Positions 1 through 64,000 of a DNA stretch of 64,000 nt are shown in pieces. Position 1 is the stretch's first letter, and each line of letters starts with the position of its first letter. Source of the stretch: Balneola sp. EhC07 (GTDB lineage: Bacteria > Bacteroidota > Rhodothermia > Balneolales > Balneolaceae); the NCBI RefSeq assembly GCF_001650905.1, contig NZ_LXYG01000012.1, positions 124,001-188,000 on the forward strand, given 5' to 3'. Under the pieces are notes generated by a model. The model searched no databases and was not told the origin of the DNA. It saw nothing but the letters and a program-made list of their open reading frames with translations. Both the position numbers and the translations under genes were made by a program.

Positions 1-125
1 GTAAGTGTTAAGGTGCTAAAGTGTTATAGTCGCTCTAATAAAATGAATGCCTGATTCTGAACCTTATTATTCCTTATCTTTAATGCTCAAAAATAATAGA
101 ATTCATCAAAATTTAGTTAGAAAAT
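1..125. other. gltX upstream region
   Basis: This leader has no gene. The first 31 bases contain near-repeats of the form AGTGTTA / GGTGCTA / AAGTGTTA, a low-complexity motif. The rest is AT-rich and probably carries the gltX promoter, but no convincing -35/-10 pair can be assigned. Confidence 0.4.
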
Positions 126-1607
126 ATGAGCGTTCGCGTACGTTTTGCTCCATCACCAACAGGATTTCTTCACATCGGCGGTCTCCGCACAGCATTATAT
201 AATTATCTGTTTGCCAAACATCATGGCGGAACTTTTGTTCTTAGAATTGAAGACACCGATCAATCTCGTTATGTAGAAGATGCCGAACAGGATATTATCG
301 ATTCTTTGGAATGGGCCGGGATGACGATCGATGAGGGTCCTACCAATCCCGGAGAAGTTGGTCCGTATCGACAGAGCGAGCGTAAGGAAATGTATCACAA
401 ATATGCCAAGCAGTTGATCGAAAGTGGTCATGCTTATTACGCCTTTGATACAACTGAAGAGATCGATCAGATGAGAGAGCGATTAAAAGCTTCCGGAAAT
501 CCATCTCCAAGCTACGATTCTATCACACGTCAGTCGATGAAAAACAGTTTGACACTTCCTCAGGATGAAGTTGAGAAAAAGCTGGAAAACGGTGATGATT
601 ATGTGATCCGTTTAAAAGTACCAAGAAGAGAAACCGTAAAGTTTGAAGATCTTATTCGCGGAGTGGTTTCTTTTGAAACAGCCGGATTAGATGATCAGGT
701 TTTGATGAAGTCGGACGGGATGCCAACCTATCATTTAGCGAATGTTGTGGATGATCATACAATGAATATCACACATGTGATTCGTGGAGAAGAATGGTTG
801 AGTTCAGCTCCAAAGCATATGTTGTTATACAATGCTTTTGGATGGGAGCCGCCAACAATGGCACATCTGCCTTTAATAATGAGTCCAAGCGGTGGAAAGC
901 TTTCCAAAAGAAAAGCAGAAAGCGAAGGGATTCCTGTAAATACAAAAGATTATATAGCCGGAAACTACGAGCCGGAAGCGCTGATCAATTTCTTAGCATA
1001 TTTGGGATGGAGTCCGGGCGATGATTCTGAAATCCACGACATGAAAGAATTGTGCGAACTGTTTACGCTCGATCGAGTGAGCAAAGGCGGCGCGGTATTC
1101 AACTACAAGAAGTTGATGTGGTATAACGAACACTACATTCGTGAGACTTCAATTGCTGACTTGCTTCCAAGAGTCAAAGAACTGGCTGAAGATGCAGGTT
1201 TTGATACAAAGGATGACGAGTATTTAGAAACCGTAGTAGGTTTACTGCACGAACGTGTTTCCAAAGTAGATGAATTTGTAGAAATGGGATCGTTTTTCTT
1301 TGAAGCTCCGAAAGAATATGATGAAAAAGCACTGAAGAAATGGAAAGACGATAGTGCCGGATTAGTAACTGCATACAAAGAAAAAGTTGAAGCTTTATCT
1401 GATGCTGAGTTTGAAGCAGCTACTCTGAAATCCAAGCTGGAAGAAACAATTTCAGAACATGAGGTTGGTTTTGGAAAGTTGATGATGCCACTTCGAATTG
1501 CGGTAACGGGACAAGGTTTTGGACCGGACTTGTTTGCTTCTTTAGAGCTTCTTGGAAAAGAAGAAGTTTTGGATAGGATTGATGTAGCTTTGGAGAAGTT
1601 GGGGTAG
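126..1607 (+). CDS. gltX: Glutamyl-tRNA synthetase
   Basis: This cytoplasmic class I aminoacyl-tRNA synthetase charges tRNA-Glu with glutamate. It serves translation and also supplies the glutamyl-tRNA used by HemA in the C5 heme pathway encoded further along this window. The protein is 493 residues, normal for bacterial GluRS. The N-terminal Rossmann core has the HIGH-type signature RFAPSPTGFLHIGG near residue 6, and the KMSKS-type loop reads KLSKR near residue 260. The Cys zinc knuckle found in E. coli GluRS is absent from the YYAFDTTEE region, so this is a zinc-free form. The ATG at 126 fits because the family motif starts within a few residues. Whether it also charges tRNA-Gln cannot be told from the sequence. 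Confidence 0.97.
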   Translation: MSVRVRFAPSPTGFLHIGGLRTALYNYLFAKHHGGTFVLRIEDTDQSRYVEDAEQDIIDSLEWAGMTIDEGPTNPGEVGPYRQSERKEMYHKYAKQLIESGHAYYAFDTTEEIDQMRERLKASGNPSPSYDSITRQSMKNSLTLPQDEVEKKLENGDDYVIRLKVPRRETVKFEDLIRGVVSFETAGLDDQVLMKSDGMPTYHLANVVDDHTMNITHVIRGEEWLSSAPKHMLLYNAFGWEPPTMAHLPLIMSPSGGKLSKRKAESEGIPVNTKDYIAGNYEPEALINFLAYLGWSPGDDSEIHDMKELCELFTLDRVSKGGAVFNYKKLMWYNEHYIRETSIADLLPRVKELAEDAGFDTKDDEYLETVVGLLHERVSKVDEFVEMGSFFFEAPKEYDEKALKKWKDDSAGLVTAYKEKVEALSDAEFEAATLKSKLEETISEHEVGFGKLMMPLRIAVTGQGFGPDLFASLELLGKEEVLDRIDVALEKLG

Positions 1608-1616
1608 TTAGTTAGG

Positions 1617-1641
1617 TCATCCTGAACTTGTTTCAGGATCT
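1617..1641 (+). repeat. 25-bp dispersed palindrome, copy A
   Basis: The unit begins TCATCCTGAAC and folds with arms ATCCTGAA / TTCAGGAT (1619-1626 and 1632-1639) around a 5-base loop. Its reverse complement matches copy B at 1726-1750 except at two positions that pair with each other. Confidence 0.7.
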
Positions 1642-1725
1642 TACGCCATGGCTCTATTTTTTCAATTGATGTGAATAGTCTTTGTTCAAATTTATTGCGG
1701 CTATCTAAGAATTTGGTCTCTACAA

Positions 1726-1750
1726 AGATCCCGAAACAAGTTCGGGATGA
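1726..1750 (-). repeat. 25-bp dispersed palindrome, copy B (inverted)
   Basis: The unit has arms ATCCCGAA / TTCGGGAT (1728-1735 and 1741-1748). It is the inverted counterpart of copy A. The A-to-G and T-to-C differences lie opposite each other in the stem, so the hairpin is kept. Confidence 0.7.
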
Positions 1751-1894
1751 CGTATTTATTTCGTTTAATATTTTCATGCACTTGAGAAGAAAAATCACCC
1801 TAAAGAACACTTCCGAAGGATCTGCACGACAACGAGCTTAGCAGATTCTTAGCTATCGCTCAGAATGACTATACAAAGAAATAACTATCGTAAA

Positions 1895-1930
1895 CAAAAA
1901 AAGGCTCCCGATCGATGATCAAGAGCCTTT
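1895..1930 (-). terminator. Rho-independent terminator of the M14 peptidase operon
   Basis: Read on the minus strand, an 8-base stem (AAAGGCTC / GAGCCTTT, at 1923-1930 and 1900-1907) is followed by a run of T. It lies about 20 bases after the stop of the M14 gene. Confidence 0.85.
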
Positions 1931-1949
1931 AAAATATTCAGAAATCTAA

Positions 1950-3689
1950 TTACTTCTTCTTAGTAACAACACCACCTTTTTGACTGTCTACTTTTACCGT
2001 ATAATTGTTTCCACCGCTGATGATCCAACGAACAGTAACAGAACTCATTCCGGGAATATTAGCTACTTCAATTCGCTCGGGTCTGAATTTCTGTTCGGTA
2101 GTTTGATTCAGATCTCGGTTCGTAACGATCATTCCTGCTTCTACGGTCGCTCCTTCAATGCTGATGATATCCGGTGGCATGATGTTGTTGTTTACATCTA
2201 TACTTGCGTGAGTTGGCATCAATCTGCTGTTGGTTACTACGGCAGTTACTTCTCTTAAACCACCACCAAGATTCTTTTCAGAGATCTCATCGATGGTAAG
2301 CTTTGGAGTGTGATAAGCATGGTATATCGTGAATGCCATATTTCTGTGGGCACCTTGTTCCAGCAAGAATCCCGGATGAGCACGACCAAAGTTTTTCTTG
2401 AATCCACCGATCTCGATCTTTCCATACTGTGGATGATCATATTCCGTCCATTCCTGCATAGCATCACCGAAAAGTAAATACTTGTTGAACTCATAAGAAT
2501 CTGTAGCTGAGCGGTCGTTGCTTTGGAACATCTCGTAGCTGGTCCACAGCTCATTGGAATACGTGAAGACTCCACGAACGCCATAAAACCAATCTAGCTC
2601 TCCGCCAAATACATCATACAGATCATCATAAACAACTAAATATCTGTAGCCGGGAATTAAGCGTTCGCCCATTTCACCGATGGCATCATAAACCTGAACA
2701 TCCTGGCGATTGTATGTACTGATGTCTTCTGCTACGCCGGGACCACGAAGGATCATTCCGCCTGAGTTATGATAACTTTGAGCAGCAGCAATGTTTGGTC
2801 GCTCCATTACGAAATCCATAACGGCTCTCGTTTCAGGAAGAGAGAATGGATATTTATGCGCTCCGCCCTGAATGTGGTTTGGTTGCCAGTTCCAGCCCCA
2901 GTCACGGTTAGGATCGTAATAACCAACGCGATCTTCGTTGATTCTTCCATCATTATCGTTATCGATTCCTTCAGAACCCAGATATTCGTAATCACCGAAT
3001 TCATCATCAGGAACACGAACCATCATATTTGGATAAGTAGGATGAGCTCTGAAATTTCCACGAGGATTTTTACGACGCATTTGAGTGATGCTTCCGTTTC
3101 CATCAAGATCGTCAGGTTGATCTTCATCTACAAGTCCGTCACCGTCATCATCAATTGGTTTCAGACCTGATCGAGGGGAGCTTCCTGTGTTTGGCTCCGT
3201 CATATAATGCTCGCGCGCATCAGGATTGATGGTGGGCACTATATAGAATGTTTTGTCATTTAATAATTCGGTTATAAACTTCACATCTCCGAAAGACTCT
3301 GTTAAATACCAAGCGGTATACAATGACATTTCCGTTCCCTGAATTTCATTCGAGTGGATATTTCCATCGATATAAATCGCAGGCTTTCTGTCCGGATCTC
3401 CTTTTTTGAAGTTAGATACCGTCAGCATCCAAATGTCTTTACCTTCATAAGACTTACCAATGGAAGTTCTCTTAGCAAGATCAGGATAAGCTTTTGCGAT
3501 ACGCTCTGTGAGTTCACTAATTCCCTGATAATTGTAATAGTGATTCCAGGTTGCTTCCACTTTTGGATTAGAAGGTGTTCCTGCGGCAGGGAATACGCCG
3601 TCAGTAAGTTGAGCTTTTGCTGTGTTTGAAGTCATTATCATCAAACCAAAAACAAAAGCCGTAAGTAGGGTATATCTAAATTTTTTCAT
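1950..3689 (-). CDS. Secreted M14-family zinc carboxypeptidase
   Basis: This is an exported zinc metallopeptidase of the M14 (carboxypeptidase A-like) family, expected to remove C-terminal residues from peptides outside the cytoplasm. Residues 1-26 form a Sec signal peptide ending AKA. The zinc ligands are visible as H112 and E115 in NIHSNE, with the third ligand at H307 in SYHNSGG. The likely catalytic glutamate is E380 in TYSNELW. The substrate-binding region NPDAREHY is also present. Two Asp-rich EF-hand-like segments (about 180-200 and 242-254, e.g. DNDNDGRINED) suggest bound calcium and stability in salty media. The C-terminal 150 residues form an extra beta domain. The gene starts 7 bases after its paralogue at 3697-5346 and is followed by a terminator. 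The substrate is unknown. Confidence 0.88.
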   Translation of the reverse strand: MKKFRYTLLTAFVFGLMIMTSNTAKAQLTDGVFPAAGTPSNPKVEATWNHYYNYQGISELTERIAKAYPDLAKRTSIGKSYEGKDIWMLTVSNFKKGDPDRKPAIYIDGNIHSNEIQGTEMSLYTAWYLTESFGDVKFITELLNDKTFYIVPTINPDAREHYMTEPNTGSSPRSGLKPIDDDGDGLVDEDQPDDLDGNGSITQMRRKNPRGNFRAHPTYPNMMVRVPDDEFGDYEYLGSEGIDNDNDGRINEDRVGYYDPNRDWGWNWQPNHIQGGAHKYPFSLPETRAVMDFVMERPNIAAAQSYHNSGGMILRGPGVAEDISTYNRQDVQVYDAIGEMGERLIPGYRYLVVYDDLYDVFGGELDWFYGVRGVFTYSNELWTSYEMFQSNDRSATDSYEFNKYLLFGDAMQEWTEYDHPQYGKIEIGGFKKNFGRAHPGFLLEQGAHRNMAFTIYHAYHTPKLTIDEISEKNLGGGLREVTAVVTNSRLMPTHASIDVNNNIMPPDIISIEGATVEAGMIVTNRDLNQTTEQKFRPERIEVANIPGMSSVTVRWIISGGNNYTVKVDSQKGGVVTKKK

Positions 3690-3696
3690 GATTCTG

Positions 3697-5346
3697 TTAC
3701 TTAATGGTTTGTTCTTTGGTTGAAAATCCTGTCATCGGTGAGCCGGATGTAATAGTAACTTTTCCGGAACCTCGAATTAACCAGGTTTTGGTTACGGAAC
3801 CATCTGCCGGAATTGAACGATCAAAATCCTGAATATCGCCACTAATCAGACTCATGTTGTTCCCAAGTTTGATCTGAGTCATAACTCTTCGAACCCAGTT
3901 ATTTCGCTGACCCAATAGTGATGCAGTTGGGAAGCTTCCACCGTTATAAACGTCAACGGTAATACGGGTAAGATTTTTTCCAGCGCTTTCTGATTTGAAG
4001 TTCACTAGTTCAACCATTGGTTTCATAGAAGCAATTTCCATGATGAAATCAGTGTGACTTTCAGCTAATGAATCCAGAATGTTTGCAGGAGGCGTCATCA
4101 AAGTAAATGGCTTGATTCCACCCACTTCCACTTTTTGATTCGGAAAATCAGGATGATCGACCTCTGTCCATTCAACAAAAACATCCTGTCCCTCGGCTTC
4201 TGCCCAAGCTAAATGTTTTGCATGATCATTATCGAATTTCTGAGCTTTCCCGTCCTCATCTTTTACTTCGGGAGTCCACCAACCCGGAGTGCTGAAACTG
4301 AATCTGCCGTAGTGGTAATAAGCCCATTGGAAGAGATCTCCTTGCTGTGGTTCACCTGAAGGCGCTTTACCAAGATTGGTTTTATCGTTATAAAGATCAG
4401 AAACCATTTTATTAACGGTGATGTCATCAGATAACCATCCTGAAACTACTCGTTTAGAAGCAGCTCCTCTGTTAAACTTAAGCGGATCAGACAGATTGTT
4501 CTCCGGTCCGAAAGAGATAACAGCGAAAGTATTTCGTGCTTCTTCAAACAGAAAGTCTAGTACTCCACGAGTTTCATTTTCTGATACAGGATTTTCACTT
4601 GATCCGGGTTTGAAATAAGGGAAGTCATAGGAGAAGTTTTGATTGATGTTTACTCCACCTTCGCCATCTTCGTTGAATTTGCCATCTTCATCGTTATCTC
4701 GGCCTTCAGTAAACATTTTATAAGACCCTTTTTCACCGTTGTCAGCGTCAGCTTTTACCATAACCCGAGGATCATCTTTGTGCATGGTCCAGCTGCCGGT
4801 TTTGTCAGCTACGCGCATCATGGTAATAAAATTATCTCCGTTCAGGTCATCAAAACCGTCTTCATCATAAAATCCATCACGGTCGGCATCAGTTGAAGTC
4901 ATGTTGCCGTCACGCTCATATTTCAGTTTGTCGAAATACTGAATAGCAGCATCAGGATTGATCTGAGGAAATACATAGAATGTTGTTGATGCTAAAAGTG
5001 CTTTTGTTTCTTCTGTATCTGCAGAAGATAAAAGTTGCTCAGCAAATCGAAGTGTGAGTTCAGTACCTAAGATATGTGAGGCTTTTGAACCACCAATTAC
5101 AGCTATTCCGGGATGATTTTTCACATCTCCTGAGCCAATGGTAAGTAACCAAACATCTTTGCCGCCTTTTGTTTTAGCAACAGATGTCAGTTCCGTTATA
5201 TTTTTGTTGGCGTTATTTAATGCCGTCATTTTATTCGTCAGTTCTGAATAAGAACTGTACCCTGTTTGGGCTTGAGCTGATGCCGGTATAAAAAATAAAC
5301 CAACAAGCATTGTAAAGCTCAAAACCCGGACTGATATTTTCATCAT
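3697..5346 (-). CDS. Catalytically degenerate M14-like secreted protein (pseudopeptidase)
   Basis: This 549-residue protein is a divergent paralogue of the M14 carboxypeptidase encoded next to it. Both have a signal peptide (here ending AQAQ near residue 27), the same fold landmarks (GGKD-WLLT, GTEL, INPDA) and Asp-rich EF-hand-like inserts (about 153-172 and 217-227). Aligned on the shared GTE motif, the zinc ligands become K88 and H91, the third ligand histidine becomes G280, and the catalytic glutamate region reads STPGWW. A functional M14 zinc site is therefore not possible here. It is the first gene of the two-gene operon. A binding, chaperone or regulatory role beside the active partner is inference. 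No frameshift is seen and the frame is intact, so it looks maintained. Confidence 0.75.
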   Translation of the reverse strand: MMKISVRVLSFTMLVGLFFIPASAQAQTGYSSYSELTNKMTALNNANKNITELTSVAKTKGGKDVWLLTIGSGDVKNHPGIAVIGGSKASHILGTELTLRFAEQLLSSADTEETKALLASTTFYVFPQINPDAAIQYFDKLKYERDGNMTSTDADRDGFYDEDGFDDLNGDNFITMMRVADKTGSWTMHKDDPRVMVKADADNGEKGSYKMFTEGRDNDEDGKFNEDGEGGVNINQNFSYDFPYFKPGSSENPVSENETRGVLDFLFEEARNTFAVISFGPENNLSDPLKFNRGAASKRVVSGWLSDDITVNKMVSDLYNDKTNLGKAPSGEPQQGDLFQWAYYHYGRFSFSTPGWWTPEVKDEDGKAQKFDNDHAKHLAWAEAEGQDVFVEWTEVDHPDFPNQKVEVGGIKPFTLMTPPANILDSLAESHTDFIMEIASMKPMVELVNFKSESAGKNLTRITVDVYNGGSFPTASLLGQRNNWVRRVMTQIKLGNNMSLISGDIQDFDRSIPADGSVTKTWLIRGSGKVTITSGSPMTGFSTKEQTIK

Positions 5347-5538
5347 GTAAATCCGTTTAGTTTTTTTGATGTAAGAAAGTCCTCACTTAAAAAAGCATTT
5401 CAAAATTACAGCTGTAAAAAGATTATAAGCTGAATGGAAAAAGTTATTATTTCACAATCACAATAAGCACAAATGGCAATTAAGTGTGATATCTTTTATT
5501 GTAACTCACTCTTATAAATATTTAAGCAGACGAATTTT
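5347..5538. promoter_or_regulatory. Divergent promoter region of M14 operon and dacB
   Basis: This 192-base AT-rich region separates two divergent transcription units, so it must hold promoters for both. No operator palindrome or confident -35/-10 pair could be assigned by eye. Confidence 0.4.
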
Positions 5539-6918
5539 ATGAAGAAATATATTCTGGGATCATTGTTGGTTTTGGTAAGCTGTACATCAGTAGAAAAAGT
5601 AGCTGAAAAAGAAATTTCAGACAATGAAACAAAAGACCTTGGTAAAACAGAGCAATTAGCTCAGATCTTTGAAGATTCAGACACATTCAGAAAAACCATA
5701 ACCGGGTTTATGCTATTCGATCCGGAAGGAGATTCTACGATCTATGCTGAAAATGAAAACAAGTATATGATACCGGCTTCCAATACAAAGCTTTTTACTT
5801 ACTATGCAGGGTTGAATGTATTGGGAGATCGAATTCCTGCTTTGAAGTATACAATTAAAGGAGACTCATTGATCTTTTGGGGAACAGGAGATCCTTCTTT
5901 TCTTCATCCCGATTTTGGAACAGATGATGTTTACAATTTCCTGAGTTCATTTGAGGGAAACCTGTATTTCTCGGATAGTAATTTTAATGACGAAAATCTT
6001 GGTCCCGGATGGTCATGGGCAGATTACAATTCTTATTATTCAGCCGAGAAAAGTCCGTTTCCAATTTATGGCAATGTTGCCAGAGTTACGATTGAGCACA
6101 TCGAAGAATACCATCTTGCCAAAGAGAACGGGGAATATCTGATCAATCCAAAGATCTTTAATAAATATATCGATGATGGAGTCTTAAGCGATAACGGTAG
6201 ATTTGTACTCGAAAGAGATAGGGTTGGTAATGAATTTGAGTATGCGTTTACTTCAGATACAAGCAGATATCAGACCGACAAACCCTTTCATTATTCACCA
6301 CAGCTGATCGTGGAATTACTTTCAGATACGTTGAAGAAGAGAGTAGAATATCTGCCAAAAGCCAAGCTTCCTTCAGATCACGAAATGATCTACAGTATAG
6401 AGTCCGATTCGCTGTACAAAAAAATGCTTCTTCCCAGCGATAATTTGTTAGCAGAGCAGATCATGTTGATGATATCAGGAGTGGTTGGGGATGAATTGAA
6501 CAGTTCTGCAGGGATCCGATATGTGAAAGATAATTTCTTAAGTGATCTGCCTGATGGAGCTAACTGGAGAGATGGCTCAGGTCTATCCAGATATAACCTG
6601 TTCACTCCAAGAAGTATGGTTGCTCTTTTAGAAAAGCTTGATGAAAAAGTAGAAGAAACTCAGCTTTTAGATGCTCTTCCTCAAGGTGGTAAACAAGGCA
6701 CGATCAGAAGATTGTACGCTAACAAAGATGGCGGAGAACCCTATGTGTTTGCTAAAACGGGAACACTAAGCAATAACCATTGTCTGAGCGGTTATGTGAT
6801 CACAAAATCAGGCAAAAAACTCATCTTCAGTTTTATGAATAATAACTATGTGATCTCAACCAGTGAAGTACAAGCTCAAATGGATGAGATCCTTTGGTTT
6901 ATATATGAGAATTACTAA
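5539..6918 (+). CDS. dacB: D-alanyl-D-alanine carboxypeptidase/endopeptidase, PBP4 type (S13), lipoprotein
   Basis: This class C penicillin-binding protein trims or cuts peptidoglycan stem peptides in the periplasm. All three active-site motifs are present: SNTK with nucleophile S81 and K84, SDN at 300-302, and KTG at 406-408. The DGSGLSRYN segment typical of S13 enzymes lies at about 345-353. The N-terminus has a lipobox (LVSC, Cys15), so it is probably anchored as a lipoprotein, unlike the soluble E. coli enzyme. At 459 residues it is of usual length. Its 3' end overlaps the convergent nhaC gene by 4 bases. Confidence 0.92.
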   Translation: MKKYILGSLLVLVSCTSVEKVAEKEISDNETKDLGKTEQLAQIFEDSDTFRKTITGFMLFDPEGDSTIYAENENKYMIPASNTKLFTYYAGLNVLGDRIPALKYTIKGDSLIFWGTGDPSFLHPDFGTDDVYNFLSSFEGNLYFSDSNFNDENLGPGWSWADYNSYYSAEKSPFPIYGNVARVTIEHIEEYHLAKENGEYLINPKIFNKYIDDGVLSDNGRFVLERDRVGNEFEYAFTSDTSRYQTDKPFHYSPQLIVELLSDTLKKRVEYLPKAKLPSDHEMIYSIESDSLYKKMLLPSDNLLAEQIMLMISGVVGDELNSSAGIRYVKDNFLSDLPDGANWRDGSGLSRYNLFTPRSMVALLEKLDEKVEETQLLDALPQGGKQGTIRRLYANKDGGEPYVFAKTGTLSNNHCLSGYVITKSGKKLIFSFMNNNYVISTSEVQAQMDEILWFIYENY

Positions 6919-8372
6919 GCGTCTTGTGGTTTTGCGTCTTTCAGCATTCTCAGCTTGATCTTAAATACTCCATATATCACAGTCATAAACGGACTGATAA
7001 GGTTGAAGAAAGCAAATGGCAGATAAGTAAAAGTGTCCACACCAAGTACTTTGGAATGATAAGCTCCGCAGGTATTCCAGGGAATTAAAGCAGAGGTAAC
7101 GGTTCCGGAATCTTCCAGTGTTCTGCTTAAATTTTCAGGAGCTAATCCTTTCTCTTTAAATACATCCGCATACATTCGTCCCGGAACTACAATGGCAAGA
7201 TATTGATCGGACGCTGTAATATTGAAGAATACACAAGTTCCTGCCGTTGTGGCTATTAAAGCACCGGCAGAGTTAATTCCACTGATAACGCCTTCAGCAA
7301 TTCGTTTAAGCATTCCACTGCGTTCCATCACTCCACCAAAGATCATCGCAGATAGAATCAACCAAACCGTTCCAAGCATTCCGTGCATTCCACCCGAGCT
7401 TAAAAGACCGTCCACGATTTCATTATCTGTAGTAAAACTGATGTCTCCATACATGGAAGTCATAATTCCGACGAAGCCTTTTTCCCAAGTTCCTTCACCA
7501 AACTGAGCCACTTCCTGAACTAAATTGGGTTGGAAGATCAATGCAAATACAGCTCCGAGTAAAGCACCCACAGAAATTGCAGGAATAGCGGGCATTTTCT
7601 TAGAAATTAAAACTACCATAATTATCGGTACTAGAAACAACCAAAAATTGATCTCAAATTTGCCGGAAATAGCATCCAGAATAACTTGAGTTTCTTCGAT
7701 TTCAATATTTCCACCTTTTATAAATCCAAGAATTAGAAAGATCACTAAAGCAATAGAGATCGATGGAATGGTGGTATATGCCATATATCGAATGTGCGTA
7801 AATAGATCTGTTCCGGCCATTGCAGGGGCAAGATTAGTTGTATCAGAAAGAGGAGACATTTTATCACCGAAATATGCACCTGATATGATTGCACCGGCTA
7901 CCATACCAACCGGTATCTTTAATACCGTTCCAATTGCGACTAAAGCTATACCAACGGTTGCGGATGTGGTCCATGATGATCCTGTTGCTACTGAGACAAT
8001 TGCACAAACTACACAGGCTGCAACCAAGAAAATAGAAGGATTCAGGATCTGTAATCCGTAATAGATCATAGCAGGAATAATTCCGCTTAATAACCATGTT
8101 CCTGCAAGAGATCCTATCAGCAATAAAATGATCATTGATGACATAGCAGAACTGATGCTGTCAACAATTCCTTGTCTGATCTCAGCCCATTTAATACCCA
8201 AACCAAGAGCTACAAGCGAAGCAACTCCGGCAGAAAGCATTAAAATAATTTGATTGGAACCGTCAAGAGAAGCGTCTCCGTAAATACGAACATTGATGAA
8301 TAACGCGACGATCAAAAAGATGATCGGAATAAACGATTGAAGAAGTGTCGGTCGGTCGTATTTATAGGTCAT
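6915..8372 (-). CDS. nhaC: NhaC-family Na+/H+ antiporter
   Basis: This is a polytopic inner-membrane protein with about 11-12 hydrophobic segments, expected to exchange sodium for protons. The family signature regions are clear: TGSSWTTSATVGIAL near 150-164 and the segment MSPLSDTTNLAPAMAG. The length of 485 residues is typical. It lies 65 bases downstream of the NRDE gene on the same strand and may be co-transcribed with it. A sodium antiporter fits a marine or salt-adapted host. Confidence 0.9.
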   Translation of the reverse strand: MTYKYDRPTLLQSFIPIIFLIVALFINVRIYGDASLDGSNQIILMLSAGVASLVALGLGIKWAEIRQGIVDSISSAMSSMIILLLIGSLAGTWLLSGIIPAMIYYGLQILNPSIFLVAACVVCAIVSVATGSSWTTSATVGIALVAIGTVLKIPVGMVAGAIISGAYFGDKMSPLSDTTNLAPAMAGTDLFTHIRYMAYTTIPSISIALVIFLILGFIKGGNIEIEETQVILDAISGKFEINFWLFLVPIIMVVLISKKMPAIPAISVGALLGAVFALIFQPNLVQEVAQFGEGTWEKGFVGIMTSMYGDISFTTDNEIVDGLLSSGGMHGMLGTVWLILSAMIFGGVMERSGMLKRIAEGVISGINSAGALIATTAGTCVFFNITASDQYLAIVVPGRMYADVFKEKGLAPENLSRTLEDSGTVTSALIPWNTCGAYHSKVLGVDTFTYLPFAFFNLISPFMTVIYGVFKIKLRMLKDAKPQDA

Positions 8373-8437
8373 AGTAAAAGTAAAAGTTGATTCTTAAACT
8401 GAGTAAAACATAAAGTGGTGTGAATAAACGTCGATTT

Positions 8438-9211
8438 TTAACTAAAAACCAGTTTAAAAGTATTTTCATCAATAATTTCACTTGTGCTTGAATCATATCT
8501 GCGTTCCGTAAATTCAGCATTGCCATCATAATCCACTAAAAGTAGGGTGGAACATAAGGTTCCGTAATTGTCTGTTTTTATGAATATCGACGAAACAGCT
8601 TTTTCCCATTCATAAGGAATTCCTGTAGATGGCAACTTATCATCCGGAGCGGTTTTGCTGTTTGTCAGAATATTAAAAAGATCTTCTTTTGAAAAATCTT
8701 CCTTAGCAGTGACTTCTGTCAATGCTTTTTTTGCATGGTCTAATTTTGGCCAATTCGTATCCAAAAGAGCATTACTTACTCCATGAATTCCGGGTTTTAC
8801 TTCCTTGATCAAGTTGTTTTCATTCGAGAAATGAAACACTGAATCTTTATTTCCGATCAGTAGATTGAACCCATTATACTCCTCAGCTTTTCTCTGAATT
8901 TCTTGTAAATATTCTTGTTCACTTAACCCTGATTTGAAAAAATCTAACACCAAATCACCTCTTGTAGGTGCACTATCTTTGATATTCGAAGGGTCTCTGT
9001 AGTTTGTGAGTGCTCCCCATTTTCCTGTTCTGGAAACTCCCATCCAGGTTCCATTGGCTTTCAGATCTTTACCCGCGAGTATGTTCGGGAGACCTTCTTC
9101 AGTCCAAAACTGTGCTTTTCTAGTCGGTCTCTGATAAAATTCATCTCTGTTTGCCGCTACTATTAATTTGTAGCGAGGATGAGTTTTATATGAGAATGCA
9201 ATCAAACACAT
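8438..9211 (-). CDS. NRDE (TANGO2-like) family protein
   Basis: This 257-residue protein belongs to the NRDE family, related to eukaryotic TANGO2. It begins MCLIAF, so removing Met1 would expose Cys2 as an N-terminal nucleophile, as in Ntn hydrolases. The name-giving motif NRDE lies at residues 21-24, followed by FYQRPT. No signal peptide is seen, so it is probably cytoplasmic. The molecular function of bacterial members is not settled; TANGO2 homologues have been linked to heme or lipid handling, and no role is assigned here. The promoter would lie in the 86-base gap shared with the divergent phosphatase gene. Confidence 0.85.
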   Translation of the reverse strand: MCLIAFSYKTHPRYKLIVAANRDEFYQRPTRKAQFWTEEGLPNILAGKDLKANGTWMGVSRTGKWGALTNYRDPSNIKDSAPTRGDLVLDFFKSGLSEQEYLQEIQRKAEEYNGFNLLIGNKDSVFHFSNENNLIKEVKPGIHGVSNALLDTNWPKLDHAKKALTEVTAKEDFSKEDLFNILTNSKTAPDDKLPSTGIPYEWEKAVSSIFIKTDNYGTLCSTLLLVDYDGNAEFTERRYDSSTSEIIDENTFKLVFS

Positions 9212-9297
9212 AGAAATTGAAACAAATTTGGTTTTATAATTCGAATGAATCTAAGCATATTCCTGCAACCATTTCGAAATTTTGCGTATAGTTCAAA

Positions 9298-11922
9298 ATG
9301 TTTTCTGAATCAAATAATCACTTTAGGGATTTACTTTTATTAATAGTCGGGTGTTTAGGAGCTGTTTGGTTTTACTACAGCTATCCGAATCTGGACTCAA
9401 TGTCTACTATTAAAAATAGTGTGTCAAAAGAAGCTGTTATCTCAAAAAGTGATTCAATAATTACTTCCTGGCAGGTTTATTCTGATAACACACTTCCTCG
9501 TATTGAAATGGAGTCATATCGGGGGATCATAGATTCTCTTCAACACAAATTTGGGAAAAAAGGATTTAAAGAATTAGTGGACAAAGCTGAGTCCAGAAAT
9601 TTTCCTTTATTCTACTGGGATATTGATAATTATCTGAAAGAGGATTTTTATAATGATGGATCCCGATTTTCTTCAGCTTCACTTACACCTTCGGGAGAAA
9701 TTTTTTCGTATTCAATGGGTAGTGACGCTATTCTAAAAGCGCGACCGTATAATAACAGCACGATCCGTCAGGCGCTGGGATTGAATTTCGAAACAACAGT
9801 TGAAAATAAAGCAATTCAGGATTCGCTTCTAAGTGAGCTTCTTAGATTTCAATCTGTAACGGAAGAGGATTACAGAAGCTACGGACAGATCAGGAAATTT
9901 TCTGAGATGCTCGGTGCTGAGATTCCTGAAGACGGTGATTTATTTACACAGGATGAAATTTGGAATGGAGTTTCGGGATATTTGAGTGGTACCTATTGGA
10001 AAAATTATTCCTTCCGAAGAGATTCTTTAGAATTTCAACAGTCTCAGGGACTACGCTTTGTGAGGTTGTTTTTAACTTCCCGAGATTCTGTTTTAGGATT
10101 TCTTCCAAAACTTCAAGTAGATCTGTTACCTGCCGGTGGAATAAAGGCCATTACATTTGATATGGCTGACATTGATATTCCTTCACGTCCGTATTCTGAT
10201 ATTATGGATGTTATTATCCAGTTTACATTTTTGTGCCTGGGTATATGGCTGATCTCGATCTTTTATCTCAGAATTAAAGCAAAAGCGATAGATACACAAC
10301 CTGCTTTTGTGATTTCAGTATTAGCAGGGTTTATGTTCTCTGCCACACAGTTTCTCAGATATGCTAATGAACTGGAATTCAGCAGCGAAGCAATTTTGAA
10401 TGCATCTTTACCGGATCGCTTGTTTATAACAGGAATTCTGGGAGCCATCTCAGCTGTTTTATTCTTTATTTTGACATCCATCAGTGATTCAGTTACTCGT
10501 CAGTATTGGCCCGAGAAGCTTAAAGCATGGGATCTTGCAAGAAGAGGATTTTTCAAAAATAAGCCGGTAGGTCGTTCAGCTATTTTATCAATTTGTATTG
10601 CCGGAATGTTAGCCGGACTTTGGGCAGTATTAGTTCAGGTTTTCCCCGGAACTCATATTACTGCTGATGTAAGGTTGCAGTCATCCAATTTCGCATTTCC
10701 ATCCATTGCAGTATTGATGGAGAACTTATTGGGAAGTTTACTCGTGGTTATTTCTTTATTGATGATACTTGGAAATCAGCTTTACGCGATAACCAAAGCC
10801 AAATGGCTTATTCCTGTTCTGAGTGGGTTCATTTTTGCATTGTTTTTGGAATTCTTTATTTCCTTAGATGTTCATCCGTTCAATTATTCGCTGGTCATAA
10901 ATTTTGTAATTGGGGCAGCTTTTGGCGCTTTTTACATCAGGTATGGATTTTTGACGATGGTATTATCATTATTCATATTTGTCGGGATTTTTACAACCAG
11001 AGCCGGATGGTTAATGCCCAATTCTCCTGATGAGAATTTGTTCTATATATTTACAACACTGGTATTTGGGATCTTTGTTCTGGGTTTTTATTTCGTAGCC
11101 AAAGGAAGCGAAAAGAAAGATTTGCCTGATTACGTTCCTACTTATATTGAAGACCAGGCAAAGGAACAGCGCCTGGATCAGGAGCTGGAAATTGCCCAAG
11201 CTGTTCAAAAGACATTTTTACCATCAAGAGTAGAGCAGTTGCCCGGAATCGATATAGCAGGAATTTGTGAACCTGCACAGGAAACGGGTGGAGATTATTA
11301 TGATATGATTTCACTTGGTAAGAACAGGATGGCTATAGCGATTGGTGATGTAAGCGGAAAAGGGATTCAAGCTGCTTTTTATATGACTTTTGTAAAAGGA
11401 GTGTTGCATAGTTTAAGCGCTCTCATTTTATCTCCTCTGGAACTTTTAAATCAACTTAACCGGCTATTCAAGGAAAACGCTACGCGAGGTACTTTTGTGT
11501 CCATGATCTATGGAATATTGGAAGCCGATAAGAGAGAGCTTACTTTTGCCCGGGCCGGCCATAATCCGATGCTGATTGTAAGAGCTAATGGGGACACGGA
11601 TTGGCTGATGTCTAAAGGGATTGGTATCGGGGTAACCAGTAGTTTATTATTCATGAAAGGAACTGAGGAAGCTGTACTTAAGCTGAATGAGGGAGACGTT
11701 GCCGTTCTATATACAGATGGCATTACCGAAATGATGAACATCAGCAATCAATTTTATGGAGAAGAAAGACTGGAAAGAGTTGTAAAAGGAGTACGAAAAG
11801 GTGCATCGAGTAGCATTCTGAATATAATAATCAGCGATGTAAAAGAGTTTAAAGGTGTAGCAAAACAGCACGATGACATGACACTGGTTGTTATAAAAGC
11901 TGATTCATCTGTAAACAAATAG
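9298..11922 (+). CDS. Membrane-bound SpoIIE/RsbU-type PP2C serine phosphatase
   Basis: This 874-residue sensor-phosphatase has one N-terminal membrane segment (about 10-26), an extracytoplasmic region to about 300, a block of roughly eight membrane segments (about 300-600), a short coiled linker (LDQELEIAQAVQ) and a C-terminal PP2C domain (about 640-870). The metal-binding aspartates are intact: D666 in GGDYYD, D684 in GDVSGKG, D807 in YTDG and D858/D859 in QHDDMT. Such proteins dephosphorylate STAS-type anti-anti-sigma partners in partner-switching cascades, but no STAS or anti-sigma kinase gene is adjacent. It is the first gene of a unit with the thioredoxin-like and DtxR genes. The N-terminal sensor region was not recognised. 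Confidence 0.88.
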   Translation: MFSESNNHFRDLLLLIVGCLGAVWFYYSYPNLDSMSTIKNSVSKEAVISKSDSIITSWQVYSDNTLPRIEMESYRGIIDSLQHKFGKKGFKELVDKAESRNFPLFYWDIDNYLKEDFYNDGSRFSSASLTPSGEIFSYSMGSDAILKARPYNNSTIRQALGLNFETTVENKAIQDSLLSELLRFQSVTEEDYRSYGQIRKFSEMLGAEIPEDGDLFTQDEIWNGVSGYLSGTYWKNYSFRRDSLEFQQSQGLRFVRLFLTSRDSVLGFLPKLQVDLLPAGGIKAITFDMADIDIPSRPYSDIMDVIIQFTFLCLGIWLISIFYLRIKAKAIDTQPAFVISVLAGFMFSATQFLRYANELEFSSEAILNASLPDRLFITGILGAISAVLFFILTSISDSVTRQYWPEKLKAWDLARRGFFKNKPVGRSAILSICIAGMLAGLWAVLVQVFPGTHITADVRLQSSNFAFPSIAVLMENLLGSLLVVISLLMILGNQLYAITKAKWLIPVLSGFIFALFLEFFISLDVHPFNYSLVINFVIGAAFGAFYIRYGFLTMVLSLFIFVGIFTTRAGWLMPNSPDENLFYIFTTLVFGIFVLGFYFVAKGSEKKDLPDYVPTYIEDQAKEQRLDQELEIAQAVQKTFLPSRVEQLPGIDIAGICEPAQETGGDYYDMISLGKNRMAIAIGDVSGKGIQAAFYMTFVKGVLHSLSALILSPLELLNQLNRLFKENATRGTFVSMIYGILEADKRELTFARAGHNPMLIVRANGDTDWLMSKGIGIGVTSSLLFMKGTEEAVLKLNEGDVAVLYTDGITEMMNISNQFYGEERLERVVKGVRKGASSSILNIIISDVKEFKGVAKQHDDMTLVVIKADSSVNK

Positions 11923-11938
11923 TTTCGTATATTTAGGC

Positions 11939-12466
11939 ATGATATTTTTAAGACTAACAATACCGTTATTGCTGGCACTTTTAAGCGTTAGCACAACTCT
12001 CGCTCAGGAATCCTTAGTGGATTCAGGAGTAGAATGGCAAACACTCGAAGAAGCACAAAAAAAAGCTAAAGAAACAGGGAAAAAGGTACTCGTTTTTGGA
12101 TATGCTGATTGGTGTACCTATTGCATGAAAATGAGAAAAGAGACCTATCCTGAAGATAATGTACAGAAATCGCTCACTGACGATTTTATTCCGGTTCAGA
12201 TCAATGGAGAATCTGAGGAAGAAATAGTATTCAATGGAAAAACGTACAAATCGTACGAGTTGGCCAGATATTTGAGATTGACATCTTATCCAACACATTA
12301 CTTTTTAAATTCGGACGGAAAAATAATTGGTGCCCAGCCGGGATTTTTACCGGCAGAAGTATTTTCTCCTCTTATGAATTATGTGTCAGAGGACCTTTTC
12401 GGAAAAGTACCTTTTCTGGATTACATGGAAAAGAAAGGAATAAAGCTAGAAAAAGAACAAGATTAA
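11939..12466 (+). CDS. Exported thioredoxin-fold protein with CxxC
   Basis: This 175-residue protein has a signal peptide (1-23, ending TLAQ) and a thioredoxin-like domain with the motif WCTYC (C59, C62) after a GKKVLVFGYAD strand. The later TSYPTHYF segment supplies the usual cis-proline. It resembles the thioredoxin-7/DUF255-like periplasmic class and is probably a thiol-disulfide reductase or folding helper. It starts 16 bases after the phosphatase gene and ends 2 bases before the regulator gene, so translation is probably coupled. Confidence 0.82.
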   Translation: MIFLRLTIPLLLALLSVSTTLAQESLVDSGVEWQTLEEAQKKAKETGKKVLVFGYADWCTYCMKMRKETYPEDNVQKSLTDDFIPVQINGESEEEIVFNGKTYKSYELARYLRLTSYPTHYFLNSDGKIIGAQPGFLPAEVFSPLMNYVSEDLFGKVPFLDYMEKKGIKLEKEQD

Positions 12467-12468
12467 GC

Positions 12469-13125
12469 ATGAGTCTAAGCCAGTCGGTAGAGGATTATCT
12501 GAAAGCAATTTATCTATTGGAAATAGATGGAGTTGTAGCAACTACTAATAATATAGCTGAATCACTCTCTGTTTCTTCTGCTTCAGTAACCAATATGTTT
12601 AAGAAATTGGCTAAGCTTCAACTTATCAATCATAAATCTTATCGTGGAGCGGAACTTACAGAAGCGGGAGAAAAGATCGCCCTTGAAGTTATTCGTCATC
12701 ACAGATTACTGGAGCTATACCTTAAAGAAATGATGGGTTATTCATGGGATCAGGTACATGATGAAGCTGAAAAGCTAGAACATCACATTTCAGAACAGTT
12801 TGAAGATAAGATCGCTGAGTTGTTAAATGATCCTACTCATGATCCTCATGGAGATCCAATTCCATCAAAAGAAGGAGTTGTACCCGAAATGGCATCGTTG
12901 GCTATTACTGATGCTGATGAAAATGAATCCTATATAATTGGAAGAGTAAGAGATCAAGATCCTGAATTATTGAGGTTTCTGGAGAAAAGCGGAATTATTC
13001 CGGGGGTTAAAGTTACTATTTTGGAAAAAACTCCGTTTGATGGACCTGTGAAGATCAAACTGGAAGACAAAGAAACCACCATCGGCAATTCTGTTGCAAA
13101 AGATGTTTTTCTGGTAGAAAAGTAG
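12469..13125 (+). CDS. DtxR/MntR-family metal-dependent transcriptional regulator
   Basis: This 218-residue repressor has an N-terminal winged helix (1-65), a dimerisation and metal-binding domain (about 66-140) and a C-terminal FeoA/SH3-like domain (about 145-218). Metal-ligand positions can be matched to MntR: E8/D9, H78 in RHHRLLE, and E101, E104 and H105 in EKLEHH. The HDPHGDPIP linker is typical of DtxR-type proteins with the third domain. It would sense Fe(II) or Mn(II) and repress uptake genes. It overlaps neither neighbour but follows the thioredoxin gene by 2 bases. The paired palindromes at 23773-23836 are candidate targets. Confidence 0.9.
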   Translation: MSLSQSVEDYLKAIYLLEIDGVVATTNNIAESLSVSSASVTNMFKKLAKLQLINHKSYRGAELTEAGEKIALEVIRHHRLLELYLKEMMGYSWDQVHDEAEKLEHHISEQFEDKIAELLNDPTHDPHGDPIPSKEGVVPEMASLAITDADENESYIIGRVRDQDPELLRFLEKSGIIPGVKVTILEKTPFDGPVKIKLEDKETTIGNSVAKDVFLVEK

Positions 13126-13153
13126 TGACTACACAGTTTGTGAAAAAACTAAA

Positions 13154-13681
13154 TCAAAGTCCTTCCAATTCTTCTTCTATTACTTCAACTACTTTGTCTG
13201 CATCTTGATTGACGAATTGAGTGCCTTGGTATGCAATCTTTCCTTCTGCAGATATAACAACCGATCTGTCATAAGATGACGCGTTTCCATAATAATCTAC
13301 CAGACTTTGACGGGCATTAAGCAAAAGAGTATATGTGATACCGGTAGCTTCTTTAAAATTTTGAACGGCTCCGGCGCTTGTATTCCAAGTATCTAAACCC
13401 AGTGCGACAAAATTTTGGTCGTCTTTAAATTCAGCATAGATCGTGTTTTCGGTAACAGGACCGTTATCCCGGCAATGAGGACAATTCGCTCCAAAGAAAA
13501 AGATGTAAACCACTTTTCCTTTCAAACCCGAAAGGGATACCTGATTTCCATCCAAAGAAGTTAAAGTGAAATTCGGTGCGTCTTTACCTTCGTCTTCGCC
13601 TACAACCTCTGAAGAAGGAGTTTCAGCACAGTTCAGTGTAAAGATCAGAAGTAAAAAGAAAGTAATAGTTGGTAACTTCAT
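13154..13681 (-). CDS. TlpA-like redoxin lipoprotein
   Basis: This 175-residue lipoprotein has a lipobox (TLNC, Cys18) followed by an AhpC/TlpA-type thioredoxin domain with the active site NCPHC (C67, C70). It is expected to act in the periplasm as a thiol-disulfide oxidoreductase, possibly with peroxidase activity. It is the last gene of a three-gene unit, 12 bases after the outer-membrane barrel gene. Its partner at 15211 has the same fold. Confidence 0.85.
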   Translation of the reverse strand: MKLPTITFFLLLIFTLNCAETPSSEVVGEDEGKDAPNFTLTSLDGNQVSLSGLKGKVVYIFFFGANCPHCRDNGPVTENTIYAEFKDDQNFVALGLDTWNTSAGAVQNFKEATGITYTLLLNARQSLVDYYGNASSYDRSVVISAEGKIAYQGTQFVNQDADKVVEVIEEELEGL

Positions 13682-13693
13682 GGTATTATTTGA

Positions 13694-15214
13694 TTAAAAT
13701 CTTGTTGTTATTCTTAGTTCAGCGCCTTCGAAGTCAAGAATCTCGTAGCATATTCCGGATGTACATGCCGGTCCACCTCTTCTTTTACCTACGAATAACG
13801 TCACCGAATTGGATGTATTAACTCTGTAAAGAGAATTAAATCCCAGCCAGGTTCTAGTATCAGTTTCTATTTCAGGGAAGGTATTAGGATTGTCTGTTAA
13901 GCCCGGTTCCGTAGTTGCTTCAAATACAGCACTAATATTGAAAGCGGAAGTAAATCCAAAAGACAGAGAAGCAAAGTAGTTTTCTATTTTATCTGAACTG
14001 TTAAACTCATTATATGTCTGATATTGAAGATCAATAATGACGTTTCGGGAGTTGCCGAAACTCTTATCGGATATTAGTCCAAGCGAAATTCTGTTGTCTT
14101 GTCCTTCTCGTTCATCAGTAGCAAAATCAATAAAAGACTTAAGCGATAATTTATCACTGAATTTATATAACCCCTCCAGAAAATATTCTCGGTATTCCTT
14201 TTTGTTAAACACATTATTTACTGTGTACGCGTAATTAGCTACTAAAGAATGACCGTCTTCAAATGAGTAAAAAGCCTCTGCCTGAACACCCTTTTCACTT
14301 GAAGTATTTGGGACATGTGTACTTCGGTTCAAAACGGGATAGGTGTGTTCTTTTATAAGCGACGGCGGATCATTGAAGCCGGATGATTCCAAGCGAAAAT
14401 TGTTGTAATTCTTATACTCAAGACTCACTCCAAATGAGCCTTTGAAATAATTTAATCCGGAATAGAGGGCATAACTTTGATTATTTTTAAAAGAGAAAAG
14501 ATCGGATTCGGTGCTAAAAGCATACTCGCCAAAAAGTTGAAAGTTAGCAGGTAATTGTATGTTAGTCATGAGCGAAGCAAATTCTTCATAATTAGAAGAA
14601 TTTGGAGTATTTACTCTCATTACTGCAGCGCCTAAAGACAAATTTTCGGTAGGAAAGAAGTTAGCTTGAAAAGCTTCCAGCAAATCTGGTCTTCTTAAAG
14701 AATCGGGCTTAAAATTAGGGGGAAGATCATTTTGTAAAGGTTCGGCTCTTAGTGCTTTTATTTCAACCCAATCCAGACTGGCATCGAAAGCAATTCCTTC
14801 CAGATCTCTGAAAAATGCATATCTGGTTCTGTAAAAATCACTTTCAAAAACAGATCCGGGAATATCGTAGCTCCTTAATAATAATCCCGAACCAATGGTT
14901 TCATAAAAATTACCAAGCCGAATCCTGAAATTATCATCCTGATACTGGAATCTTTTCTGAGTAAGCTGGAAATAATTACGCTCAGCATGTGGAGACAAAA
15001 ATTGTTCTGCTTTGCCAAATAAACTGAATTTTCCTGAATCGTAATATAGATTTAATTGATTGTAAGAAGTGGAAAGGTCTGTATCTTCTTCAAACGGAAG
15101 ATTCCCAAGTTGAAATTCAAATGTGTTGGTTCCATAAAGTTGACCAACCGCAGACGCCCATGGGGTTATCAGAACAAAAAAAGTGAGAGCTAATATTTTT
15201 TGAAGGCTCTTCAT
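13694..15214 (-). CDS. Outer-membrane beta-barrel protein (DUF6029-like)
   Basis: This 506-residue exported protein starts with a signal peptide (1-22, ending SAVG) and consists of alternating amphipathic strands ending in the aromatic residue F (TTRF), as expected for an outer-membrane barrel. The opening GTNTFEFQLGNLPFE and the later FRIRLGNFYETIGSG segment recall the DUF6029 family of Bacteroidota; that assignment is from memory. It lies between two thioredoxin-fold genes, overlapping the upstream one by 4 bases, so its function may be tied to disulfide chemistry or to a redox-dependent substrate. Confidence 0.65.
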   Translation of the reverse strand: MKSLQKILALTFFVLITPWASAVGQLYGTNTFEFQLGNLPFEEDTDLSTSYNQLNLYYDSGKFSLFGKAEQFLSPHAERNYFQLTQKRFQYQDDNFRIRLGNFYETIGSGLLLRSYDIPGSVFESDFYRTRYAFFRDLEGIAFDASLDWVEIKALRAEPLQNDLPPNFKPDSLRRPDLLEAFQANFFPTENLSLGAAVMRVNTPNSSNYEEFASLMTNIQLPANFQLFGEYAFSTESDLFSFKNNQSYALYSGLNYFKGSFGVSLEYKNYNNFRLESSGFNDPPSLIKEHTYPVLNRSTHVPNTSSEKGVQAEAFYSFEDGHSLVANYAYTVNNVFNKKEYREYFLEGLYKFSDKLSLKSFIDFATDEREGQDNRISLGLISDKSFGNSRNVIIDLQYQTYNEFNSSDKIENYFASLSFGFTSAFNISAVFEATTEPGLTDNPNTFPEIETDTRTWLGFNSLYRVNTSNSVTLFVGKRRGGPACTSGICYEILDFEGAELRITTRF

Positions 15215-15690
15215 TCTTCTAAAAGCTCAAGAATCTTATTTTTGATCTCAACTTCTTCTCCTGATTTATACCCTTCATGGAAGTAGATGATCTCGTTGTC
15301 AGAGTTTACAATTAACAGAGAAGGAACAGCCCGAACACCCAGCCTTCCCATGACGGAGCTTTCAGAATCTCTGAGAACAGGATATTCAACACCAAGAGAT
15401 TTGATGAATGGTTTTACTTTGGCTTTATTTCTGGGTCCGTCAATTGAAATTCCTATGAACTGAACCTGAGTATCATCAAATTCTTCATCCATTTTAACAA
15501 ACTCAGGGATGGATTTAACACAAGGTTTACACCATGTAGCCCAAAAATCAATAACCGTAAGATTGTCTCCTTTAACCTGATTATAGCTGACCGTTCGCCC
15601 ATCCAGATTTTTTAAACGGAAATTGGGTACTTCATTTTTGGAATGTTCGAATCCACCAAAAAGCAGTGACAGAAGTAATAAATATTTCAT
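15211..15690 (-). CDS. TlpA-family thiol-disulfide oxidoreductase
   Basis: This 159-residue exported protein carries a thioredoxin domain with the classic WCKPC site (C54, C57) and the RAVPSLLIV cis-proline segment. A short hydrophobic N-terminus (1-12) suggests export or membrane tethering. TlpA/ResA-like proteins reduce disulfides outside the cytoplasm, for example in cytochrome c maturation. It is the first gene of the operon and overlaps the barrel gene by 4 bases, which suggests coupled translation. Confidence 0.85.
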   Translation of the reverse strand: MKYLLLLSLLFGGFEHSKNEVPNFRLKNLDGRTVSYNQVKGDNLTVIDFWATWCKPCVKSIPEFVKMDEEFDDTQVQFIGISIDGPRNKAKVKPFIKSLGVEYPVLRDSESSVMGRLGVRAVPSLLIVNSDNEIIYFHEGYKSGEEVEIKNKILELLEE

Positions 15691-15774
15691 GATACTCTGT
15701 TTTACTTAAAAAATGCACAATACGTACAATAAAGGTATCACGAAAATATAAAATCGGGAAAGGCTTAAGATATT

Positions 15775-15830
15775 AGACATAAGATGTAAGATGGTTTTAA
15801 CAAAAGTCTTACTTCTTATGTCTTACATCT
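15775..15830. repeat. AGACATAAGATGTAAGA-type inverted repeat
   Basis: The segment AGACATAAGATGTAAGA (15775-15791) is followed in inverted sense by CTTATGTCTTACATCT (15815-15830). It forms an imperfect low-GC hairpin just downstream of the stop of the minus-strand TlpA operon's neighbour. It looks like a dispersed simple repeat. Confidence 0.5.
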
Positions 15831-15835
15831 ATACT

Positions 15836-16894
15836 CTACTTCACCCAGTCAGCTATAAACACATTTGTAGATCGGTCGCCGCCATTGAATCGGTTTGATG
15901 AGAAAACCAGTTTCTTCCCATCATGAGAAAACATAGGAAATGAATCGAAAGTATCATCAAAAGTAACTTGTTCAAGCCCGGATCCATCAGGGTTGATCAT
16001 AAACAGATTAAACGGAAAACCTCTGGTTGAATTATGATTAGATGAGAATATTATTTTTTCTCCGGAAGGATGGAAAAAAGGAGCCCAGTTAGCGTTCCCT
16101 AGATCTGTGATCTGACGCATATTGGTTCCATCAACATTTACGAGGAATAATTCCATATCCGTAGGTTCAACCAATCCTTCAGCAAGAAGAGAAGTGTACT
16201 TTTCAACTTCGGCTTCTGTCTTTGGTCGTGATGCTCTGAATATCAATTCTGTTCCATTCGGAGAAAAGAAAGCACCGCCATCGTAACCAAGTTCATCAGT
16301 GATCTGAACAACATTAGATCCGTCAACGTCCATTATAAATAATTCCAGATCTCCGGTTCTCATTGAAGTGAAAACAATTTTGCTTCCATCCGGAGAAACG
16401 GTTGCTTCAGCGTCATAACCCGGTGTAGTGGTTAGAGTATCAATGATCTCACCGTCTAGATTAGCTCTGAAAATATCATAACCTTCATAGATCGGCCAAA
16501 CATACGCTCCACCGGGTCCTCGTTCAGGAACTTCAGGACAAGCGATATCGTCCAGATGTGTAGAACCATAAACAATGGTTTCATCCGGTAAGAAATATGA
16601 ACAAGTAGTTCTGCCCAGCCCTGTACTTATGATCGGAGCTTCAAATCCGGGTTCATTTTCTTCAGCATCCATATAAAAGATCTGATCACATTCGGTGTCC
16701 CATTCAGGGTTATTAGCTTGAAAAACCAACTTGGTATTATCGTAGCTCCAGTAAGCTTCAGCGTTATCTCCGCCAAAAGTGAGTTGTTTAATATTTTTTA
16801 AATGAGTCTCTTTTTCATATCTGAGAGCGTCATTTTTTTCAGATGTACAGTTTAGTAGTAAAAGTGTTAATAGAACCGGGTAAATAAACTTCAT
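15836..16894 (-). CDS. TolB-like beta-propeller lipoprotein
   Basis: This 352-residue lipoprotein (lipobox LLNC, Cys16) contains at least five PD40/WD40-like blades of the type found in TolB, each with a pattern such as SPDGSKIVFTS, SPNGTELIFRA, HPSGEKIIFSS and SHDGKKLVFSS. It is likely periplasmic and protein-binding. It is a single gene with no obvious operon partners. The Tol-Pal partners are not nearby, so it should not be called tolB. Confidence 0.75.
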   Translation of the reverse strand: MKFIYPVLLTLLLLNCTSEKNDALRYEKETHLKNIKQLTFGGDNAEAYWSYDNTKLVFQANNPEWDTECDQIFYMDAEENEPGFEAPIISTGLGRTTCSYFLPDETIVYGSTHLDDIACPEVPERGPGGAYVWPIYEGYDIFRANLDGEIIDTLTTTPGYDAEATVSPDGSKIVFTSMRTGDLELFIMDVDGSNVVQITDELGYDGGAFFSPNGTELIFRASRPKTEAEVEKYTSLLAEGLVEPTDMELFLVNVDGTNMRQITDLGNANWAPFFHPSGEKIIFSSNHNSTRGFPFNLFMINPDGSGLEQVTFDDTFDSFPMFSHDGKKLVFSSNRFNGGDRSTNVFIADWVK

Positions 16895-16990
16895 AGTATA
16901 ATTTGATAAAAAATTTCAGCCCCAAAAATACCACAAAAAAAGATAGAAAATGAAGTTTATAAATATTAAAGATCGGAACGTTTTCTGTTG

Positions 16991-17019
16991 TTGACTATAG
17001 AAACTAGTAACAATATTAA
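16991..17019 (+). promoter_or_regulatory. Candidate promoter of the coiled-coil lipoprotein
   Basis: TTGACT at 16991-16996 and TATTAA at 17014-17019 are separated by 17 bases, close to a housekeeping -35/-10 arrangement. The start codon follows 13 bases later, so the leader would be very short. Confidence 0.4.
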
Positions 17020-17032
17020 CTAACAGAATACA

Positions 17033-17464
17033 ATGAAGAATTCAAGAGTTTTATTAATGATCACATTAGTAGCATTAACTTTTGCTGCATGTTCAGAAAA
17101 ATCAAAAACAGAAGCCGAAAAAGCAGGCGATCAGATCGAAAATACTGCAAAAGCGATAGGTAATGATTTTAAGGAAAAAAAGAATCAGTTTATTGCGGAA
17201 GCAGAAGATGAGATTGAGGAAATCAATAAGAAAATTGATGATATAGACAAAGAAGTCAAAGAAGATTCTGAAGAAGTAGAAGAAGAAACTAGAAAAGCAT
17301 TAGATAAGCTGAAAAAAGAAAAAGAGGAGCTGCATAATGAAATTGCTGACCTTGAAGATGCGACCAAAGAAAATTGGGAACGTCTTACCGCAAGTATAGA
17401 AGATGGTTTTGATGACCTGAAAAGAGGTTACAACAGCTTGCTGGAAGACATGAAAACAAGCTAA
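17033..17464 (+). CDS. Small coiled-coil lipoprotein
   Basis: This 143-residue protein has a lipobox (FAAC, Cys20) followed by an almost uninterrupted charged helix from about 25 to 140, rich in Glu and Lys with heptad-like spacing. It should be a periplasmic membrane-anchored coiled coil. Similar small proteins in this phylum are often stress-induced, but no function can be assigned. It is monocistronic, with a candidate promoter just upstream and a strong terminator after it. Confidence 0.7.
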   Translation: MKNSRVLLMITLVALTFAACSEKSKTEAEKAGDQIENTAKAIGNDFKEKKNQFIAEAEDEIEEINKKIDDIDKEVKEDSEEVEEETRKALDKLKKEKEELHNEIADLEDATKENWERLTASIEDGFDDLKRGYNSLLEDMKTS

Positions 17465-17487
17465 GTCTTGTTAAAGAATAATCCACT

Positions 17488-17519
17488 AAAAAAGCCCTTT
17501 CTAGCAGAGGGCTTTTTTT
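17488..17519. terminator. Bidirectional Rho-independent terminator
   Basis: The stem AAAGCCCT / AGGGCTTT (17491-17498 and 17508-17515) has a 9-base loop, with A-runs on one side and T-runs on the other. It can end both the plus-strand lipoprotein transcript and the minus-strand TonB receptor operon, whose stop is at 17525. Confidence 0.88.
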
Positions 17520-17524
17520 ATGCA

Positions 17525-20002
17525 TCAGATTTTTATCTGAAGAGTTACATAAAACGTTCTTGGGGGAGAAGGGATAATTCCCGGCCCGGGATAACCGGTC
17601 GCTCGTCTTGTAAAGTAAGATGAATTTAGAATATTGTTTACTCCTGATTCCAGAGAGAGCTGTTTATGTGACCATGACATAGAAAGATCGAGTACATCAT
17701 ATGCAGGAATTTCACCCTTAATTCCACTTTGGTTATCTCTTACATTCTGTAATGCATTTGATGCATCTGTAAACTGTTTGGAAATGTAAGTGTACTGAAC
17801 GGATCCCAACAGGTTCTTAAATCCAAAATTAACGCCTGTTTTAAGATTTAGAGTCGGAACAAATTCAACTTCATTTCCCTTAATTCCTGCAATTTCAGAA
17901 TTCAAATATTCGGATTGGGTAACAGCAGTATTGGCAAAAATGGTAAGTTTTCTATTTGTTGATGTTGTATTAAAAACCGAGAATAGATCGATTTCGATCA
18001 GGCTTTCCAGACCGTACATAAAAGCTTCTCCGATATTTCCACGAAATCGGACAATTCTACCGGTTTCTTCCTGCTCTCCATCAGCATTGGTTCGGGTTTC
18101 TGCCCGGAGCACCTCACCTAAACGGTTTTTATACAGCAATCCAAAAACGCCGACATCGTAAGAAATAACATCCCCGATTTTACCACGGATTCCAAAGTCT
18201 GACGAAAAACCACTTTCATCTGTGATATTCGGATCAACCTGAAAACTGGGGTTTATGATTCTGATATCGTTAAAAGTAACTGAGCGATAGTTCTGAGAAA
18301 AATTTCCGTAGAGATCAGTATTTAAGTCAGGCTGATAACTGAGTCCGATCCCAAGCAATACAAAATTTCGTTCAAAAGTTTTCTCTTCTTCAAAGGTTTG
18401 GTTTTGAATAGGATTTCCCGCCAGATCGAAATTCACCCGTTTATAAGAACCTTCACTTTGGGTTTTGATATACTCAAAACGAAAGCCGGGAGTGATAGAA
18501 AAATTATCTTTCACATAAAAAATGTGTTCTCCAAACAAAGCAAAGTTCTGATTAGGGAAGGTGAAATCAGATTGTCTCGGGTAATTCGGGAACTCTTCAT
18601 CAGCTAAAGTAAAATCAGCTGCACTCGAGGCAGTTCCCGGTCCTTGAATAGAAGAATTTTTCGATTGATAATATTTCGAACCGATAAGAAAGACCGCATT
18701 TTTACTGCCTAATTTATATCGCTGCAGAAAACGGGTTTCCACTCCCCAGTTATTGAAATCACCTAAGATCAGATCGCGTGGTTCGTTGGGATCATCTTGC
18801 TGAGAAACTCTGTTTGTTCTGAAACCAACTGATTTTCTGGAAGCATTTAATCCGAATGCAGTCATACTCAAACGGCTTTGATAGGTGAATCGATGATCTA
18901 GTTTCAAAGACGCCAATTTCCAATCAACCTCAAACCAGTTTCTTTCTCTGTTGCTGAATTCCGGATCATCGTAAAATTGAGCATCCGTAAGCCCGCCGGG
19001 TTGTTGAGCCAGATATCCCAGATAGGTGAAATCAGCGCTAAGTGATGTTTTATCAGACAATGCATACTCAGTAAACAAATAGACGTTGTCAGATTTAAAC
19101 TCAGAATTTGGACGGAAACTGTTTCCATTTTTATAGTTGTAATATCCCAGATAGCCGAGTTTCTTGTAAGTGCCGCTCACACTGTTATGGGAAGTAAAAA
19201 GAGCATTTGAACCGATGGACTGACGGGTTGTAAATTCAGCAACTTTGTCTTCAACCGGTGATTTCATTCTGAAATTAACCAAACCACCAAATTGTGTTCC
19301 GTACTGCAAGGAAGCCGCTCCTCGGATGATCTGAATTTCTTCGAGCGCTTCGGCGGGAGGAGTGTAATAACTTTCCGGATAACCCAAAACGTCAGCACTT
19401 ATATCATATCCATTTTGTCGGATATTGAAGTTGGAAGATCTGTTAGGATCCAGACCGCGTCCTCCGATATTTAGCTGTAATCCGGCGTCATCCGACTCAA
19501 AAATATTTAAACCGGAAACCTGGCTGTAAATTTGCCGCGCATTATTTGAAGAAGTGTTTACTGTCATTTGGCTTAGGTCAACAACTTCATTCTTTTTACC
19601 GGCATAAATAGAAGTTCCTTCCACTTCACGAAGTCGTTTTATAGAAAAGATCTGTTCCCTTTGGTTTACAACAGCAACTTCAGAAAGTTCACCGGAAAGT
19701 TTGCTTAACTGTATATTCAGGACTTCGTTTTCAGATCCTAATTGTATTACTCTGTTTGTGATCTCATACCCTAAAGCAAAAAAGAACAAATTGTATTTTC
19801 CATAGGATAGATTCTGAATCTGAAAATATCCTTCTTCATTCGGTTCATAGGATTCCCCGGAATTCTCCTCAAAAATAGCCACTTTCGACAAGGGTTCACC
19901 AGTCGCGTTATCTGTTATATATCCCGAAATAGAATACTGACTAAATGCAGGAACACAGATAAAGCAAAATATTACGAATAAGCTAAAGTCCTTTAATCTC
20001 AT
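17525..20002 (-). CDS. TonB-dependent outer-membrane receptor, FecA-like
   Basis: This 825-residue receptor has a signal peptide (1-21), a carboxypeptidase-regulatory-like domain (about 23-105), a plug domain (about 130-245, with LNIGGRGLDPNRSSNF and EEIQIIRGAASLQYG) and a 22-strand barrel ending YVTLQIKI. It should import a ferric chelate or other scarce ligand using TonB energy. It is the last gene of a four-gene unit with imelysin-like, DUF4856 and HTTM proteins, which supports an iron role. Its start overlaps the end of the HTTM gene by 20 bases, so translation is probably coupled. The ligand cannot be predicted. Confidence 0.9.
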   Translation of the reverse strand: MRLKDFSLFVIFCFICVPAFSQYSISGYITDNATGEPLSKVAIFEENSGESYEPNEEGYFQIQNLSYGKYNLFFFALGYEITNRVIQLGSENEVLNIQLSKLSGELSEVAVVNQREQIFSIKRLREVEGTSIYAGKKNEVVDLSQMTVNTSSNNARQIYSQVSGLNIFESDDAGLQLNIGGRGLDPNRSSNFNIRQNGYDISADVLGYPESYYTPPAEALEEIQIIRGAASLQYGTQFGGLVNFRMKSPVEDKVAEFTTRQSIGSNALFTSHNSVSGTYKKLGYLGYYNYKNGNSFRPNSEFKSDNVYLFTEYALSDKTSLSADFTYLGYLAQQPGGLTDAQFYDDPEFSNRERNWFEVDWKLASLKLDHRFTYQSRLSMTAFGLNASRKSVGFRTNRVSQQDDPNEPRDLILGDFNNWGVETRFLQRYKLGSKNAVFLIGSKYYQSKNSSIQGPGTASSAADFTLADEEFPNYPRQSDFTFPNQNFALFGEHIFYVKDNFSITPGFRFEYIKTQSEGSYKRVNFDLAGNPIQNQTFEEEKTFERNFVLLGIGLSYQPDLNTDLYGNFSQNYRSVTFNDIRIINPSFQVDPNITDESGFSSDFGIRGKIGDVISYDVGVFGLLYKNRLGEVLRAETRTNADGEQEETGRIVRFRGNIGEAFMYGLESLIEIDLFSVFNTTSTNRKLTIFANTAVTQSEYLNSEIAGIKGNEVEFVPTLNLKTGVNFGFKNLLGSVQYTYISKQFTDASNALQNVRDNQSGIKGEIPAYDVLDLSMSWSHKQLSLESGVNNILNSSYFTRRATGYPGPGIIPSPPRTFYVTLQIKI

Positions 20003-21353
20003 CGTTGAAAGGAAGTATCCATTTTTTTGGTTTTAAATTTCTTTTAATTGTTGTGAGATCGATTTCAGGATCAATGAACGACGCACTTCTTCTGCCATTC
20101 AGAGCAACAAAACTCTCAACATAGATTTCAGGATCTTCGATTCCCTGATTCTGATAATGCTGTTCCAGATGATGAGCATATTCAAGAATGAAATCAGGCT
20201 GTGTTGACATCTGTTTTTCCTGAAAGCGAGTCAAAAACTTAGTGTTATCTACATAAAATCTTTTCTGCGTCTCGGGATCAACAACTTTGAAATTTGCATA
20301 TCCTGCTTTTTCAATTAGCATTACCCGCCATGAAAATCTGTAACCCTCTTCAGTCCAGAATAATTCTCCGGAATACAGCAAATACCTGAATGGAAATAAG
20401 AGTTGAAAAAGGAAGAATACCCCTACAATACTGAGACTGAATTTCTTGGATATTGGGCTCTCAAATGAATATCGCTCTGAGTTGTTAAAAGCATCTAAAT
20501 CTATTTTGAAGAATGTGGAAACCCGTTCAAGAATTCGGATGTGTAATCCGGCATCAAAAAAGATTAACGCGCTTATGATCATGATGTAAGGAAACATTCC
20601 TATTGGGAACAGAATCCGGGTTAGAATGTGAAAGATCACAACAAGTACAAAAGCGAAGGTTCTGGTTCGTTTGACCAGAAGTAAAAAAGGAATAGACAGA
20701 TCATAAAGAGCGCCTCCCCATGCAAAAGCAAAATGAACCCATGATTGTTGCAACAGCTCCCCGAGTAATGGAATGGAGTATTTTGCAGGAAGCCAGATCT
20801 TTAAAGGCATTGCCTGAAAAAGCCAGTCGGAGTTCAATTTTGCTAATCCTGCATAGAAGTAAACAATAAACAGAAGCAGTTTTATAACATCGATTGTCCA
20901 GCTTGGTATAAACTCAGCTTTAAGTTTTGGGTTTCTGGCAGCATCAACTGAGAAATATGTACTAGCCGGTAGAAAAATCATCAAAAAACTGAGAATGCTG
21001 ATGAAATAATAGTGATTCAGATAGGTGGTTTTGTCCATCAGTTCTATAAAAGTAAAACTGAGGAAAAAAGTAATGATGGCAAATCGGTACTTGAAACCCA
21101 GTGAAATAAAAATGGCAGATAGCCCACAAACAGCAAAAATTAAATAGGTCCATTCACCGGGAGGTTGAACCCATTCAAATCCATAATAGGAAAAGAAGAA
21201 ATCCGGCTCGATATACAGTTTTTGTATCCATCCGTTTAACGCAAACCGAACAATGCTTATAAGCATTAACAGGCCGAAAAAAACACGAAAAACCGCTAAA
21301 GGAGCGGCTTTCGAGTAAGAATTAAGATATGTGCTAATTGAAGTTTTATTCAA
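19983..21353 (-). CDS. HTTM / vitamin K-dependent gamma-carboxylase-like membrane protein
   Basis: This 456-residue integral membrane protein has about eight hydrophobic helices in the first 330 residues, then a soluble C-terminal domain of about 120 residues that begins SWRVMLIEKAGYANF. This arrangement matches bacterial HTTM (vitamin K-dependent gamma-carboxylase-like) proteins. The biochemical activity of bacterial members is largely unknown. It begins 3 bases after the imelysin-like gene and overlaps the receptor gene by 20 bases, so it is embedded in the presumed iron-uptake operon. Confidence 0.82.
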   Translation of the reverse strand: MNKTSISTYLNSYSKAAPLAVFRVFFGLLMLISIVRFALNGWIQKLYIEPDFFFSYYGFEWVQPPGEWTYLIFAVCGLSAIFISLGFKYRFAIITFFLSFTFIELMDKTTYLNHYYFISILSFLMIFLPASTYFSVDAARNPKLKAEFIPSWTIDVIKLLLFIVYFYAGLAKLNSDWLFQAMPLKIWLPAKYSIPLLGELLQQSWVHFAFAWGGALYDLSIPFLLLVKRTRTFAFVLVVIFHILTRILFPIGMFPYIMIISALIFFDAGLHIRILERVSTFFKIDLDAFNNSERYSFESPISKKFSLSIVGVFFLFQLLFPFRYLLYSGELFWTEEGYRFSWRVMLIEKAGYANFKVVDPETQKRFYVDNTKFLTRFQEKQMSTQPDFILEYAHHLEQHYQNQGIEDPEIYVESFVALNGRRSASFIDPEIDLTTIKRNLKPKKWILPFNDEIKGL

Positions 21354-21356
21354 AGA

Positions 21357-22469
21357 TCAATCACCGTCAGCATCCACGTAGTCTACATTAATATTTAATG
21401 CCTGAAGCATATCAACTTTCAGGAGAATGACATTTTTTTGGAGCTCATCGTATGTTTGCAGCATTAAAGAATTATCGGTCTCAACCTGAGCAACAAAACT
21501 TGAATTCAGATTTTGAGCTTTTGTTCGACTTTCTTCGAATTGTTGATTGATAAGCTGAGTCAGATCTGTGCCGTTTTTTATGGTATTCAGAAAATCCAGA
21601 TAATCACTTAGGCTAAGTCCTGAAGTTCCTGAATTAAAATGTTTTCCGTTAAAGAAGTTCTGAGTTGCAGTTAACGACTCCAGAAAGAGTTCTTTCGAGA
21701 ATTCTTCGCTATAAAAGCCTTCCACATTTTGAGGAAGTGGGGTTCCGGAAAAAACACCGGCAGGAATTCCGATCTTACCTGCGCGGAGATTCTTTTCGTA
21801 GTAAAAGATAAAGTCATTCACCATCATGTCGATGGAGGAATTTGCTCCGTTTCCTGAGTTGTTTACAAATTCATCTCTGAATCCTGAGTTCCAGTCATTT
21901 AATACTATATCGGTAAGAGAATCTATTCTGGTTACCAAATCCACTACATAATTTCGGTAATCAGAAGAGTTTTTTCCTGAGTTATAAAAAGAGAGTATTT
22001 CAGCATCGTTGCCGGCCAGTCCGTAAAGTAAATAATCAAGAGTTGGAAAACCCTGTTGATCAATCTCAGAAGGTAATTTTAGGTTGTAGTTGCCCTGATT
22101 GATGTTTTCATTTACTTCTGCAGTATCGACCGGGTAAATGTTTAGATTGTTTCGGTACCGGATCTCCATTGTTTTTGAGGTTTCAAACATGGATACATGT
22201 TGTAAAGCAATATATCCGGCTTTCCATTGATCACGAAGTGCTTCTAAAGCTTGTTGATCAGGATTTTCTGCAAAGTTATTACCGGCAGTTTTGAGGGATT
22301 CTGTCTTTTCTGAAAAGTCAGTTAAAGCAGGAATAATGATATTATCAGCCCAGTTTTCAAGTATTGCTTTTCGATCAAAATCGTTAGGGTCAGGTCCTGA
22401 TGGATTCGTTTCTGTACAACTTGAAATTAGAAGTGAAACTGATAAAAAAAGAAAGAGATAACGTTTCAT
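21357..22469 (-). CDS. Imelysin-like iron-associated lipoprotein
   Basis: This 370-residue lipoprotein (ISSC, Cys18) is related to the imelysin/IrpA family of periplasmic helical-bundle proteins linked to iron uptake. At the place of the GxHxxE motif of classical imelysins it has GFPTLD (140-145) followed by YLLYG, so the His and Glu are replaced by Pro and Asp. This matches a second subgroup with G-x-P-x-(L/I)-(D/E) rather than a damaged gene. Peptidase activity is unlikely; ligand or metal binding is more plausible. It follows a terminator-like hairpin after the DUF4856 gene. Confidence 0.8.
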   Translation of the reverse strand: MKRYLFLFLSVSLLISSCTETNPSGPDPNDFDRKAILENWADNIIIPALTDFSEKTESLKTAGNNFAENPDQQALEALRDQWKAGYIALQHVSMFETSKTMEIRYRNNLNIYPVDTAEVNENINQGNYNLKLPSEIDQQGFPTLDYLLYGLAGNDAEILSFYNSGKNSSDYRNYVVDLVTRIDSLTDIVLNDWNSGFRDEFVNNSGNGANSSIDMMVNDFIFYYEKNLRAGKIGIPAGVFSGTPLPQNVEGFYSEEFSKELFLESLTATQNFFNGKHFNSGTSGLSLSDYLDFLNTIKNGTDLTQLINQQFEESRTKAQNLNSSFVAQVETDNSLMLQTYDELQKNVILLKVDMLQALNINVDYVDADGD

Positions 22470-22480
22470 ATAAAAATAAA

Positions 22481-22510
22481 AAAGCTGCTAATAATTGTAT
22501 TAGCAGCTTT
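22481..22510 (-). terminator. Intra-operon terminator-like hairpin
   Basis: A perfect 10-base stem AAAGCTGCTA / TAGCAGCTTT (22481-22490 and 22501-22510) lies between the DUF4856 stop and the imelysin-like start. On the minus strand it is followed by a T-rich tail. It should cause partial termination and so raise the dose of the first gene over the rest. Confidence 0.75.
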
Positions 22511-22521
22511 ATCCTTAAAAT

Positions 22522-23739
22522 TTAGTTTGAAGCTTCTTCAATTGTGAAATTGAATTTTGAAGCTATTTCAACAGAAATATCCTGAAGAGTTTGAGGAGTT
22601 ACATCCCATAAGCCATTTCCGGCTTCCAGCAAGGAGATGAAACCATCAACTTCAGCTTTGGTGAAATATGGCTGACCCGTTCCCGGCTGTCTGGTAAATT
22701 GTAAACTGTATACAAAACCATAAGCCTCTGAAAGATCGTGAAAAGCAGCTCCAAAGTCAGGATTAGCTTGTTCTAGAACTGTTTTACCTGATTGTAGATA
22801 ATAAACAGCTCTGACACCGATGATTGCCGAGATCTGAGCTCTTAATATTTCAGCTTGTTCGTCTCTAAGTTCATAATCTCCTTCAACAATAGCTACTCGT
22901 CCTAATGCAAAAGCATCAAAAATATCCTGAGCAATACCGGCGAAATCGTCATCGCCTTCTACTCTTCCTACATACTTATTTAAAAAACTGTCGTCCTGAC
23001 CAATTGTTAAGTTGGGGTTTGCTGTGTTTGAAGAGTTTCCATACAGGTATCCGAAAGCTTCATCCCACTTATGCTCCATATTAGTGTAGGTTTTACCTTC
23101 GGCTGTTATTCCATTGTTGTTGTCTTCAATATTAGTTCCTGCATCCAGAACCGAGGTGCTAACATAATTATTAAGGATTTGATCAGTCATAAGTGCACCA
23201 ATCAGGCTTTTTGCTACCAATTGATTGTACTCAAATCCTTTTGCACTTACATAGCGTGTAGAAGTTCCGTCAGCAATTTGTCCGGCAACTCCCGGTTGCG
23301 CTTGAATATTTTCATTTGGAAATACTTCATCAACCTGAGCAGTTAGCCATGTTTCGAACTGAGTTTTAATTTCAGAACTAACGGTTGTATTCGAAGAATA
23401 AAAGTCGGTTGAAGCAGCTATTTTACCTTTAACATTTTTTGTGGCAGCGTTTAATTCAGCTTCTGAGAATGGATTAGCATCAGCACCACTTTCCGTTTGA
23501 TTTCGAAACATTTCCAATAGAAGTTCTTTGGTAGTGTTATCGAAATCTGTCATGGCAGAAGTTAATTCGCCGGACATTTTTATACGTGTAGTTTGACCTG
23601 AAAATGAAACAGTGGATTCTCCATTTCGGGTAAATTCATAAGTTTCAGGGGTAGCGATCTCGTCGTTAGTGTTATTAGTATCGCATGAAATGGTGAAAAT
23701 AAATGCTGCAATGATCAGCAGACTTTTTGATAGATTCAT
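22522..23739 (-). CDS. DUF4856 lipoprotein
   Basis: This 405-residue lipoprotein (TISC, Cys19) matches the DUF4856 family: an N-terminal TYEFTRNGESTVSFSGQTTR-type strand region, then a mostly helical body with AKGFEYNQLVAKS and MEHKWDEAFGYLYG. It is likely exported and surface- or periplasm-facing. Families of this kind travel with imelysin-like proteins in Bacteroidota, which suggests a shared iron-related role. It is the promoter-proximal gene of the operon, with paired palindromes in its leader. Confidence 0.82.
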   Translation of the reverse strand: MNLSKSLLIIAAFIFTISCDTNNTNDEIATPETYEFTRNGESTVSFSGQTTRIKMSGELTSAMTDFDNTTKELLLEMFRNQTESGADANPFSEAELNAATKNVKGKIAASTDFYSSNTTVSSEIKTQFETWLTAQVDEVFPNENIQAQPGVAGQIADGTSTRYVSAKGFEYNQLVAKSLIGALMTDQILNNYVSTSVLDAGTNIEDNNNGITAEGKTYTNMEHKWDEAFGYLYGNSSNTANPNLTIGQDDSFLNKYVGRVEGDDDFAGIAQDIFDAFALGRVAIVEGDYELRDEQAEILRAQISAIIGVRAVYYLQSGKTVLEQANPDFGAAFHDLSEAYGFVYSLQFTRQPGTGQPYFTKAEVDGFISLLEAGNGLWDVTPQTLQDISVEIASKFNFTIEEASN

Positions 23740-23772
23740 CGTTTTTTGAAGAATAGTAGTTGTAGATTTTAT

Positions 23773-23787
23773 TTAGAACGAATCTAA
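23773..23787. promoter_or_regulatory. Candidate metal-regulator operator, proximal palindrome
   Basis: TTAGA-ACGAA-TCTAA is a perfect 5+5 inverted repeat, 34 bases upstream of the DUF4856 start. A second copy lies at 23822-23836. The TTAG...CTAA shape recalls DtxR/IdeR-type boxes, so repression by iron is inferred. Confidence 0.45.
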
Positions 23788-23821
23788 GTTAAGGACTTTT
23801 TCGAACGTCCTCAACCTTTAT

Positions 23822-23836
23822 GTAGAATAAATCTAA
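23822..23836. promoter_or_regulatory. Candidate metal-regulator operator, distal palindrome
   Basis: GTAGA-ATAAA-TCTAA repeats the same 15-base plan (arms TAGA / TCTA) 49 bases from the first site, centre to centre. The two share the right arm exactly. Confidence 0.42.
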
Positions 23837-23866
23837 ATAAAATCGAAAAGTGGGATCGTCAGTAGT

Positions 23867-24499
23867 TTAAAATATAAACGAAGCTGATAAGGAGGCTCCA
23901 AAGTTTGAGGAAGTGTCTAAAGAAACGGTAGGATTTATAACAAATTTGCTTTGATTTAAGACGTTTGCATATATCCCAACTCCAAACTGAAAGAGAAAAA
24001 ACTTTTCATCTGAAACATATGTATTCCCGCTTCCGGCAACCTGGCTAAAAGGAATGAAAGAAACTCCGAATAAAGGAATTGTACTAAAGGTATTCGGTTG
24101 TTCTTCTTTATAAGCAAAAGTAAGACCGGCCCCAAAACTGGATGCGCTGAAATTTTCATATTCTGCATAAGAACCAGACAAGGATAGTGCTATTTCAACT
24201 GGAAAGTCTTCTTGAGTTTTACTCCCCCATAAGGTTAGACTGCCGCTAATTCCGTCTGCATCAGATGCCGATTCTTCTTCAGATTCCTGAAGATGTATTT
24301 TCGAATACTGAAATGAGACATCTAATTTCTTATTCAATGAAAAAGAAGTTCCTATTGAAAGAATTGAAACGTCTTCAGCAAAAGAAAACGAAGGCGTTAT
24401 GGCAAGAGCAAATCGTTCTTTATCTAAATAAAGAGACTGTGACATTAAAAAACTGCTAAATAAGAAAGCAATTAAAAAAGGAGAAAAGATTTTTTTCAT
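23867..24499 (-). CDS. Small outer-membrane beta-barrel-like protein
   Basis: This 210-residue protein has a signal peptide (MKKIFSPFLIAFLFSSF...) and alternating beta strands ending in SASFIF, typical of small outer-membrane barrels. The frame stays open for 13 more codons upstream, but the Met at 24499 directly starts the signal peptide and lies 4 bases after the stop of the upstream hydrolase gene, so it is the better start. It is not recognised as a named family. It is probably co-transcribed with the SGNH hydrolase. Confidence 0.7.
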   Translation of the reverse strand: MKKIFSPFLIAFLFSSFLMSQSLYLDKERFALAITPSFSFAEDVSILSIGTSFSLNKKLDVSFQYSKIHLQESEEESASDADGISGSLTLWGSKTQEDFPVEIALSLSGSYAEYENFSASSFGAGLTFAYKEEQPNTFSTIPLFGVSFIPFSQVAGSGNTYVSDEKFFLFQFGVGIYANVLNQSKFVINPTVSLDTSSNFGASLSASFIF

Positions 24500-24503
24500 A
24501 AAT

Positions 24504-26003
24504 TTAGTTTTTCTGATCTCCGGTAGATAAGTGTTCAAAAACCTGTGTAAAGATGCTTTTTCCGATCTTTAAAAAGCGTTCCTGATTACCAAGTGCAAGA
24601 TATCCAAGTACAGACCGAAGTTCTTTGAGGAGAACGGGAGGATTGGTTATTAGTGAGTCCTCTGCTATGATATGATCCCAGTCCATTTTCTTTTGGAATT
24701 TAACACCGGCCTGTACCATTGAGATATAGTACACATTTGCCATCAATCCGTAACCAATGGTTGTAGGATGTAAACCATCCAGACTGAAAATTCCGCCTTT
24801 TATGATCTTTTTGTCTTTATCCAACCTCAGGAATTCGGTGTTTATTGTAGCTTCATCTTTTTGATTTACCAAATGTGCGGTTGCAGGATTTCTTTTTAAA
24901 GCACTAACAAATTCTTTAGGGTAACCTCGCAATAATTCTCCGCCCAGTCTTCTATTAGCCATACCGGCGACATTTCGGGCAACCGGGACTACAAACCAAT
25001 CATATTCTTTGGCTACTTTTTTAATGATGTTGTTGAATTCATCCACTGCCAAATCAATTTGAATAGCTTCATCTTTGGTAATAAAAGGGTGTTTACCCGG
25101 ATCAAAATCCTCATCCCATATCCAGAAACGTGTGTAATAATCGAAGTAACCCAGAGCCTTTTTTGAAACGCTGGAATTTACGCCTCGAATTACCGGTGGA
25201 ATTGTGGGGTAAGGAATAGTGGGTACAAAAACCCGTTTTGCTCCGATCTTTGAGATCCGTTCAGCTAGTTCTCTGTATTCCATTTCAAAATGTTCCGGAC
25301 GGTAAATAGAATGCTTTCTATGCGGTGTAAAAGCTTTCATGTCTTCGGGTTCCGACCAGGTTAGATTTAAATTCACAACGGATCCCAAGGCATTATTATG
25401 TCCCAGACAAACGATCAGGTTTTCAATCCCACCATCTTCCTGAAGAATGTTTGCATTATCGATTTGGGAGTTTTCCTGAAAATCATTTCGAAGCGTCGGA
25501 TTAAGTACCAGTCTGGATGTGGTATATTTTGCATGTTCCGGAAGAATACCAAATACAGAAAAACTTTCTTTATTGTTTTGAATGTATTCTCTGCTTTTTC
25601 GCTCGTTTACTATCCATGAATCATTAATGGCAAATCCCCAAATGGCCTGATTGTGGTATGGCGTTAGCTGATTCACTTTCAGGTCTTTCATTCCACCTTC
25701 CCAGTATTTCTTTATTCTTTTCAGAGTTCTGAAAGTATGATTAGCAGCGGGAAGATATTCTCTCCAGTCGATCTCGCTGCCAAATTCCTCCGAAAGCCCA
25801 CGAATCAAAACTTCGAGATTTATAGGAATCCCGGCCTGAGCTGTAAAATTTGCCTGATCGAATCGAGGTGTTGGCTCAAAACATCTTGCTATAAAAGAAG
25901 GAAAGTTGATGTCGGTGCGGTAAATACCACCATTGTTAAAACCCTGAGAAAGGCTGTCACCGATTACGACCAGTTTATGTTTTGGATCTTTTTTTCTGAA
26001 CAT
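24504..26003 (-). CDS. SGNH/GDSL-family hydrolase
   Basis: This 499-residue protein has the GDSL block at its start (VIGDSLSQG, nucleophile S17), a later GHNNALG block that may supply the oxyanion Asn, and DGLHPTTIG near the C-terminus with the catalytic Asp and His. SGNH hydrolases cleave esters of lipids, carbohydrates or acyl groups. It is about twice the length of a minimal domain, with long inserts. No signal peptide is seen, so it is probably cytoplasmic or leaderless. The substrate is unknown. Confidence 0.8.
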   Translation of the reverse strand: MFRKKDPKHKLVVIGDSLSQGFNNGGIYRTDINFPSFIARCFEPTPRFDQANFTAQAGIPINLEVLIRGLSEEFGSEIDWREYLPAANHTFRTLKRIKKYWEGGMKDLKVNQLTPYHNQAIWGFAINDSWIVNERKSREYIQNNKESFSVFGILPEHAKYTTSRLVLNPTLRNDFQENSQIDNANILQEDGGIENLIVCLGHNNALGSVVNLNLTWSEPEDMKAFTPHRKHSIYRPEHFEMEYRELAERISKIGAKRVFVPTIPYPTIPPVIRGVNSSVSKKALGYFDYYTRFWIWDEDFDPGKHPFITKDEAIQIDLAVDEFNNIIKKVAKEYDWFVVPVARNVAGMANRRLGGELLRGYPKEFVSALKRNPATAHLVNQKDEATINTEFLRLDKDKKIIKGGIFSLDGLHPTTIGYGLMANVYYISMVQAGVKFQKKMDWDHIIAEDSLITNPPVLLKELRSVLGYLALGNQERFLKIGKSIFTQVFEHLSTGDQKN

Positions 26004-26012
26004 TAATAAGAA

Positions 26013-26045
26013 GTCCCCTCTGGAGAGGGGATTTAGGGGTGTGTT
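26013..26045. repeat. CCCCTC-N4-GAGGGG dispersed repeat
   Basis: A hairpin CCCCTCTGGAGAGGGG (26015-26030) is followed by ATTTAGGGGTGTGT. This unit sits just upstream of the SGNH hydrolase start and looks like a dispersed repeat; it could also shape the 5' leader. Confidence 0.55.
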
Positions 26046-26247
26046 TCTTTTTAAAATTGCGACTAATTAATCAAATCACAAAATGAAATTTTTGGGGACA
26101 CAGAATCGCTATAAGTAGATGAGGAAAAACGTGGATAAGTATAGGAAGTGCCTTATTCTCATATCTACTTATCAGGACAATCAGTATTTTCTGAAAAATT
26201 TAATGCACAATTTCATTTGTGCTTTCGTGGCTAAATCAAATTAGAAA

Positions 26248-26622
26248 ATGAATAACACCGATAAAAACCGACTACAAGCTTTCCGTGAGGAGAGAGAAGA
26301 ATTAAATGAAAAAACCCTAAATGCTGGACATCTTGGAATCAAACGGTTCTTTAACATGGATGCCAATACTTACCGTGATGGCGCTCTGGATTCCAAAACC
26401 AAAGAGTTGCTCGGGCTTGTTGCCTCTTCCGTACTTCGATGTAATGATTGTATCGATTATCATCTGGAGCAATGTGCCAAAACCGGTTCCACCAAAGAGG
26501 AAATTCTGGATGCTATGAATGTGGCCCTAATTGTTGGCGGTAGCATTGTGATCCCACATTTACGAAGAGCAGTCGAAACCATTGAGATGATTGAAGAAGA
26601 AGGAGCTTTTCAAAAACAATAA
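26248..26622 (+). CDS. Carboxymuconolactone decarboxylase/AhpD-like protein
   Basis: This 124-residue cytoplasmic protein has the CMD-domain helices and the AhpD-type redox motif RCNDCIDYH (C65, C68, H72). Proteins with this CxxC-x3-H arrangement act as thiol peroxidases or alkylhydroperoxidase helpers. It is a single gene in front of a long gene-free stretch. Confidence 0.85.
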   Translation: MNNTDKNRLQAFREEREELNEKTLNAGHLGIKRFFNMDANTYRDGALDSKTKELLGLVASSVLRCNDCIDYHLEQCAKTGSTKEEILDAMNVALIVGGSIVIPHLRRAVETIEMIEEEGAFQKQ

Positions 26623-26835
26623 CCAACATTCAATATCAAAATTTCAAATTAGTTTGCTCAGATATAGAGAATGGGTGCTCTTGTCATTTCGACCAAAGGG
26701 AGAAATCTAAAAATTTCTTTAGAGCAGATACTTAGATTTTTCGTTCCACTCGAAATTGCAGATGTTTAGATAGTTCGCTGACAAAAATCGTCCTGTTTAT
26801 AATTCTGACGATTTCAGAAAAAGCTTCAAACTACA

Positions 26836-26999
26836 CCGACCTTTAGAATTATTGGCGAGCCAAGAACGCAATGAAATCGACGGCTCCGAAGGAGCAATCA
26901 TTACACTCAGAATGATTCTTGAATGTGAACAATAAGAACGAAGACCTTTTGTAATGATTAGTCGATGCAATGGAGTTCGCGCCAATAATTCTTGTCGGG
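26836..26999. repeat. Long imperfect palindrome 1
   Basis: The outer arms AGAATTATTGGCG (from 26845) and CGCCAATAATTCT (to 26992) pair perfectly. Inner segments GCAATGAAATCGA and TCGATGCAATGG, and CAATCATTAC and GTAATGATTA, extend the pairing with interruptions. The whole could fold into one long hairpin of about 160 bases. Confidence 0.6.
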
Positions 27000-27158
27000 A
27001 GTTTTTGGTACTGGAGCCTGTGCTGAGGAAGCTCAGTATCGGTACAAAAGTACACATATCAAGTAAATGTACTCACGATCCTTAAGAAAGACCTCCTCTG
27101 TCTCCTCCTACAACAGGAGGAGGACTCGTTGATAAAAATTAGAATCAACTCGGGAATT

Positions 27159-27180
27159 CCCCTCCTTATCCAAGGAGGGG
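27159..27180. repeat. CCCCTCCTT hairpin
   Basis: The arms CCCCTCCTT / AAGGAGGGG pair perfectly around a 4-base loop. A related smaller stem TCCTCCT / AGGAGGA lies 50 bases upstream at 27103-27121. Confidence 0.6.
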
Positions 27181-27283
27181 CGAACTACTCAGAACCAAAG
27201 AATTTGTTTCGTAGCCGGGGAGGTCCGTTTCCAATGCATAGCATAGAGACCAGATAAAAAGACTTAACCTAGCACAAGAGCAC

Positions 27284-27309
27284 CTACTTTTGTCTTGATA
27301 CAAAAGTAG
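27284..27309. repeat. CTACTTTTGT hairpin
   Basis: The arms CTACTTTTGT and ACAAAAGTAG pair perfectly around a 6-base loop. It directly precedes long palindrome 2 and may belong to the same composite repeat. Confidence 0.6.
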
Positions 27310-27325
27310 CAAAAGATCAAGCCGA

Positions 27326-27474
27326 AGTATTTAAAACGGGTTCACTGATCCTGCGCTGAATAATCCTAAAGGTCTTCGTACATTCTGAGAAAATTTCTGA
27401 ACTCCTCACCGGAAAGGATTATTCCTGCTTCGCATCCGCATCCGGATCATGCTCTCTTTTCCGTCTTAAATACT
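27326..27474. repeat. Long imperfect palindrome 2
   Basis: The ends AGTATTTAAAACGG and CCGTCTTAAATACT pair with one mismatch. Inner segments TGATCC and GGATCA, and GAATAATCCT and AGGATTATTC, also pair. The unit could fold into a branched hairpin of about 150 bases. Confidence 0.6.
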
Positions 27475-27567
27475 AAGGGCGAATTTGTCTGGAGTTGTCA
27501 CTACTACAATGTCAACGAATTACCTAATATCTACAAACCTGAGATTACTTCCGAAGGATCTGCAAAA

Positions 27568-28380
27568 CTATTCAAATTCATATGCAAACAGATCATTATG
27601 CATGTACTCAAACCCCAACTCTTTTTTAATTCTGGTACTATCTACTAGTTTCTCATCAGATCCGCCTGAATCAAAAGACGGTATTTCCAGTCCTGATTTA
27701 TCTGCAAGTTTGGTATAGAGTTCTTCTTTGGTTGGATGATGATCGCTGCAAACATTAAAGATCTCGTTCTGGATTTTTTGGGATATACCAGAAATAGTAG
27801 CAGAGATAACATCTTCTCTGTGAACCAGATTTACCGGCGCATCACCATTTGAAATTCCTTCACGCCCTGCGAGATATTTAACGGGATGTCGGTCTGAGCC
27901 AAAAAGTCCGCCCAAACGAAGAATGACAGAGTCTGGAATTATTGTTTTTAGTTCGCCTTCAGCAGCCAGTATCACGTTATCACTTTCCGGATCAGGAAGG
28001 GCGTCTGTTTCCGTAACTATTCCCATCCTTTCTTTATAAGCGGAAGTGGAACTATACATGACCACTTGTTGGTTTGTTGAAGCAAGAAGTTTACTGAGTT
28101 TTTTGATGTGTTTTGGATACTGAGATCGTTGATCACCTCTTCCAGGGGAAATGGAAATGACGATTGCATCAACTTTGGGAAGATCAGTTTGGATGGTGTC
28201 TTCTTTTTCCAGATCAAAAATGATTGGTTCTATTCCTAAAGAGCGAAGGGAGGAAACTTTTTTAGCAGAACGAGTAGTTCCGAAAACTTTGATATTCTGC
28301 GAGATCAAAGTTGTTGCAAGCTTGGTTCCAATCCAACCACAACCAATAATTAATACAGAATCTAATTCAGCAGACTTCAT
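27568..28380 (-). CDS. NAD(P)-dependent epimerase-like protein (YeeZ type)
   Basis: This 270-residue protein has a Rossmann nucleotide-binding start (LIIGCGWIGTKLA) and a YeeZ-like short-chain dehydrogenase/reductase body with SSTSAYKER and LRLGGLFG. It probably acts on a nucleotide sugar or related substrate, but the reaction is unknown. It is divergent from hemH with 62 bases between the start codons. Its 3' end abuts the repeat-rich region, and a dispersed repeat fragment ends just beside its stop. Confidence 0.75.
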   Translation of the reverse strand: MKSAELDSVLIIGCGWIGTKLATTLISQNIKVFGTTRSAKKVSSLRSLGIEPIIFDLEKEDTIQTDLPKVDAIVISISPGRGDQRSQYPKHIKKLSKLLASTNQQVVMYSSTSAYKERMGIVTETDALPDPESDNVILAAEGELKTIIPDSVILRLGGLFGSDRHPVKYLAGREGISNGDAPVNLVHREDVISATISGISQKIQNEIFNVCSDHHPTKEELYTKLADKSGLEIPSFDSGGSDEKLVDSTRIKKELGFEYMHNDLFAYEFE

Positions 28381-28442
28381 AAAAAATTCACAAAAAAGTG
28401 AGTTATTAGTTAACTGTACATAAAGTAGATAAAATTTCAGGC

Positions 28443-29501
28443 ATGGCTAAATCAAAGACAGGAATATTTTTAGTGAATCTGGGTTCTCCGGATAGTTTTG
28501 AACCCGAAGATGTTAAGGTTTATCTGAGAGAATTTTTGATGGATAAGAGGGTAATTGATGCTCCCGAAATTATCAGAAAGATGATCGTAGAAGGATTTAT
28601 TCTCCCCAAACGACCGAAAGAATCAGGAGAAGCTTATGAGTTGATCTGGTGGGAAGACGGTTCTCCGTTGATCGTTATCACTGAGCAGGTGGAAGCAAAA
28701 CTGAAGCAAAGATTGGGCGATGATATTCCCGTTAGTATCGGAATGAGATACGGGAATCCATCTATCGAGGCAGGGATTGAAGATCTTCTAAAGCAAAATC
28801 CTGAACTTGAAACCGTATTTTTAGTTCCGCTGTATCCGCAATACGCGATGGCAACGTTTGAAACAGTGATTGAAAAAACCAAAGATGTTATTCTGGCTAA
28901 GTTTCCTCACTTACACACGGTAATAAAAGATCCATTCTTCAACGATCCGAAATACATCAAAGCGTTGGCGGAAAGCATGAAGCCGTATATCACTGACGAT
29001 ATTGACCATATACTTTTTTCTTATCACGGAGTGCCTGAGCGTCACATTAAGAAGAGAGATATCACCGGAGATCACTGCCTGAAATGCGAAAACTGTTGTG
29101 AAGTAAGTTCACCGGCTCATCAGTTTTGCTATCGGCATCAGGACCTTATGACCACAAAACAGGTTGTTGGATATCTGGATCTGGATGAGTCAAGGTACAG
29201 CACGGCTTTTCAATCAAAGTTAGGAGTTGATCCGTGGTTGTTACCGGCTACCGACAAAGAGCTTGAACGTCTTGGAAAAGAAGGAAAGAAGAAAGTAGCA
29301 GTAGTTTGTCCGGCTTTTGTATCGGATTGTATTGAAACTTTGGAAGAGATCGGTATCAGAGGAAAGGAAGATTTTATTGAAGCCGGTGGAGAAGATCTGG
29401 TTTTGATTCCGTGTATCAATGACAACGATCTTTGGATCGATGCTCTTGAAGACTGGAGCAGAAAAGCTCTGGAAATAGCTCCTGAGTTAGAACGCGTTTA
29501 A
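28443..29501 (+). CDS. hemH: Ferrochelatase
   Basis: This enzyme inserts Fe(II) into the porphyrin, the last step of protoheme synthesis, at the inner face of the membrane. The 352-residue protein begins with the family motif LVNLGSPDS. The metal-site histidine is H195 in SYHGVPERH, and the conserved glutamate is E298 in SDCIETLEE. A Cys-rich loop after the HGVPERH motif (C212, C215, C218, C219, C229) is present in the position seen in other Bacteroidota enzymes; whether it binds a cluster is not known. It is the first gene of the nine-gene heme cluster, and the next gene starts immediately after its stop. Confidence 0.96.
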   Translation: MAKSKTGIFLVNLGSPDSFEPEDVKVYLREFLMDKRVIDAPEIIRKMIVEGFILPKRPKESGEAYELIWWEDGSPLIVITEQVEAKLKQRLGDDIPVSIGMRYGNPSIEAGIEDLLKQNPELETVFLVPLYPQYAMATFETVIEKTKDVILAKFPHLHTVIKDPFFNDPKYIKALAESMKPYITDDIDHILFSYHGVPERHIKKRDITGDHCLKCENCCEVSSPAHQFCYRHQDLMTTKQVVGYLDLDESRYSTAFQSKLGVDPWLLPATDKELERLGKEGKKKVAVVCPAFVSDCIETLEEIGIRGKEDFIEAGGEDLVLIPCINDNDLWIDALEDWSRKALEIAPELERV

Positions 29502-30839
29502 ATGAGTACTTCTTCCTCAAATACTATTGCAGTACTTGGAGGAGGTATTTCAGGTTTGTCAGCAGCCTGGTATTTGAAAAAGAAAGGCTTTGAAGTAACT
29601 CTTTTTGAAGCTCAGAAAGATACGGGTGGTGTAATTCGATCTGTTTCAAATCAATATTCTGTTTTTGATTTTGGACCTAACACCATTCGTGATAAAACAG
29701 GATCTGTTTCTGAAATGATTGCAGATCTGAGTCTTGAAGACGAAGTACTTTCTATGTCTGAAGGTTCAAAAACCAGATTTATCGTTAAGAACGGAGAACT
29801 GAAAAAGATAAAGCAGAATCCGATTTCTTTTCTGTTTTCTGATGTGCTTAGTTGGAAAGGGAAGAAAGAGCTTTTTTCCGAGCCAATCAGGAAATCATTG
29901 AACTCTGATGCCGACGAAAGTATCGGTTCTTTTCTGGAAAGACGAATCGGTAAGGAAGCTGTCGATTATCTTGCGGATCCTTTTTTCTCCGGAATTTATG
30001 CAGGTGATATTTATTCGCTCAGCAAAAATAAATTGATCGGTAAACTGTCTGATTTTGAACAGGAATATGGTTCGATCAGCAAAGGATTTCTTAAATCCCG
30101 AAAAAAGAAATCATCTTTTAAACCTAAAATGATCTCTTTCAAAAAGGGAGTTCAACAATTAACCGATAAGCTAACCGAACGTTTTGAAAATTCAATTCTT
30201 CATGAAGAAGTAAAAAGCCTTCATGTTCAGCAAAGAAACTTCAAAGTAACTACCGCTGATCACGAATATATTTTTGATAAGGTTGTAAGCTGTCTTCCCG
30301 CCTATGTTTTGAAAGAAGTATTGAAAATAGATGATCAGAAATTGGAAAACAGTTTGTTAGAAATCGACTATTCACCGATGCTTTCAACCCAACTGGTGTT
30401 TAAAAAAGAAGATCTGAATCTGCCTGAAAACGGATTTGGGTTATTGGTTCCGAGAAGAGAAAACATCCGATTACTTGGCGCGATTTGGAAATCAAACATC
30501 TTCCCTGACCAAACAGAAGACGAATATGTGCATGTAAACCTGATGACAGGTGGTTCACACGATATAAAAGTGATCAATCAGGATATCAGTGATATTGAGA
30601 AGGAAGTTATTGAAGAGTTTTCAGCAATCATGAATGTGAAAGGCGATGCTGAAATGGTTTTTTCAAAATTATGGAAAAAAGCTATTCCTCAATTTCATGT
30701 AGGCTTTGCATCAGTAGAGGAATCAATGGACCGATTTCAGCAAGAAAATGAAGGGTTTTATATCGGAGGAAATTTCCGTTGGGGAGTTTCTGTCTCTGAC
30801 TGTGTGGACGGAGCGAAAAATTTATCTGAATTCATATAA
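29502..30839 (+). CDS. hemY: Protoporphyrinogen/coproporphyrinogen oxidase, HemY type
   Basis: This 445-residue FAD enzyme oxidises a porphyrinogen to the porphyrin using oxygen. The dinucleotide-binding motif LGGGISGLSAAW is at about 12-23, followed by an EAQKDTGGVI segment, and the C-terminus has the FAD-contacting GGNFRWGVSVSDC region. It starts on the base after the hemH stop. Because hemF and a terminal ferrochelatase are present, the protoporphyrin-dependent route is more likely than the coproporphyrin route, so protoporphyrinogen is the probable substrate. Confidence 0.93.
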   Translation: MSTSSSNTIAVLGGGISGLSAAWYLKKKGFEVTLFEAQKDTGGVIRSVSNQYSVFDFGPNTIRDKTGSVSEMIADLSLEDEVLSMSEGSKTRFIVKNGELKKIKQNPISFLFSDVLSWKGKKELFSEPIRKSLNSDADESIGSFLERRIGKEAVDYLADPFFSGIYAGDIYSLSKNKLIGKLSDFEQEYGSISKGFLKSRKKKSSFKPKMISFKKGVQQLTDKLTERFENSILHEEVKSLHVQQRNFKVTTADHEYIFDKVVSCLPAYVLKEVLKIDDQKLENSLLEIDYSPMLSTQLVFKKEDLNLPENGFGLLVPRRENIRLLGAIWKSNIFPDQTEDEYVHVNLMTGGSHDIKVINQDISDIEKEVIEEFSAIMNVKGDAEMVFSKLWKKAIPQFHVGFASVEESMDRFQQENEGFYIGGNFRWGVSVSDCVDGAKNLSEFI

Positions 30840-30898
30840 TCTTCACATTCAGGTCTTATTTTAGCGTGAATTTGGTCCAAACTATTTTTTAAGCAAAT

Positions 30899-32077
30899 AT
30901 GAGATTTTCAGCAATAGGTATTTCTCACTGGAAAAGTGAGGTTTCTATTCGTGAGTTATTCTTTATTGATAAACAAAGACGTGAATTTCTGGAGTTCAAT
31001 ACCAGAAATATTCCGGGTGGTGTCATTATTCTGGATACCTGTAATCGAACAGAGCTTTATGCGTTTTGCGATCCCGATGTGCTCGTTTCAGCATTATGTA
31101 AGGCTACAAATACAGATGCCGACTTTTTCAGCAAACACGGATACAGCTATTCTGAAGAAGAAGCATATCAGCACTTGTTTAAAGTGGGAGTTGGTATGGA
31201 TTCACAAGTTCTTGGTGATGTTCAGATTATCCAACAACTAAAAAAAGCTTACAAAGAATCTAAAAAGAATCTTTCAGGTGAATTCCACCAGTTGATGCAA
31301 TCCGTTTTTAAAGCTCATAAAAGAGTGCGTACTGAAACTGATTTTGGTAGAGGAATGGCTTCGGTTGGATTCGTTGCCACTCAATTAGCATTAGATCATT
31401 TCAAAGACCTGAGCAATGTCAATATTTTGTTGCTGGGCGCAGGGAAGATGGGTAAAGTGACCTGTAAAAACCTGGTCTCAAACGGAGCTGAGCATATTTC
31501 GGTGATCAACAGAACCATCGAGCGGGCTCAAAGTCTGGCCTCCTCATTCGATATAAAAGCTCACACTTTTGATGAACTGGAATCTGTAGTTGCAAATTCG
31601 GATCTGATCATAACTGCAACAGGTGCGACTTCCCCGATCCTGAAAAAAGAGCATTTTCCTGAAGATGGAAAAGCGCGTTTAATATTTGACCTGAGTGTGC
31701 CGAGAAATGTAGAAGAAAGTGTTTCTCAAATAGAGAATGTAACTTTGGTTGATATGGATTCTATACATCTCGCAAATAAAGAAGCGATTGAGAATCGTAA
31801 GAAGTCAATTCCTGCGGTAGAAAAAATTATTGCCAAGGAATTAGATCAATATGAACATTCGATCGAGCGAAATAATTACATTCTACCAAGGATCAAAGAG
31901 ATCGATCATCACTTGAGTTCCATTACAGACCACGAACTAGATCGCATCAAAAATAAAGTAGATGGAGAAGCTTTTGAGGTCATCGAAAAACTTACGGGAC
32001 GGATCAAGAAAAAAGTAATGGCGATTCATATCAATCGAATTGAGAATGAATTAGAGGAGCTTCGAAATGAAGCTTAA
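30899..32077 (+). CDS. hemA: Glutamyl-tRNA reductase
   Basis: This NADPH enzyme reduces glutamyl-tRNA to glutamate-1-semialdehyde, the first committed step of the C5 pathway. The catalytic cysteine is C48 in LDTCNRTELYAF. The conserved GMDSQVLGDVQIIQQLK segment and a Rossmann motif (LLLGAGKMG) follow. The C-terminal helical dimerisation domain is complete at 392 residues in total. It overlaps hemC by 11 bases. Confidence 0.97.
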   Translation: MRFSAIGISHWKSEVSIRELFFIDKQRREFLEFNTRNIPGGVIILDTCNRTELYAFCDPDVLVSALCKATNTDADFFSKHGYSYSEEEAYQHLFKVGVGMDSQVLGDVQIIQQLKKAYKESKKNLSGEFHQLMQSVFKAHKRVRTETDFGRGMASVGFVATQLALDHFKDLSNVNILLLGAGKMGKVTCKNLVSNGAEHISVINRTIERAQSLASSFDIKAHTFDELESVVANSDLIITATGATSPILKKEHFPEDGKARLIFDLSVPRNVEESVSQIENVTLVDMDSIHLANKEAIENRKKSIPAVEKIIAKELDQYEHSIERNNYILPRIKEIDHHLSSITDHELDRIKNKVDGEAFEVIEKLTGRIKKKVMAIHINRIENELEELRNEA

Positions 32078-32960
32078 AATAGGCACACGCAGAAGTAAGC
32101 TTGCACTTTGGCAATCAAATCTGGTTGCTAAAAAACTAAACGCCCTCGATGTTCAAACCGAGCTTGTTGAGATAGAATCGTTTGGTGACAAGGAACAAGA
32201 TCTCCCACTTCATAAACTGGGCGACAAAGGTGTATTCACAAAAGCACTGGATGACGCTTTATTAGATGGTAAAATAGATCTCGCAGTGCATTCACTAAAG
32301 GATGTTCCAACAATTTTTGAAGATGGATTACAGCTAAACGCAGTGCTTGAAAGAGCAAATCCTATTGATGTACTTGTTGAGCCATTGAACTACGAGAAGG
32401 GAAATGCGTCTAGAACCATTGCTACCGGAAGTATAAGAAGATCAGCATTCTGGAAGAACAAATATCCTGAAGATGAAGTTGTTGATCTTCGTGGAAATGT
32501 GCCCACAAGATTAAATAAAGTTGATACTCTTGGTTGGGATGGAGCTATTTTTGCTCACGCCGGTTTGGAAAGGTTGGGATTAGGTGAGAGAATCAGCAAA
32601 GAATTACCGTGGATGATATCTGCGCCTTCTCAAGGAGCGATAGGTATAGTTTCTAAAGAAGACTTTAAATATTCTGAAATTGTATCTGTGCTGAATGATG
32701 ACAACACCAGAATTTGTGTAGATATAGAACGAGCGTTTTTAAGGACACTAGATGCAGGTTGTTCATCACCTGTAGGAGCTTTAGCTGAAGTGAAAGGCGA
32801 TACACTGTTTTTTAAAGGAGCAGTTTTGTCCGTTGATGGAAAGCAAAGGGTGGATATTCAGGAAGAGATCGAATTAAGAAATGCGAATGAAACTCTGGGA
32901 GCAGAATTCGCAAAAAAAGTAATCAACGAAGGTGCAGCTGATCTTCTTAATGGTAACTGA
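32067..32960 (+). CDS. hemC: Hydroxymethylbilane synthase (porphobilinogen deaminase)
   Basis: This enzyme joins four porphobilinogen units into hydroxymethylbilane. The cysteine that carries the dipyrromethane cofactor is C232 in LDAGCSSPVGA. Other family motifs are VHSLKDVPT and TGSIRRSAF, and the length of 297 residues is typical. It lies between hemA (11-base overlap) and hemD (11-base gap). Confidence 0.97.
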   Translation: MKLKIGTRRSKLALWQSNLVAKKLNALDVQTELVEIESFGDKEQDLPLHKLGDKGVFTKALDDALLDGKIDLAVHSLKDVPTIFEDGLQLNAVLERANPIDVLVEPLNYEKGNASRTIATGSIRRSAFWKNKYPEDEVVDLRGNVPTRLNKVDTLGWDGAIFAHAGLERLGLGERISKELPWMISAPSQGAIGIVSKEDFKYSEIVSVLNDDNTRICVDIERAFLRTLDAGCSSPVGALAEVKGDTLFFKGAVLSVDGKQRVDIQEEIELRNANETLGAEFAKKVINEGAADLLNGN

Positions 32961-32971
32961 GATCAGATGCC

Positions 32972-33664
32972 ATGCCAAAGATCCTTTTTACACATAAAAT
33001 CAAAGCGAAACACCTTGATGAATTAAAGCGCGCTAAATTCGAGTTCGCTCATATTCCTTTCATAGATGTTCAGATAAAGGACTTTGATACAGAAAAAGTC
33101 AAAGAGATAAAATCTGATGCTTGGGTGTTTACGAGTAAAAAAGCAGTAAAATCGGTAGGCAAAAAGCTGGAAGAGCTGGAAATCCCGGAATTCGTTTTTG
33201 CAGTGGGTTCGTCAACTTCAGAAAAGTTAGACGAACTTGGAATTAAGGCTTTGGTTCCTAAAAATTTTACAACAGAAAGTTTAGCTCATGAAATTGCGAA
33301 ACATCCGGTAAAGAATGTGATCCATTTTTGCGGGAACTTGAGCGATTCAGAACTTGGGGATCTATTACAAAAGGAAGGATGTTTGGTTAAAAAGCTCGAA
33401 GTCTATGAGACTTTATTAACACCAACAACTGTAGATCTTTCAGAGTTTGACGCGGTGGTTTTTTTAAGCCCAAGCGCATTTAATTCCTTCTGTAAAACCA
33501 ATGATCCAAAAAAATTGAAAACGGTATTTTGCATCGGAAGCACTACAGCGGAAGCCGTTAAAAAATCATACGAACGACTAATTGTTACGCCGGATAATTT
33601 CACATTTGCTGATCTGGTGGAAACTATAAATCAAAAATATAAGAATGTCATTTCCCGAACTTAA
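32972..33664 (+). CDS. hemD: Uroporphyrinogen-III synthase
   Basis: This 230-residue protein has the two-lobe HemD pattern: TSKKAVKSV in the first half and FLSPSAFNSF with an IGSTTAEAVKK segment in the second. It would close and invert hydroxymethylbilane to uroporphyrinogen III. HemD is poorly conserved, so position between hemC and hemE strengthens the call. Its 3' end overlaps hemE by 20 bases in another frame. Confidence 0.9.
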   Translation: MPKILFTHKIKAKHLDELKRAKFEFAHIPFIDVQIKDFDTEKVKEIKSDAWVFTSKKAVKSVGKKLEELEIPEFVFAVGSSTSEKLDELGIKALVPKNFTTESLAHEIAKHPVKNVIHFCGNLSDSELGDLLQKEGCLVKKLEVYETLLTPTTVDLSEFDAVVFLSPSAFNSFCKTNDPKKLKTVFCIGSTTAEAVKKSYERLIVTPDNFTFADLVETINQKYKNVISRT

Positions 33665-34676
33665 AAACACTTTATTTCTGGATACTTTAGCCGGAAAGGA
33701 AACTCCCAGACCTCCGGTTTGGATGATGCGTCAGGCTGGAAGATATTTGCCGGAATACATGGCTATAAAGGAGAAGTACAGCTTTTTTGAAAGAGTAAAA
33801 ACTCCTGAATTGGCAAGTGAAATTACCATTCAGCCAATCGATATTGTTGGGACAGACGCTGCAATTTTGTTTTCGGATATTCTGGTACTGATCGAATGTC
33901 TGGATATTGAAGTACAACTAAAGCCTGGATTCGGACCATATTTACCGGATCCGGTTCGTACTGCAGAACGAGTTGAGCAGATAAAGATCATTCCTGCGGA
34001 AGAACAACTTAGCTACGTGTACGATGCACTGACTTTAACACGGAAGGAATTAGACGGCAGAGTTCCGCTGATAGGATTTGCTGGTGCTCCGTGGACATTG
34101 TTCTGTTATTTGGTTGAAGGTCAGGGTTCTAAAACTTTTTCTACAGCAAAATCATTTTTGTTTTCACAGCCAAAAGCAGGGAAAAAGCTACTGGAAATGA
34201 TGACAAAAATAACGATCAACTATCTTCATCAGCAGGTAAAAGCGGGAGCGCAGGCATTACAGATATTTGAATCCTGGGCAGCTGCTTTAGGACCGGATGA
34301 TTTCAAGGAATACGCGCTTCCATGTTTGAAGGCTATTGCAGCAGAAGATTATGGCGTTCCGTTGATCATGTTTTGTAAAGATGCGGAATGGGCGTACTCT
34401 GAGTTCAGCGAACTTAATGTAACCGGGCTGGGAATCGGCTGGGGATGCACTCCTGAAAAAGCTCGTGAGTTTGCCAATGGAATAGTAGTTCAAGGGAACT
34501 TCGATCCTTCAAAATTGCTGTGTGATCCTGAAGTCATTCAAAGAGAAGCGACTGAAATGATCAACAGATTCGGTCCTCAACATTATGTTGCAAATCTTGG
34601 CCACGGAATACTTCCAAATGTTCCTGTTGAAAACGCAAAAGCATTTGTAGACGCAGTGAAAAATTACAGATCATAA
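33645..34676 (+). CDS. hemE: Uroporphyrinogen decarboxylase
   Basis: This 343-residue enzyme removes four carboxyl groups from uroporphyrinogen III. The hallmark RPPVWMMRQAGRYLPEY lies near the start, with LFSDILVL and GFAGAPWTLFCYL further on, and NLGHGILPNVP near the end. The start overlaps hemD by 20 bases; it is supported by the usual spacing from Met to the RQAGRY motif. Its stop shares one base with the hemF start. Confidence 0.97.
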   Translation: MSFPELKNTLFLDTLAGKETPRPPVWMMRQAGRYLPEYMAIKEKYSFFERVKTPELASEITIQPIDIVGTDAAILFSDILVLIECLDIEVQLKPGFGPYLPDPVRTAERVEQIKIIPAEEQLSYVYDALTLTRKELDGRVPLIGFAGAPWTLFCYLVEGQGSKTFSTAKSFLFSQPKAGKKLLEMMTKITINYLHQQVKAGAQALQIFESWAAALGPDDFKEYALPCLKAIAAEDYGVPLIMFCKDAEWAYSEFSELNVTGLGIGWGCTPEKAREFANGIVVQGNFDPSKLLCDPEVIQREATEMINRFGPQHYVANLGHGILPNVPVENAKAFVDAVKNYRS

Positions 34677-35605
34677 TGAGCAATTTGGTTTCAAAAAAAG
34701 AGGAGTTCATTAAATTTGTTTCTGATGTTCAGGAGCACATCTGCGAAAAAGTGGAAGCCATCGATGGAACAGCTAAATTTCAAATTGATGACTGGACCAG
34801 AGACGGATTTGGATATGGAAGCACCAGAGTTATAAGCGATGGTGCAGTAATTGAGAAAGGAGGAGTAAATTATTCCGTTGTGGGCGGAGAGCTTCCCAAA
34901 GCACTACAGGAAAAGTTTGAAGTGGATGAAGCCAGTTTTTTTGCTTCCGGAATTTCATTGGTTCTGCATCCTCAAAACCCATTTGCTCCAACGGTACATG
35001 CTAATTACAGATACTTTGAACTGTACGATCGTGAATCTGAGACGCTGAAAGATCTTTGGTTTGGCGGGGGAGCTGATATGACTCCTTACTATTTGTTTGA
35101 TGAAGACGCTGTTCACTTTCATAAAACACATAAAGATATTTGTGATCAATTTGATGAGAGTTTCTATCCTAAATTCAAAGAAGAGTGTGATAACTACTTT
35201 CTGAATCATCACAGAGAAGAATCCAGAGGAATCGGCGGGATCTTTTTTGATTATATGCGTCCGACGGAAGAGATGTCGTCTCATGATCTATTTGAGTTTG
35301 CTAAAACAGCAGGGTTCGGTTTTACGGATGCTTATCTTTCGATCCTGAAGCGAAGAAAAGATATGGAATTTACTGAGGATCAGCGATATTGGCAGGAAAT
35401 ACGACGTGGCCGATATGTGGAATTCAATTTGATTCACGACAGAGGTACACTTTTTGGTCTTAAAACAAAAGGACGTATTGAATCTATCCTGATGAGTTTA
35501 CCGCCAAGAGTGCGTTGGGATTATAATTTCACTCCCGAAGAAGGTTCAGAAGAAGAACGATTATTGGAACGACTGAAAAACCCTGTTGATTGGCTGAGCA
35601 AGTAG
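34676..35605 (+). CDS. hemF: Coproporphyrinogen-III oxidase, oxygen-dependent
   Basis: This 309-residue enzyme converts coproporphyrinogen III to protoporphyrinogen IX with molecular oxygen. Family motifs include HPQNPFAPTVHANYRYFE, WFGGGADMTPYY, GIGGIFFDY and LPPRVRWDYNF. Its presence implies aerobic growth; no oxygen-independent hemN is in the window. It is coupled to hemE by a TAATG overlap. The last base of its stop codon is also the first base of a dispersed hairpin repeat. Confidence 0.97.
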   Translation: MSNLVSKKEEFIKFVSDVQEHICEKVEAIDGTAKFQIDDWTRDGFGYGSTRVISDGAVIEKGGVNYSVVGGELPKALQEKFEVDEASFFASGISLVLHPQNPFAPTVHANYRYFELYDRESETLKDLWFGGGADMTPYYLFDEDAVHFHKTHKDICDQFDESFYPKFKEECDNYFLNHHREESRGIGGIFFDYMRPTEEMSSHDLFEFAKTAGFGFTDAYLSILKRRKDMEFTEDQRYWQEIRRGRYVEFNLIHDRGTLFGLKTKGRIESILMSLPPRVRWDYNFTPEEGSEEERLLERLKNPVDWLSK

Positions 35606-35681
35606 TCATTCCGCGGCGCATGTCTGGAATCTGGATGTGCTTCACATGTGAGATCCAGATTCCTGCCTTCTCAGGAATGAC
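35605..35681. repeat. 77-bp dispersed hairpin repeat in the heme cluster
   Basis: The terminal arms GTCATTCC / GGAATGAC (35605-35612, 35674-35681) and the inner arms GGAATCTGGAT / ATCCAGATTCC (35626-35636, 35653-35663) pair perfectly. The unit fills most of the hemF-hemB gap and begins inside the hemF stop codon. Confidence 0.75.
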
Positions 35682-35719
35682 TTGGTGAAAGAAATAGCAA
35701 GAATATTATATTGGACTGA

Positions 35720-36727
<1,008 letters not shown>

Positions 36728-36742
36728 TTTTGAAAAGTAGGA

Positions 36743-36757
36743 GCGTATCGCATACGC
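36743..36757. repeat. GCGTATCGCATACGC mini-palindrome
   Basis: The 6-base arms GCGTAT / ATACGC flank a 3-base centre between hemB and hemL. The context GTAGGAGCG... looks like part of a dispersed repeat rather than an operator. Confidence 0.4.
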
Positions 36758-36786
36758 TTTAATGAAAACAGAGTATATATTTACCC

Positions 36787-38085
36787 ATGGAAAACACCAA
36801 CAGCAAAGCATTATTCGAACGAGCACAGAAAGTAATTCCTGGTGGAGTGAATTCTCCCGTTCGGGCATTTAATAGTGTAGGCGGATCTCCGGTTTTTATA
36901 AAGCGCGCAGAAGGTGCTTATCTTTTTGATGAGGACGGAAACAAATACATAGATTTTATCGGTTCGTGGGGACCAATGCTCCTCGGTCATGCTGATCCTG
37001 ATATTGTAGATGCTGTTCGTGAAACTGCCTTGGGATCAACTTCTTTTGGTGCCCCAACTAAGTTGGAAGTTGAAATGGCAGAACTGATCACAAGTTCCGT
37101 TCAGGGAATTGATAAGATCAGAATGGTAAATTCCGGAACGGAAGCCACTATGAGCGCCATCCGCGTTGCCAGAGGGTTTACGGATAAGAATAAGATCATC
37201 AAATTTAAGGGTTGCTATCACGGTCACGGAGATTCTTTTCTGATCGAAGCAGGAAGCGGCGCTTTAACTATGGGACAACCAAGTAGTCCGGGCGTAACTG
37301 AAGGAACGGCAAAAGATACATTGAATGCTGACTACAACGATATCAACTCCGTAAAAGAATTAGTTGAAGCAAATAGTGATGATATCGCAGCGATCATTTT
37401 AGAGCCTGTTGCCGGAAATATGGGATGTATTCCTCCGGTGAATGGATTTCTACAAGACTTAAGAGCATTAAGTGACGAACATAACATAGTGCTGATCTTC
37501 GATGAAGTGATGACCGGATTTCGTGTTGATTTCGAAGGAGCTCAAAAAGTGTATGGAGTGACTGCCGATCTTGTTACTTATGGAAAGATCATCGGTGCAG
37601 GGCTTCCTGTTGGTGCTTATGGTGGAAAGAAGGAGATCATGGAATACGTTGCTCCAACCGGACCGGTTTATCAGGCGGGAACGCTTTCAGGAAATCCATT
37701 AGCGATGGCTGCAGGTTTGACCATGTTGAATAAGCTGAAGAATAATCCTGATGTATATGAAGATCTGGAAAGAAAATCGGCCCGAATTGCAGAAGGGATG
37801 ACCAAAACCCTGGAAGCTCACGGAATTACATTTTCAGCAAACAGAGTGGGTTCCATGATCGGTTTATTCTACTGCGAAGGACCTGTGACTTCATTTGCTG
37901 ATGCTAACAGAACAGACAAAGAATTATTCAGCAAGATATTTCATGGTATGCTGAAAAGAGGTGTGTATCTACCTCCATCACCGTTCGAAGCTTTCTTCTT
38001 ATCCAATGCACTTAGCGATGATGATATAGAACTTACTTTGAATGCTTTTGAGGAAACTATAGAAGAGATTTCAATTAAGAATTAG
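36787..38085 (+). CDS. hemL: Glutamate-1-semialdehyde 2,1-aminomutase
   Basis: This PLP enzyme converts glutamate-1-semialdehyde to 5-aminolevulinate. The lysine that binds PLP is K267 in [33 protein letters not shown] and the [10 protein letters not shown] segment are also present. The protein has 432 residues, as usual. It is the last gene of the cluster. Its final codons fall in a short direct repeat (TCAATTAAGAAT at 38071-38082 and again at 38086-38097). Confidence 0.97.
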
Positions 38086-38086
38086 T

Positions 38087-38122
38087 CAATTAAGAATGTG
38101 ACAATTGTGGCATTCTTAATTG
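38087..38122. repeat. Hairpin after hemL
   Basis: The 12-base arms CAATTAAGAATG and CATTCTTAATTG pair perfectly around a 12-base loop. No T-run follows on either strand, so it is a weak terminator candidate at best and may be a dispersed AT-rich repeat. Confidence 0.5.
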
Positions 38123-38344
38123 GTAACCGATTAAATCCTCCTGGTCCCGGACGCTCTGTGTCGGAATCAACTATGTTGTGAGTAAAATAATGAGTAGAGT
38201 TAATGCTTCTCAAATGGTTTCCGGCTTTGAAAATACTTATTCTCAAATAATTCTTTAGCTAAGACGAACTTACAAATGAACTAAAAATTCTTAAAAAAGC
38301 TTGTCAAGAAAAAGAAAGACAGACAAATTTAGATTTTGTAGAAA

Positions 38345-39244
38345 ATGAATATCCTGATTACCGGTGGAACCGGGTTTATTGGTAAAGAGCTTAGAGAGAC
38401 GCTTTTAAAAGCCGGGAATAATCTTGTGATCATTACAAGAAACCCAAAAAAGTATGAAGATGAATCAGCTTCTAATCAACGGTTTGTTAGTTGGGATGAT
38501 GATCTGGTTTCAGAAATGGAAAATGCTGATGCAGTTATTAATCTTGCGGGCGAAAATCTTTTTGGTCAACGTTGGAATGAGCAAGTAAAAGAAAGTATCT
38601 ATAACAGCCGGATTGACTCTACACGATCTTTGGTAGAATCAATGAGGTCAGCAGAGAAAAAACCGTCAGTTTTTATTTCAGCATCAGCATCGGGAATTTA
38701 CGGAGATCAGGGTGACACGGTATTGTCAGAAGAGTTTGAAGCTGCGAATGATTTTCTCGCAAGTGTTTGTAAAGATTGGGAAGAAGAATCACAAAAAGCC
38801 GGAGAAATCGGAGTTCGTGTTGTAAATCCAAGAATAGGAATTGTTCTTGAAGAAGGAGGTGGAGCATTAGAGAAAATGATCCCACCGTTTAAATTCTTTG
38901 TTGGTGGTCCAATAGGAGATGGAAAACAATATATGAGTTGGATCCATCGATCTGATCTTGTAAAGGCCTTGGTATTCCCGATTGAAAATGAAAAACTGGA
39001 AGGGGCATATAATGTTTGTTCACCAAATCCCGCAACAATGAATGAAGTTGCCGAAACATTAGGAGATGTAATGAACAGACCATCATTTTTCAGAGTGCCC
39101 AAATTTGCCCTTGATATAGTTTTGGGAGAGGCTGCTCAGCCAATTACAGGAAGTATCAGAATGCAACCCAAAAAACTACAGGTTACAGGTTTTGAATTTC
39201 GATTCGAAGAATTGGAAGAAGCGCTTGCAGATATTATTTACTAG
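38345..39244 (+). CDS. TIGR01777-family epimerase-like protein
   Basis: This 299-residue SDR-type protein begins with a Rossmann motif (ITGGTGFIG, about 5-13) and contains SASASGIYGDQG and MSWIHRSDL, with a C-terminal DUF1731-like end (GSIRMQPKKLQVTGFEF). The family includes E. coli YfcH and plant division-related proteins. The reaction is unknown. It stands alone, 259 bases after hemL; that gap holds the post-hemL hairpin and otherwise nothing recognisable. Confidence 0.88.
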   Translation: MNILITGGTGFIGKELRETLLKAGNNLVIITRNPKKYEDESASNQRFVSWDDDLVSEMENADAVINLAGENLFGQRWNEQVKESIYNSRIDSTRSLVESMRSAEKKPSVFISASASGIYGDQGDTVLSEEFEAANDFLASVCKDWEEESQKAGEIGVRVVNPRIGIVLEEGGGALEKMIPPFKFFVGGPIGDGKQYMSWIHRSDLVKALVFPIENEKLEGAYNVCSPNPATMNEVAETLGDVMNRPSFFRVPKFALDIVLGEAAQPITGSIRMQPKKLQVTGFEFRFEELEEALADIIY

Positions 39245-39271
39245 AAGGAAAGAATCTTTCATTCTTAATCG

Positions 39272-41908
39272 CTAATTAGTCCTCAAAATGGTCCAACACC
39301 GCAAACCTTCTCTTGTCTGTGCAATTAGTTCTTTTTGACCATCTCCATTCAGGTCAGTAATTATAGGATATTTCATCCCGGAAGTAGGTAAATCGTAAAA
39401 ACGATCACCTGTAAGTACATCCCAGGCAAAAAGGCGTCCAAATTCCGCCAGTGCCAACATGTTTTCATTCTTATCATTATCAATATCAATCAACATTGGC
39501 TGAAAAGTATTCGAAGCGGGTTGTCCAAGATTCTCAGTTAATCTCAGCTCTCCAAGAAGATTAAAACCAAAAACAGAACCATTTCTACTTTGTGCAAGAA
39601 GTAAGTCTTCTCTGAAAAAATCAGTACTGTCTCTTAAGAGTACGTTTTCCGAGGCTCCAACAGAAAGTAATTCATTGTTGGTTACATAAAGAGATTTTAC
39701 AGAAATGGAATCCATCCGCACAAAAGTTCCTAGAGAATCACTGAAGCTTGGATTTTTCCCTATAGAATAAAAGTTTCCATCGGATCCGGCTCCGTAAACA
39801 GAACTTTCATAGATCATTGGGGATCCATTAAAACCGGCATTAACAAATTGAGGATATCCGGGTCTTACAGCCCCATTGCGCAACCAGCTGTGTAGAATAT
39901 TTTGAGAGAAAGCCCAAACAGACCATGTTCCATCCACTTGTGCAAAAACAGGTTTTGATGTTACAGCTGTGTTTACAGATTTAGGCCAACCGGACACATT
40001 TTCGCCTCTTCCGTCAATGACATGAATCAATCGGTCTTCAGTTGCAGCAATTACTTCAGGAATGCCATTTCTTCGAACATCGGTTACTACGATTGGAGCA
40101 GTTATTTGCTGATTTAATTCTATCGGAAATTTCGGAAGGAGCGTACCACTCTGATTCCATGCGAATATCTTAGTTCCGGCTCCAAGCATAATAACAGGCT
40201 GGTTGTTTCCGTACCAGTCGTATAAGACAGGGCTCCCGACCGGAATACTGCCATTGGTGGAGGTTTGGAGTACAATAGTGCCATCACCTGCAACAGCAAC
40301 AACATTTCCATTTTCTGTTGCATAGATTATTTCATCACCGGAGCTCCCAACTATATCTCCGAGAATTGGCGCCCCTGTTAGATCACTATTAGAAAGTGAT
40401 GTTACCCAAAGCTCTTGATAAGGCTGTGTAGAACCTTCTTTATTTTTAGTACCTAAAGAAAAATCTACTGAAGATTGATTCAATCTCTCCATAGTAACAT
40501 ATGCCAGATCAAATTGATTGAGTAAACCTGTGGCAGCATTTTCTGGAAGTAAAAAAGGTTCTATAAAGCGTTGAAACTCTGAAGATTCCACCCATACAAA
40601 TCCACTAATTTCGGACGGGAGATCTTTTCGAATAGCAGAATAATCATCGTTGTAATAAATAACTCTGCGTCGAGCCCGATCAGATTCTACACTTTCTGAA
40701 AGACCTCTTCGGTTTGAAATCACTGCTACATCTCTTGAGAATGAAATATAGAAATCAATAAAAGGACTAAGTTCAGAACCTATCAATTCAGACAGCACAG
40801 TGCTGCTTACAAAATAGGAATCACCGATTTTGGAGATCAATTCTTGCTGACGGAGTTCTTCCAACTTCTGCTGAAAAACTCTAACATTCTTTAATTTGCG
40901 CATGAAAAGAAACTCTCCATTAGAAACAAGTCCGGATTCTGAGAAAGTTTCTACGGCAAAAGGGTCGTCGATAGTCGAAGCCAACTCTGAATAAAACGAG
41001 TTGGAATTCAAAAGAAACTTATCAAGATCTGTAAGTCGAGTGTCGGGTTTTCTGGGTATAACTTTTGGGGGGAGACGAAATAATGCAAAAGATGCGGCAT
41101 TTCCTGCAATAAAACGGTCCAGTTCGATCGGTGCATTTTTTGAAGAAAGTGCGCCTATGAGAGCAGAACGGGATGTGTCTGACAACATGATTTTCCCGGA
41201 AAGGTTTATCCGGGAATTAAGTGAATCTCCCGAATTACTAAACACCAATGAAGCAGAATTTGAACCGGAAAACGATCGATGGACAGATGGGCGATAACCC
41301 ACATTTACGAATTGTTCTACCCAGGAATCGAGTTTTGGCGTATTCATTATAAGCTGTCCCGGATAAGCATCGTTTGGAATACTCATAGAAGGAGATGCTC
41401 CAAGATATGATCTTATTGAAGACTCAACAGCCAAACTCGAGGATGAAAAAACTATCCAATTATGAATCTGAGAAGCATAGAAAACAGGACTGTTGTCCGT
41501 TTCTATTTTATGGATCGTATTCCCTTTGATGGTATAATAATTTTGAGAAAGTGGTTTGTAGAACTTCTTTACCCAATCATCAATAGGTTCTTGAGAATTA
41601 ATGATCCAGATAAGTTCTGACTCTGTAGATTTAGAAGGAAACATAGCAACCCCTTTAAGTGAAATCTTAGAAAGGATCTCCGGATCAAAATTAGAAATTT
41701 GTTGAGCGGAACTTGCAGTCATATCATCAATAATAGATGCGTACCTTGTTTCAGCAATAGATGAAATTGTTACACCTTCTTTGGGAATAATTAAGAAGCT
41801 CGCTTCAGAAGGAACCAAAGCTGTCCAGGGTTTTTCACTCATGGATGAACATGACCAAAAGAACGAAAAGAAAAAGGTTGTAATTAGTAGCGAAAGTACT
41901 CGTTGCAT
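39272..41908 (-). CDS. Large lipoprotein with N-terminal DUF3352-like and C-terminal propeller regions
   Basis: This 878-residue lipoprotein (FWSC, Cys20) has two parts. The first 500 residues show alternating alpha/beta pattern and segments like those of large DUF3352-type exported proteins; that label is tentative. From about 505 to the end there are repeated blades of PQQ or FG-GAP type (GDIVGSSGDEIIYATENG, TDVRRNGIPEVIAATEDR, IDIDNDKNENMLALAEFG, ITDLNGDGQKELIAQTREG). It is likely exposed to the periplasm or surface and protein- or ligand-binding. It diverges from the BatA-like gene with 110 bases between the starts. Confidence 0.65.
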   Translation of the reverse strand: MQRVLSLLITTFFFSFFWSCSSMSEKPWTALVPSEASFLIIPKEGVTISSIAETRYASIIDDMTASSAQQISNFDPEILSKISLKGVAMFPSKSTESELIWIINSQEPIDDWVKKFYKPLSQNYYTIKGNTIHKIETDNSPVFYASQIHNWIVFSSSSLAVESSIRSYLGASPSMSIPNDAYPGQLIMNTPKLDSWVEQFVNVGYRPSVHRSFSGSNSASLVFSNSGDSLNSRINLSGKIMLSDTSRSALIGALSSKNAPIELDRFIAGNAASFALFRLPPKVIPRKPDTRLTDLDKFLLNSNSFYSELASTIDDPFAVETFSESGLVSNGEFLFMRKLKNVRVFQQKLEELRQQELISKIGDSYFVSSTVLSELIGSELSPFIDFYISFSRDVAVISNRRGLSESVESDRARRRVIYYNDDYSAIRKDLPSEISGFVWVESSEFQRFIEPFLLPENAATGLLNQFDLAYVTMERLNQSSVDFSLGTKNKEGSTQPYQELWVTSLSNSDLTGAPILGDIVGSSGDEIIYATENGNVVAVAGDGTIVLQTSTNGSIPVGSPVLYDWYGNNQPVIMLGAGTKIFAWNQSGTLLPKFPIELNQQITAPIVVTDVRRNGIPEVIAATEDRLIHVIDGRGENVSGWPKSVNTAVTSKPVFAQVDGTWSVWAFSQNILHSWLRNGAVRPGYPQFVNAGFNGSPMIYESSVYGAGSDGNFYSIGKNPSFSDSLGTFVRMDSISVKSLYVTNNELLSVGASENVLLRDSTDFFREDLLLAQSRNGSVFGFNLLGELRLTENLGQPASNTFQPMLIDIDNDKNENMLALAEFGRLFAWDVLTGDRFYDLPTSGMKYPIITDLNGDGQKELIAQTREGLRCWTILRTN

Positions 41909-42018
41909 AAATGGATTTAAACCATCTTTTTTTGAATATTGATATTATACTGGCTAAGTCTCTTTAACACAAAAAGTTCCTGCCCGATCACAATAAAAGT
42001 AACATTTTTTTAAGCTAA

Positions 42019-44121
42019 ATGAGTTTTCTAAATCCCATTTTTTTATTTGCCTTAGTAGCTGTGGGTCTTCCGCTGGTTATTCATTTGCTGAATTTGAGAA
42101 AACCCAAAAAAGTTCAGTTCTCAACTTTAGCCTTTTTTAAAGAGTTACAAAAGACAACGATCAGGAAAATAAAGATTAAACGATTGCTGCTTTTGATGCT
42201 CAGGTTTCTAGCCATAGTATGTCTGGCAATGGTATTAGCGAGGCCTTTTCTTCCTCCTTCATTGAGTACAGGCGCTGTAAATAATCAGCCAACTTTATAC
42301 GCAATTTTGCTCGATAACAGTATCAGTATGAACAGAATAGGTTCAAAAGGACCTCTAACTGATCAAGCAAACGACTTGATCCAAAAAATATTAGATGTTT
42401 CCGGCGAAAAAGACAGATTTATCATCCAAACCACAAATGGTGAGCCGCTGAATCTTTCTATTTCAAGTGCAGGTCAGGTGGAGAGGAGAATTAAAGATAT
42501 AGAAGTAACAAAAACAGGATCCTTTATATCAGAAAGGTTAAATGGTCTGTTATCTGCTTTAGACACAGCCCCCTATCAAAATAAAAAGCTTTATATAATC
42601 GATGACAGAAATCCTGAACTGAAAGAAGTATTAGAAGAAAGAGCTGATGATTTAAGTACTGATCTTGCTTTAACAATTTTGAATGTTGAAGATGTTAAAG
42701 TGCAAAACACATTTGTTTCAGAAATAACTACTTCATCATCGATGGTAGGAAAAGGAATTCCGTTTAATGTAGAAGTATTGGTTCAAAATGAAGGCGAAGT
42801 TATCGCAACAAATCAATTTTTAACATTAACAGTCGGAGAAGAAACAATTGGGCAATATTCTCTTCAAATAGACCCGGGGGTTTCTCAAAGTTTTTCGTTT
42901 GAGATAAATCCGGATTCGGAAGGTTCCATTACCGGTTCTGCAATAATTGAAGGCGATGATTTTACCCAAGATAACGAATACTTTTTTTCTGTTCAGATTC
43001 CAAGCAAACGAGATGTGCTCTGGATCACCTCAGAATCCGAAAATCCAAATGAAGTTTCTTACACGTCCGTGATTCTGGATGCTCAGCTTGAAGGAAACAA
43101 TCAAATTAACTACTCCAAAACCACATTAAATAGTCTTTCCAACTATTCTATAGAAGAATTCGATGCTCTGATCCTTGAACAGATAGATGAGATCCCGGAG
43201 TTTCTGTTTTCCGATATTCAGCAGTTTGTACAAAATGGAAAGGGAGTTGTATTTTTTCCTTCCGAAACTGCGAACATCCAAAATTACAATGATTTTTTAG
43301 CTCTTTTCAATGCGGGAGATTTTGCAGGTATCCTGGGTGATTACACATCCTTTAATTCGATAGCAAAAGGGTCAGTGCTGTTAGAAGATCACCCTGTTTT
43401 TGAGGGGCTTTTCCAAAGAGATTCTGATGAAGAATTGAATTTTACTGTTCCCGATATCTATTATTATTTGAAATTAAGAACCAATAATTCAGGATTGGGA
43501 TTAAACATAATTGAAATGAATAACGGAGATCCTTTATTAAGAGAAAAGAAATTCGGAGAAGGACGGGTTCTGTTGTTTACTATCGGGAATGATCCCGGCT
43601 GGTCTAATTTTCCGGTAAAAGCCATTTATGCGCCAACCTATTATCGTACAATTTTATATGCCGGCTCATTAGAAGAAGGAGGATTGACTTATAAGTATTT
43701 AGGAAAACCATTTGAGTGGAGCGGGGATGCCGATGCTCAGCAAACAGAGTTAATTTATAATGATGAAACCATACAGGTAAATCCCCGCAATATTGGAGGA
43801 GCTATTTCACTGTCATATACCGGATATGAATGGGAGCCCGGTTTGGTTACTATTACTGATGGAGAAAAGATGTATAAAACAGCTGTTAATTTATCAAAAA
43901 GCGAATCGAGCTTTAATTCGGAGAGAGCGTTGAGTCCTGAGGTTTCTGATAGGATCAATATTGTTGATGCGGGTGCGTTAACATCAACAGAGATAACAAG
44001 TGAAATTAAAACCAGTGGTTTTGGAAAGGAGATTTGGCATTGGTTTATGCTGGCAGGATTCTTGCTCTTAGTTACGGAGTCTCTGGTATCCATTTTTTAT
44101 AAAGCAGAAACAGTTACATAA
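42019..44121 (+). CDS. BatA-like membrane protein with von Willebrand A-type domain
   Basis: This 700-residue inner-membrane protein starts with the BatA-type N-terminal double-transmembrane region (LNPIFLFALVAVGLPLVIHL, then a second helix at about 56-75). A von Willebrand A-type domain follows, with MIDAS residues D99, S101 and S103 in LLDNSISMN. A long extracytoplasmic region with an Ig-like stretch (about 230-330) leads to a final membrane helix at about 670-692. Family members are usually found with MoxR ATPases and other Bat proteins, but none is adjacent. The function is unknown. Confidence 0.8.
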   Translation: MSFLNPIFLFALVAVGLPLVIHLLNLRKPKKVQFSTLAFFKELQKTTIRKIKIKRLLLLMLRFLAIVCLAMVLARPFLPPSLSTGAVNNQPTLYAILLDNSISMNRIGSKGPLTDQANDLIQKILDVSGEKDRFIIQTTNGEPLNLSISSAGQVERRIKDIEVTKTGSFISERLNGLLSALDTAPYQNKKLYIIDDRNPELKEVLEERADDLSTDLALTILNVEDVKVQNTFVSEITTSSSMVGKGIPFNVEVLVQNEGEVIATNQFLTLTVGEETIGQYSLQIDPGVSQSFSFEINPDSEGSITGSAIIEGDDFTQDNEYFFSVQIPSKRDVLWITSESENPNEVSYTSVILDAQLEGNNQINYSKTTLNSLSNYSIEEFDALILEQIDEIPEFLFSDIQQFVQNGKGVVFFPSETANIQNYNDFLALFNAGDFAGILGDYTSFNSIAKGSVLLEDHPVFEGLFQRDSDEELNFTVPDIYYYLKLRTNNSGLGLNIIEMNNGDPLLREKKFGEGRVLLFTIGNDPGWSNFPVKAIYAPTYYRTILYAGSLEEGGLTYKYLGKPFEWSGDADAQQTELIYNDETIQVNPRNIGGAISLSYTGYEWEPGLVTITDGEKMYKTAVNLSKSESSFNSERALSPEVSDRINIVDAGALTSTEITSEIKTSGFGKEIWHWFMLAGFLLLVTESLVSIFYKAETVT

Positions 44122-44706
44122 TTGAAAGAAATACTGTCCATATTTTTCCAGGGTGTAATTGTATTATTTACAATTTCATCAACTTTATTAGCCGGTTATT
44201 CTGTAATGAATAAATTCAGGTTAAGAAAGGTGAGGATGAGTTGGAGAGCAGGAAAATTCGCCGGATATCCACTTTTTGCTACGGTTTTTTTAGTATTAAT
44301 TGGTTCTTTGGGAATTGTTGCTCTTTTGGTAAATGATGTGAGCAGGTTTCCTACTTTTGTTTGTTATGTTTGGATCGGTTGTATGTGGTTTATCGCCAGT
44401 TATCTGGCGTCTAAACATTATATAACTGATTATGGTATTGTGAAGAATATCAATGAACCATCTCAAACGATCCCCTGGTTTCAGATTCTGGATCAGGTAG
44501 AGAAAGAACAAAAAGAAGGAGTTGAGTATTCTTTTTCATATTCCGAATTGGACAAGAGTCTCACTGAAGGTTTTAAGCAGTTGAAGATCTACGTTCCCAA
44601 TAGTAAAAGAAAGAGATTCGAAAAAATCGTATCTTTAAAGTTGAAAAATCGGTTTGAAGGACAAGAATTACCCGATATTGATTTAAAAAATTTACAAAAC
44701 GAATAA
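44122..44706 (+). CDS. Membrane protein of unknown function, TTG start
   Basis: This 194-residue protein has three hydrophobic helices (about 5-27, 48-68 and 77-95) and a charged C-terminal soluble part of about 90 residues. It was not recognised. The start must be TTG at 44122 if the first helix is kept, because the codon just before is the TAA of the BatA-like gene in the same frame. The first ATG in frame is at 44206 and would delete the first helix. It is probably translated by coupling with the upstream gene. Confidence 0.65.
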   Translation: MKEILSIFFQGVIVLFTISSTLLAGYSVMNKFRLRKVRMSWRAGKFAGYPLFATVFLVLIGSLGIVALLVNDVSRFPTFVCYVWIGCMWFIASYLASKHYITDYGIVKNINEPSQTIPWFQILDQVEKEQKEGVEYSFSYSELDKSLTEGFKQLKIYVPNSKRKRFEKIVSLKLKNRFEGQELPDIDLKNLQNE

Positions 44707-44729
44707 AATAAAAGAGAAGAGATAGATTA

Positions 44730-46019
44730 TTGTTAGACGACATTAAAAATTCTGACATAGAAAAAGAACGAGTGATGCTGGTTGGGCTGTACGGTCCGGA
44801 TACCACAAAATTTCAGGCAGAAGAATACTTAGAAGAATTAGCATTGTTGGCAGATACTGCCGGTGGAATTACTGTCGAAAAGGTGCTTCAAAATAAGACC
44901 AATCCGGATATAACTACATTTGTTGGGAAAGGAAAGCTTCAGGAGTTGAAGAGACTTAAAAGTGAACTGAATATCGACACTATTATATTCGATGACGATC
45001 TTTCACCTACTCAAGTCCGAAATATAGAAGCGGGAACAGATGCCAAGATATTAGACAGAAGCGCTTTGATCTTGGATATTTTTGCCGGAAGAGCTAAAAC
45101 AGCGGCTGCTAAAACTCAGGTAGAATTAGCTCAGCTTCAATATCTGCTTCCACGATTGACAAGATACTGGACTCACTTATCCCGCCAAAAAGGTGGAATT
45201 GGTACAAAGGGTCCGGGTGAAACTCAGATCGAGACTGACAGAAGAATAATTGGCCAACGCATAGCTACGCTTAAAGACAAGCTTACAAAGCTGGACAAGC
45301 AAAGAACTACCCAGCGAAAAGGCAGAGAGGGTATGCACCGTGTTTCTTTGGTTGGATATACCAATGCGGGTAAATCTACTTTGATGAACGCGCTTACGGA
45401 AACAAATGTGTTAGCAGAAGACAGGTTGTTTGCTACATTAGATTCAACAGTAAGGCGTCATGAACTTGAAAACCATACCATTTTATTATCTGATACGGTT
45501 GGATTCATCCGAAAGCTTCCGCATAATCTGGTAGAAAGTTTTAAATCAACGCTGGATGAAGTAAGGGAAGCAGATGTATTGCTTCATGTGATTGACGGTT
45601 CTTCCAAAATGGCTCATGAATACAAAGAAGTTGTTGATACCACTTTAGAAGAACTTAATGCAACCAATACCAGAACGATCTTAGTTCTCAACAAAGTAGA
45701 TATGATGGATGCAGATCAGATCAGAGAAATGAGATCAGATTATCCGGATGCAATTTTTGTATCTGCAGAGCAAAGTATTGGACTTGATGAACTGGAAGAA
45801 AAAATTGAGCAGATGATCGAAAGTGAATATGAAGATCATACTCTGCAAATTCCGATGAGTAAATACAAAGCAGTTGCCTTTATTCATGAGAACGCAAATG
45901 TAGATAAAGAAGTTTATGAAGGTAGTGATGTTGAGCTTACATTCAGTATGGCTGAAAAAGATTTTGAGCAACTTTCACACTTGTTGAATACTATTGGTAC
46001 AAATGGAGAAGTTATATAG
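44730..46019 (+). CDS. hflX: Ribosome-associated GTPase HflX
   Basis: This 429-residue GTPase rescues or splits stalled 70S ribosomes. The N-terminal HflX domain carries TFVGKGKLQEL, and the linker has GGIGTKGPGETQIETDRR. The G domain has the G1 motif GYTNAGKS (209-216), a DTVGFIRKLP G3 region and NKVD as G4. The start is TTG at 44730, preceded by a purine-rich stretch at about 44710-44721; the first ATG in frame is 15 codons later. It is followed 3 bases later by a CBS-domain gene. Confidence 0.92.
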   Translation: MLDDIKNSDIEKERVMLVGLYGPDTTKFQAEEYLEELALLADTAGGITVEKVLQNKTNPDITTFVGKGKLQELKRLKSELNIDTIIFDDDLSPTQVRNIEAGTDAKILDRSALILDIFAGRAKTAAAKTQVELAQLQYLLPRLTRYWTHLSRQKGGIGTKGPGETQIETDRRIIGQRIATLKDKLTKLDKQRTTQRKGREGMHRVSLVGYTNAGKSTLMNALTETNVLAEDRLFATLDSTVRRHELENHTILLSDTVGFIRKLPHNLVESFKSTLDEVREADVLLHVIDGSSKMAHEYKEVVDTTLEELNATNTRTILVLNKVDMMDADQIREMRSDYPDAIFVSAEQSIGLDELEEKIEQMIESEYEDHTLQIPMSKYKAVAFIHENANVDKEVYEGSDVELTFSMAEKDFEQLSHLLNTIGTNGEVI

Positions 46020-46022
46020 ACT

Positions 46023-46688
46023 ATGTTAGTTAACGAGATTTTAAATACTGAAATAGCACCACTGAAAGAATCAGATCCGGTTTCTTTGGCATTGGCAAAA
46101 CTTGATCTGCTCCATATCAATAAGTTTGTAGTTGTGGATACAGATCATAAGATCAAAGGTATGATCAGTATTGAGACACTGGCGGAGGTTGTTGATGAAA
46201 ATACTATTCTCACAGATCTGCCTTTGGAAGAGATCATTTCGGTGCCTATTACACAACATCTTTTTGAAACAACCCGCCAAATGTTTGCTAATGAGTTGTA
46301 CGTTCTTCCGGTTACCGACAACGAAAACAATTTTCTGGGACTGGTTCGCAAAAGAGAAGTACTGAACGGTTTGGGAGATATCTTTAATCTGTCGTCATAC
46401 GGTTCCGTTATTACTATAGAACTCGCTCAAATTGATTACACTTTATCAGAAATAGTTCGGATCATAGAGACTGAAAACGCAAAGATTCTGGGAATAGCAG
46501 TTCAACAACCTAATGATGTGCTCGACTCAATAAGAGTATCCATCAAGTTAAACTTGGAAGATTCTTCTGTTGTAAGTGCTGCTCTTCGGCGGTTTGATTA
46601 TGTAATTGTTTCAGAAGAAAGCAGTGAAAATATGGAAAATAATTTTTCTGACCGTGCGGACGAACTTATTCGCTATCTTGACATATAA
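46023..46688 (+). CDS. CBS-domain protein with ACT-like C-terminus
   Basis: This 221-residue cytoplasmic protein has two CBS motifs (about 1-60 and 65-125) that could bind an adenine nucleotide, followed by a C-terminal region resembling an ACT-type fold (about 135-200). There is no catalytic domain, so it is probably a nucleotide-sensing partner. It follows hflX by 3 bases and precedes the TPR gene by 32, which suggests one transcript. Confidence 0.82.
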   Translation: MLVNEILNTEIAPLKESDPVSLALAKLDLLHINKFVVVDTDHKIKGMISIETLAEVVDENTILTDLPLEEIISVPITQHLFETTRQMFANELYVLPVTDNENNFLGLVRKREVLNGLGDIFNLSSYGSVITIELAQIDYTLSEIVRIIETENAKILGIAVQQPNDVLDSIRVSIKLNLEDSSVVSAALRRFDYVIVSEESSENMENNFSDRADELIRYLDI

Positions 46689-46720
46689 AAGATAAACTCA
46701 AAACAATATTCCAGCGATAA

Positions 46721-49708
46721 ATGCGCCTTCTGTTTCAAAGCAGCTTACTTTTTATATTCATTCTAACTTCAGGATCGCTCTCAGCACAACGGATTCAGGC
46801 TCCAAAAACTGATGCATACCAAACCGGCGTAGATCTATTCGAGAAAGGTTTTTTTGAAGAGTCATTGAAAAAACTCAAGCAATTTAGAAGCAATTATTCC
46901 GGATCAGAATTAACCCCTTTTGCTGATTATTATATAGCCCGGGCCAATACCGGCATAGATTCTTCCGGAATAGAATATTACTATCAGAATTTTATTCGTG
47001 ATTATCCCAAACATGATCTTTCAAAGAAGTTATTAAGGGATCTTGGTCATCGCTTTTCTGATAGCGGAAAGTATGACGAGGCAATTTCATACTATCAGGA
47101 ATCTTTGAAGACGTTTAACACAGTAGCGACATCAGCCGAGACTGAATACTGGGTTGCCGAAGCAGCAGCTGAAAAAGGCGATAATGCAGAGGCAAGACAA
47201 TATTTTTTGACATTAGCTGATAAGTATCCAAGAAGTAGTTGGTCTCCAAAAGCTCTATATGCCAGAGGGCGCTTATATCTTTCTGATAATGAATTCGATT
47301 CTTCTTCTATAGCATTTGAGGTTTTAAAAGATCGATATCCTAACAATGAAATTACCAGAAGAGTCGGAACAGCACTTGGGGAATCTTATTATCAACAAGG
47401 AAAGTACCAGGAAGCAATAGATGCACTTAAAGCAGCAATGGCATACCTGGATGATGTATCCAAAGAAAAGGCGATCTTCCTGATTGCAGAAAGCTATAAT
47501 TTTCTTGGAGATTTTAAAGAATCGTCAAAAGCATATTTGCAGTATCTGAATTTAACAAAAGGTACAAGCAAAGAACGAAGCGCACACTATGGACTCGGGT
47601 GGTTATATCACAAACAAAAGATATATCACTGGTCAGCCGATTCATTCGAAAAAGCGGCAACGGGAGACGATGAACTCGCTAGAAAAGCTTTGTACTATGA
47701 AGCTATCAATCAGAAGCTGGGTGGACAATATGAGAATTCGCTGAATACATTTTCTGAGTTCGGTGAACGCTACAAAACAGGACTTTGGGTAGAACAAGCA
47801 TTTTATGAATGGGCTGTTTCTTCTTTCGAGTCGGGGCAGTATGGAGATGCCATAGAAACGCTGCTTACATTGATCAGAAATGAGAAAAATCTTCAGGATC
47901 CCGGAAAAGTTTATACACTTTTGGGCGAATCTTATTTTGCCAATAATGAATTTACCAGAGCTAGTATAGCATTCGAAGAAGCAGAGAAAATTGCTGATAT
48001 AGATCCGGAGCTTCGCCGGCAAGCACGTTTCCAGAAAGCATGGATATTATATAGAAACCAAGCTTATGGAGAAGCTCAGCCGGTATTCGAATCTGTTTAT
48101 GCAGAAACACCAACTTCTGAGATCGGAGCGGAAGCATTATTTTGGAGTGCTGACAGTTATTACAAACTTCGTCAATATGGTGATGCTGCTCAGAGATTCT
48201 CAATCTTTATAAGAAATTATCCCGACCATGAACTCATAGGCGCTGCCAGATATTCGTTGGGTTGGAGTTATTTTGTAACCGGAGATTATGAAAAAGCAGT
48301 GGCTCCTCTGGAAGCTTTTTTAAATGACTATAACCCTCCACCGATTGCGCTTTTTCCTTACGATACGGACACTCAATTAAGAATTGGCGACGCTTATTAT
48401 GCACAAGGGAAATACAGAGAAGCGATCAGTTTTTATAACAAAGCGATTGGAGCCGAACCGGGAGGGGATTACGCAATGTTTCAGGTTGGAAACAGCTACT
48501 ACCGTTCGGGGAGAACATTTGAAGCTGTAACTACTTTCAGAAAAGTTCTTCGCATTTATCCATTTAGCAGATTAAAAGAGCAGGCTCAATACAACATAGC
48601 TTACATTTATTTGAACTCGGATAATTATTCTCAGGCCATTGAAGAATTTCAGACGGTGATCAATAAATATCCCGGAACTGAATGGGCAGCAAGATCTCAG
48701 TATAACATCGGAGATTCTTATTACAACTCCGGAGAGTATGAACGAGCTATTGAAGCATATAAAAATGTATTGCAGAATTACCCCAGAAGCAGTTACATCA
48801 TAGATGCTGTGAACGGAATTCAATATTCTCAGTTATCATCTACCGGAGTAGATAGTAGCTCAGCTGTGTTAGAAGACTTTTTAAGTAACAACCCAAGTAG
48901 TGGAACGGCGGATCGATTGAGGTACCGTCAAGCAGAAACTATTTACCAAACGGGAGATTATGAAGGAGCGATCAAAGAATTTCGCCAGTATCTGAGAATA
49001 ACTAATTCGGATAACCTAACTCCTGAAGCATATTCCAATTTGGGAGATTCTTATCGCCAAACTGGTCAAATTGACAAAGCTATTAGTGCTTATCAGACGA
49101 TTGTAGATGAGTTTCCGAATGATGACCAAACACCATCAGCTTTAATAATACTTGGGAATCTTTATAAAGAGAGAAATGAATTTGATGTATCTCATCAGTA
49201 TTTCGAGTTGCTGCTTGAGAAGGGTTCACGATTCAGCCAGGAAGCTTATGTGGGGATGGGATCAGCAAGTTTAGCTGCAGGACGAACGGGTGCTGCAAAG
49301 TCAGAGTTTGAAGAAGCTTTAAAAATAAATTCAGGAAATCCGGCTGCAAATGTCGGGCTTGGAAAAGTCGCTGTAGCTGAAAGCAGATACGAAGATGCAC
49401 GCCCATTACTTGTTCCGGTGGCTGAAAAAAGTACGACTATAAGCGGCGCAGAAGCTCAATACTATCTGGGAAAGATCGAACAGGATCAGAATAATTTTGA
49501 AGCAGCGATAGAAAACTATTCTAAAGTTCGGGTATTGTTTGAAGCATTTGAAATTTGGGTGTCAAAAGCGTTGTATAATTCGGCGGAATGTCATATTCGA
49601 TTGGGTAACAGAGGCGAAGCAATGAGCATTCTAAACGGAATCATTGAAAAATACCCTGATACCGAAGGAGCTGTGCAAGCGCAATCTTTACTGGATTCTA
49701 CAGAATAG
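46721..49708 (+). CDS. Large exported tetratricopeptide-repeat protein
   Basis: This 995-residue protein has a signal peptide (1-22, ending LSAQ) and then TPR repeats along nearly its full length, for example GKYDEAISYYQESL, GKYREAISFYNKAI and GEYERAIEAYKNVL. It is an exported helical scaffold, likely for protein-protein contact at the envelope. No enzymatic domain is visible. It is probably the last gene of the hflX-CBS unit. Confidence 0.85.
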   Translation: MRLLFQSSLLFIFILTSGSLSAQRIQAPKTDAYQTGVDLFEKGFFEESLKKLKQFRSNYSGSELTPFADYYIARANTGIDSSGIEYYYQNFIRDYPKHDLSKKLLRDLGHRFSDSGKYDEAISYYQESLKTFNTVATSAETEYWVAEAAAEKGDNAEARQYFLTLADKYPRSSWSPKALYARGRLYLSDNEFDSSSIAFEVLKDRYPNNEITRRVGTALGESYYQQGKYQEAIDALKAAMAYLDDVSKEKAIFLIAESYNFLGDFKESSKAYLQYLNLTKGTSKERSAHYGLGWLYHKQKIYHWSADSFEKAATGDDELARKALYYEAINQKLGGQYENSLNTFSEFGERYKTGLWVEQAFYEWAVSSFESGQYGDAIETLLTLIRNEKNLQDPGKVYTLLGESYFANNEFTRASIAFEEAEKIADIDPELRRQARFQKAWILYRNQAYGEAQPVFESVYAETPTSEIGAEALFWSADSYYKLRQYGDAAQRFSIFIRNYPDHELIGAARYSLGWSYFVTGDYEKAVAPLEAFLNDYNPPPIALFPYDTDTQLRIGDAYYAQGKYREAISFYNKAIGAEPGGDYAMFQVGNSYYRSGRTFEAVTTFRKVLRIYPFSRLKEQAQYNIAYIYLNSDNYSQAIEEFQTVINKYPGTEWAARSQYNIGDSYYNSGEYERAIEAYKNVLQNYPRSSYIIDAVNGIQYSQLSSTGVDSSSAVLEDFLSNNPSSGTADRLRYRQAETIYQTGDYEGAIKEFRQYLRITNSDNLTPEAYSNLGDSYRQTGQIDKAISAYQTIVDEFPNDDQTPSALIILGNLYKERNEFDVSHQYFELLLEKGSRFSQEAYVGMGSASLAAGRTGAAKSEFEEALKINSGNPAANVGLGKVAVAESRYEDARPLLVPVAEKSTTISGAEAQYYLGKIEQDQNNFEAAIENYSKVRVLFEAFEIWVSKALYNSAECHIRLGNRGEAMSILNGIIEKYPDTEGAVQAQSLLDSTE

Positions 49709-49805
49709 ATCGTACGCATTTAGAATTTAAGGTCAGCTTGCTGAATATCTTATCTTCAAATTTTCTACTTTCAAATACACTCCAACACACCTACTTATCA
49801 ATTAA

Positions 49806-51095
49806 ATGATCCAAAAAGTAAAACCCTCTGACTCGTTACAGGGAACACTTTCTCCTCCACCGGATAAATCCATATCACAGCGAGCAGCGATTTTTTCGTT
49901 ACTTCATGAAGGTACATCAGTAATTAAAAATTATTCTTCAGCACAAGATCCGCAAAGCTCATTGGAGTGTGTAGAGTCACTAGGAGCTGAAGTTATCCGA
50001 GGCAAGGATTCCATTTCTATAAAAGGAACAGGTAGATCAGGAATAAAAGCTCCGGAAGATGATCTGGATTGTGGAAATTCCGGTACAGCCATGAGGTTAT
50101 TAGCAGGAGTAATTGCAGGGTCAGGAAAACAAGTGCGGATGTGCGGAGACGCTTCCCTGACTTCCCGTACAATGACCAGAATTATTGAACCTCTGGAGAA
50201 AATGGGCGCTTATATTTTAGCTCGAAATAGTGCTTATGCTCCATTAATGATCACCAGAGAAGAGAAACTAAAGCCGATGGATTTCGAACTTCCGATTCCA
50301 AGTGCACAATTGAAATCCTGTATTTTGTTGGCGGGTTTATTTGGTGAAACTCCTACAAGAGTTATAGAAACTATTCCCAGCAGAGATCATACTGAACGTC
50401 TTCTTCAGCTAAAGGTGGAAGAAGAAAAAAAAGGTAAGAAGATCATCTCAGCATCATTAAATGATGAAATCCCAAATCAAAGCTATACTGTGCCCGGTGA
50501 TTTCTCAGCGGCTGCTTTTTGGTTAGTAGCTGGGTGTATTATTCCAAATTCTGAGATCAAGCTTGAAGCTACGGGGTTAAACCCGACCAGAAATGCATTG
50601 CTTGGAATTTTACAGGAAATGGGTGCAAATATCACTATTGAAAATGAGCGGATGGAAGGAGCAGAGCCTGTTGGTGATGTTGTGGTTCGCAGCTCTGATT
50701 TGAGGGCAATTAATATTCCAAAAAGCATTATTCCGAATTGTATTGACGAGCTTCCGATTCTTGCCGTGGCTATGTCTTTTGCGGAAGGGATCTCGGTGAT
50801 CTCCGGCGCTGAAGAACTTCGCCACAAAGAAACCGATCGTATTATGGCTATTTCCGAAATGCTGAAAGCTGCCGGAGTTAGTTTCGAAGAAAAAGAAGAT
50901 GGAGTAGAGATTCACGGAAACCCTGAATTCAGTTTTGATTCAGCTACATTTAAAAGTTTCCACGATCACAGAATTGCAATGGCATCAGCAGTATTATCCT
51001 TAAAAGGAAAATCCGAATCCGAAATTCTGGATGCTGAATGTGCTGCTGTTTCCTATCCCGGCTTTTGGGAAGATCTTTTAGCATTATATCCGTAA
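49806..51095 (+). CDS. aroA: 3-phosphoshikimate 1-carboxyvinyltransferase (EPSP synthase)
   Basis: This enzyme joins phosphoenolpyruvate to shikimate 3-phosphate in aromatic amino-acid synthesis. The 429-residue protein has PPDKSISQRA (K21, R26) for substrate binding, DCGNSGTAMRLL (88-99), DASLTSRTM, PGDFSAAAFW and ELRHKETDRI. It stands alone in this window; other shikimate genes are not nearby. Confidence 0.95.
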   Translation: MIQKVKPSDSLQGTLSPPPDKSISQRAAIFSLLHEGTSVIKNYSSAQDPQSSLECVESLGAEVIRGKDSISIKGTGRSGIKAPEDDLDCGNSGTAMRLLAGVIAGSGKQVRMCGDASLTSRTMTRIIEPLEKMGAYILARNSAYAPLMITREEKLKPMDFELPIPSAQLKSCILLAGLFGETPTRVIETIPSRDHTERLLQLKVEEEKKGKKIISASLNDEIPNQSYTVPGDFSAAAFWLVAGCIIPNSEIKLEATGLNPTRNALLGILQEMGANITIENERMEGAEPVGDVVVRSSDLRAINIPKSIIPNCIDELPILAVAMSFAEGISVISGAEELRHKETDRIMAISEMLKAAGVSFEEKEDGVEIHGNPEFSFDSATFKSFHDHRIAMASAVLSLKGKSESEILDAECAAVSYPGFWEDLLALYP

Positions 51096-51417
51096 TCATT
51101 TTATTTCCGAGAATAACTCTCCCTTCGAAGGGAGACGATTGTCCAAACAGTTCTTTGGACAATCATCCGAGGGATGTTGTGAAGATCAGGATTGTCTAAA
51201 CCTCACACATCCTCCATCTGCCACTTTTGTTACCCATCTGACTTCCCGTCAAACTTCCACTGACAGCTTTTCCAAAGCATAAATTCCGGTCTGTAAAAAT
51301 TTCATTCCAAGTTTGTCGCACTGTCAGTGTGGTTTTAAAATTTCGTCTTGGCATTTCTCTTGTAGCATTCGTTGTGAACCTGATAAACAAATAATCAAAA
51401 CAAGAGGTCAAAAAGTT
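51096..51417. repeat. aroA-hsp20 intergenic region
   Basis: No gene is supported here. The first part holds a composite repeat: a TCCCTTCGAAGGGA stem and then a perfect hairpin at 51137-51164. The second part is the hsp20 leader, with inverted CACTGACAG / CTGTCAGTG elements (about 51257-51265 and 51321-51329) and a TTGGCAT element at 51348. A purine-rich AAGAGGT site at about 51401-51408 precedes the hsp20 ATG. Confidence 0.5.
51137..51164. repeat. GATTGTCCAAA hairpin
   Basis: The 11-base arms GATTGTCCAAA and TTTGGACAATC pair perfectly around a 6-base loop, within a larger composite repeat that begins at about 51115 downstream of aroA. Confidence 0.65.
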
Positions 51418-51855
51418 ATGGCACTTATTAAATATTCAAGACCAAGTACCGATCTTTTTTCAAGAAGATTCAATGACATTGTTGACGAAATGTTCAACAA
51501 CACAAATAATGGAATGAACTACCGTCAAGATAGTTTTATGCCAAACGTAGATATAGCAGAAAACGATACGCAATTTGAGATTTCTGCAGAACTTCCGGGC
51601 TTAAAGAAAGATGCGATCAGCATTGATCTGGAAAACGGAAGATTAACGATCAGTGGTGAGCGTAAGTTTGAAAACAAAGATGAAGGAAAGAACTATCACC
51701 GAGTAGAAACATCTTACGGAACCTTTGTGCGTTCATTTTATCTGCCGGATAGTATCAATGAAGATACCATCAACGCAACCTATACTGATGGTGTGCTAAA
51801 CATCACTATTCAGAAGCAGGAAGAGAAAATAAAACGACAGATCGAGATCAAATAA
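51418..51855 (+). CDS. Small heat-shock protein, Hsp20/alpha-crystallin family
   Basis: This 145-residue chaperone holds unfolding proteins. The alpha-crystallin domain runs from about 40 to the end, with FEISAELPGLKKDAISID and the GVLNITIQK segment. The frame is open 35 codons further upstream, but that part has no family resemblance, and the ATG at 51418 gives the usual MALIKYSRP start with a purine-rich site 10 bases before it. It is followed by a terminator. Confidence 0.93.
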   Translation: MALIKYSRPSTDLFSRRFNDIVDEMFNNTNNGMNYRQDSFMPNVDIAENDTQFEISAELPGLKKDAISIDLENGRLTISGERKFENKDEGKNYHRVETSYGTFVRSFYLPDSINEDTINATYTDGVLNITIQKQEEKIKRQIEIK

Positions 51856-51886
51856 TCTTGAAGCATATATAGAATAGTTAGTGAAT

Positions 51887-51918
51887 GCTCAGGCTGTTTA
51901 AACGCAGTCTGAGCTTTT
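51887..51918 (+). terminator. Terminator after hsp20
   Basis: The arms GCTCAGGCTG / CAGTCTGAGC pair with one G-T wobble around an 8-base loop, followed by TTTT. It lies 31 bases after the hsp20 stop. Confidence 0.75.
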
Positions 51919-52006
51919 GCGTTACAAGATGTAAACCATATACAATTTATCAGGAACACATCGTTGTAACAACGGTTGATAACAGAGAACTATAATTAAG
52001 AGATCA

Positions 52007-53506
52007 ATGAATACTACTGTAAAAAATGTATTTGGTGTGGCTGCAGCCATGCTGCTATTACTGGGAATGAATGCCTGGACAAACAATAATTCCTCACCAA
52101 GTTCGCCGGATTACGCAACTGAAAATGAGGTTACATCTGCGGAAAATCGTTCGGTTTCATCATTACTGGATCTGAATAATGCGATCGTTGATATCGCAGA
52201 GAAAACAAATCCTGCCGTTGTAATGATTACCACTGAAAAAGTGCAGGAACAACGAATAATGAGAAATCCCTTTTCTCAGTTTTTCGGAAATCCGTACGGA
52301 CAACAAGACCCCGAAACAAGAGAATACACACAAAGAGGATTGGGATCCGGAGTAATAGTAACTGAAGATGGTTACATCTTAACGAATAATCATGTGATCG
52401 AAGATGTAGACGAAATTAAGATTCAGATGTTTAACGGAGATGAAGTTGAAGCAGAGCTGATAGGAACAGATCCCGCCACTGATATTGCCGTTGTAAAAGT
52501 AGACATGGATAATTTACCGGCCGTAAAGATGGGAAACAGCGAGGCTCTAAAAGTAGGAGCTTTTGTTTTAGCGATCGGAAGTCCGTTAAGTCAAAACCTG
52601 GCACATACTGTTTCATTTGGAATTGTATCAGCAAAAAGTCGATCAATAGGGCTTATTAATAGTGGTGCCGGATATGAAGATTTTATTCAAACCGATGCTG
52701 CCATTAATCCCGGAAATTCAGGCGGAGCGCTCATTGATATGAATGGAGAATTAGTGGGAATTAATTCAGCTATTGCTTCCCGATCCGGTGGAAACGACGG
52801 AATTGGTTTTGCGATCCCGATCAGCCTTGCCAAAAGAATAATGGATGATCTAATTGATGACGGCGAAGTTTCCCGGGGATATTTAGGACTATACTTTGGC
52901 GGAGAGGTGGACAGAACCATGGCTAAAGCTCTGGGTTTGGATAACGCAAGAGGAATCATCGTAGCAAGAGTTGAAGAAGACGGTCCTTCTGATAATGCAG
53001 GATTACTTGAACAAGATGTAATTGTGGCAATAGATGGCGATCAAATTACAGACTGGAATATGTTCAGATCCAAAGTTGCTTCGATGAAACCAAATGATGT
53101 TGTAGAACTTGATATCCTCAGAGATGGAGAGGCAAAAACATTAACAGTAACGCTTGGAGAAAGAAATGATGAAACTGTAGCCAGTGTTCGTCCTGAACAA
53201 ACAGAATCCATGGAAGAAAAGTTAGGATTCACAGTTACGGATCTGGATGCAAATATTCGTCGACAGCTAGAATTGGATAGCTCTGAAGATGGCGTAGTTG
53301 TAAGCAGAATTAAAGACTCAAGCAATGCATATGAGCGAGGATTGCGCAGAGGTGATGTGATCACAACCGTCAAGAATAAGAAAGTAGAAACTACAACTGA
53401 ATTCTATGATGAGCTCGAGAAGTTAGAAGAAAAAGGTGATGAAGTAGTGCTTCTGAAAATAATCAGAAATAATGGGAACCAATTCATCGCTTTCGAGTTA
53501 GAGTAG
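52007..53506 (+). CDS. htrA: Do/HtrA-family periplasmic serine protease
   Basis: This 499-residue protease-chaperone handles misfolded envelope proteins. It has an N-terminal hydrophobic segment (signal or anchor), a trypsin-like domain with H129 (NNHVIE), D159 (TDIAVV) and S238 (GNSGG), and two PDZ domains (about 285-380 and 400-499). All catalytic residues are intact. It is next to hsp20, but a terminator separates the two genes. Confidence 0.95.
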   Translation: MNTTVKNVFGVAAAMLLLLGMNAWTNNNSSPSSPDYATENEVTSAENRSVSSLLDLNNAIVDIAEKTNPAVVMITTEKVQEQRIMRNPFSQFFGNPYGQQDPETREYTQRGLGSGVIVTEDGYILTNNHVIEDVDEIKIQMFNGDEVEAELIGTDPATDIAVVKVDMDNLPAVKMGNSEALKVGAFVLAIGSPLSQNLAHTVSFGIVSAKSRSIGLINSGAGYEDFIQTDAAINPGNSGGALIDMNGELVGINSAIASRSGGNDGIGFAIPISLAKRIMDDLIDDGEVSRGYLGLYFGGEVDRTMAKALGLDNARGIIVARVEEDGPSDNAGLLEQDVIVAIDGDQITDWNMFRSKVASMKPNDVVELDILRDGEAKTLTVTLGERNDETVASVRPEQTESMEEKLGFTVTDLDANIRRQLELDSSEDGVVVSRIKDSSNAYERGLRRGDVITTVKNKKVETTTEFYDELEKLEEKGDEVVLLKIIRNNGNQFIAFELE

Positions 53507-53534
53507 TATCCTATTTATTGTACCCCGAAAAACC

Positions 53535-53568
53535 AAAGCCATTTCCCTGATACGGAAATGGCTTTTTT
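53535..53568. terminator. Bidirectional terminator between htrA and the barrel gene
   Basis: A perfect 12-base stem AAAGCCATTTCC / GGAAATGGCTTT (53535-53546 and 53554-53565) has a 7-base loop with a T-run on the plus strand and a shorter A-tract before it. The convergent gene ends at 53572. Confidence 0.88.
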
Positions 53569-53571
53569 TAT

Positions 53572-54996
53572 TTAATATAAGTTTCTGTCAAAGTAATATT
53601 TGATACCTGCATTTACAGACCATTGAAACCTTTTGTCAGTAACAGTTAAGTCTAAAAATTCTCTATTACTACCATTATATGCTAAAGAAACCCCGGTATT
53701 AATAGCTATTTTATTTTCAACAAAGTAAAAGAGATTTGTTCTCAATACCGATGAAAGAACCCCGAATTTATCTTCAGTATTTTGTTTGAGTTTTCTGGTT
53801 GAATATCGGGTTTGAAGATTGGTATCAAGTGTAAAACGATCAGCAAAAATCCAAAGCCATTCTGCGGTGATATCGGTTTGGTTCGCCCATTCTTCCTGGT
53901 CTGATTCTTCAAGAGGAAGTATGAGGCTGTTATAAGTTCTTATGCTTAATTGATTGTAGAGATCGATATTTTTGAACCAATCAATATTAAAGTTCAAATT
54001 TGCTTGACGATAGAGGCTGAAAATTCTGGTTTCAGTATTGTTTAGGTGGTCATCTTGTTTTGTGAGACGATTTACATAACTGTAATCCACACTAACTGCT
54101 GCTTCATATCCTTCAAATCTGCTGCCAAGATTTTCATCGAACACATCATTCAAATAGAAAAGATCGAAGGCTCCAATCTGGTCTAGCTTACCATTTAATC
54201 CGTTATTTATATCATCCCAAAAATACTTTTGAAAACGATCGGTGGTTCTTCGATAACCTTGGATTCTTGTAAATGAATCAGCAGTGTTTTGGATTTCATT
54301 TCCGGAAAGAGAATTACTTTCCAGTTCTTTATATCGTTCATTAAAACGAATAGCTCGGATTATTGGTGTTACATTACGAATTCTTCCAAAACCAATTCCA
54401 AGTGTAGGGGTAAAGTTGAGCGACCTTTCAATAGAAGTTACCTCACTAACAACAATACCGTCAATCTCAGATTCAGCATTATCCCTCCTGTAACGTATAT
54501 CTGCGAAAAGGTTGGTTATAAGAAACACATTGTCTGACGTATAATAATTATGTGCTAACGAAACCCGGGATTGTATTGATTGTCCGTTGAAGTTCCCTTC
54601 AGATTCATTAGTATTAGAACCGGATATATTATCTTGTTTCGAATTAGAAAAATTGGTAGAAATACCTGATATCATATCTAAAGAAAATGTTCGTAATTCA
54701 CTTTCTCGATATAATTCATATCGAGGAGCAAACCCTATATTCGTATTATGATTAGCTCGGTCTGTCTCTGCACGATTAAGAGGGTTGCTACTTTCCTGAT
54801 CAATGAATGAATATGTTCCATTGGAACTAAATCCAGCGGAGCTTATACTAAAATTACTATAACCCCAATCTGGTAAACGGTAGTCGATTAAATATTGAAA
54901 ATCTGTTGAGTCAGAGTAACCTATACTTTCCTGAGCGCTAAGTTGAATAGTTGAAATTAGAAGAAGGGCAGGCAGTAATAGTATCAGTTTTCTCAT
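53572..54996 (-). CDS. Outer-membrane beta-barrel protein, unrecognised family
   Basis: This 474-residue exported protein has a signal peptide (1-21, ending LSAQ) and then regularly alternating beta strands with aromatic girdle residues, ending in YYFDRNLY. This looks like a large outer-membrane barrel. No known family was recognised. It is monocistronic, and the promoter lies in the 168-base gap shared with clpB. Confidence 0.65.
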   Translation of the reverse strand: MRKLILLLPALLLISTIQLSAQESIGYSDSTDFQYLIDYRLPDWGYSNFSISSAGFSSNGTYSFIDQESSNPLNRAETDRANHNTNIGFAPRYELYRESELRTFSLDMISGISTNFSNSKQDNISGSNTNESEGNFNGQSIQSRVSLAHNYYTSDNVFLITNLFADIRYRRDNAESEIDGIVVSEVTSIERSLNFTPTLGIGFGRIRNVTPIIRAIRFNERYKELESNSLSGNEIQNTADSFTRIQGYRRTTDRFQKYFWDDINNGLNGKLDQIGAFDLFYLNDVFDENLGSRFEGYEAAVSVDYSYVNRLTKQDDHLNNTETRIFSLYRQANLNFNIDWFKNIDLYNQLSIRTYNSLILPLEESDQEEWANQTDITAEWLWIFADRFTLDTNLQTRYSTRKLKQNTEDKFGVLSSVLRTNLFYFVENKIAINTGVSLAYNGSNREFLDLTVTDKRFQWSVNAGIKYYFDRNLY

Positions 54997-55164
54997 CTAC
55001 GATAACTTTATTTATGAATTGCAATCAATATGAAGGGGCTTAAGATAACATTTAATAGCATATGTGTGCTATAAATTATTGTTAACTATGAAATTCCGTC
55101 AGGTCAATGATTTGGCACGATTTTGGACTTATATGTTCTGAAATAACTAAAGAGGACGAGAATT

Positions 55165-57807
55165 ATGAATTTGAATAAATATACTTTAAAGGCTCAAGAG
55201 ACTATTCAGAAAGCATTAGAGCTGGCGCAGTCAGGAAATAATCAGGCGTTGGAACCGGCTCATGTATTGAAAGCATTTTTGATTGACGGAGAGAATGTTG
55301 TTGTAAATCTGCTGAATAAATTGGGGGCAAACTTAAGAGCAGTTGAAGAAGTTGTGGATGCGGAATTAGGAAGACTTCCCAAGGTACAGGGCTCTTCAGT
55401 ATCAGGGCAGTATTTATCAACTACATCTAAAGAAGCGTTCGATAAAGCTCAGAAAGAAGCTACAGCGTTGGGAGATGAGTACATCAGCTCTGAACATATC
55501 TTGATGGGATTTACTGAAACAAAAGGACCGATTGCTTCTCTCCTTAAAGATCAGGGAGTAACTAAAGAGAATATTTTAAAAGTACTGACCGATGTTCGTG
55601 GAAATCAAACTGTGGATGACCCGAATGCAGAAAGCAGATACGGCGCTTTGAAGAAATACGCTCGTGATCTGAATGAATTGGCTGAGAAAAATAAACTAGA
55701 TCCGGTTATTGGTCGTGATCAGGAAATTCGTCGGGTAATGCAGATTTTAACACGTCGTACTAAAAACAATCCTGTATTGATTGGTGAACCTGGAGTTGGT
55801 AAAACAGCTATCGCAGAAGGAATGGCTCTTAGAATTGTTCGAGGCGATGTTCCTGAAGGATTGAAATCTAAACGTATTATGGCTCTTGATATGGGAGCAT
55901 TGGTTGCAGGTACAAAATTCCGCGGCGAATTTGAAGAGCGATTGAAAGCCGTCGTCAAAGAAGTGACCGATTCAGATGGAGAACTCATTTTATTTATAGA
56001 TGAGATCCACACTTTGGTTGGAGCCGGAGCTACTGAAGGAGCGATGGACGCTGCCAATATCTTAAAACCGGCACTTGCCAGGGGAGAAATGCATGCAGTT
56101 GGTGCCACTACTTTGGATGAGTACAGAAAGTACATCGAGAAAGACAAAGCTCTTGAACGTCGTTTGCAAACCGTTTTGGTTGGCGAGCCGTCCATTGAAG
56201 ATACTGTTTCTATTTTGCGCGGATTGCAGGAACGCTACGAAGTCCATCACGGAGTAAGAATTACCGATGCTGCTATTGTCGCTGCTGCTGAACTTTCGCA
56301 CAGATATATTGGAGATCGGTTTCTGCCGGATAAAGCTATTGATTTAATTGATGAAGCCGCTTCAAGATTGAGACTTCAAATTGACTCTCTTCCTGAGGAA
56401 TTGGATGGCATTGAGCGACAAATTCGTCAGTTGGAAATTGAGCGTGAAGCATTGAAGCGCGAAAAAGATAAAGGGAAGATCAAAGGCATTGAAAAAGAAC
56501 TGGCTGATCTGGAAGAACAACGAAGTACCATGCGGGTGCAGTGGGAGCAGGAGAGAGATACCATCCAGAAAGCTCGTGAACTCAAACAAGCCATTGAGAC
56601 GACCCGAAACGAAGCTGATAAGGCTGAACGTCAGGGTAACTACGAAAAGGTCGCAGAACTCCGGTATGGAACTATTACGCAACTAGAGAAAGATCTTGAG
56701 GAGGCGAAAGCTAAACTGGATGAAATGCAGGAAACAAAGGCGCTGCTGAAAGAAGAAGTGGATGCTGAAGACATTGCAGACATTGTTGCTCGTTGGACAG
56801 GAATCCCTGTGAAGAAAATGTTGCAGAGTGAACGACAAAAATTGCTTCAACTGGAAGATGAACTTCACAAAAGAGTAATTGGTCAGGATCTGGCTATTGA
56901 TGCTGTTTCTGATGCAGTCCGTAGATCTCGGGCAGGTTTACAGGATGAAGACCGACCGATTGGTTCATTTTTCTTTTTAGGATCGACCGGAGTGGGTAAA
57001 ACGGAATTGGCAAGAACGCTGGCCGAGTTTCTGTTCAATGATCAGAATGCGATGATCCGAATTGATATGAGCGAGTATATGGAAAAGCATTCCGTAAGTC
57101 GGTTAGTAGGAGCACCTCCCGGATATGTCGGCTACGATGAAGGTGGACAATTAACGGAAGCCGTTCGTCGACATCCGTATTCGGTAGTTTTGTTGGACGA
57201 AATTGAAAAAGCACATCCTGATGTGTTCAATATTCTGTTGCAGGTACTGGATGAAGGAAGACTGACTGACAACAAAGGAGTGACCGTAGATTTCAAAAAT
57301 ACCATTATCATCATGACCAGCAATATCGGTTCACATTTGATCGTGAATGAAATGGAGAAATCAGGCGGGGAACTTTCTGAAGAAAAGTATGAGAATCTCC
57401 AAAATCAGTTGATAGACCAGTTGAAGAAAACCATCCGACCTGAATTCTTAAATCGTGTGGATGATACTATTGTATTCCATCCGCTGGGCAGAGAACACAT
57501 CCGATCTATTGTAGATATTCAGTTGAGAAGAGTTCATCAATTGTTAGCCAAAAACAAAGTCACGCTTCACGTTTCTGATAATGTGAAAGACTGGCTGGCA
57601 GTTCGTGGATATGATCCCGTATATGGGGCTCGTCCTTTGAAAAGAGTACTTCAGCAGAATATTACCAACAAACTGGCAACTCAGTTATTAATGAGAGACA
57701 GTGAAGAACCGATTGAATTCGAAGCTACGATCTCCAAAGACGGAAACGAGATCGATTTTGCAGAAGTAGTGGATGATCCCGAGAAATGGGCGAAGGGTGA
57801 GAATTAA
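55165..57807 (+). CDS. clpB: ATP-dependent disaggregase ClpB
   Basis: This 880-residue AAA+ chaperone pulls apart protein aggregates together with DnaK. It has the N-terminal Clp-N domain (1-145), AAA domain 1 with Walker A GEPGVGKT (207-214), the coiled-coil middle domain (about 410-530) and AAA domain 2 with GSTGVGKT (606-613). The middle domain separates it from ClpA and ClpC. A purine-rich AAAGAGGA site precedes the ATG. A TTGGCACG element lies about 45 bases upstream of the start. Confidence 0.97.
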
Positions 57808-57825
57808 GAATTAAGAATTATGAGT
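57802..57825. repeat. GAATTAA tandem repeat at the end of clpB
   Basis: Three near-copies of GAATTAA run from the last clpB codon into the spacer. The clpB stop codon is part of the repeat. Confidence 0.5.
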
Positions 57826-57836
57826 TATGGTTGGTT

Positions 57837-58841
57837 TTATAGTTGGTGGAAATAACCTTTATTCCCAATAGGAAGCCAATAACTATACCTGATAAACTTA
57901 TTCTCGCGTTTTTCTAGAGGGATTTCTTTGATTGAATAATCCATTATTGGGTGACTAACATTTTTTGCACATAAATGAAGAATTAGTATCTCAAAAATAG
58001 TAATAATATTTTCTTCTACTTCGGGTAAAAAAATTGATAAAGATACTTTTTGAAGAATAGTATCTTTAAACTCAAGCTCAATAGAAGGCTTATAAATAAT
58101 TGAGTCTGAATTCAGTTCGAAATCATTTACTGATACAAAATCTAATCTATGATCAAGACAGTTTCGAAGATTTCTAATTAACTTCATGAATTCTAAAGTA
58201 GAACTTAAGAATAGAGTAAATTCGTCTTCACTTCCATATCTCTTTTCAATTATTTCTAAGAGCTTTGGAAAATGTGATTGTTTATTCAACCCATAATCTG
58301 GATAAAAAATCAAAGTCAATTCGATCATGATTTGCTCTAAATGATCAGTTTTTTGAAAGATAGTTGTTGTGCGAGTTAGAACATCTGTAATCGAAGGGAG
58401 CGTAAAAGAAGAAGATGCTTGTTTCTTTTTAAACTTTTCTATCTCCTTTTCCTCGTCGGTAAGGAATTTTTCAATTTCTTTTTTTAGAAAATATAATTCA
58501 TGCAATAGTTCCACTGAAAGACTTAAAGCTTTTTCTAGATTCAAATCTTTTTCGAAAAATTCTGGATCAAATAATCTTTTGGAGATTAAAAGAGTTCTAG
58601 AGACTATTTCGGATTCAGCACCTTGGTCAATAATTAGTTTTTGAACATTGGTAGGTAAGTCAATATTGGTTCGTTTAGGATCTATTGTATCGGCTAAAAC
58701 AAGTTCGTAAACGGAAAATTCTTTAATTACTATTATTTTATCCTTTAATGGAATCATATCAATAATAGCACCATCTTTTTTTGTACCTACTTCACCAGAA
58801 AAACCAGAATTTCTTTTTATATCAATGGGTTGCTTTTTCAT
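57837..58841 (-). CDS. Helical protein of unknown function with HEPN-like R-x4-H motif
   Basis: This 334-residue protein was not recognised. It has no signal peptide. After a beta-rich start of about 60 residues it is predicted mostly helical, with a charged coiled segment (about 112-140). A helix at 218-233 carries RNCLDH (R226 to H231), which fits the R-x4-6-H signature of HEPN RNases with the usual polar residue after Arg. The coding sequence looks more AT-rich than its neighbours. It lies 39 bases downstream of the asparaginase gene on the same strand and could be transcribed with it. An RNase or toxin function is inference. Confidence 0.6.
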   Translation of the reverse strand: MKKQPIDIKRNSGFSGEVGTKKDGAIIDMIPLKDKIIVIKEFSVYELVLADTIDPKRTNIDLPTNVQKLIIDQGAESEIVSRTLLISKRLFDPEFFEKDLNLEKALSLSVELLHELYFLKKEIEKFLTDEEKEIEKFKKKQASSSFTLPSITDVLTRTTTIFQKTDHLEQIMIELTLIFYPDYGLNKQSHFPKLLEIIEKRYGSEDEFTLFLSSTLEFMKLIRNLRNCLDHRLDFVSVNDFELNSDSIIYKPSIELEFKDTILQKVSLSIFLPEVEENIITIFEILILHLCAKNVSHPIMDYSIKEIPLEKRENKFIRYSYWLPIGNKGYFHQL

Positions 58842-58880
58842 GAAGTATAGAATGGTTTCTTCGGCTCTAACTTAAAAAAT

Positions 58881-59852
58881 TCAAACCCTAAACTCAGAAT
58901 CTATTATCCGGTTTCCATCCTTATTGTACACACCATAATCAAAACCTTTACGAATGCTGTATGCGCCAAAAGCACCATCTTTGTTGAGGGCCAGGTAGCC
59001 GACTTGAGTATTTTTTAAGCTGGTGCCGTTTCTTTTGTTTCGGGAAATGATTCTATCGACAGCAATTTTGCAGGCTTCTTCAGGCGAGTGACCTTGTCGC
59101 ATCATTTCAACGATTAGTGCACTTCCGGCAGTTTTTACAACTTCTTCTCCCAGTCCTGTGGCACAAGCTGCACCGACTTCCGGGTCTACAAAAAGTCCGG
59201 CGCCAATAAGTGGGGAATCACCAACCCTGCCATGCATTTTCCATGCAGCACCACTGGTTGTACAGGCTCCGGAAAGTCTTCCATCCACATCAAGAGCAAG
59301 CATCCCAATCGTATCATGATTTTCAATATTTACTACCGGCTCATACTTGCCGTTTTTCAGCCATTTTTCCCAAGCTTCTTTAGCTTTTGGAGTAAGCAGA
59401 TCCATTTCTTCAAAACCTTGATCTTTGGCAAATTGCTGAGCCCCTTCTCCGGCTAACATGATATGAGGCGTTTCTTCCATTACTTTTCTGGCAACGGAAA
59501 CGGGGTTCTTATAATTTTGCAGAAAAACCACAGATCCACACTCTCCTTTATCATCCATGATGCAGGCGTCCAAAGATACATTTCCTTCTCTATCCGGACG
59601 TCCGCCATAACCCACAGACATATTTTTAGGATCATTTTCTTCAACCATAACTCCGGCTTCAACGGCATCAAGTGCATAACCACCTTTATCCAGAATTTCC
59701 CATGCTGCAACATTAGCTTTAATAGCAGTATTCCAGGTAGCTATTACAACCGGTTTGCTTCCTGTGAACTTGCTGACATTCGTGCATCCAATTCCTGCAA
59801 AAGGAATAGCTCCAAGAAGGCCGGTTTTTAAGAACTGCTTTCGGTTTAACAT
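58881..59852 (-). CDS. N4-(beta-N-acetylglucosaminyl)-L-asparaginase
   Basis: This Ntn-hydrolase of the glycosylasparaginase family cuts the bond between GlcNAc and asparagine in N-glycopeptides. The precursor is 323 residues and should self-cleave before the nucleophile T181 in NHDTIGMLA. GRVGDSPLIGAG and CATGLGEE carry the substrate-binding residues. The N-terminus has RKQF followed by a hydrophobic stretch ending GIGC (Cys23), so it is probably an exported lipoprotein. It lies 5 bases after the GH47 gene, in the same unit as GH92. Confidence 0.9.
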   Translation of the reverse strand: MLNRKQFLKTGLLGAIPFAGIGCTNVSKFTGSKPVVIATWNTAIKANVAAWEILDKGGYALDAVEAGVMVEENDPKNMSVGYGGRPDREGNVSLDACIMDDKGECGSVVFLQNYKNPVSVARKVMEETPHIMLAGEGAQQFAKDQGFEEMDLLTPKAKEAWEKWLKNGKYEPVVNIENHDTIGMLALDVDGRLSGACTTSGAAWKMHGRVGDSPLIGAGLFVDPEVGAACATGLGEEVVKTAGSALIVEMMRQGHSPEEACKIAVDRIISRNKRNGTSLKNTQVGYLALNKDGAFGAYSIRKGFDYGVYNKDGNRIIDSEFRV

Positions 59853-59857
59853 AATGG

Positions 59858-61189
59858 TTAATCTATCCTCATTGGATGTGCTTCTGTATTGAACACATGT
59901 TTATCCAAATCAAAAACTTCATCATCAGCAAAAAGGAGGTAAGCATATTTGAGGGTTTCTGCTAAAAAGAAGCTTTCCATGTCATCGCTTTTTTCTTTGG
60001 TAGTAACATCTGATAAGGCAGCATAACCATGCTCAGTTTTACAATATTCGATGAGACTCTGGAACATCACTTTCCCCATCTCAATATATTTTTCATCGCC
60101 TGTTGCCTGATATAAATAATAAGCAGACTCAATATTTTCAGGGCGCAAAGGATAGCCTGCCCAGGTTACTTCCATATCAATGTAATTCAGACCTTCAGGT
60201 TCGATGCCATGCAATTGCCACATCTTAAAATTGGATTCCTGAACTTTTTTTGCAGTTTCGATATCTCCTGCAAGGACTAAAACTCCGGGCATAAAAGCAT
60301 CCAGTGCTCCGTAAGTAGTTGCTGTTCGTTCTCCTGTGTCCATGTTTGCGCGACCATACCAGGTTCCGGTGGCAACTTCGTCGAGCAGATACTTTTCGAT
60401 TGCAGGCTCGTGAGCTTTCCATATTTTTCGGAAATCTTCATCTCCAAAAAGTAGCCATGATTTCAGTGCATATTCGTAATAAGAATCTATCATTCCTGAA
60501 ATGTGAGCTTCTTTATTCTGCCATTCACCGGTTTCTACATCAATAGTTGTTCCGACTAATCCGATTTCGGAGCGGCGCTCATACAATCCCATCATCGCTT
60601 TTTTGGCGCTGTTATAAAAAACAGAATCCTGAGTGTGCTTAGTGAGTGTCCCGAATTCTATCATTAGTGTGCCGATCTCAGCGGGGTTATTAACCTGCCA
60701 TTTGGTTTCTCCGGTTTTAAGATTTACCTGTCCGTAAGTCATACCTGTTGCTGAATCGAATGCAGGAAGTAATCTTCTTCCAAGATCTTCAGCCAATTGC
60801 AGAAATCGATCATCTCCATCCATTTCATACGCTGAAAGAAGTCCGCCTAAAAGACGAATAGTTATCTCAAAATTGGACACAAAGAAGTCATGATCGAAAG
60901 ACAATTCAGAAAAGATCAATTCTTTTGCTTCAGCGGCTTCTTCATTCAAACCCATTAATAACATAGTGTCAAAAGCATCGACCGGTGTCATCAATAAAGA
61001 TGCGTCATACCAGTTTTTAGAAGACTTTGATAACGGTTTAAGTGCGTCATCTCCCCATGCATGTTGTTTGTATCCGTTCCAAGCGTGTAGGAATTCTTGT
61101 TTTACTTGCTCAGCTAGTTGTTCTTTCTCTGATTTTTGAGGTGCACACGCTATCCCTAAAGCAAGTGCCAATAATAAAAATCTCTTCAT
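59858..61189 (-). CDS. GH47 alpha-1,2-mannosidase, lipoprotein
   Basis: This 443-residue lipoprotein (GIAC, Cys15) matches glycoside hydrolase family 47, the (alpha/alpha)7 mannosidases that remove alpha-1,2-linked mannose from high-mannose N-glycans. Hallmarks are SNFEITIRLLGGLLSAYE with E108, IDSYYEYALK with D235, RPENIES (349-355) and the calcium-binding end HVFNTEAHPM with T435. The family is common in eukaryotes and uncommon in bacteria. Its start overlaps the GH92 stop by one base, and the asparaginase gene follows 5 bases after it. Confidence 0.88.
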   Translation of the reverse strand: MKRFLLLALALGIACAPQKSEKEQLAEQVKQEFLHAWNGYKQHAWGDDALKPLSKSSKNWYDASLLMTPVDAFDTMLLMGLNEEAAEAKELIFSELSFDHDFFVSNFEITIRLLGGLLSAYEMDGDDRFLQLAEDLGRRLLPAFDSATGMTYGQVNLKTGETKWQVNNPAEIGTLMIEFGTLTKHTQDSVFYNSAKKAMMGLYERRSEIGLVGTTIDVETGEWQNKEAHISGMIDSYYEYALKSWLLFGDEDFRKIWKAHEPAIEKYLLDEVATGTWYGRANMDTGERTATTYGALDAFMPGVLVLAGDIETAKKVQESNFKMWQLHGIEPEGLNYIDMEVTWAGYPLRPENIESAYYLYQATGDEKYIEMGKVMFQSLIEYCKTEHGYAALSDVTTKEKSDDMESFFLAETLKYAYLLFADDEVFDLDKHVFNTEAHPMRID

Positions 61190-63363
61190 TAGTTTGTCGG
61201 TCTGTATTCAGTTTTCTTCGCCCAGTTTTTATTCGGTGCAGATCCCATTTCAAAGATCAATTCTCCACCCGCTATAATTTCTTCATGAGATATATAACTT
61301 CTCTCCAAAGGTTCTCCATTTAAAGATACTGACTTAATGTAAATATTTTCATCCGAAACTCCATCAGCTATAATAGTAAAAGTCTTTGTGTCAGATAAGG
61401 TTATATCAACTTGTTCAAATTGAGGAGTTCCGATCACATAATTACCAGAGGCGGGGTTTACAGGATAAAAACCCATCGCTGAAAAAATGTACCATGCGGA
61501 CATTTGTCCACAATCTTCATTTCCGCTTAACCCATCTACAGCGGTGGAATATTGAGTGTTCATTATTTCGTGAAGAATTTCCTGTGACTTCCATGGTTTT
61601 CCTGCATAATTGTATAAATACCCAATATGATGGCTGGGCTCATTTCCATGTGCATATTGGCCTATCAATCCTGAGATGTCGGGTGAGGTATTATCACCGG
61701 TGATGTTAGAGTCCTGATTGAACAATGAATCTAATCTTTGAGTAAAAGCATCTTCTCCGCCCATGAGCTCTATCAGTTTATCCACCTGATGAGGAACAAA
61801 CCAACTGTGTTGCCATGCGTTTCCTTCTGTATAGTCAGTATTTACGCGATGAACAGATCTCTTTGGGTCAAAAGGCTCAACCCAATCTCCTTCAGCGGTT
61901 TTGCCACGCATAAATTTAGTTTGAGCATCATATACATTTTGCCAGAATCCGGATCTGACAATGAAATGTTCATATTCCGACTCTTTACCGAGCATAAAAG
62001 CCATTTGAGCAATCGCCCAGTCATCGAAAGCATATTCCAGGGTTTTAGTGACTGATTCATGCTCAAGTTCAGAAGGAATGTATTGGTATTTGCGATACAG
62101 ATCAGTTCCACGCTTATTTTGCATGGCACTGGCTTTCATCGCTTCGAAAGCAAGTTCGGCGTCATAATCTCTGAATCCTTTGGCATAGGCATCCGCGATC
62201 ACCGGAATAGCGTGATAACCGGTCATAGTATTGGTTTCATTTCCGTGTAATTCCCAAACAGGAAGCAATCCGTTTTCTTTGTAGAAATCCAGCATAGTTC
62301 GGATCATGTCATTCACTCTGTCAGGATTGGTAATAGTAAGCAATGGATGCTGCGCCCGAAAAGTATCCCACAAAGAGTAAATGGTATATTTGGTTTGATC
62401 CTGATTGGCATCAGAAAACAAAACCGGAGCCAATTTGGAATGATAAAGAGCGGTATAAAAAATCGTTTTTTTCTCTTCATCTCCCTGAACTTTGATCTTG
62501 CCGAGTTCTTCATCCCAGACCATTTCAGCAAAGAGTTTGGTTTCGTCAAAATCCCAATCGTCCAGAGTTTCCAGATTTGCTAAAGCTCCTTCTTCACTGT
62601 TGGATGAAATGGCTACTTTGACGAGAACTTCTCTTCCTGCAGGCTCAAACGCCAGCGTACCAAACGATGTAAATCCTTTGTATTTAGCGGAATCAACGAT
62701 CATAAAGTCTTTTGAGAATTCCATAGCAAAATATACATGTTGATCATTCGCCCAGCCGGAAGATCTTCGGTAGCCGACCAGTTTCTTGTTTTCATTTTCT
62801 CCGATAACTTTGAAATATCCTTCAGTGAAAGAATCCCAATTCAAGCTATATCCCAGATCCAGATTTAAGTATTGAGGATCGCCATATTCGAAAGTAAATC
62901 TATACATGGCTACTCTTTCTGTGGCAGTCATCTCGGCATTGATCTCATAATCATTCAGGAAAACGCTGTAATATCCCGGAGAGCCTTTTTCGCGATCGTG
63001 AGAAAACTTGGAAGCGTAACTTCTTTTGCTTTCATATTTGGCTGAATCTGACAAGAGCACTTTTCGATTGGTTGGCATGATCAGAATGTCATTCAGATCA
63101 CCAATTCCCGTTCCGCTAAGATGAGTTTGAGCAAAACCGGTTATAATACTATCGGAATAATGATAACCTGAAACCCAATCCCAGCCCGGAGTTCCGTTTA
63201 CAGGACTTGGTTGTATCATCCCGAAGGGTAGCGTTGCTCCGGGATAAGTATGTCCGTGTCCACCGGTGCCGATGAATACATCTACGTACTTATTGGGAGA
63301 TTCGTAGCTGGAGCATGCAACAAAGAAGATGAAGAGAGGAAGAAATAAATGTGCTTTTTTCAT
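61189..63363 (-). CDS. GH92 alpha-mannosidase, lipoprotein
   Basis: This 724-residue calcium-dependent exo-alpha-mannosidase of family GH92 carries a lipobox (VAC near residue 18). Family motifs include FIGTGGHGHTYPGATLPFG, SGYHYSDS, GNETNTMTGYHAIP and NEDCGQMSAWYIFSAMGFYP. The frame is open for 32 codons further upstream, but the ATG at 63363 begins the signal peptide directly and is preferred. It is the first gene of the glycan-degradation unit. The linkage specificity (1,2, 1,3, 1,4 or 1,6) cannot be read from the sequence. Confidence 0.92.
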   Translation of the reverse strand: MKKAHLFLPLFIFFVACSSYESPNKYVDVFIGTGGHGHTYPGATLPFGMIQPSPVNGTPGWDWVSGYHYSDSIITGFAQTHLSGTGIGDLNDILIMPTNRKVLLSDSAKYESKRSYASKFSHDREKGSPGYYSVFLNDYEINAEMTATERVAMYRFTFEYGDPQYLNLDLGYSLNWDSFTEGYFKVIGENENKKLVGYRRSSGWANDQHVYFAMEFSKDFMIVDSAKYKGFTSFGTLAFEPAGREVLVKVAISSNSEEGALANLETLDDWDFDETKLFAEMVWDEELGKIKVQGDEEKKTIFYTALYHSKLAPVLFSDANQDQTKYTIYSLWDTFRAQHPLLTITNPDRVNDMIRTMLDFYKENGLLPVWELHGNETNTMTGYHAIPVIADAYAKGFRDYDAELAFEAMKASAMQNKRGTDLYRKYQYIPSELEHESVTKTLEYAFDDWAIAQMAFMLGKESEYEHFIVRSGFWQNVYDAQTKFMRGKTAEGDWVEPFDPKRSVHRVNTDYTEGNAWQHSWFVPHQVDKLIELMGGEDAFTQRLDSLFNQDSNITGDNTSPDISGLIGQYAHGNEPSHHIGYLYNYAGKPWKSQEILHEIMNTQYSTAVDGLSGNEDCGQMSAWYIFSAMGFYPVNPASGNYVIGTPQFEQVDITLSDTKTFTIIADGVSDENIYIKSVSLNGEPLERSYISHEEIIAGGELIFEMGSAPNKNWAKKTEYRPTN

Positions 63364-63440
63364 AACAGAATGATACAAAAATTGACCAAGGTTTTCGAGA
63401 CTTCTGTGTAATCTTCCGGGGCATTCTGAACGAGGTGAAA

Positions 63441-63482
63441 TTAGAATGTAGGGACGCAAAATCTTGCGTCCCTACATTCTAA
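63441..63482. repeat. 42-bp perfect palindrome (GTAGGGACGCAA type)
   Basis: The 19-base arms 63441-63459 and 63464-63482 pair perfectly around a 4-base loop. The core GTAGGGACGCAA / TTGCGTCCCTAC looks like a dispersed repeat. It lies between rdgB and the GH92 gene without a T-run. Confidence 0.8.
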
Positions 63483-63495
63483 TAATAGAAATTCA

Positions 63496-64000
63496 CTAAT
63501 CTTCCAAAAACTCTAAAAACCTCTGAACAGCTTTTCCTCTATGACTGATCAGGTTTTTGATATTAGGATCCATCTGAGCGAAGGTCTCTGCAAATTCATT
63601 CGGCATGAAGATCGGATCGTAGCCAAAGCCTTTTTTACCGATCTGATCTTCGATAATTTTTCCTTTACAAACTCCTTCGAATGTCCATTCCTGGTCTCCA
63701 TCAACTAACGCGACAACGGTTCGGAATTGTGCTGCGCGGTTTTCTTTTCCTTTTAGCGCTTCCAATAACTTCAATACATTATCCTGATAAGAAGCATTTT
63801 CGCCAGCATAACGCGCAGAATAAACTCCGGGTGCACCATCTAAAGCTTCCACTTCTAATCCGGTATCGTCAGAAAGAGCAGGAATTCCGGTTTGTTGATT
63901 TACATAACGCGCTTTTTTGAGAGCATTTCCTTCAAGTGTTGGTTTATCTTCTTCTACTTCTTCCAGATCGGGGAAGTCGAGAGCAGAAAACACATCAATA
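63496..64000 (-). CDS. rdgB: XTP/dITP pyrophosphatase RdgB, 5' end outside the window
   Basis: This cytoplasmic enzyme removes non-canonical purine nucleoside triphosphates. The visible part has LSDDTGLEVEALDGAPGVYS, GFGYDPIF and the end motif SHRGKAVQRFL, all typical of the HAM1/RdgB family. The reading frame is still open at 64000 and the usual N-terminal TxNxxK motif is missing, so the gene is cut by the window edge and not truncated in the genome. Confidence 0.95.
   Translation of the reverse strand, partial: IDVFSALDFPDLEEVEEDKPTLEGNALKKARYVNQQTGIPALSDDTGLEVEALDGAPGVYSARYAGENASYQDNVLKLLEALKGKENRAAQFRTVVALVDGDQEWTFEGVCKGKIIEDQIGKKGFGYDPIFMPNEFAETFAQMDPNIKNLISHRGKAVQRFLEFLED

Follow-up and report, generated by a model that had tools for sequence, protein, structure and literature searches.

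A conserved GH92, GH47 and glycosylasparaginase operon in Balneola: a likely demannosylation module for high-mannose N-glycans

In the stretch of Balneola sp. EhC07 DNA analysed here (64,000 nucleotides of contig NZ_LXYG01000012.1, positions 124,001 to 188,000; hereafter the window), two mannosidase genes stand next to an asparaginase gene, which raises the question of whether the three encode a route for N-glycan breakdown and at which step such a route would free the sugar. An earlier note on this DNA had described three genes of which two overlap by 1 base and the third lies 5 bases away, and the ORF coordinates bear this out: on the minus strand, GH92 (61189-63363, 724 aa), GH47 (59858-61189, 443 aa) and glycosylasparaginase (GA; 58881-59852, 323 aa) follow in this order, with -1 base between the first two and +5 bases between the latter two. 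The GH92 gene starts with ATG at 63363, where its signal peptide also starts; an alternative TTG frame extends to 63459. The 132-base gap upstream (63364-63495, minus strand) contains a 20-bp palindrome (core 63448-63475), and promoter and terminator scans returned no excess over shuffled sequence. Beyond the gap lies a minus-strand gene for a HAM1/rdgB non-canonical purine NTPase (63496-63999, PF01725, continuing past the window), a conserved upstream neighbour that adjoins GA or GH92 in relatives; it marks the site and stands outside the pathway.

The gene-neighbourhood comparison that the earlier note had proposed revealed that the GH92-GH47-GA order is common to 8 distinct genomes from 3 Balneolaceae genera, with intergenic gaps of -4 to +9 bases. 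Nine of the 12 comparisons gave dN/dS of 0.03-0.11, the remaining three, all against L030, being saturated, and L003, L006 and L070 lying outside the comparison; the operon is under purifying selection. An order shared by 8 genomes, together with low dN/dS, shows that the arrangement reflects more than chance. Pfam and solved relatives also show that the assignments to GH92, GH47 and an Ntn glycosylasparaginase were right, and the observation of a GH92/GH47/GA operon holds.

The GH47 protein matches PF01532 over the full length (417 bits, positions 2-455 of 455, far above cut-off); an NCBIfam search gave no match. Eukaryotic ER class I mannosidases and 4ayo, which we take to be Caulobacter CkGH47, belong to the same family and have the catalytic residues in common with the Balneola protein, which is closer to ER mannosidase I structures (248 bits) than to 4ayo (218 bits) and differs from CkGH47 in having GH92 and GA as neighbours. 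The earlier note had singled out E108, D235 and the RPENIES motif (positions 349-355) as decisive; all are present. E108, D235, E351/E354 and T435 have counterparts in the ER mannosidase I alignment, and 8/8 operons retain them. Presumably, E108, D235 and E351/E354 are the catalytic carboxylates and T435 binds calcium; the protein is predicted to be a class I, Ca-dependent, inverting α-1,2-mannosidase. GH47 had been called rare in bacteria, and it is patchy rather than very rare, as full-length copies occur in 31/394 sampled Bacteroidota genomes (weak matches of 18-26 bits were dropped, 3/10 in the Balneolaceae search and 12/43 in the phylum search). A recent eukaryote-to-Balneola transfer was rejected on a tree with no eukaryotic rows, in which the window protein is placed among 57 of 59 prokaryotic rows from several phyla and the 9 Balneolaceae rows stand together (support 100/99).

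The GH92 protein matches PF07971 (589 bits) and PF17678 (251 bits) far above cut-off, with the N-terminal and catalytic domains both present, as well as the NCBIfam GH92 model (674 bits). Its best PDB matches are 7zgm, 6f8z and then 6f91, an α1,4-mannosidase that is the third-best solved GH92 (550 bits), and α1,2 enzymes score far lower. The closest solved GH92, 7zgm (631 bits), is B035DRAFT_03340 of the Bacteroides massiliensis plant N-glycan set, described as an α1,3-mannosidase that carries a type II signal and accepts both free and protein-bound glycan (PMC9522356); it adjoins a PNGase gene, whereas the Balneola gene adjoins GH47 and GA. The catalytic E513 and D617 align to BT3130/BT3990 residues described as having general acid/base roles (PMC5930347). 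The same source links His584-Glu585 in the +1 loop of BT3990 to α1,2 activity; the alignment pairs Ser560 of the window protein with His584 and leaves Glu585 without a partner, in a stretch where it is uncertain without a structure. Because the best scores belong to α1,3-type enzymes and no residue pair matches His584-Glu585 in this uncertain alignment, the window GH92 probably removes α1,3 mannose, although the α1,4 activity of 6f91 counts against this.

The third protein scores 218 bits with Pfam Asparaginase_2, far above cut-off, and its best solved relatives are glycosylasparaginases (407 bits), the closest being 3ljq/1ayy, which we assume to be the Elizabethkingia meningoseptica enzyme (alignment of about 288 residues, with a shared site of autocleavage). 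It is an Ntn hydrolase with autocleavage predicted between D180 and T181; T181 of the query aligns with the first residue of the 1ayy beta chain, and the HDT motif is kept in 22/22 aligned relatives. We predict that it is an N4-(β-GlcNAc)-L-asparaginase that hydrolyses GlcNAc-Asn. It could belong instead to general protein salvage, acting on isoaspartyl peptides or free asparagine and not on glycans, since the enzymes share a superfamily and its NCBIfam match, beta-aspartyl-peptidase, is far below cut-off (111 of 567 bits); with the best isoaspartyl peptidase/L-asparaginase at 133 bits against 407 for glycosylasparaginases, we regard this as very improbable.

As for cellular location, clear lipoboxes had been claimed for the first two proteins and a likely one for the third, and it is the last of these that needs correction. 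GH92 has a Sec lipoprotein signal (FVAC followed by S), GH47 carries the signal GIAC, and the signal-peptide Cys of each is kept in 8/8 operons, a loose lipobox pattern fitting 6/8 of the GH92 proteins; the window GH47 is likely a lipoprotein. The Cys is present in 5/8 operon GA proteins, and a lipobox is mostly absent among GA relatives, whereas the start MLNRKQFLK is Tat-like and 21/22 relatives have a (R/K)(R/K)xF-type start, a loose pattern that also matches 7/18 GH92/GH47 starts tested. Given the Tat-like start and the mostly missing lipobox, export to the periplasm is a likelier fate for GA than display on the surface.

Which enzyme would free the glycan depends on what else the organism encodes. 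The window has 55 listed ORFs of at least 120 aa, of which 48 were searched with Pfam (the other seven are ClpB, five frames overlapping a larger opposite-strand gene and one duplicate listing), and no GH18, GH20, GH85 or SusD was found among the 48, in agreement with the earlier note's claim that the window holds no endo-GlcNAcase, GH20 or SusC/D pair. The window does encode one TonB receptor (17525-20002), which contains a CarboxypepD_reg domain and has no SusD beside it, and one SusD-like gene lies elsewhere in the host genome (E 4e-14); with no SusC/SusD pair, the locus is not a classic Bacteroidota polysaccharide-utilisation locus (PUL). The high-mannose PUL of Bacteroides thetaiotaomicron (GH18 BT3987 and three GH92), as described in PMC10154615, uses exo-mannosidases in series, as proposed for Balneola, which differs in lacking the SusC/SusD pair and GH18, in that GH47 would perform the α1,2 step, and in ending with glycosylasparaginase.

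The host genome (98.6% complete) gave no match to GH18 or GH85, which matched in 6/14 and 1/14 controls, respectively, and GH130 was not detected in it. Hence, the lack of GH18/GH85 matches supports an N-glycan route without endo-GlcNAcase. It is unlikely, in our estimation, that a missed PNGase or endo-GlcNAcase frees the glycan, with GH47, GH92 and GH125 acting on the free glycan and GA clearing only GlcNAc-Asn stubs. Bacterial systems described in PMC10154615 do free the glycan by GH18, GH85 or PNGase, and GH18 proteins occur in 3/7 GH47-bearing Balneolaceae genomes (G028, G007, G018), but no GH18 match was found in the host or in GH47-bearing G017, G037 and G053, and the GH85 matches in four relatives (58 genomes) were rejected as weak, partial and all inside or overlapping GH18 matches. 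E. meningoseptica has PNGase F (PMC10154615). The single PNGase model searched in Balneola, PF09113, was silent in all 58 genomes but also in every one of the 14 controls, so that a PNGase may have been missed. The host's sole GH20 match sits outside the window in a separate GH2/SSF/glucosamine-isomerase/GH88 locus, and a link to the operon was rejected; this divergent GH20-type protein of 854 aa, which scores above Pfam cut-off (55 bits with a portion of PF00728 and 78 bits with PF02838), is a candidate for the chitobiose step.

The operon seems to work with a fourth enzyme, the mannosidase GH125, encoded elsewhere in the genome. GH125 is present in 7/7 Balneolaceae genomes with full-length GH47 and in 0/51 without (58 genomes), a co-occurrence that is phylogenetically non-independent, as 5/7 genomes come from one genus; within the window's genus the counts are 5/5 versus 0/2. 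The gene is unlinked to the operon in Balneola, and it is adjacent or in the cluster at 7/23 phylum GH47 loci outside Balneolaceae. Two of these 23 loci (L087, L104) encode GH92::GH47 single-protein fusions, both with a GH125 sequence beside them, and at L103 GH92 is in the GH47 cluster with a ROK kinase, SSF symporter, GH130, phosphomannose isomerase and GH125. A GA-GH47 operon was found outside Balneolaceae at 0/23 phylum and 0/28 named loci, the nearest case among the 23 being L092, where GA lies 7.5 kb from GH47. No queried partner was found at 15/23 phylum and 25/28 named loci (L084, L086 and L098 judged by tblastn only); thus, many GH47 genes act alone or with other partners.

Relatives carry intermediates at the same site, namely HAM1-GA-symporter, then the same plus GH92, and then plus GH92 and GH47, hence the cluster looks to have been built around an older GA gene. 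Among 18 fetched Balneolaceae GA loci, 14 show no GH92/GH47 match within the fetched stretch (in four of them GA lies directly between HAM1 and the symporter), and GA therefore also has a mannosidase-independent role. This history would suit the idea that the mannosidases digest fungal, yeast or diatom α-mannan and that GA, there first, is a neighbour by history only, which we nevertheless find rather improbable. High-mannose glycans have α1,2, α1,3 and α1,6 linkages, which the GH47-GH92-GH125 set fits, tight coupling to GA is kept over 3 genera, and no GH76, GH99 or sulfatase was found among the 48 scanned ORFs, a search confined to the window. On the other side, GH92 and GH125 serve α-mannan loci too (PMC10154615), and GH92 takes part in digesting diatom sulfated α1,3-mannan, in a cascade described as requiring sulfatases and GH195 (PMC13063451). 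With no sulfatase among the scanned window ORFs, diatom sulfated mannan was rejected as the substrate.

We consider it likely that the locus is a compact exo-demannosylation module for high-mannose N-glycans, coupled to asparagine release. A pathway starting from glycopeptides, as the earlier note had suggested, is plausible: proteases would cut eukaryotic, probably microalgal, glycoproteins into short glycopeptides or glycosyl-asparagine, the lipoprotein GH47 would strip α-1,2 mannoses, the lipoprotein GH92 α-1,3 mannose and the unlinked, co-inherited GH125 α-1,6 mannose. Once the glycosyl-asparagine is trimmed, the exported, self-cleaving GA would hydrolyse its GlcNAc-Asn amide; the products would be aspartate and a 1-amino-sugar, the latter turning into a GlcNAc-type sugar. 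Glycosylasparaginases are described as acting only on Asn whose amino and carboxyl groups are free, and as yielding Asp and 1-amino-GlcNAc (PMC6960285). The Lactobacillus casei alf-2 cluster (AlfC fucosidase, AsnA2 GA), in the account of the same source, likewise pairs a glycosidase with a GA on glyco-asparagine, but it is intracellular, handles fucosylated GlcNAc-Asn and is presented there without mannosidases. More tentatively, and at somewhat less than an even chance, the Balneolaceae route may dispense with both PNGase and endo-GlcNAcase, proteolysis being followed by GH47/GH92/GH125 trimming of the glycan while still on Asn, and the Tat-exported GA being the sole sugar-freeing enzyme.

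If so, glycan release may come last, performed by glycosylasparaginase, an enzyme that is also the end-step in eukaryotic lysosomes, and the GH92::GH47 fusions would represent a natural one-chain α1,2/α1,3 demannosylase of a similar pathway. Such loci would also be a source of linked mannosidase tools, the natural fusion among them. According to PMC13298644, Balneolaceae made up 18-22% of three reported Breviolum minutum culture groups, other families being dominant in native and mutant algal cultures, and surface N-glycans were mostly high-mannose in all algal samples. If the proposed reading holds, the operon would offer a genetic handle on the life of Balneola with microalgae rich in high-mannose N-glycans.

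The three minus-strand genes of the operon, encoding GH92 (61189..63363), GH47 (59858..61189) and a putative glycosylasparaginase (GA; 58881..59852), belong to a 3.62 Mb host genome (20 contigs, 98.6% completeness, with the window at C12:124001-188000), and re-examination of the open reading frames bore out the 1-base overlap and 5-base spacing described in the earlier note. The family search proposed there assigned the products to Pfam GH92, GH47 and Asparaginase_2 with large margins. Since the third protein scores 407 bits against glycosylasparaginase structures vs 133 bits against the next class, its sequence looks like that of a glycosylasparaginase and less like that of an isoaspartyl peptidase; its T181 coincides with the start of the beta chains in solved enzymes, and the HDT motif is retained in 22/22 aligned Balneolaceae GAs. 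The GH47 protein, which matches ER mannosidase I with 248 bits and the solved GH47 4ayo with 218 bits, possesses the predicted catalytic positions E108, D235 and RPENIES as well as the NTEAHP threonine, all of them conserved in the eight operons considered below. For the GH92 protein, the bit scores are 631 with 7zgm, 605 with 6f8z, 550 with 6f91 and about 363 with the α1,2 enzymes 2wzs/2wvx. According to the respective papers, 7zgm is an α1,3-mannosidase (PMC9522356), while 6f8z (BT3130) is likely α1,3 and 6f91 (BT3965) α1,4, their clade otherwise consisting of α1,3 or mixed enzymes (PMC5930347). Facing the α1,2 pair His584-Glu585, the window GH92 alignment shows Ser560 and a gap. We infer a division of labour in which GH47 would take the α1,2 linkages and GH92 the α1,3 linkages.

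A third mannosidase family co-occurs with GH47 in the Balneolaceae genomes sampled. Among 58 sampled genomes, full-length GH47 was detected in seven (three weak matches were dropped, one from a genome of this set and two from genomes that had no other match), GH92 in 16, the seven among them, and GH125, a predicted α1,6-mannosidase, in exactly the seven with full-length GH47. By naive count, the chance of such an overlap is 1 in C(58,7), or 3e-9, but the independent support is smaller than this figure implies because five of the seven genomes share one genus; within that genus both genes are present in five genomes and both absent in two. The host GH125 (C14:307131-308330; 544 bits to PF06824) has a Tat-like start and lies on a contig other than that of the operon. 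In the host genome, we found no match to the endo-GlcNAcase families GH18 and GH85 or to GH130, profiles that gave matches in 6/14, 1/14 and 4/14 controls, respectively. The PNGase F C-terminal domain profile was silent in all 58 genomes and in all controls too, and hence gives no proof of absence. SusD gave one match in the host genome (E 4e-14). The only GH20 match there is a divergent 854-aa protein, possibly a chitobiose enzyme, at a separate catabolic locus (L076:14-10499, host C18:88000-99000), where this GH20-like protein is accompanied by GH2, an SSF (sodium symporter family) protein, a xylose-isomerase-like TIM barrel protein, a glucosamine-6-phosphate isomerase-type protein and GH88.

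The GH92-GH47-GA order is common to eight distinct genomes of three genera (the window and loci L002, L003, L004, L005, L006, L030 and L070; L036-L041 and L107 come from the same genomes and were not counted separately), with intergenic gaps of -4 to +9 bases. GH47 of L002, a Balneola sp. MAG among the nearest named records, is 98% identical to that of the window. The operon rows form one group in the GH47 tree and one in that of GH92, other Balneolaceae GH92 paralogues being placed elsewhere in the latter, and dN/dS was 0.03-0.11 in nine computable comparisons (three against L030 were saturated; L003, L006 and L070 were left out). As to the lipoboxes previously proposed for all three proteins, the signal-peptide Cys of each mannosidase occurs in 8/8 operons and the lipobox Cys of GA in 5/8. 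A loose lipobox pattern fits GH92 in 6/8 operons and GH47 in 8/8, the -3 residue of several GH47s being Gly, i.e., a weak lipobox. A (R/K)(R/K)xF-type start was present in 21/22 GA relatives, although this loose, non-specific pattern also matches 7/18 GH92/GH47 rows. The mannosidases may thus be read as lipoproteins, and GA as a putatively Tat-exported, already self-cleaved periplasmic enzyme.

The gap between HAM1 (63496..63999) and GH92 holds a palindrome (63448-63475; 20 pairs, 4-base loop, folding z-score -6.5), unique within the window at up to three mismatches. Its exact 10-base arm pair recurs in the same gap of the sister operon L003 (5632-5655) and in no other fetched operon; possibly, it is a dispersed REP-like element. 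Elsewhere in the window, an HTTM/vitamin K-dependent gamma-carboxylase lumenal-domain protein (19983-21353, minus strand) adjoins a TonB receptor, an imelysin peptidase and a DUF4856 protein, and a TANGO2-family protein, the family being named from Golgi organisation in eukaryotes, is encoded at 8438-9211 (minus strand).

Full-length GH47 was found in 31/394 sampled genomes of the phylum, eight from Balneolaceae and 23 others, after 12 weak partial matches of 43 had been dropped, and in 0/14 control genomes. We fetched and inspected all 23 loci outside Balneolaceae; GH92 lies within the stretch in three (L087, L103, L104), and seven have GH125 as a neighbour or cluster member (L087, L090, L092, L096, L103, L104, L106; Pfam confirms six). 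In L087 (6762-10298) and L104 (349-3927), GH92 and GH47 share one reading frame (1179 and 1193 aa) with the consecutive Pfam order GH92N-GH92-GH47, and each fusion is preceded by a GH125 sequence, in L104 a contig-edge fragment; L087 additionally carries GH20. L103 encodes, on one strand, a ROK kinase, GH47, an SSF symporter, GH92, GH130, a CBM9-like protein, phosphomannose isomerase and GH125. None of the queried partners was found at 15/23 loci, and GA lies near GH47 in L092 only (1/23), 7.5 kb away. Among 28 named non-Balneolaceae loci, some with short flanks, three have partners: GH92 (L021), GH125 (L018) and a weak GH130 (L023). Given these partner counts, a smaller part of the GH47 loci repeat the pairing with other mannosidases, and having GA as a partner has so far been a feature of Balneolaceae.

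GA matches were present in all 18 stretches fetched around GA genes of other Balneolaceae (L057-L074; 41-73% identity). In seven of them, HAM1 lies beside GA or its GH92 and a Pfam-confirmed (7/7) SSF symporter on the opposite side; four of these lack any mannosidase (L059, L060, L065, L066), L057 has GH92 only, and L070 and L071 have both GH92 and GH47. In L060, which belongs to the genus of the host, the ClpB flank is as in the window, GH92 and GH47 being missing. In an eighth stretch, L058, a more distant GH92 and GA are 1.3 kb apart. The symporter has no match left in the Balneola operons L002-L005 and L030. In the window, its place between GA and ClpB, which in relatives is either empty or filled by an SSF symporter, is taken by a 334-aa ORF (57837-58841, minus strand) with no Pfam match and no tblastn match at the sister operon loci. 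The simplest history would be a GA-symporter pair first, followed by gain of GH92, then of GH47, and finally symporter loss. The GH92-only state of L057 fits the intermediate step of this order, but GH47 may instead have been secondarily lost there, since the GH92 tree gives no resolved branching at that point. In five GA loci without mannosidases (L062, L063, L064, L068, L072), the gene beside or near GA falls into one cluster, its L068 member being CutC (PF03932); a CutC relative also adjoins GA in L092.

Among the matches listed from open-licence literature, titles and abstract openings describe neither the operon nor the GH92::GH47 fusion, which is weak evidence for their novelty. Balneolaceae are reported to have made up 18%, 22% and 20% in three groups of Breviolum minutum cultures (two control, one antibiotic-treated), other families being dominant in native and mutant cultures, and surface N-glycans were mostly high-mannose in all algal samples (PMC13298644); in Cladocopium cultures, Balneola was the most diverse genus, with 26 ASVs (PMC9101544). 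On these reports, microalgal glycoproteins would be a plausible substrate source, although they give no evidence for this strain.
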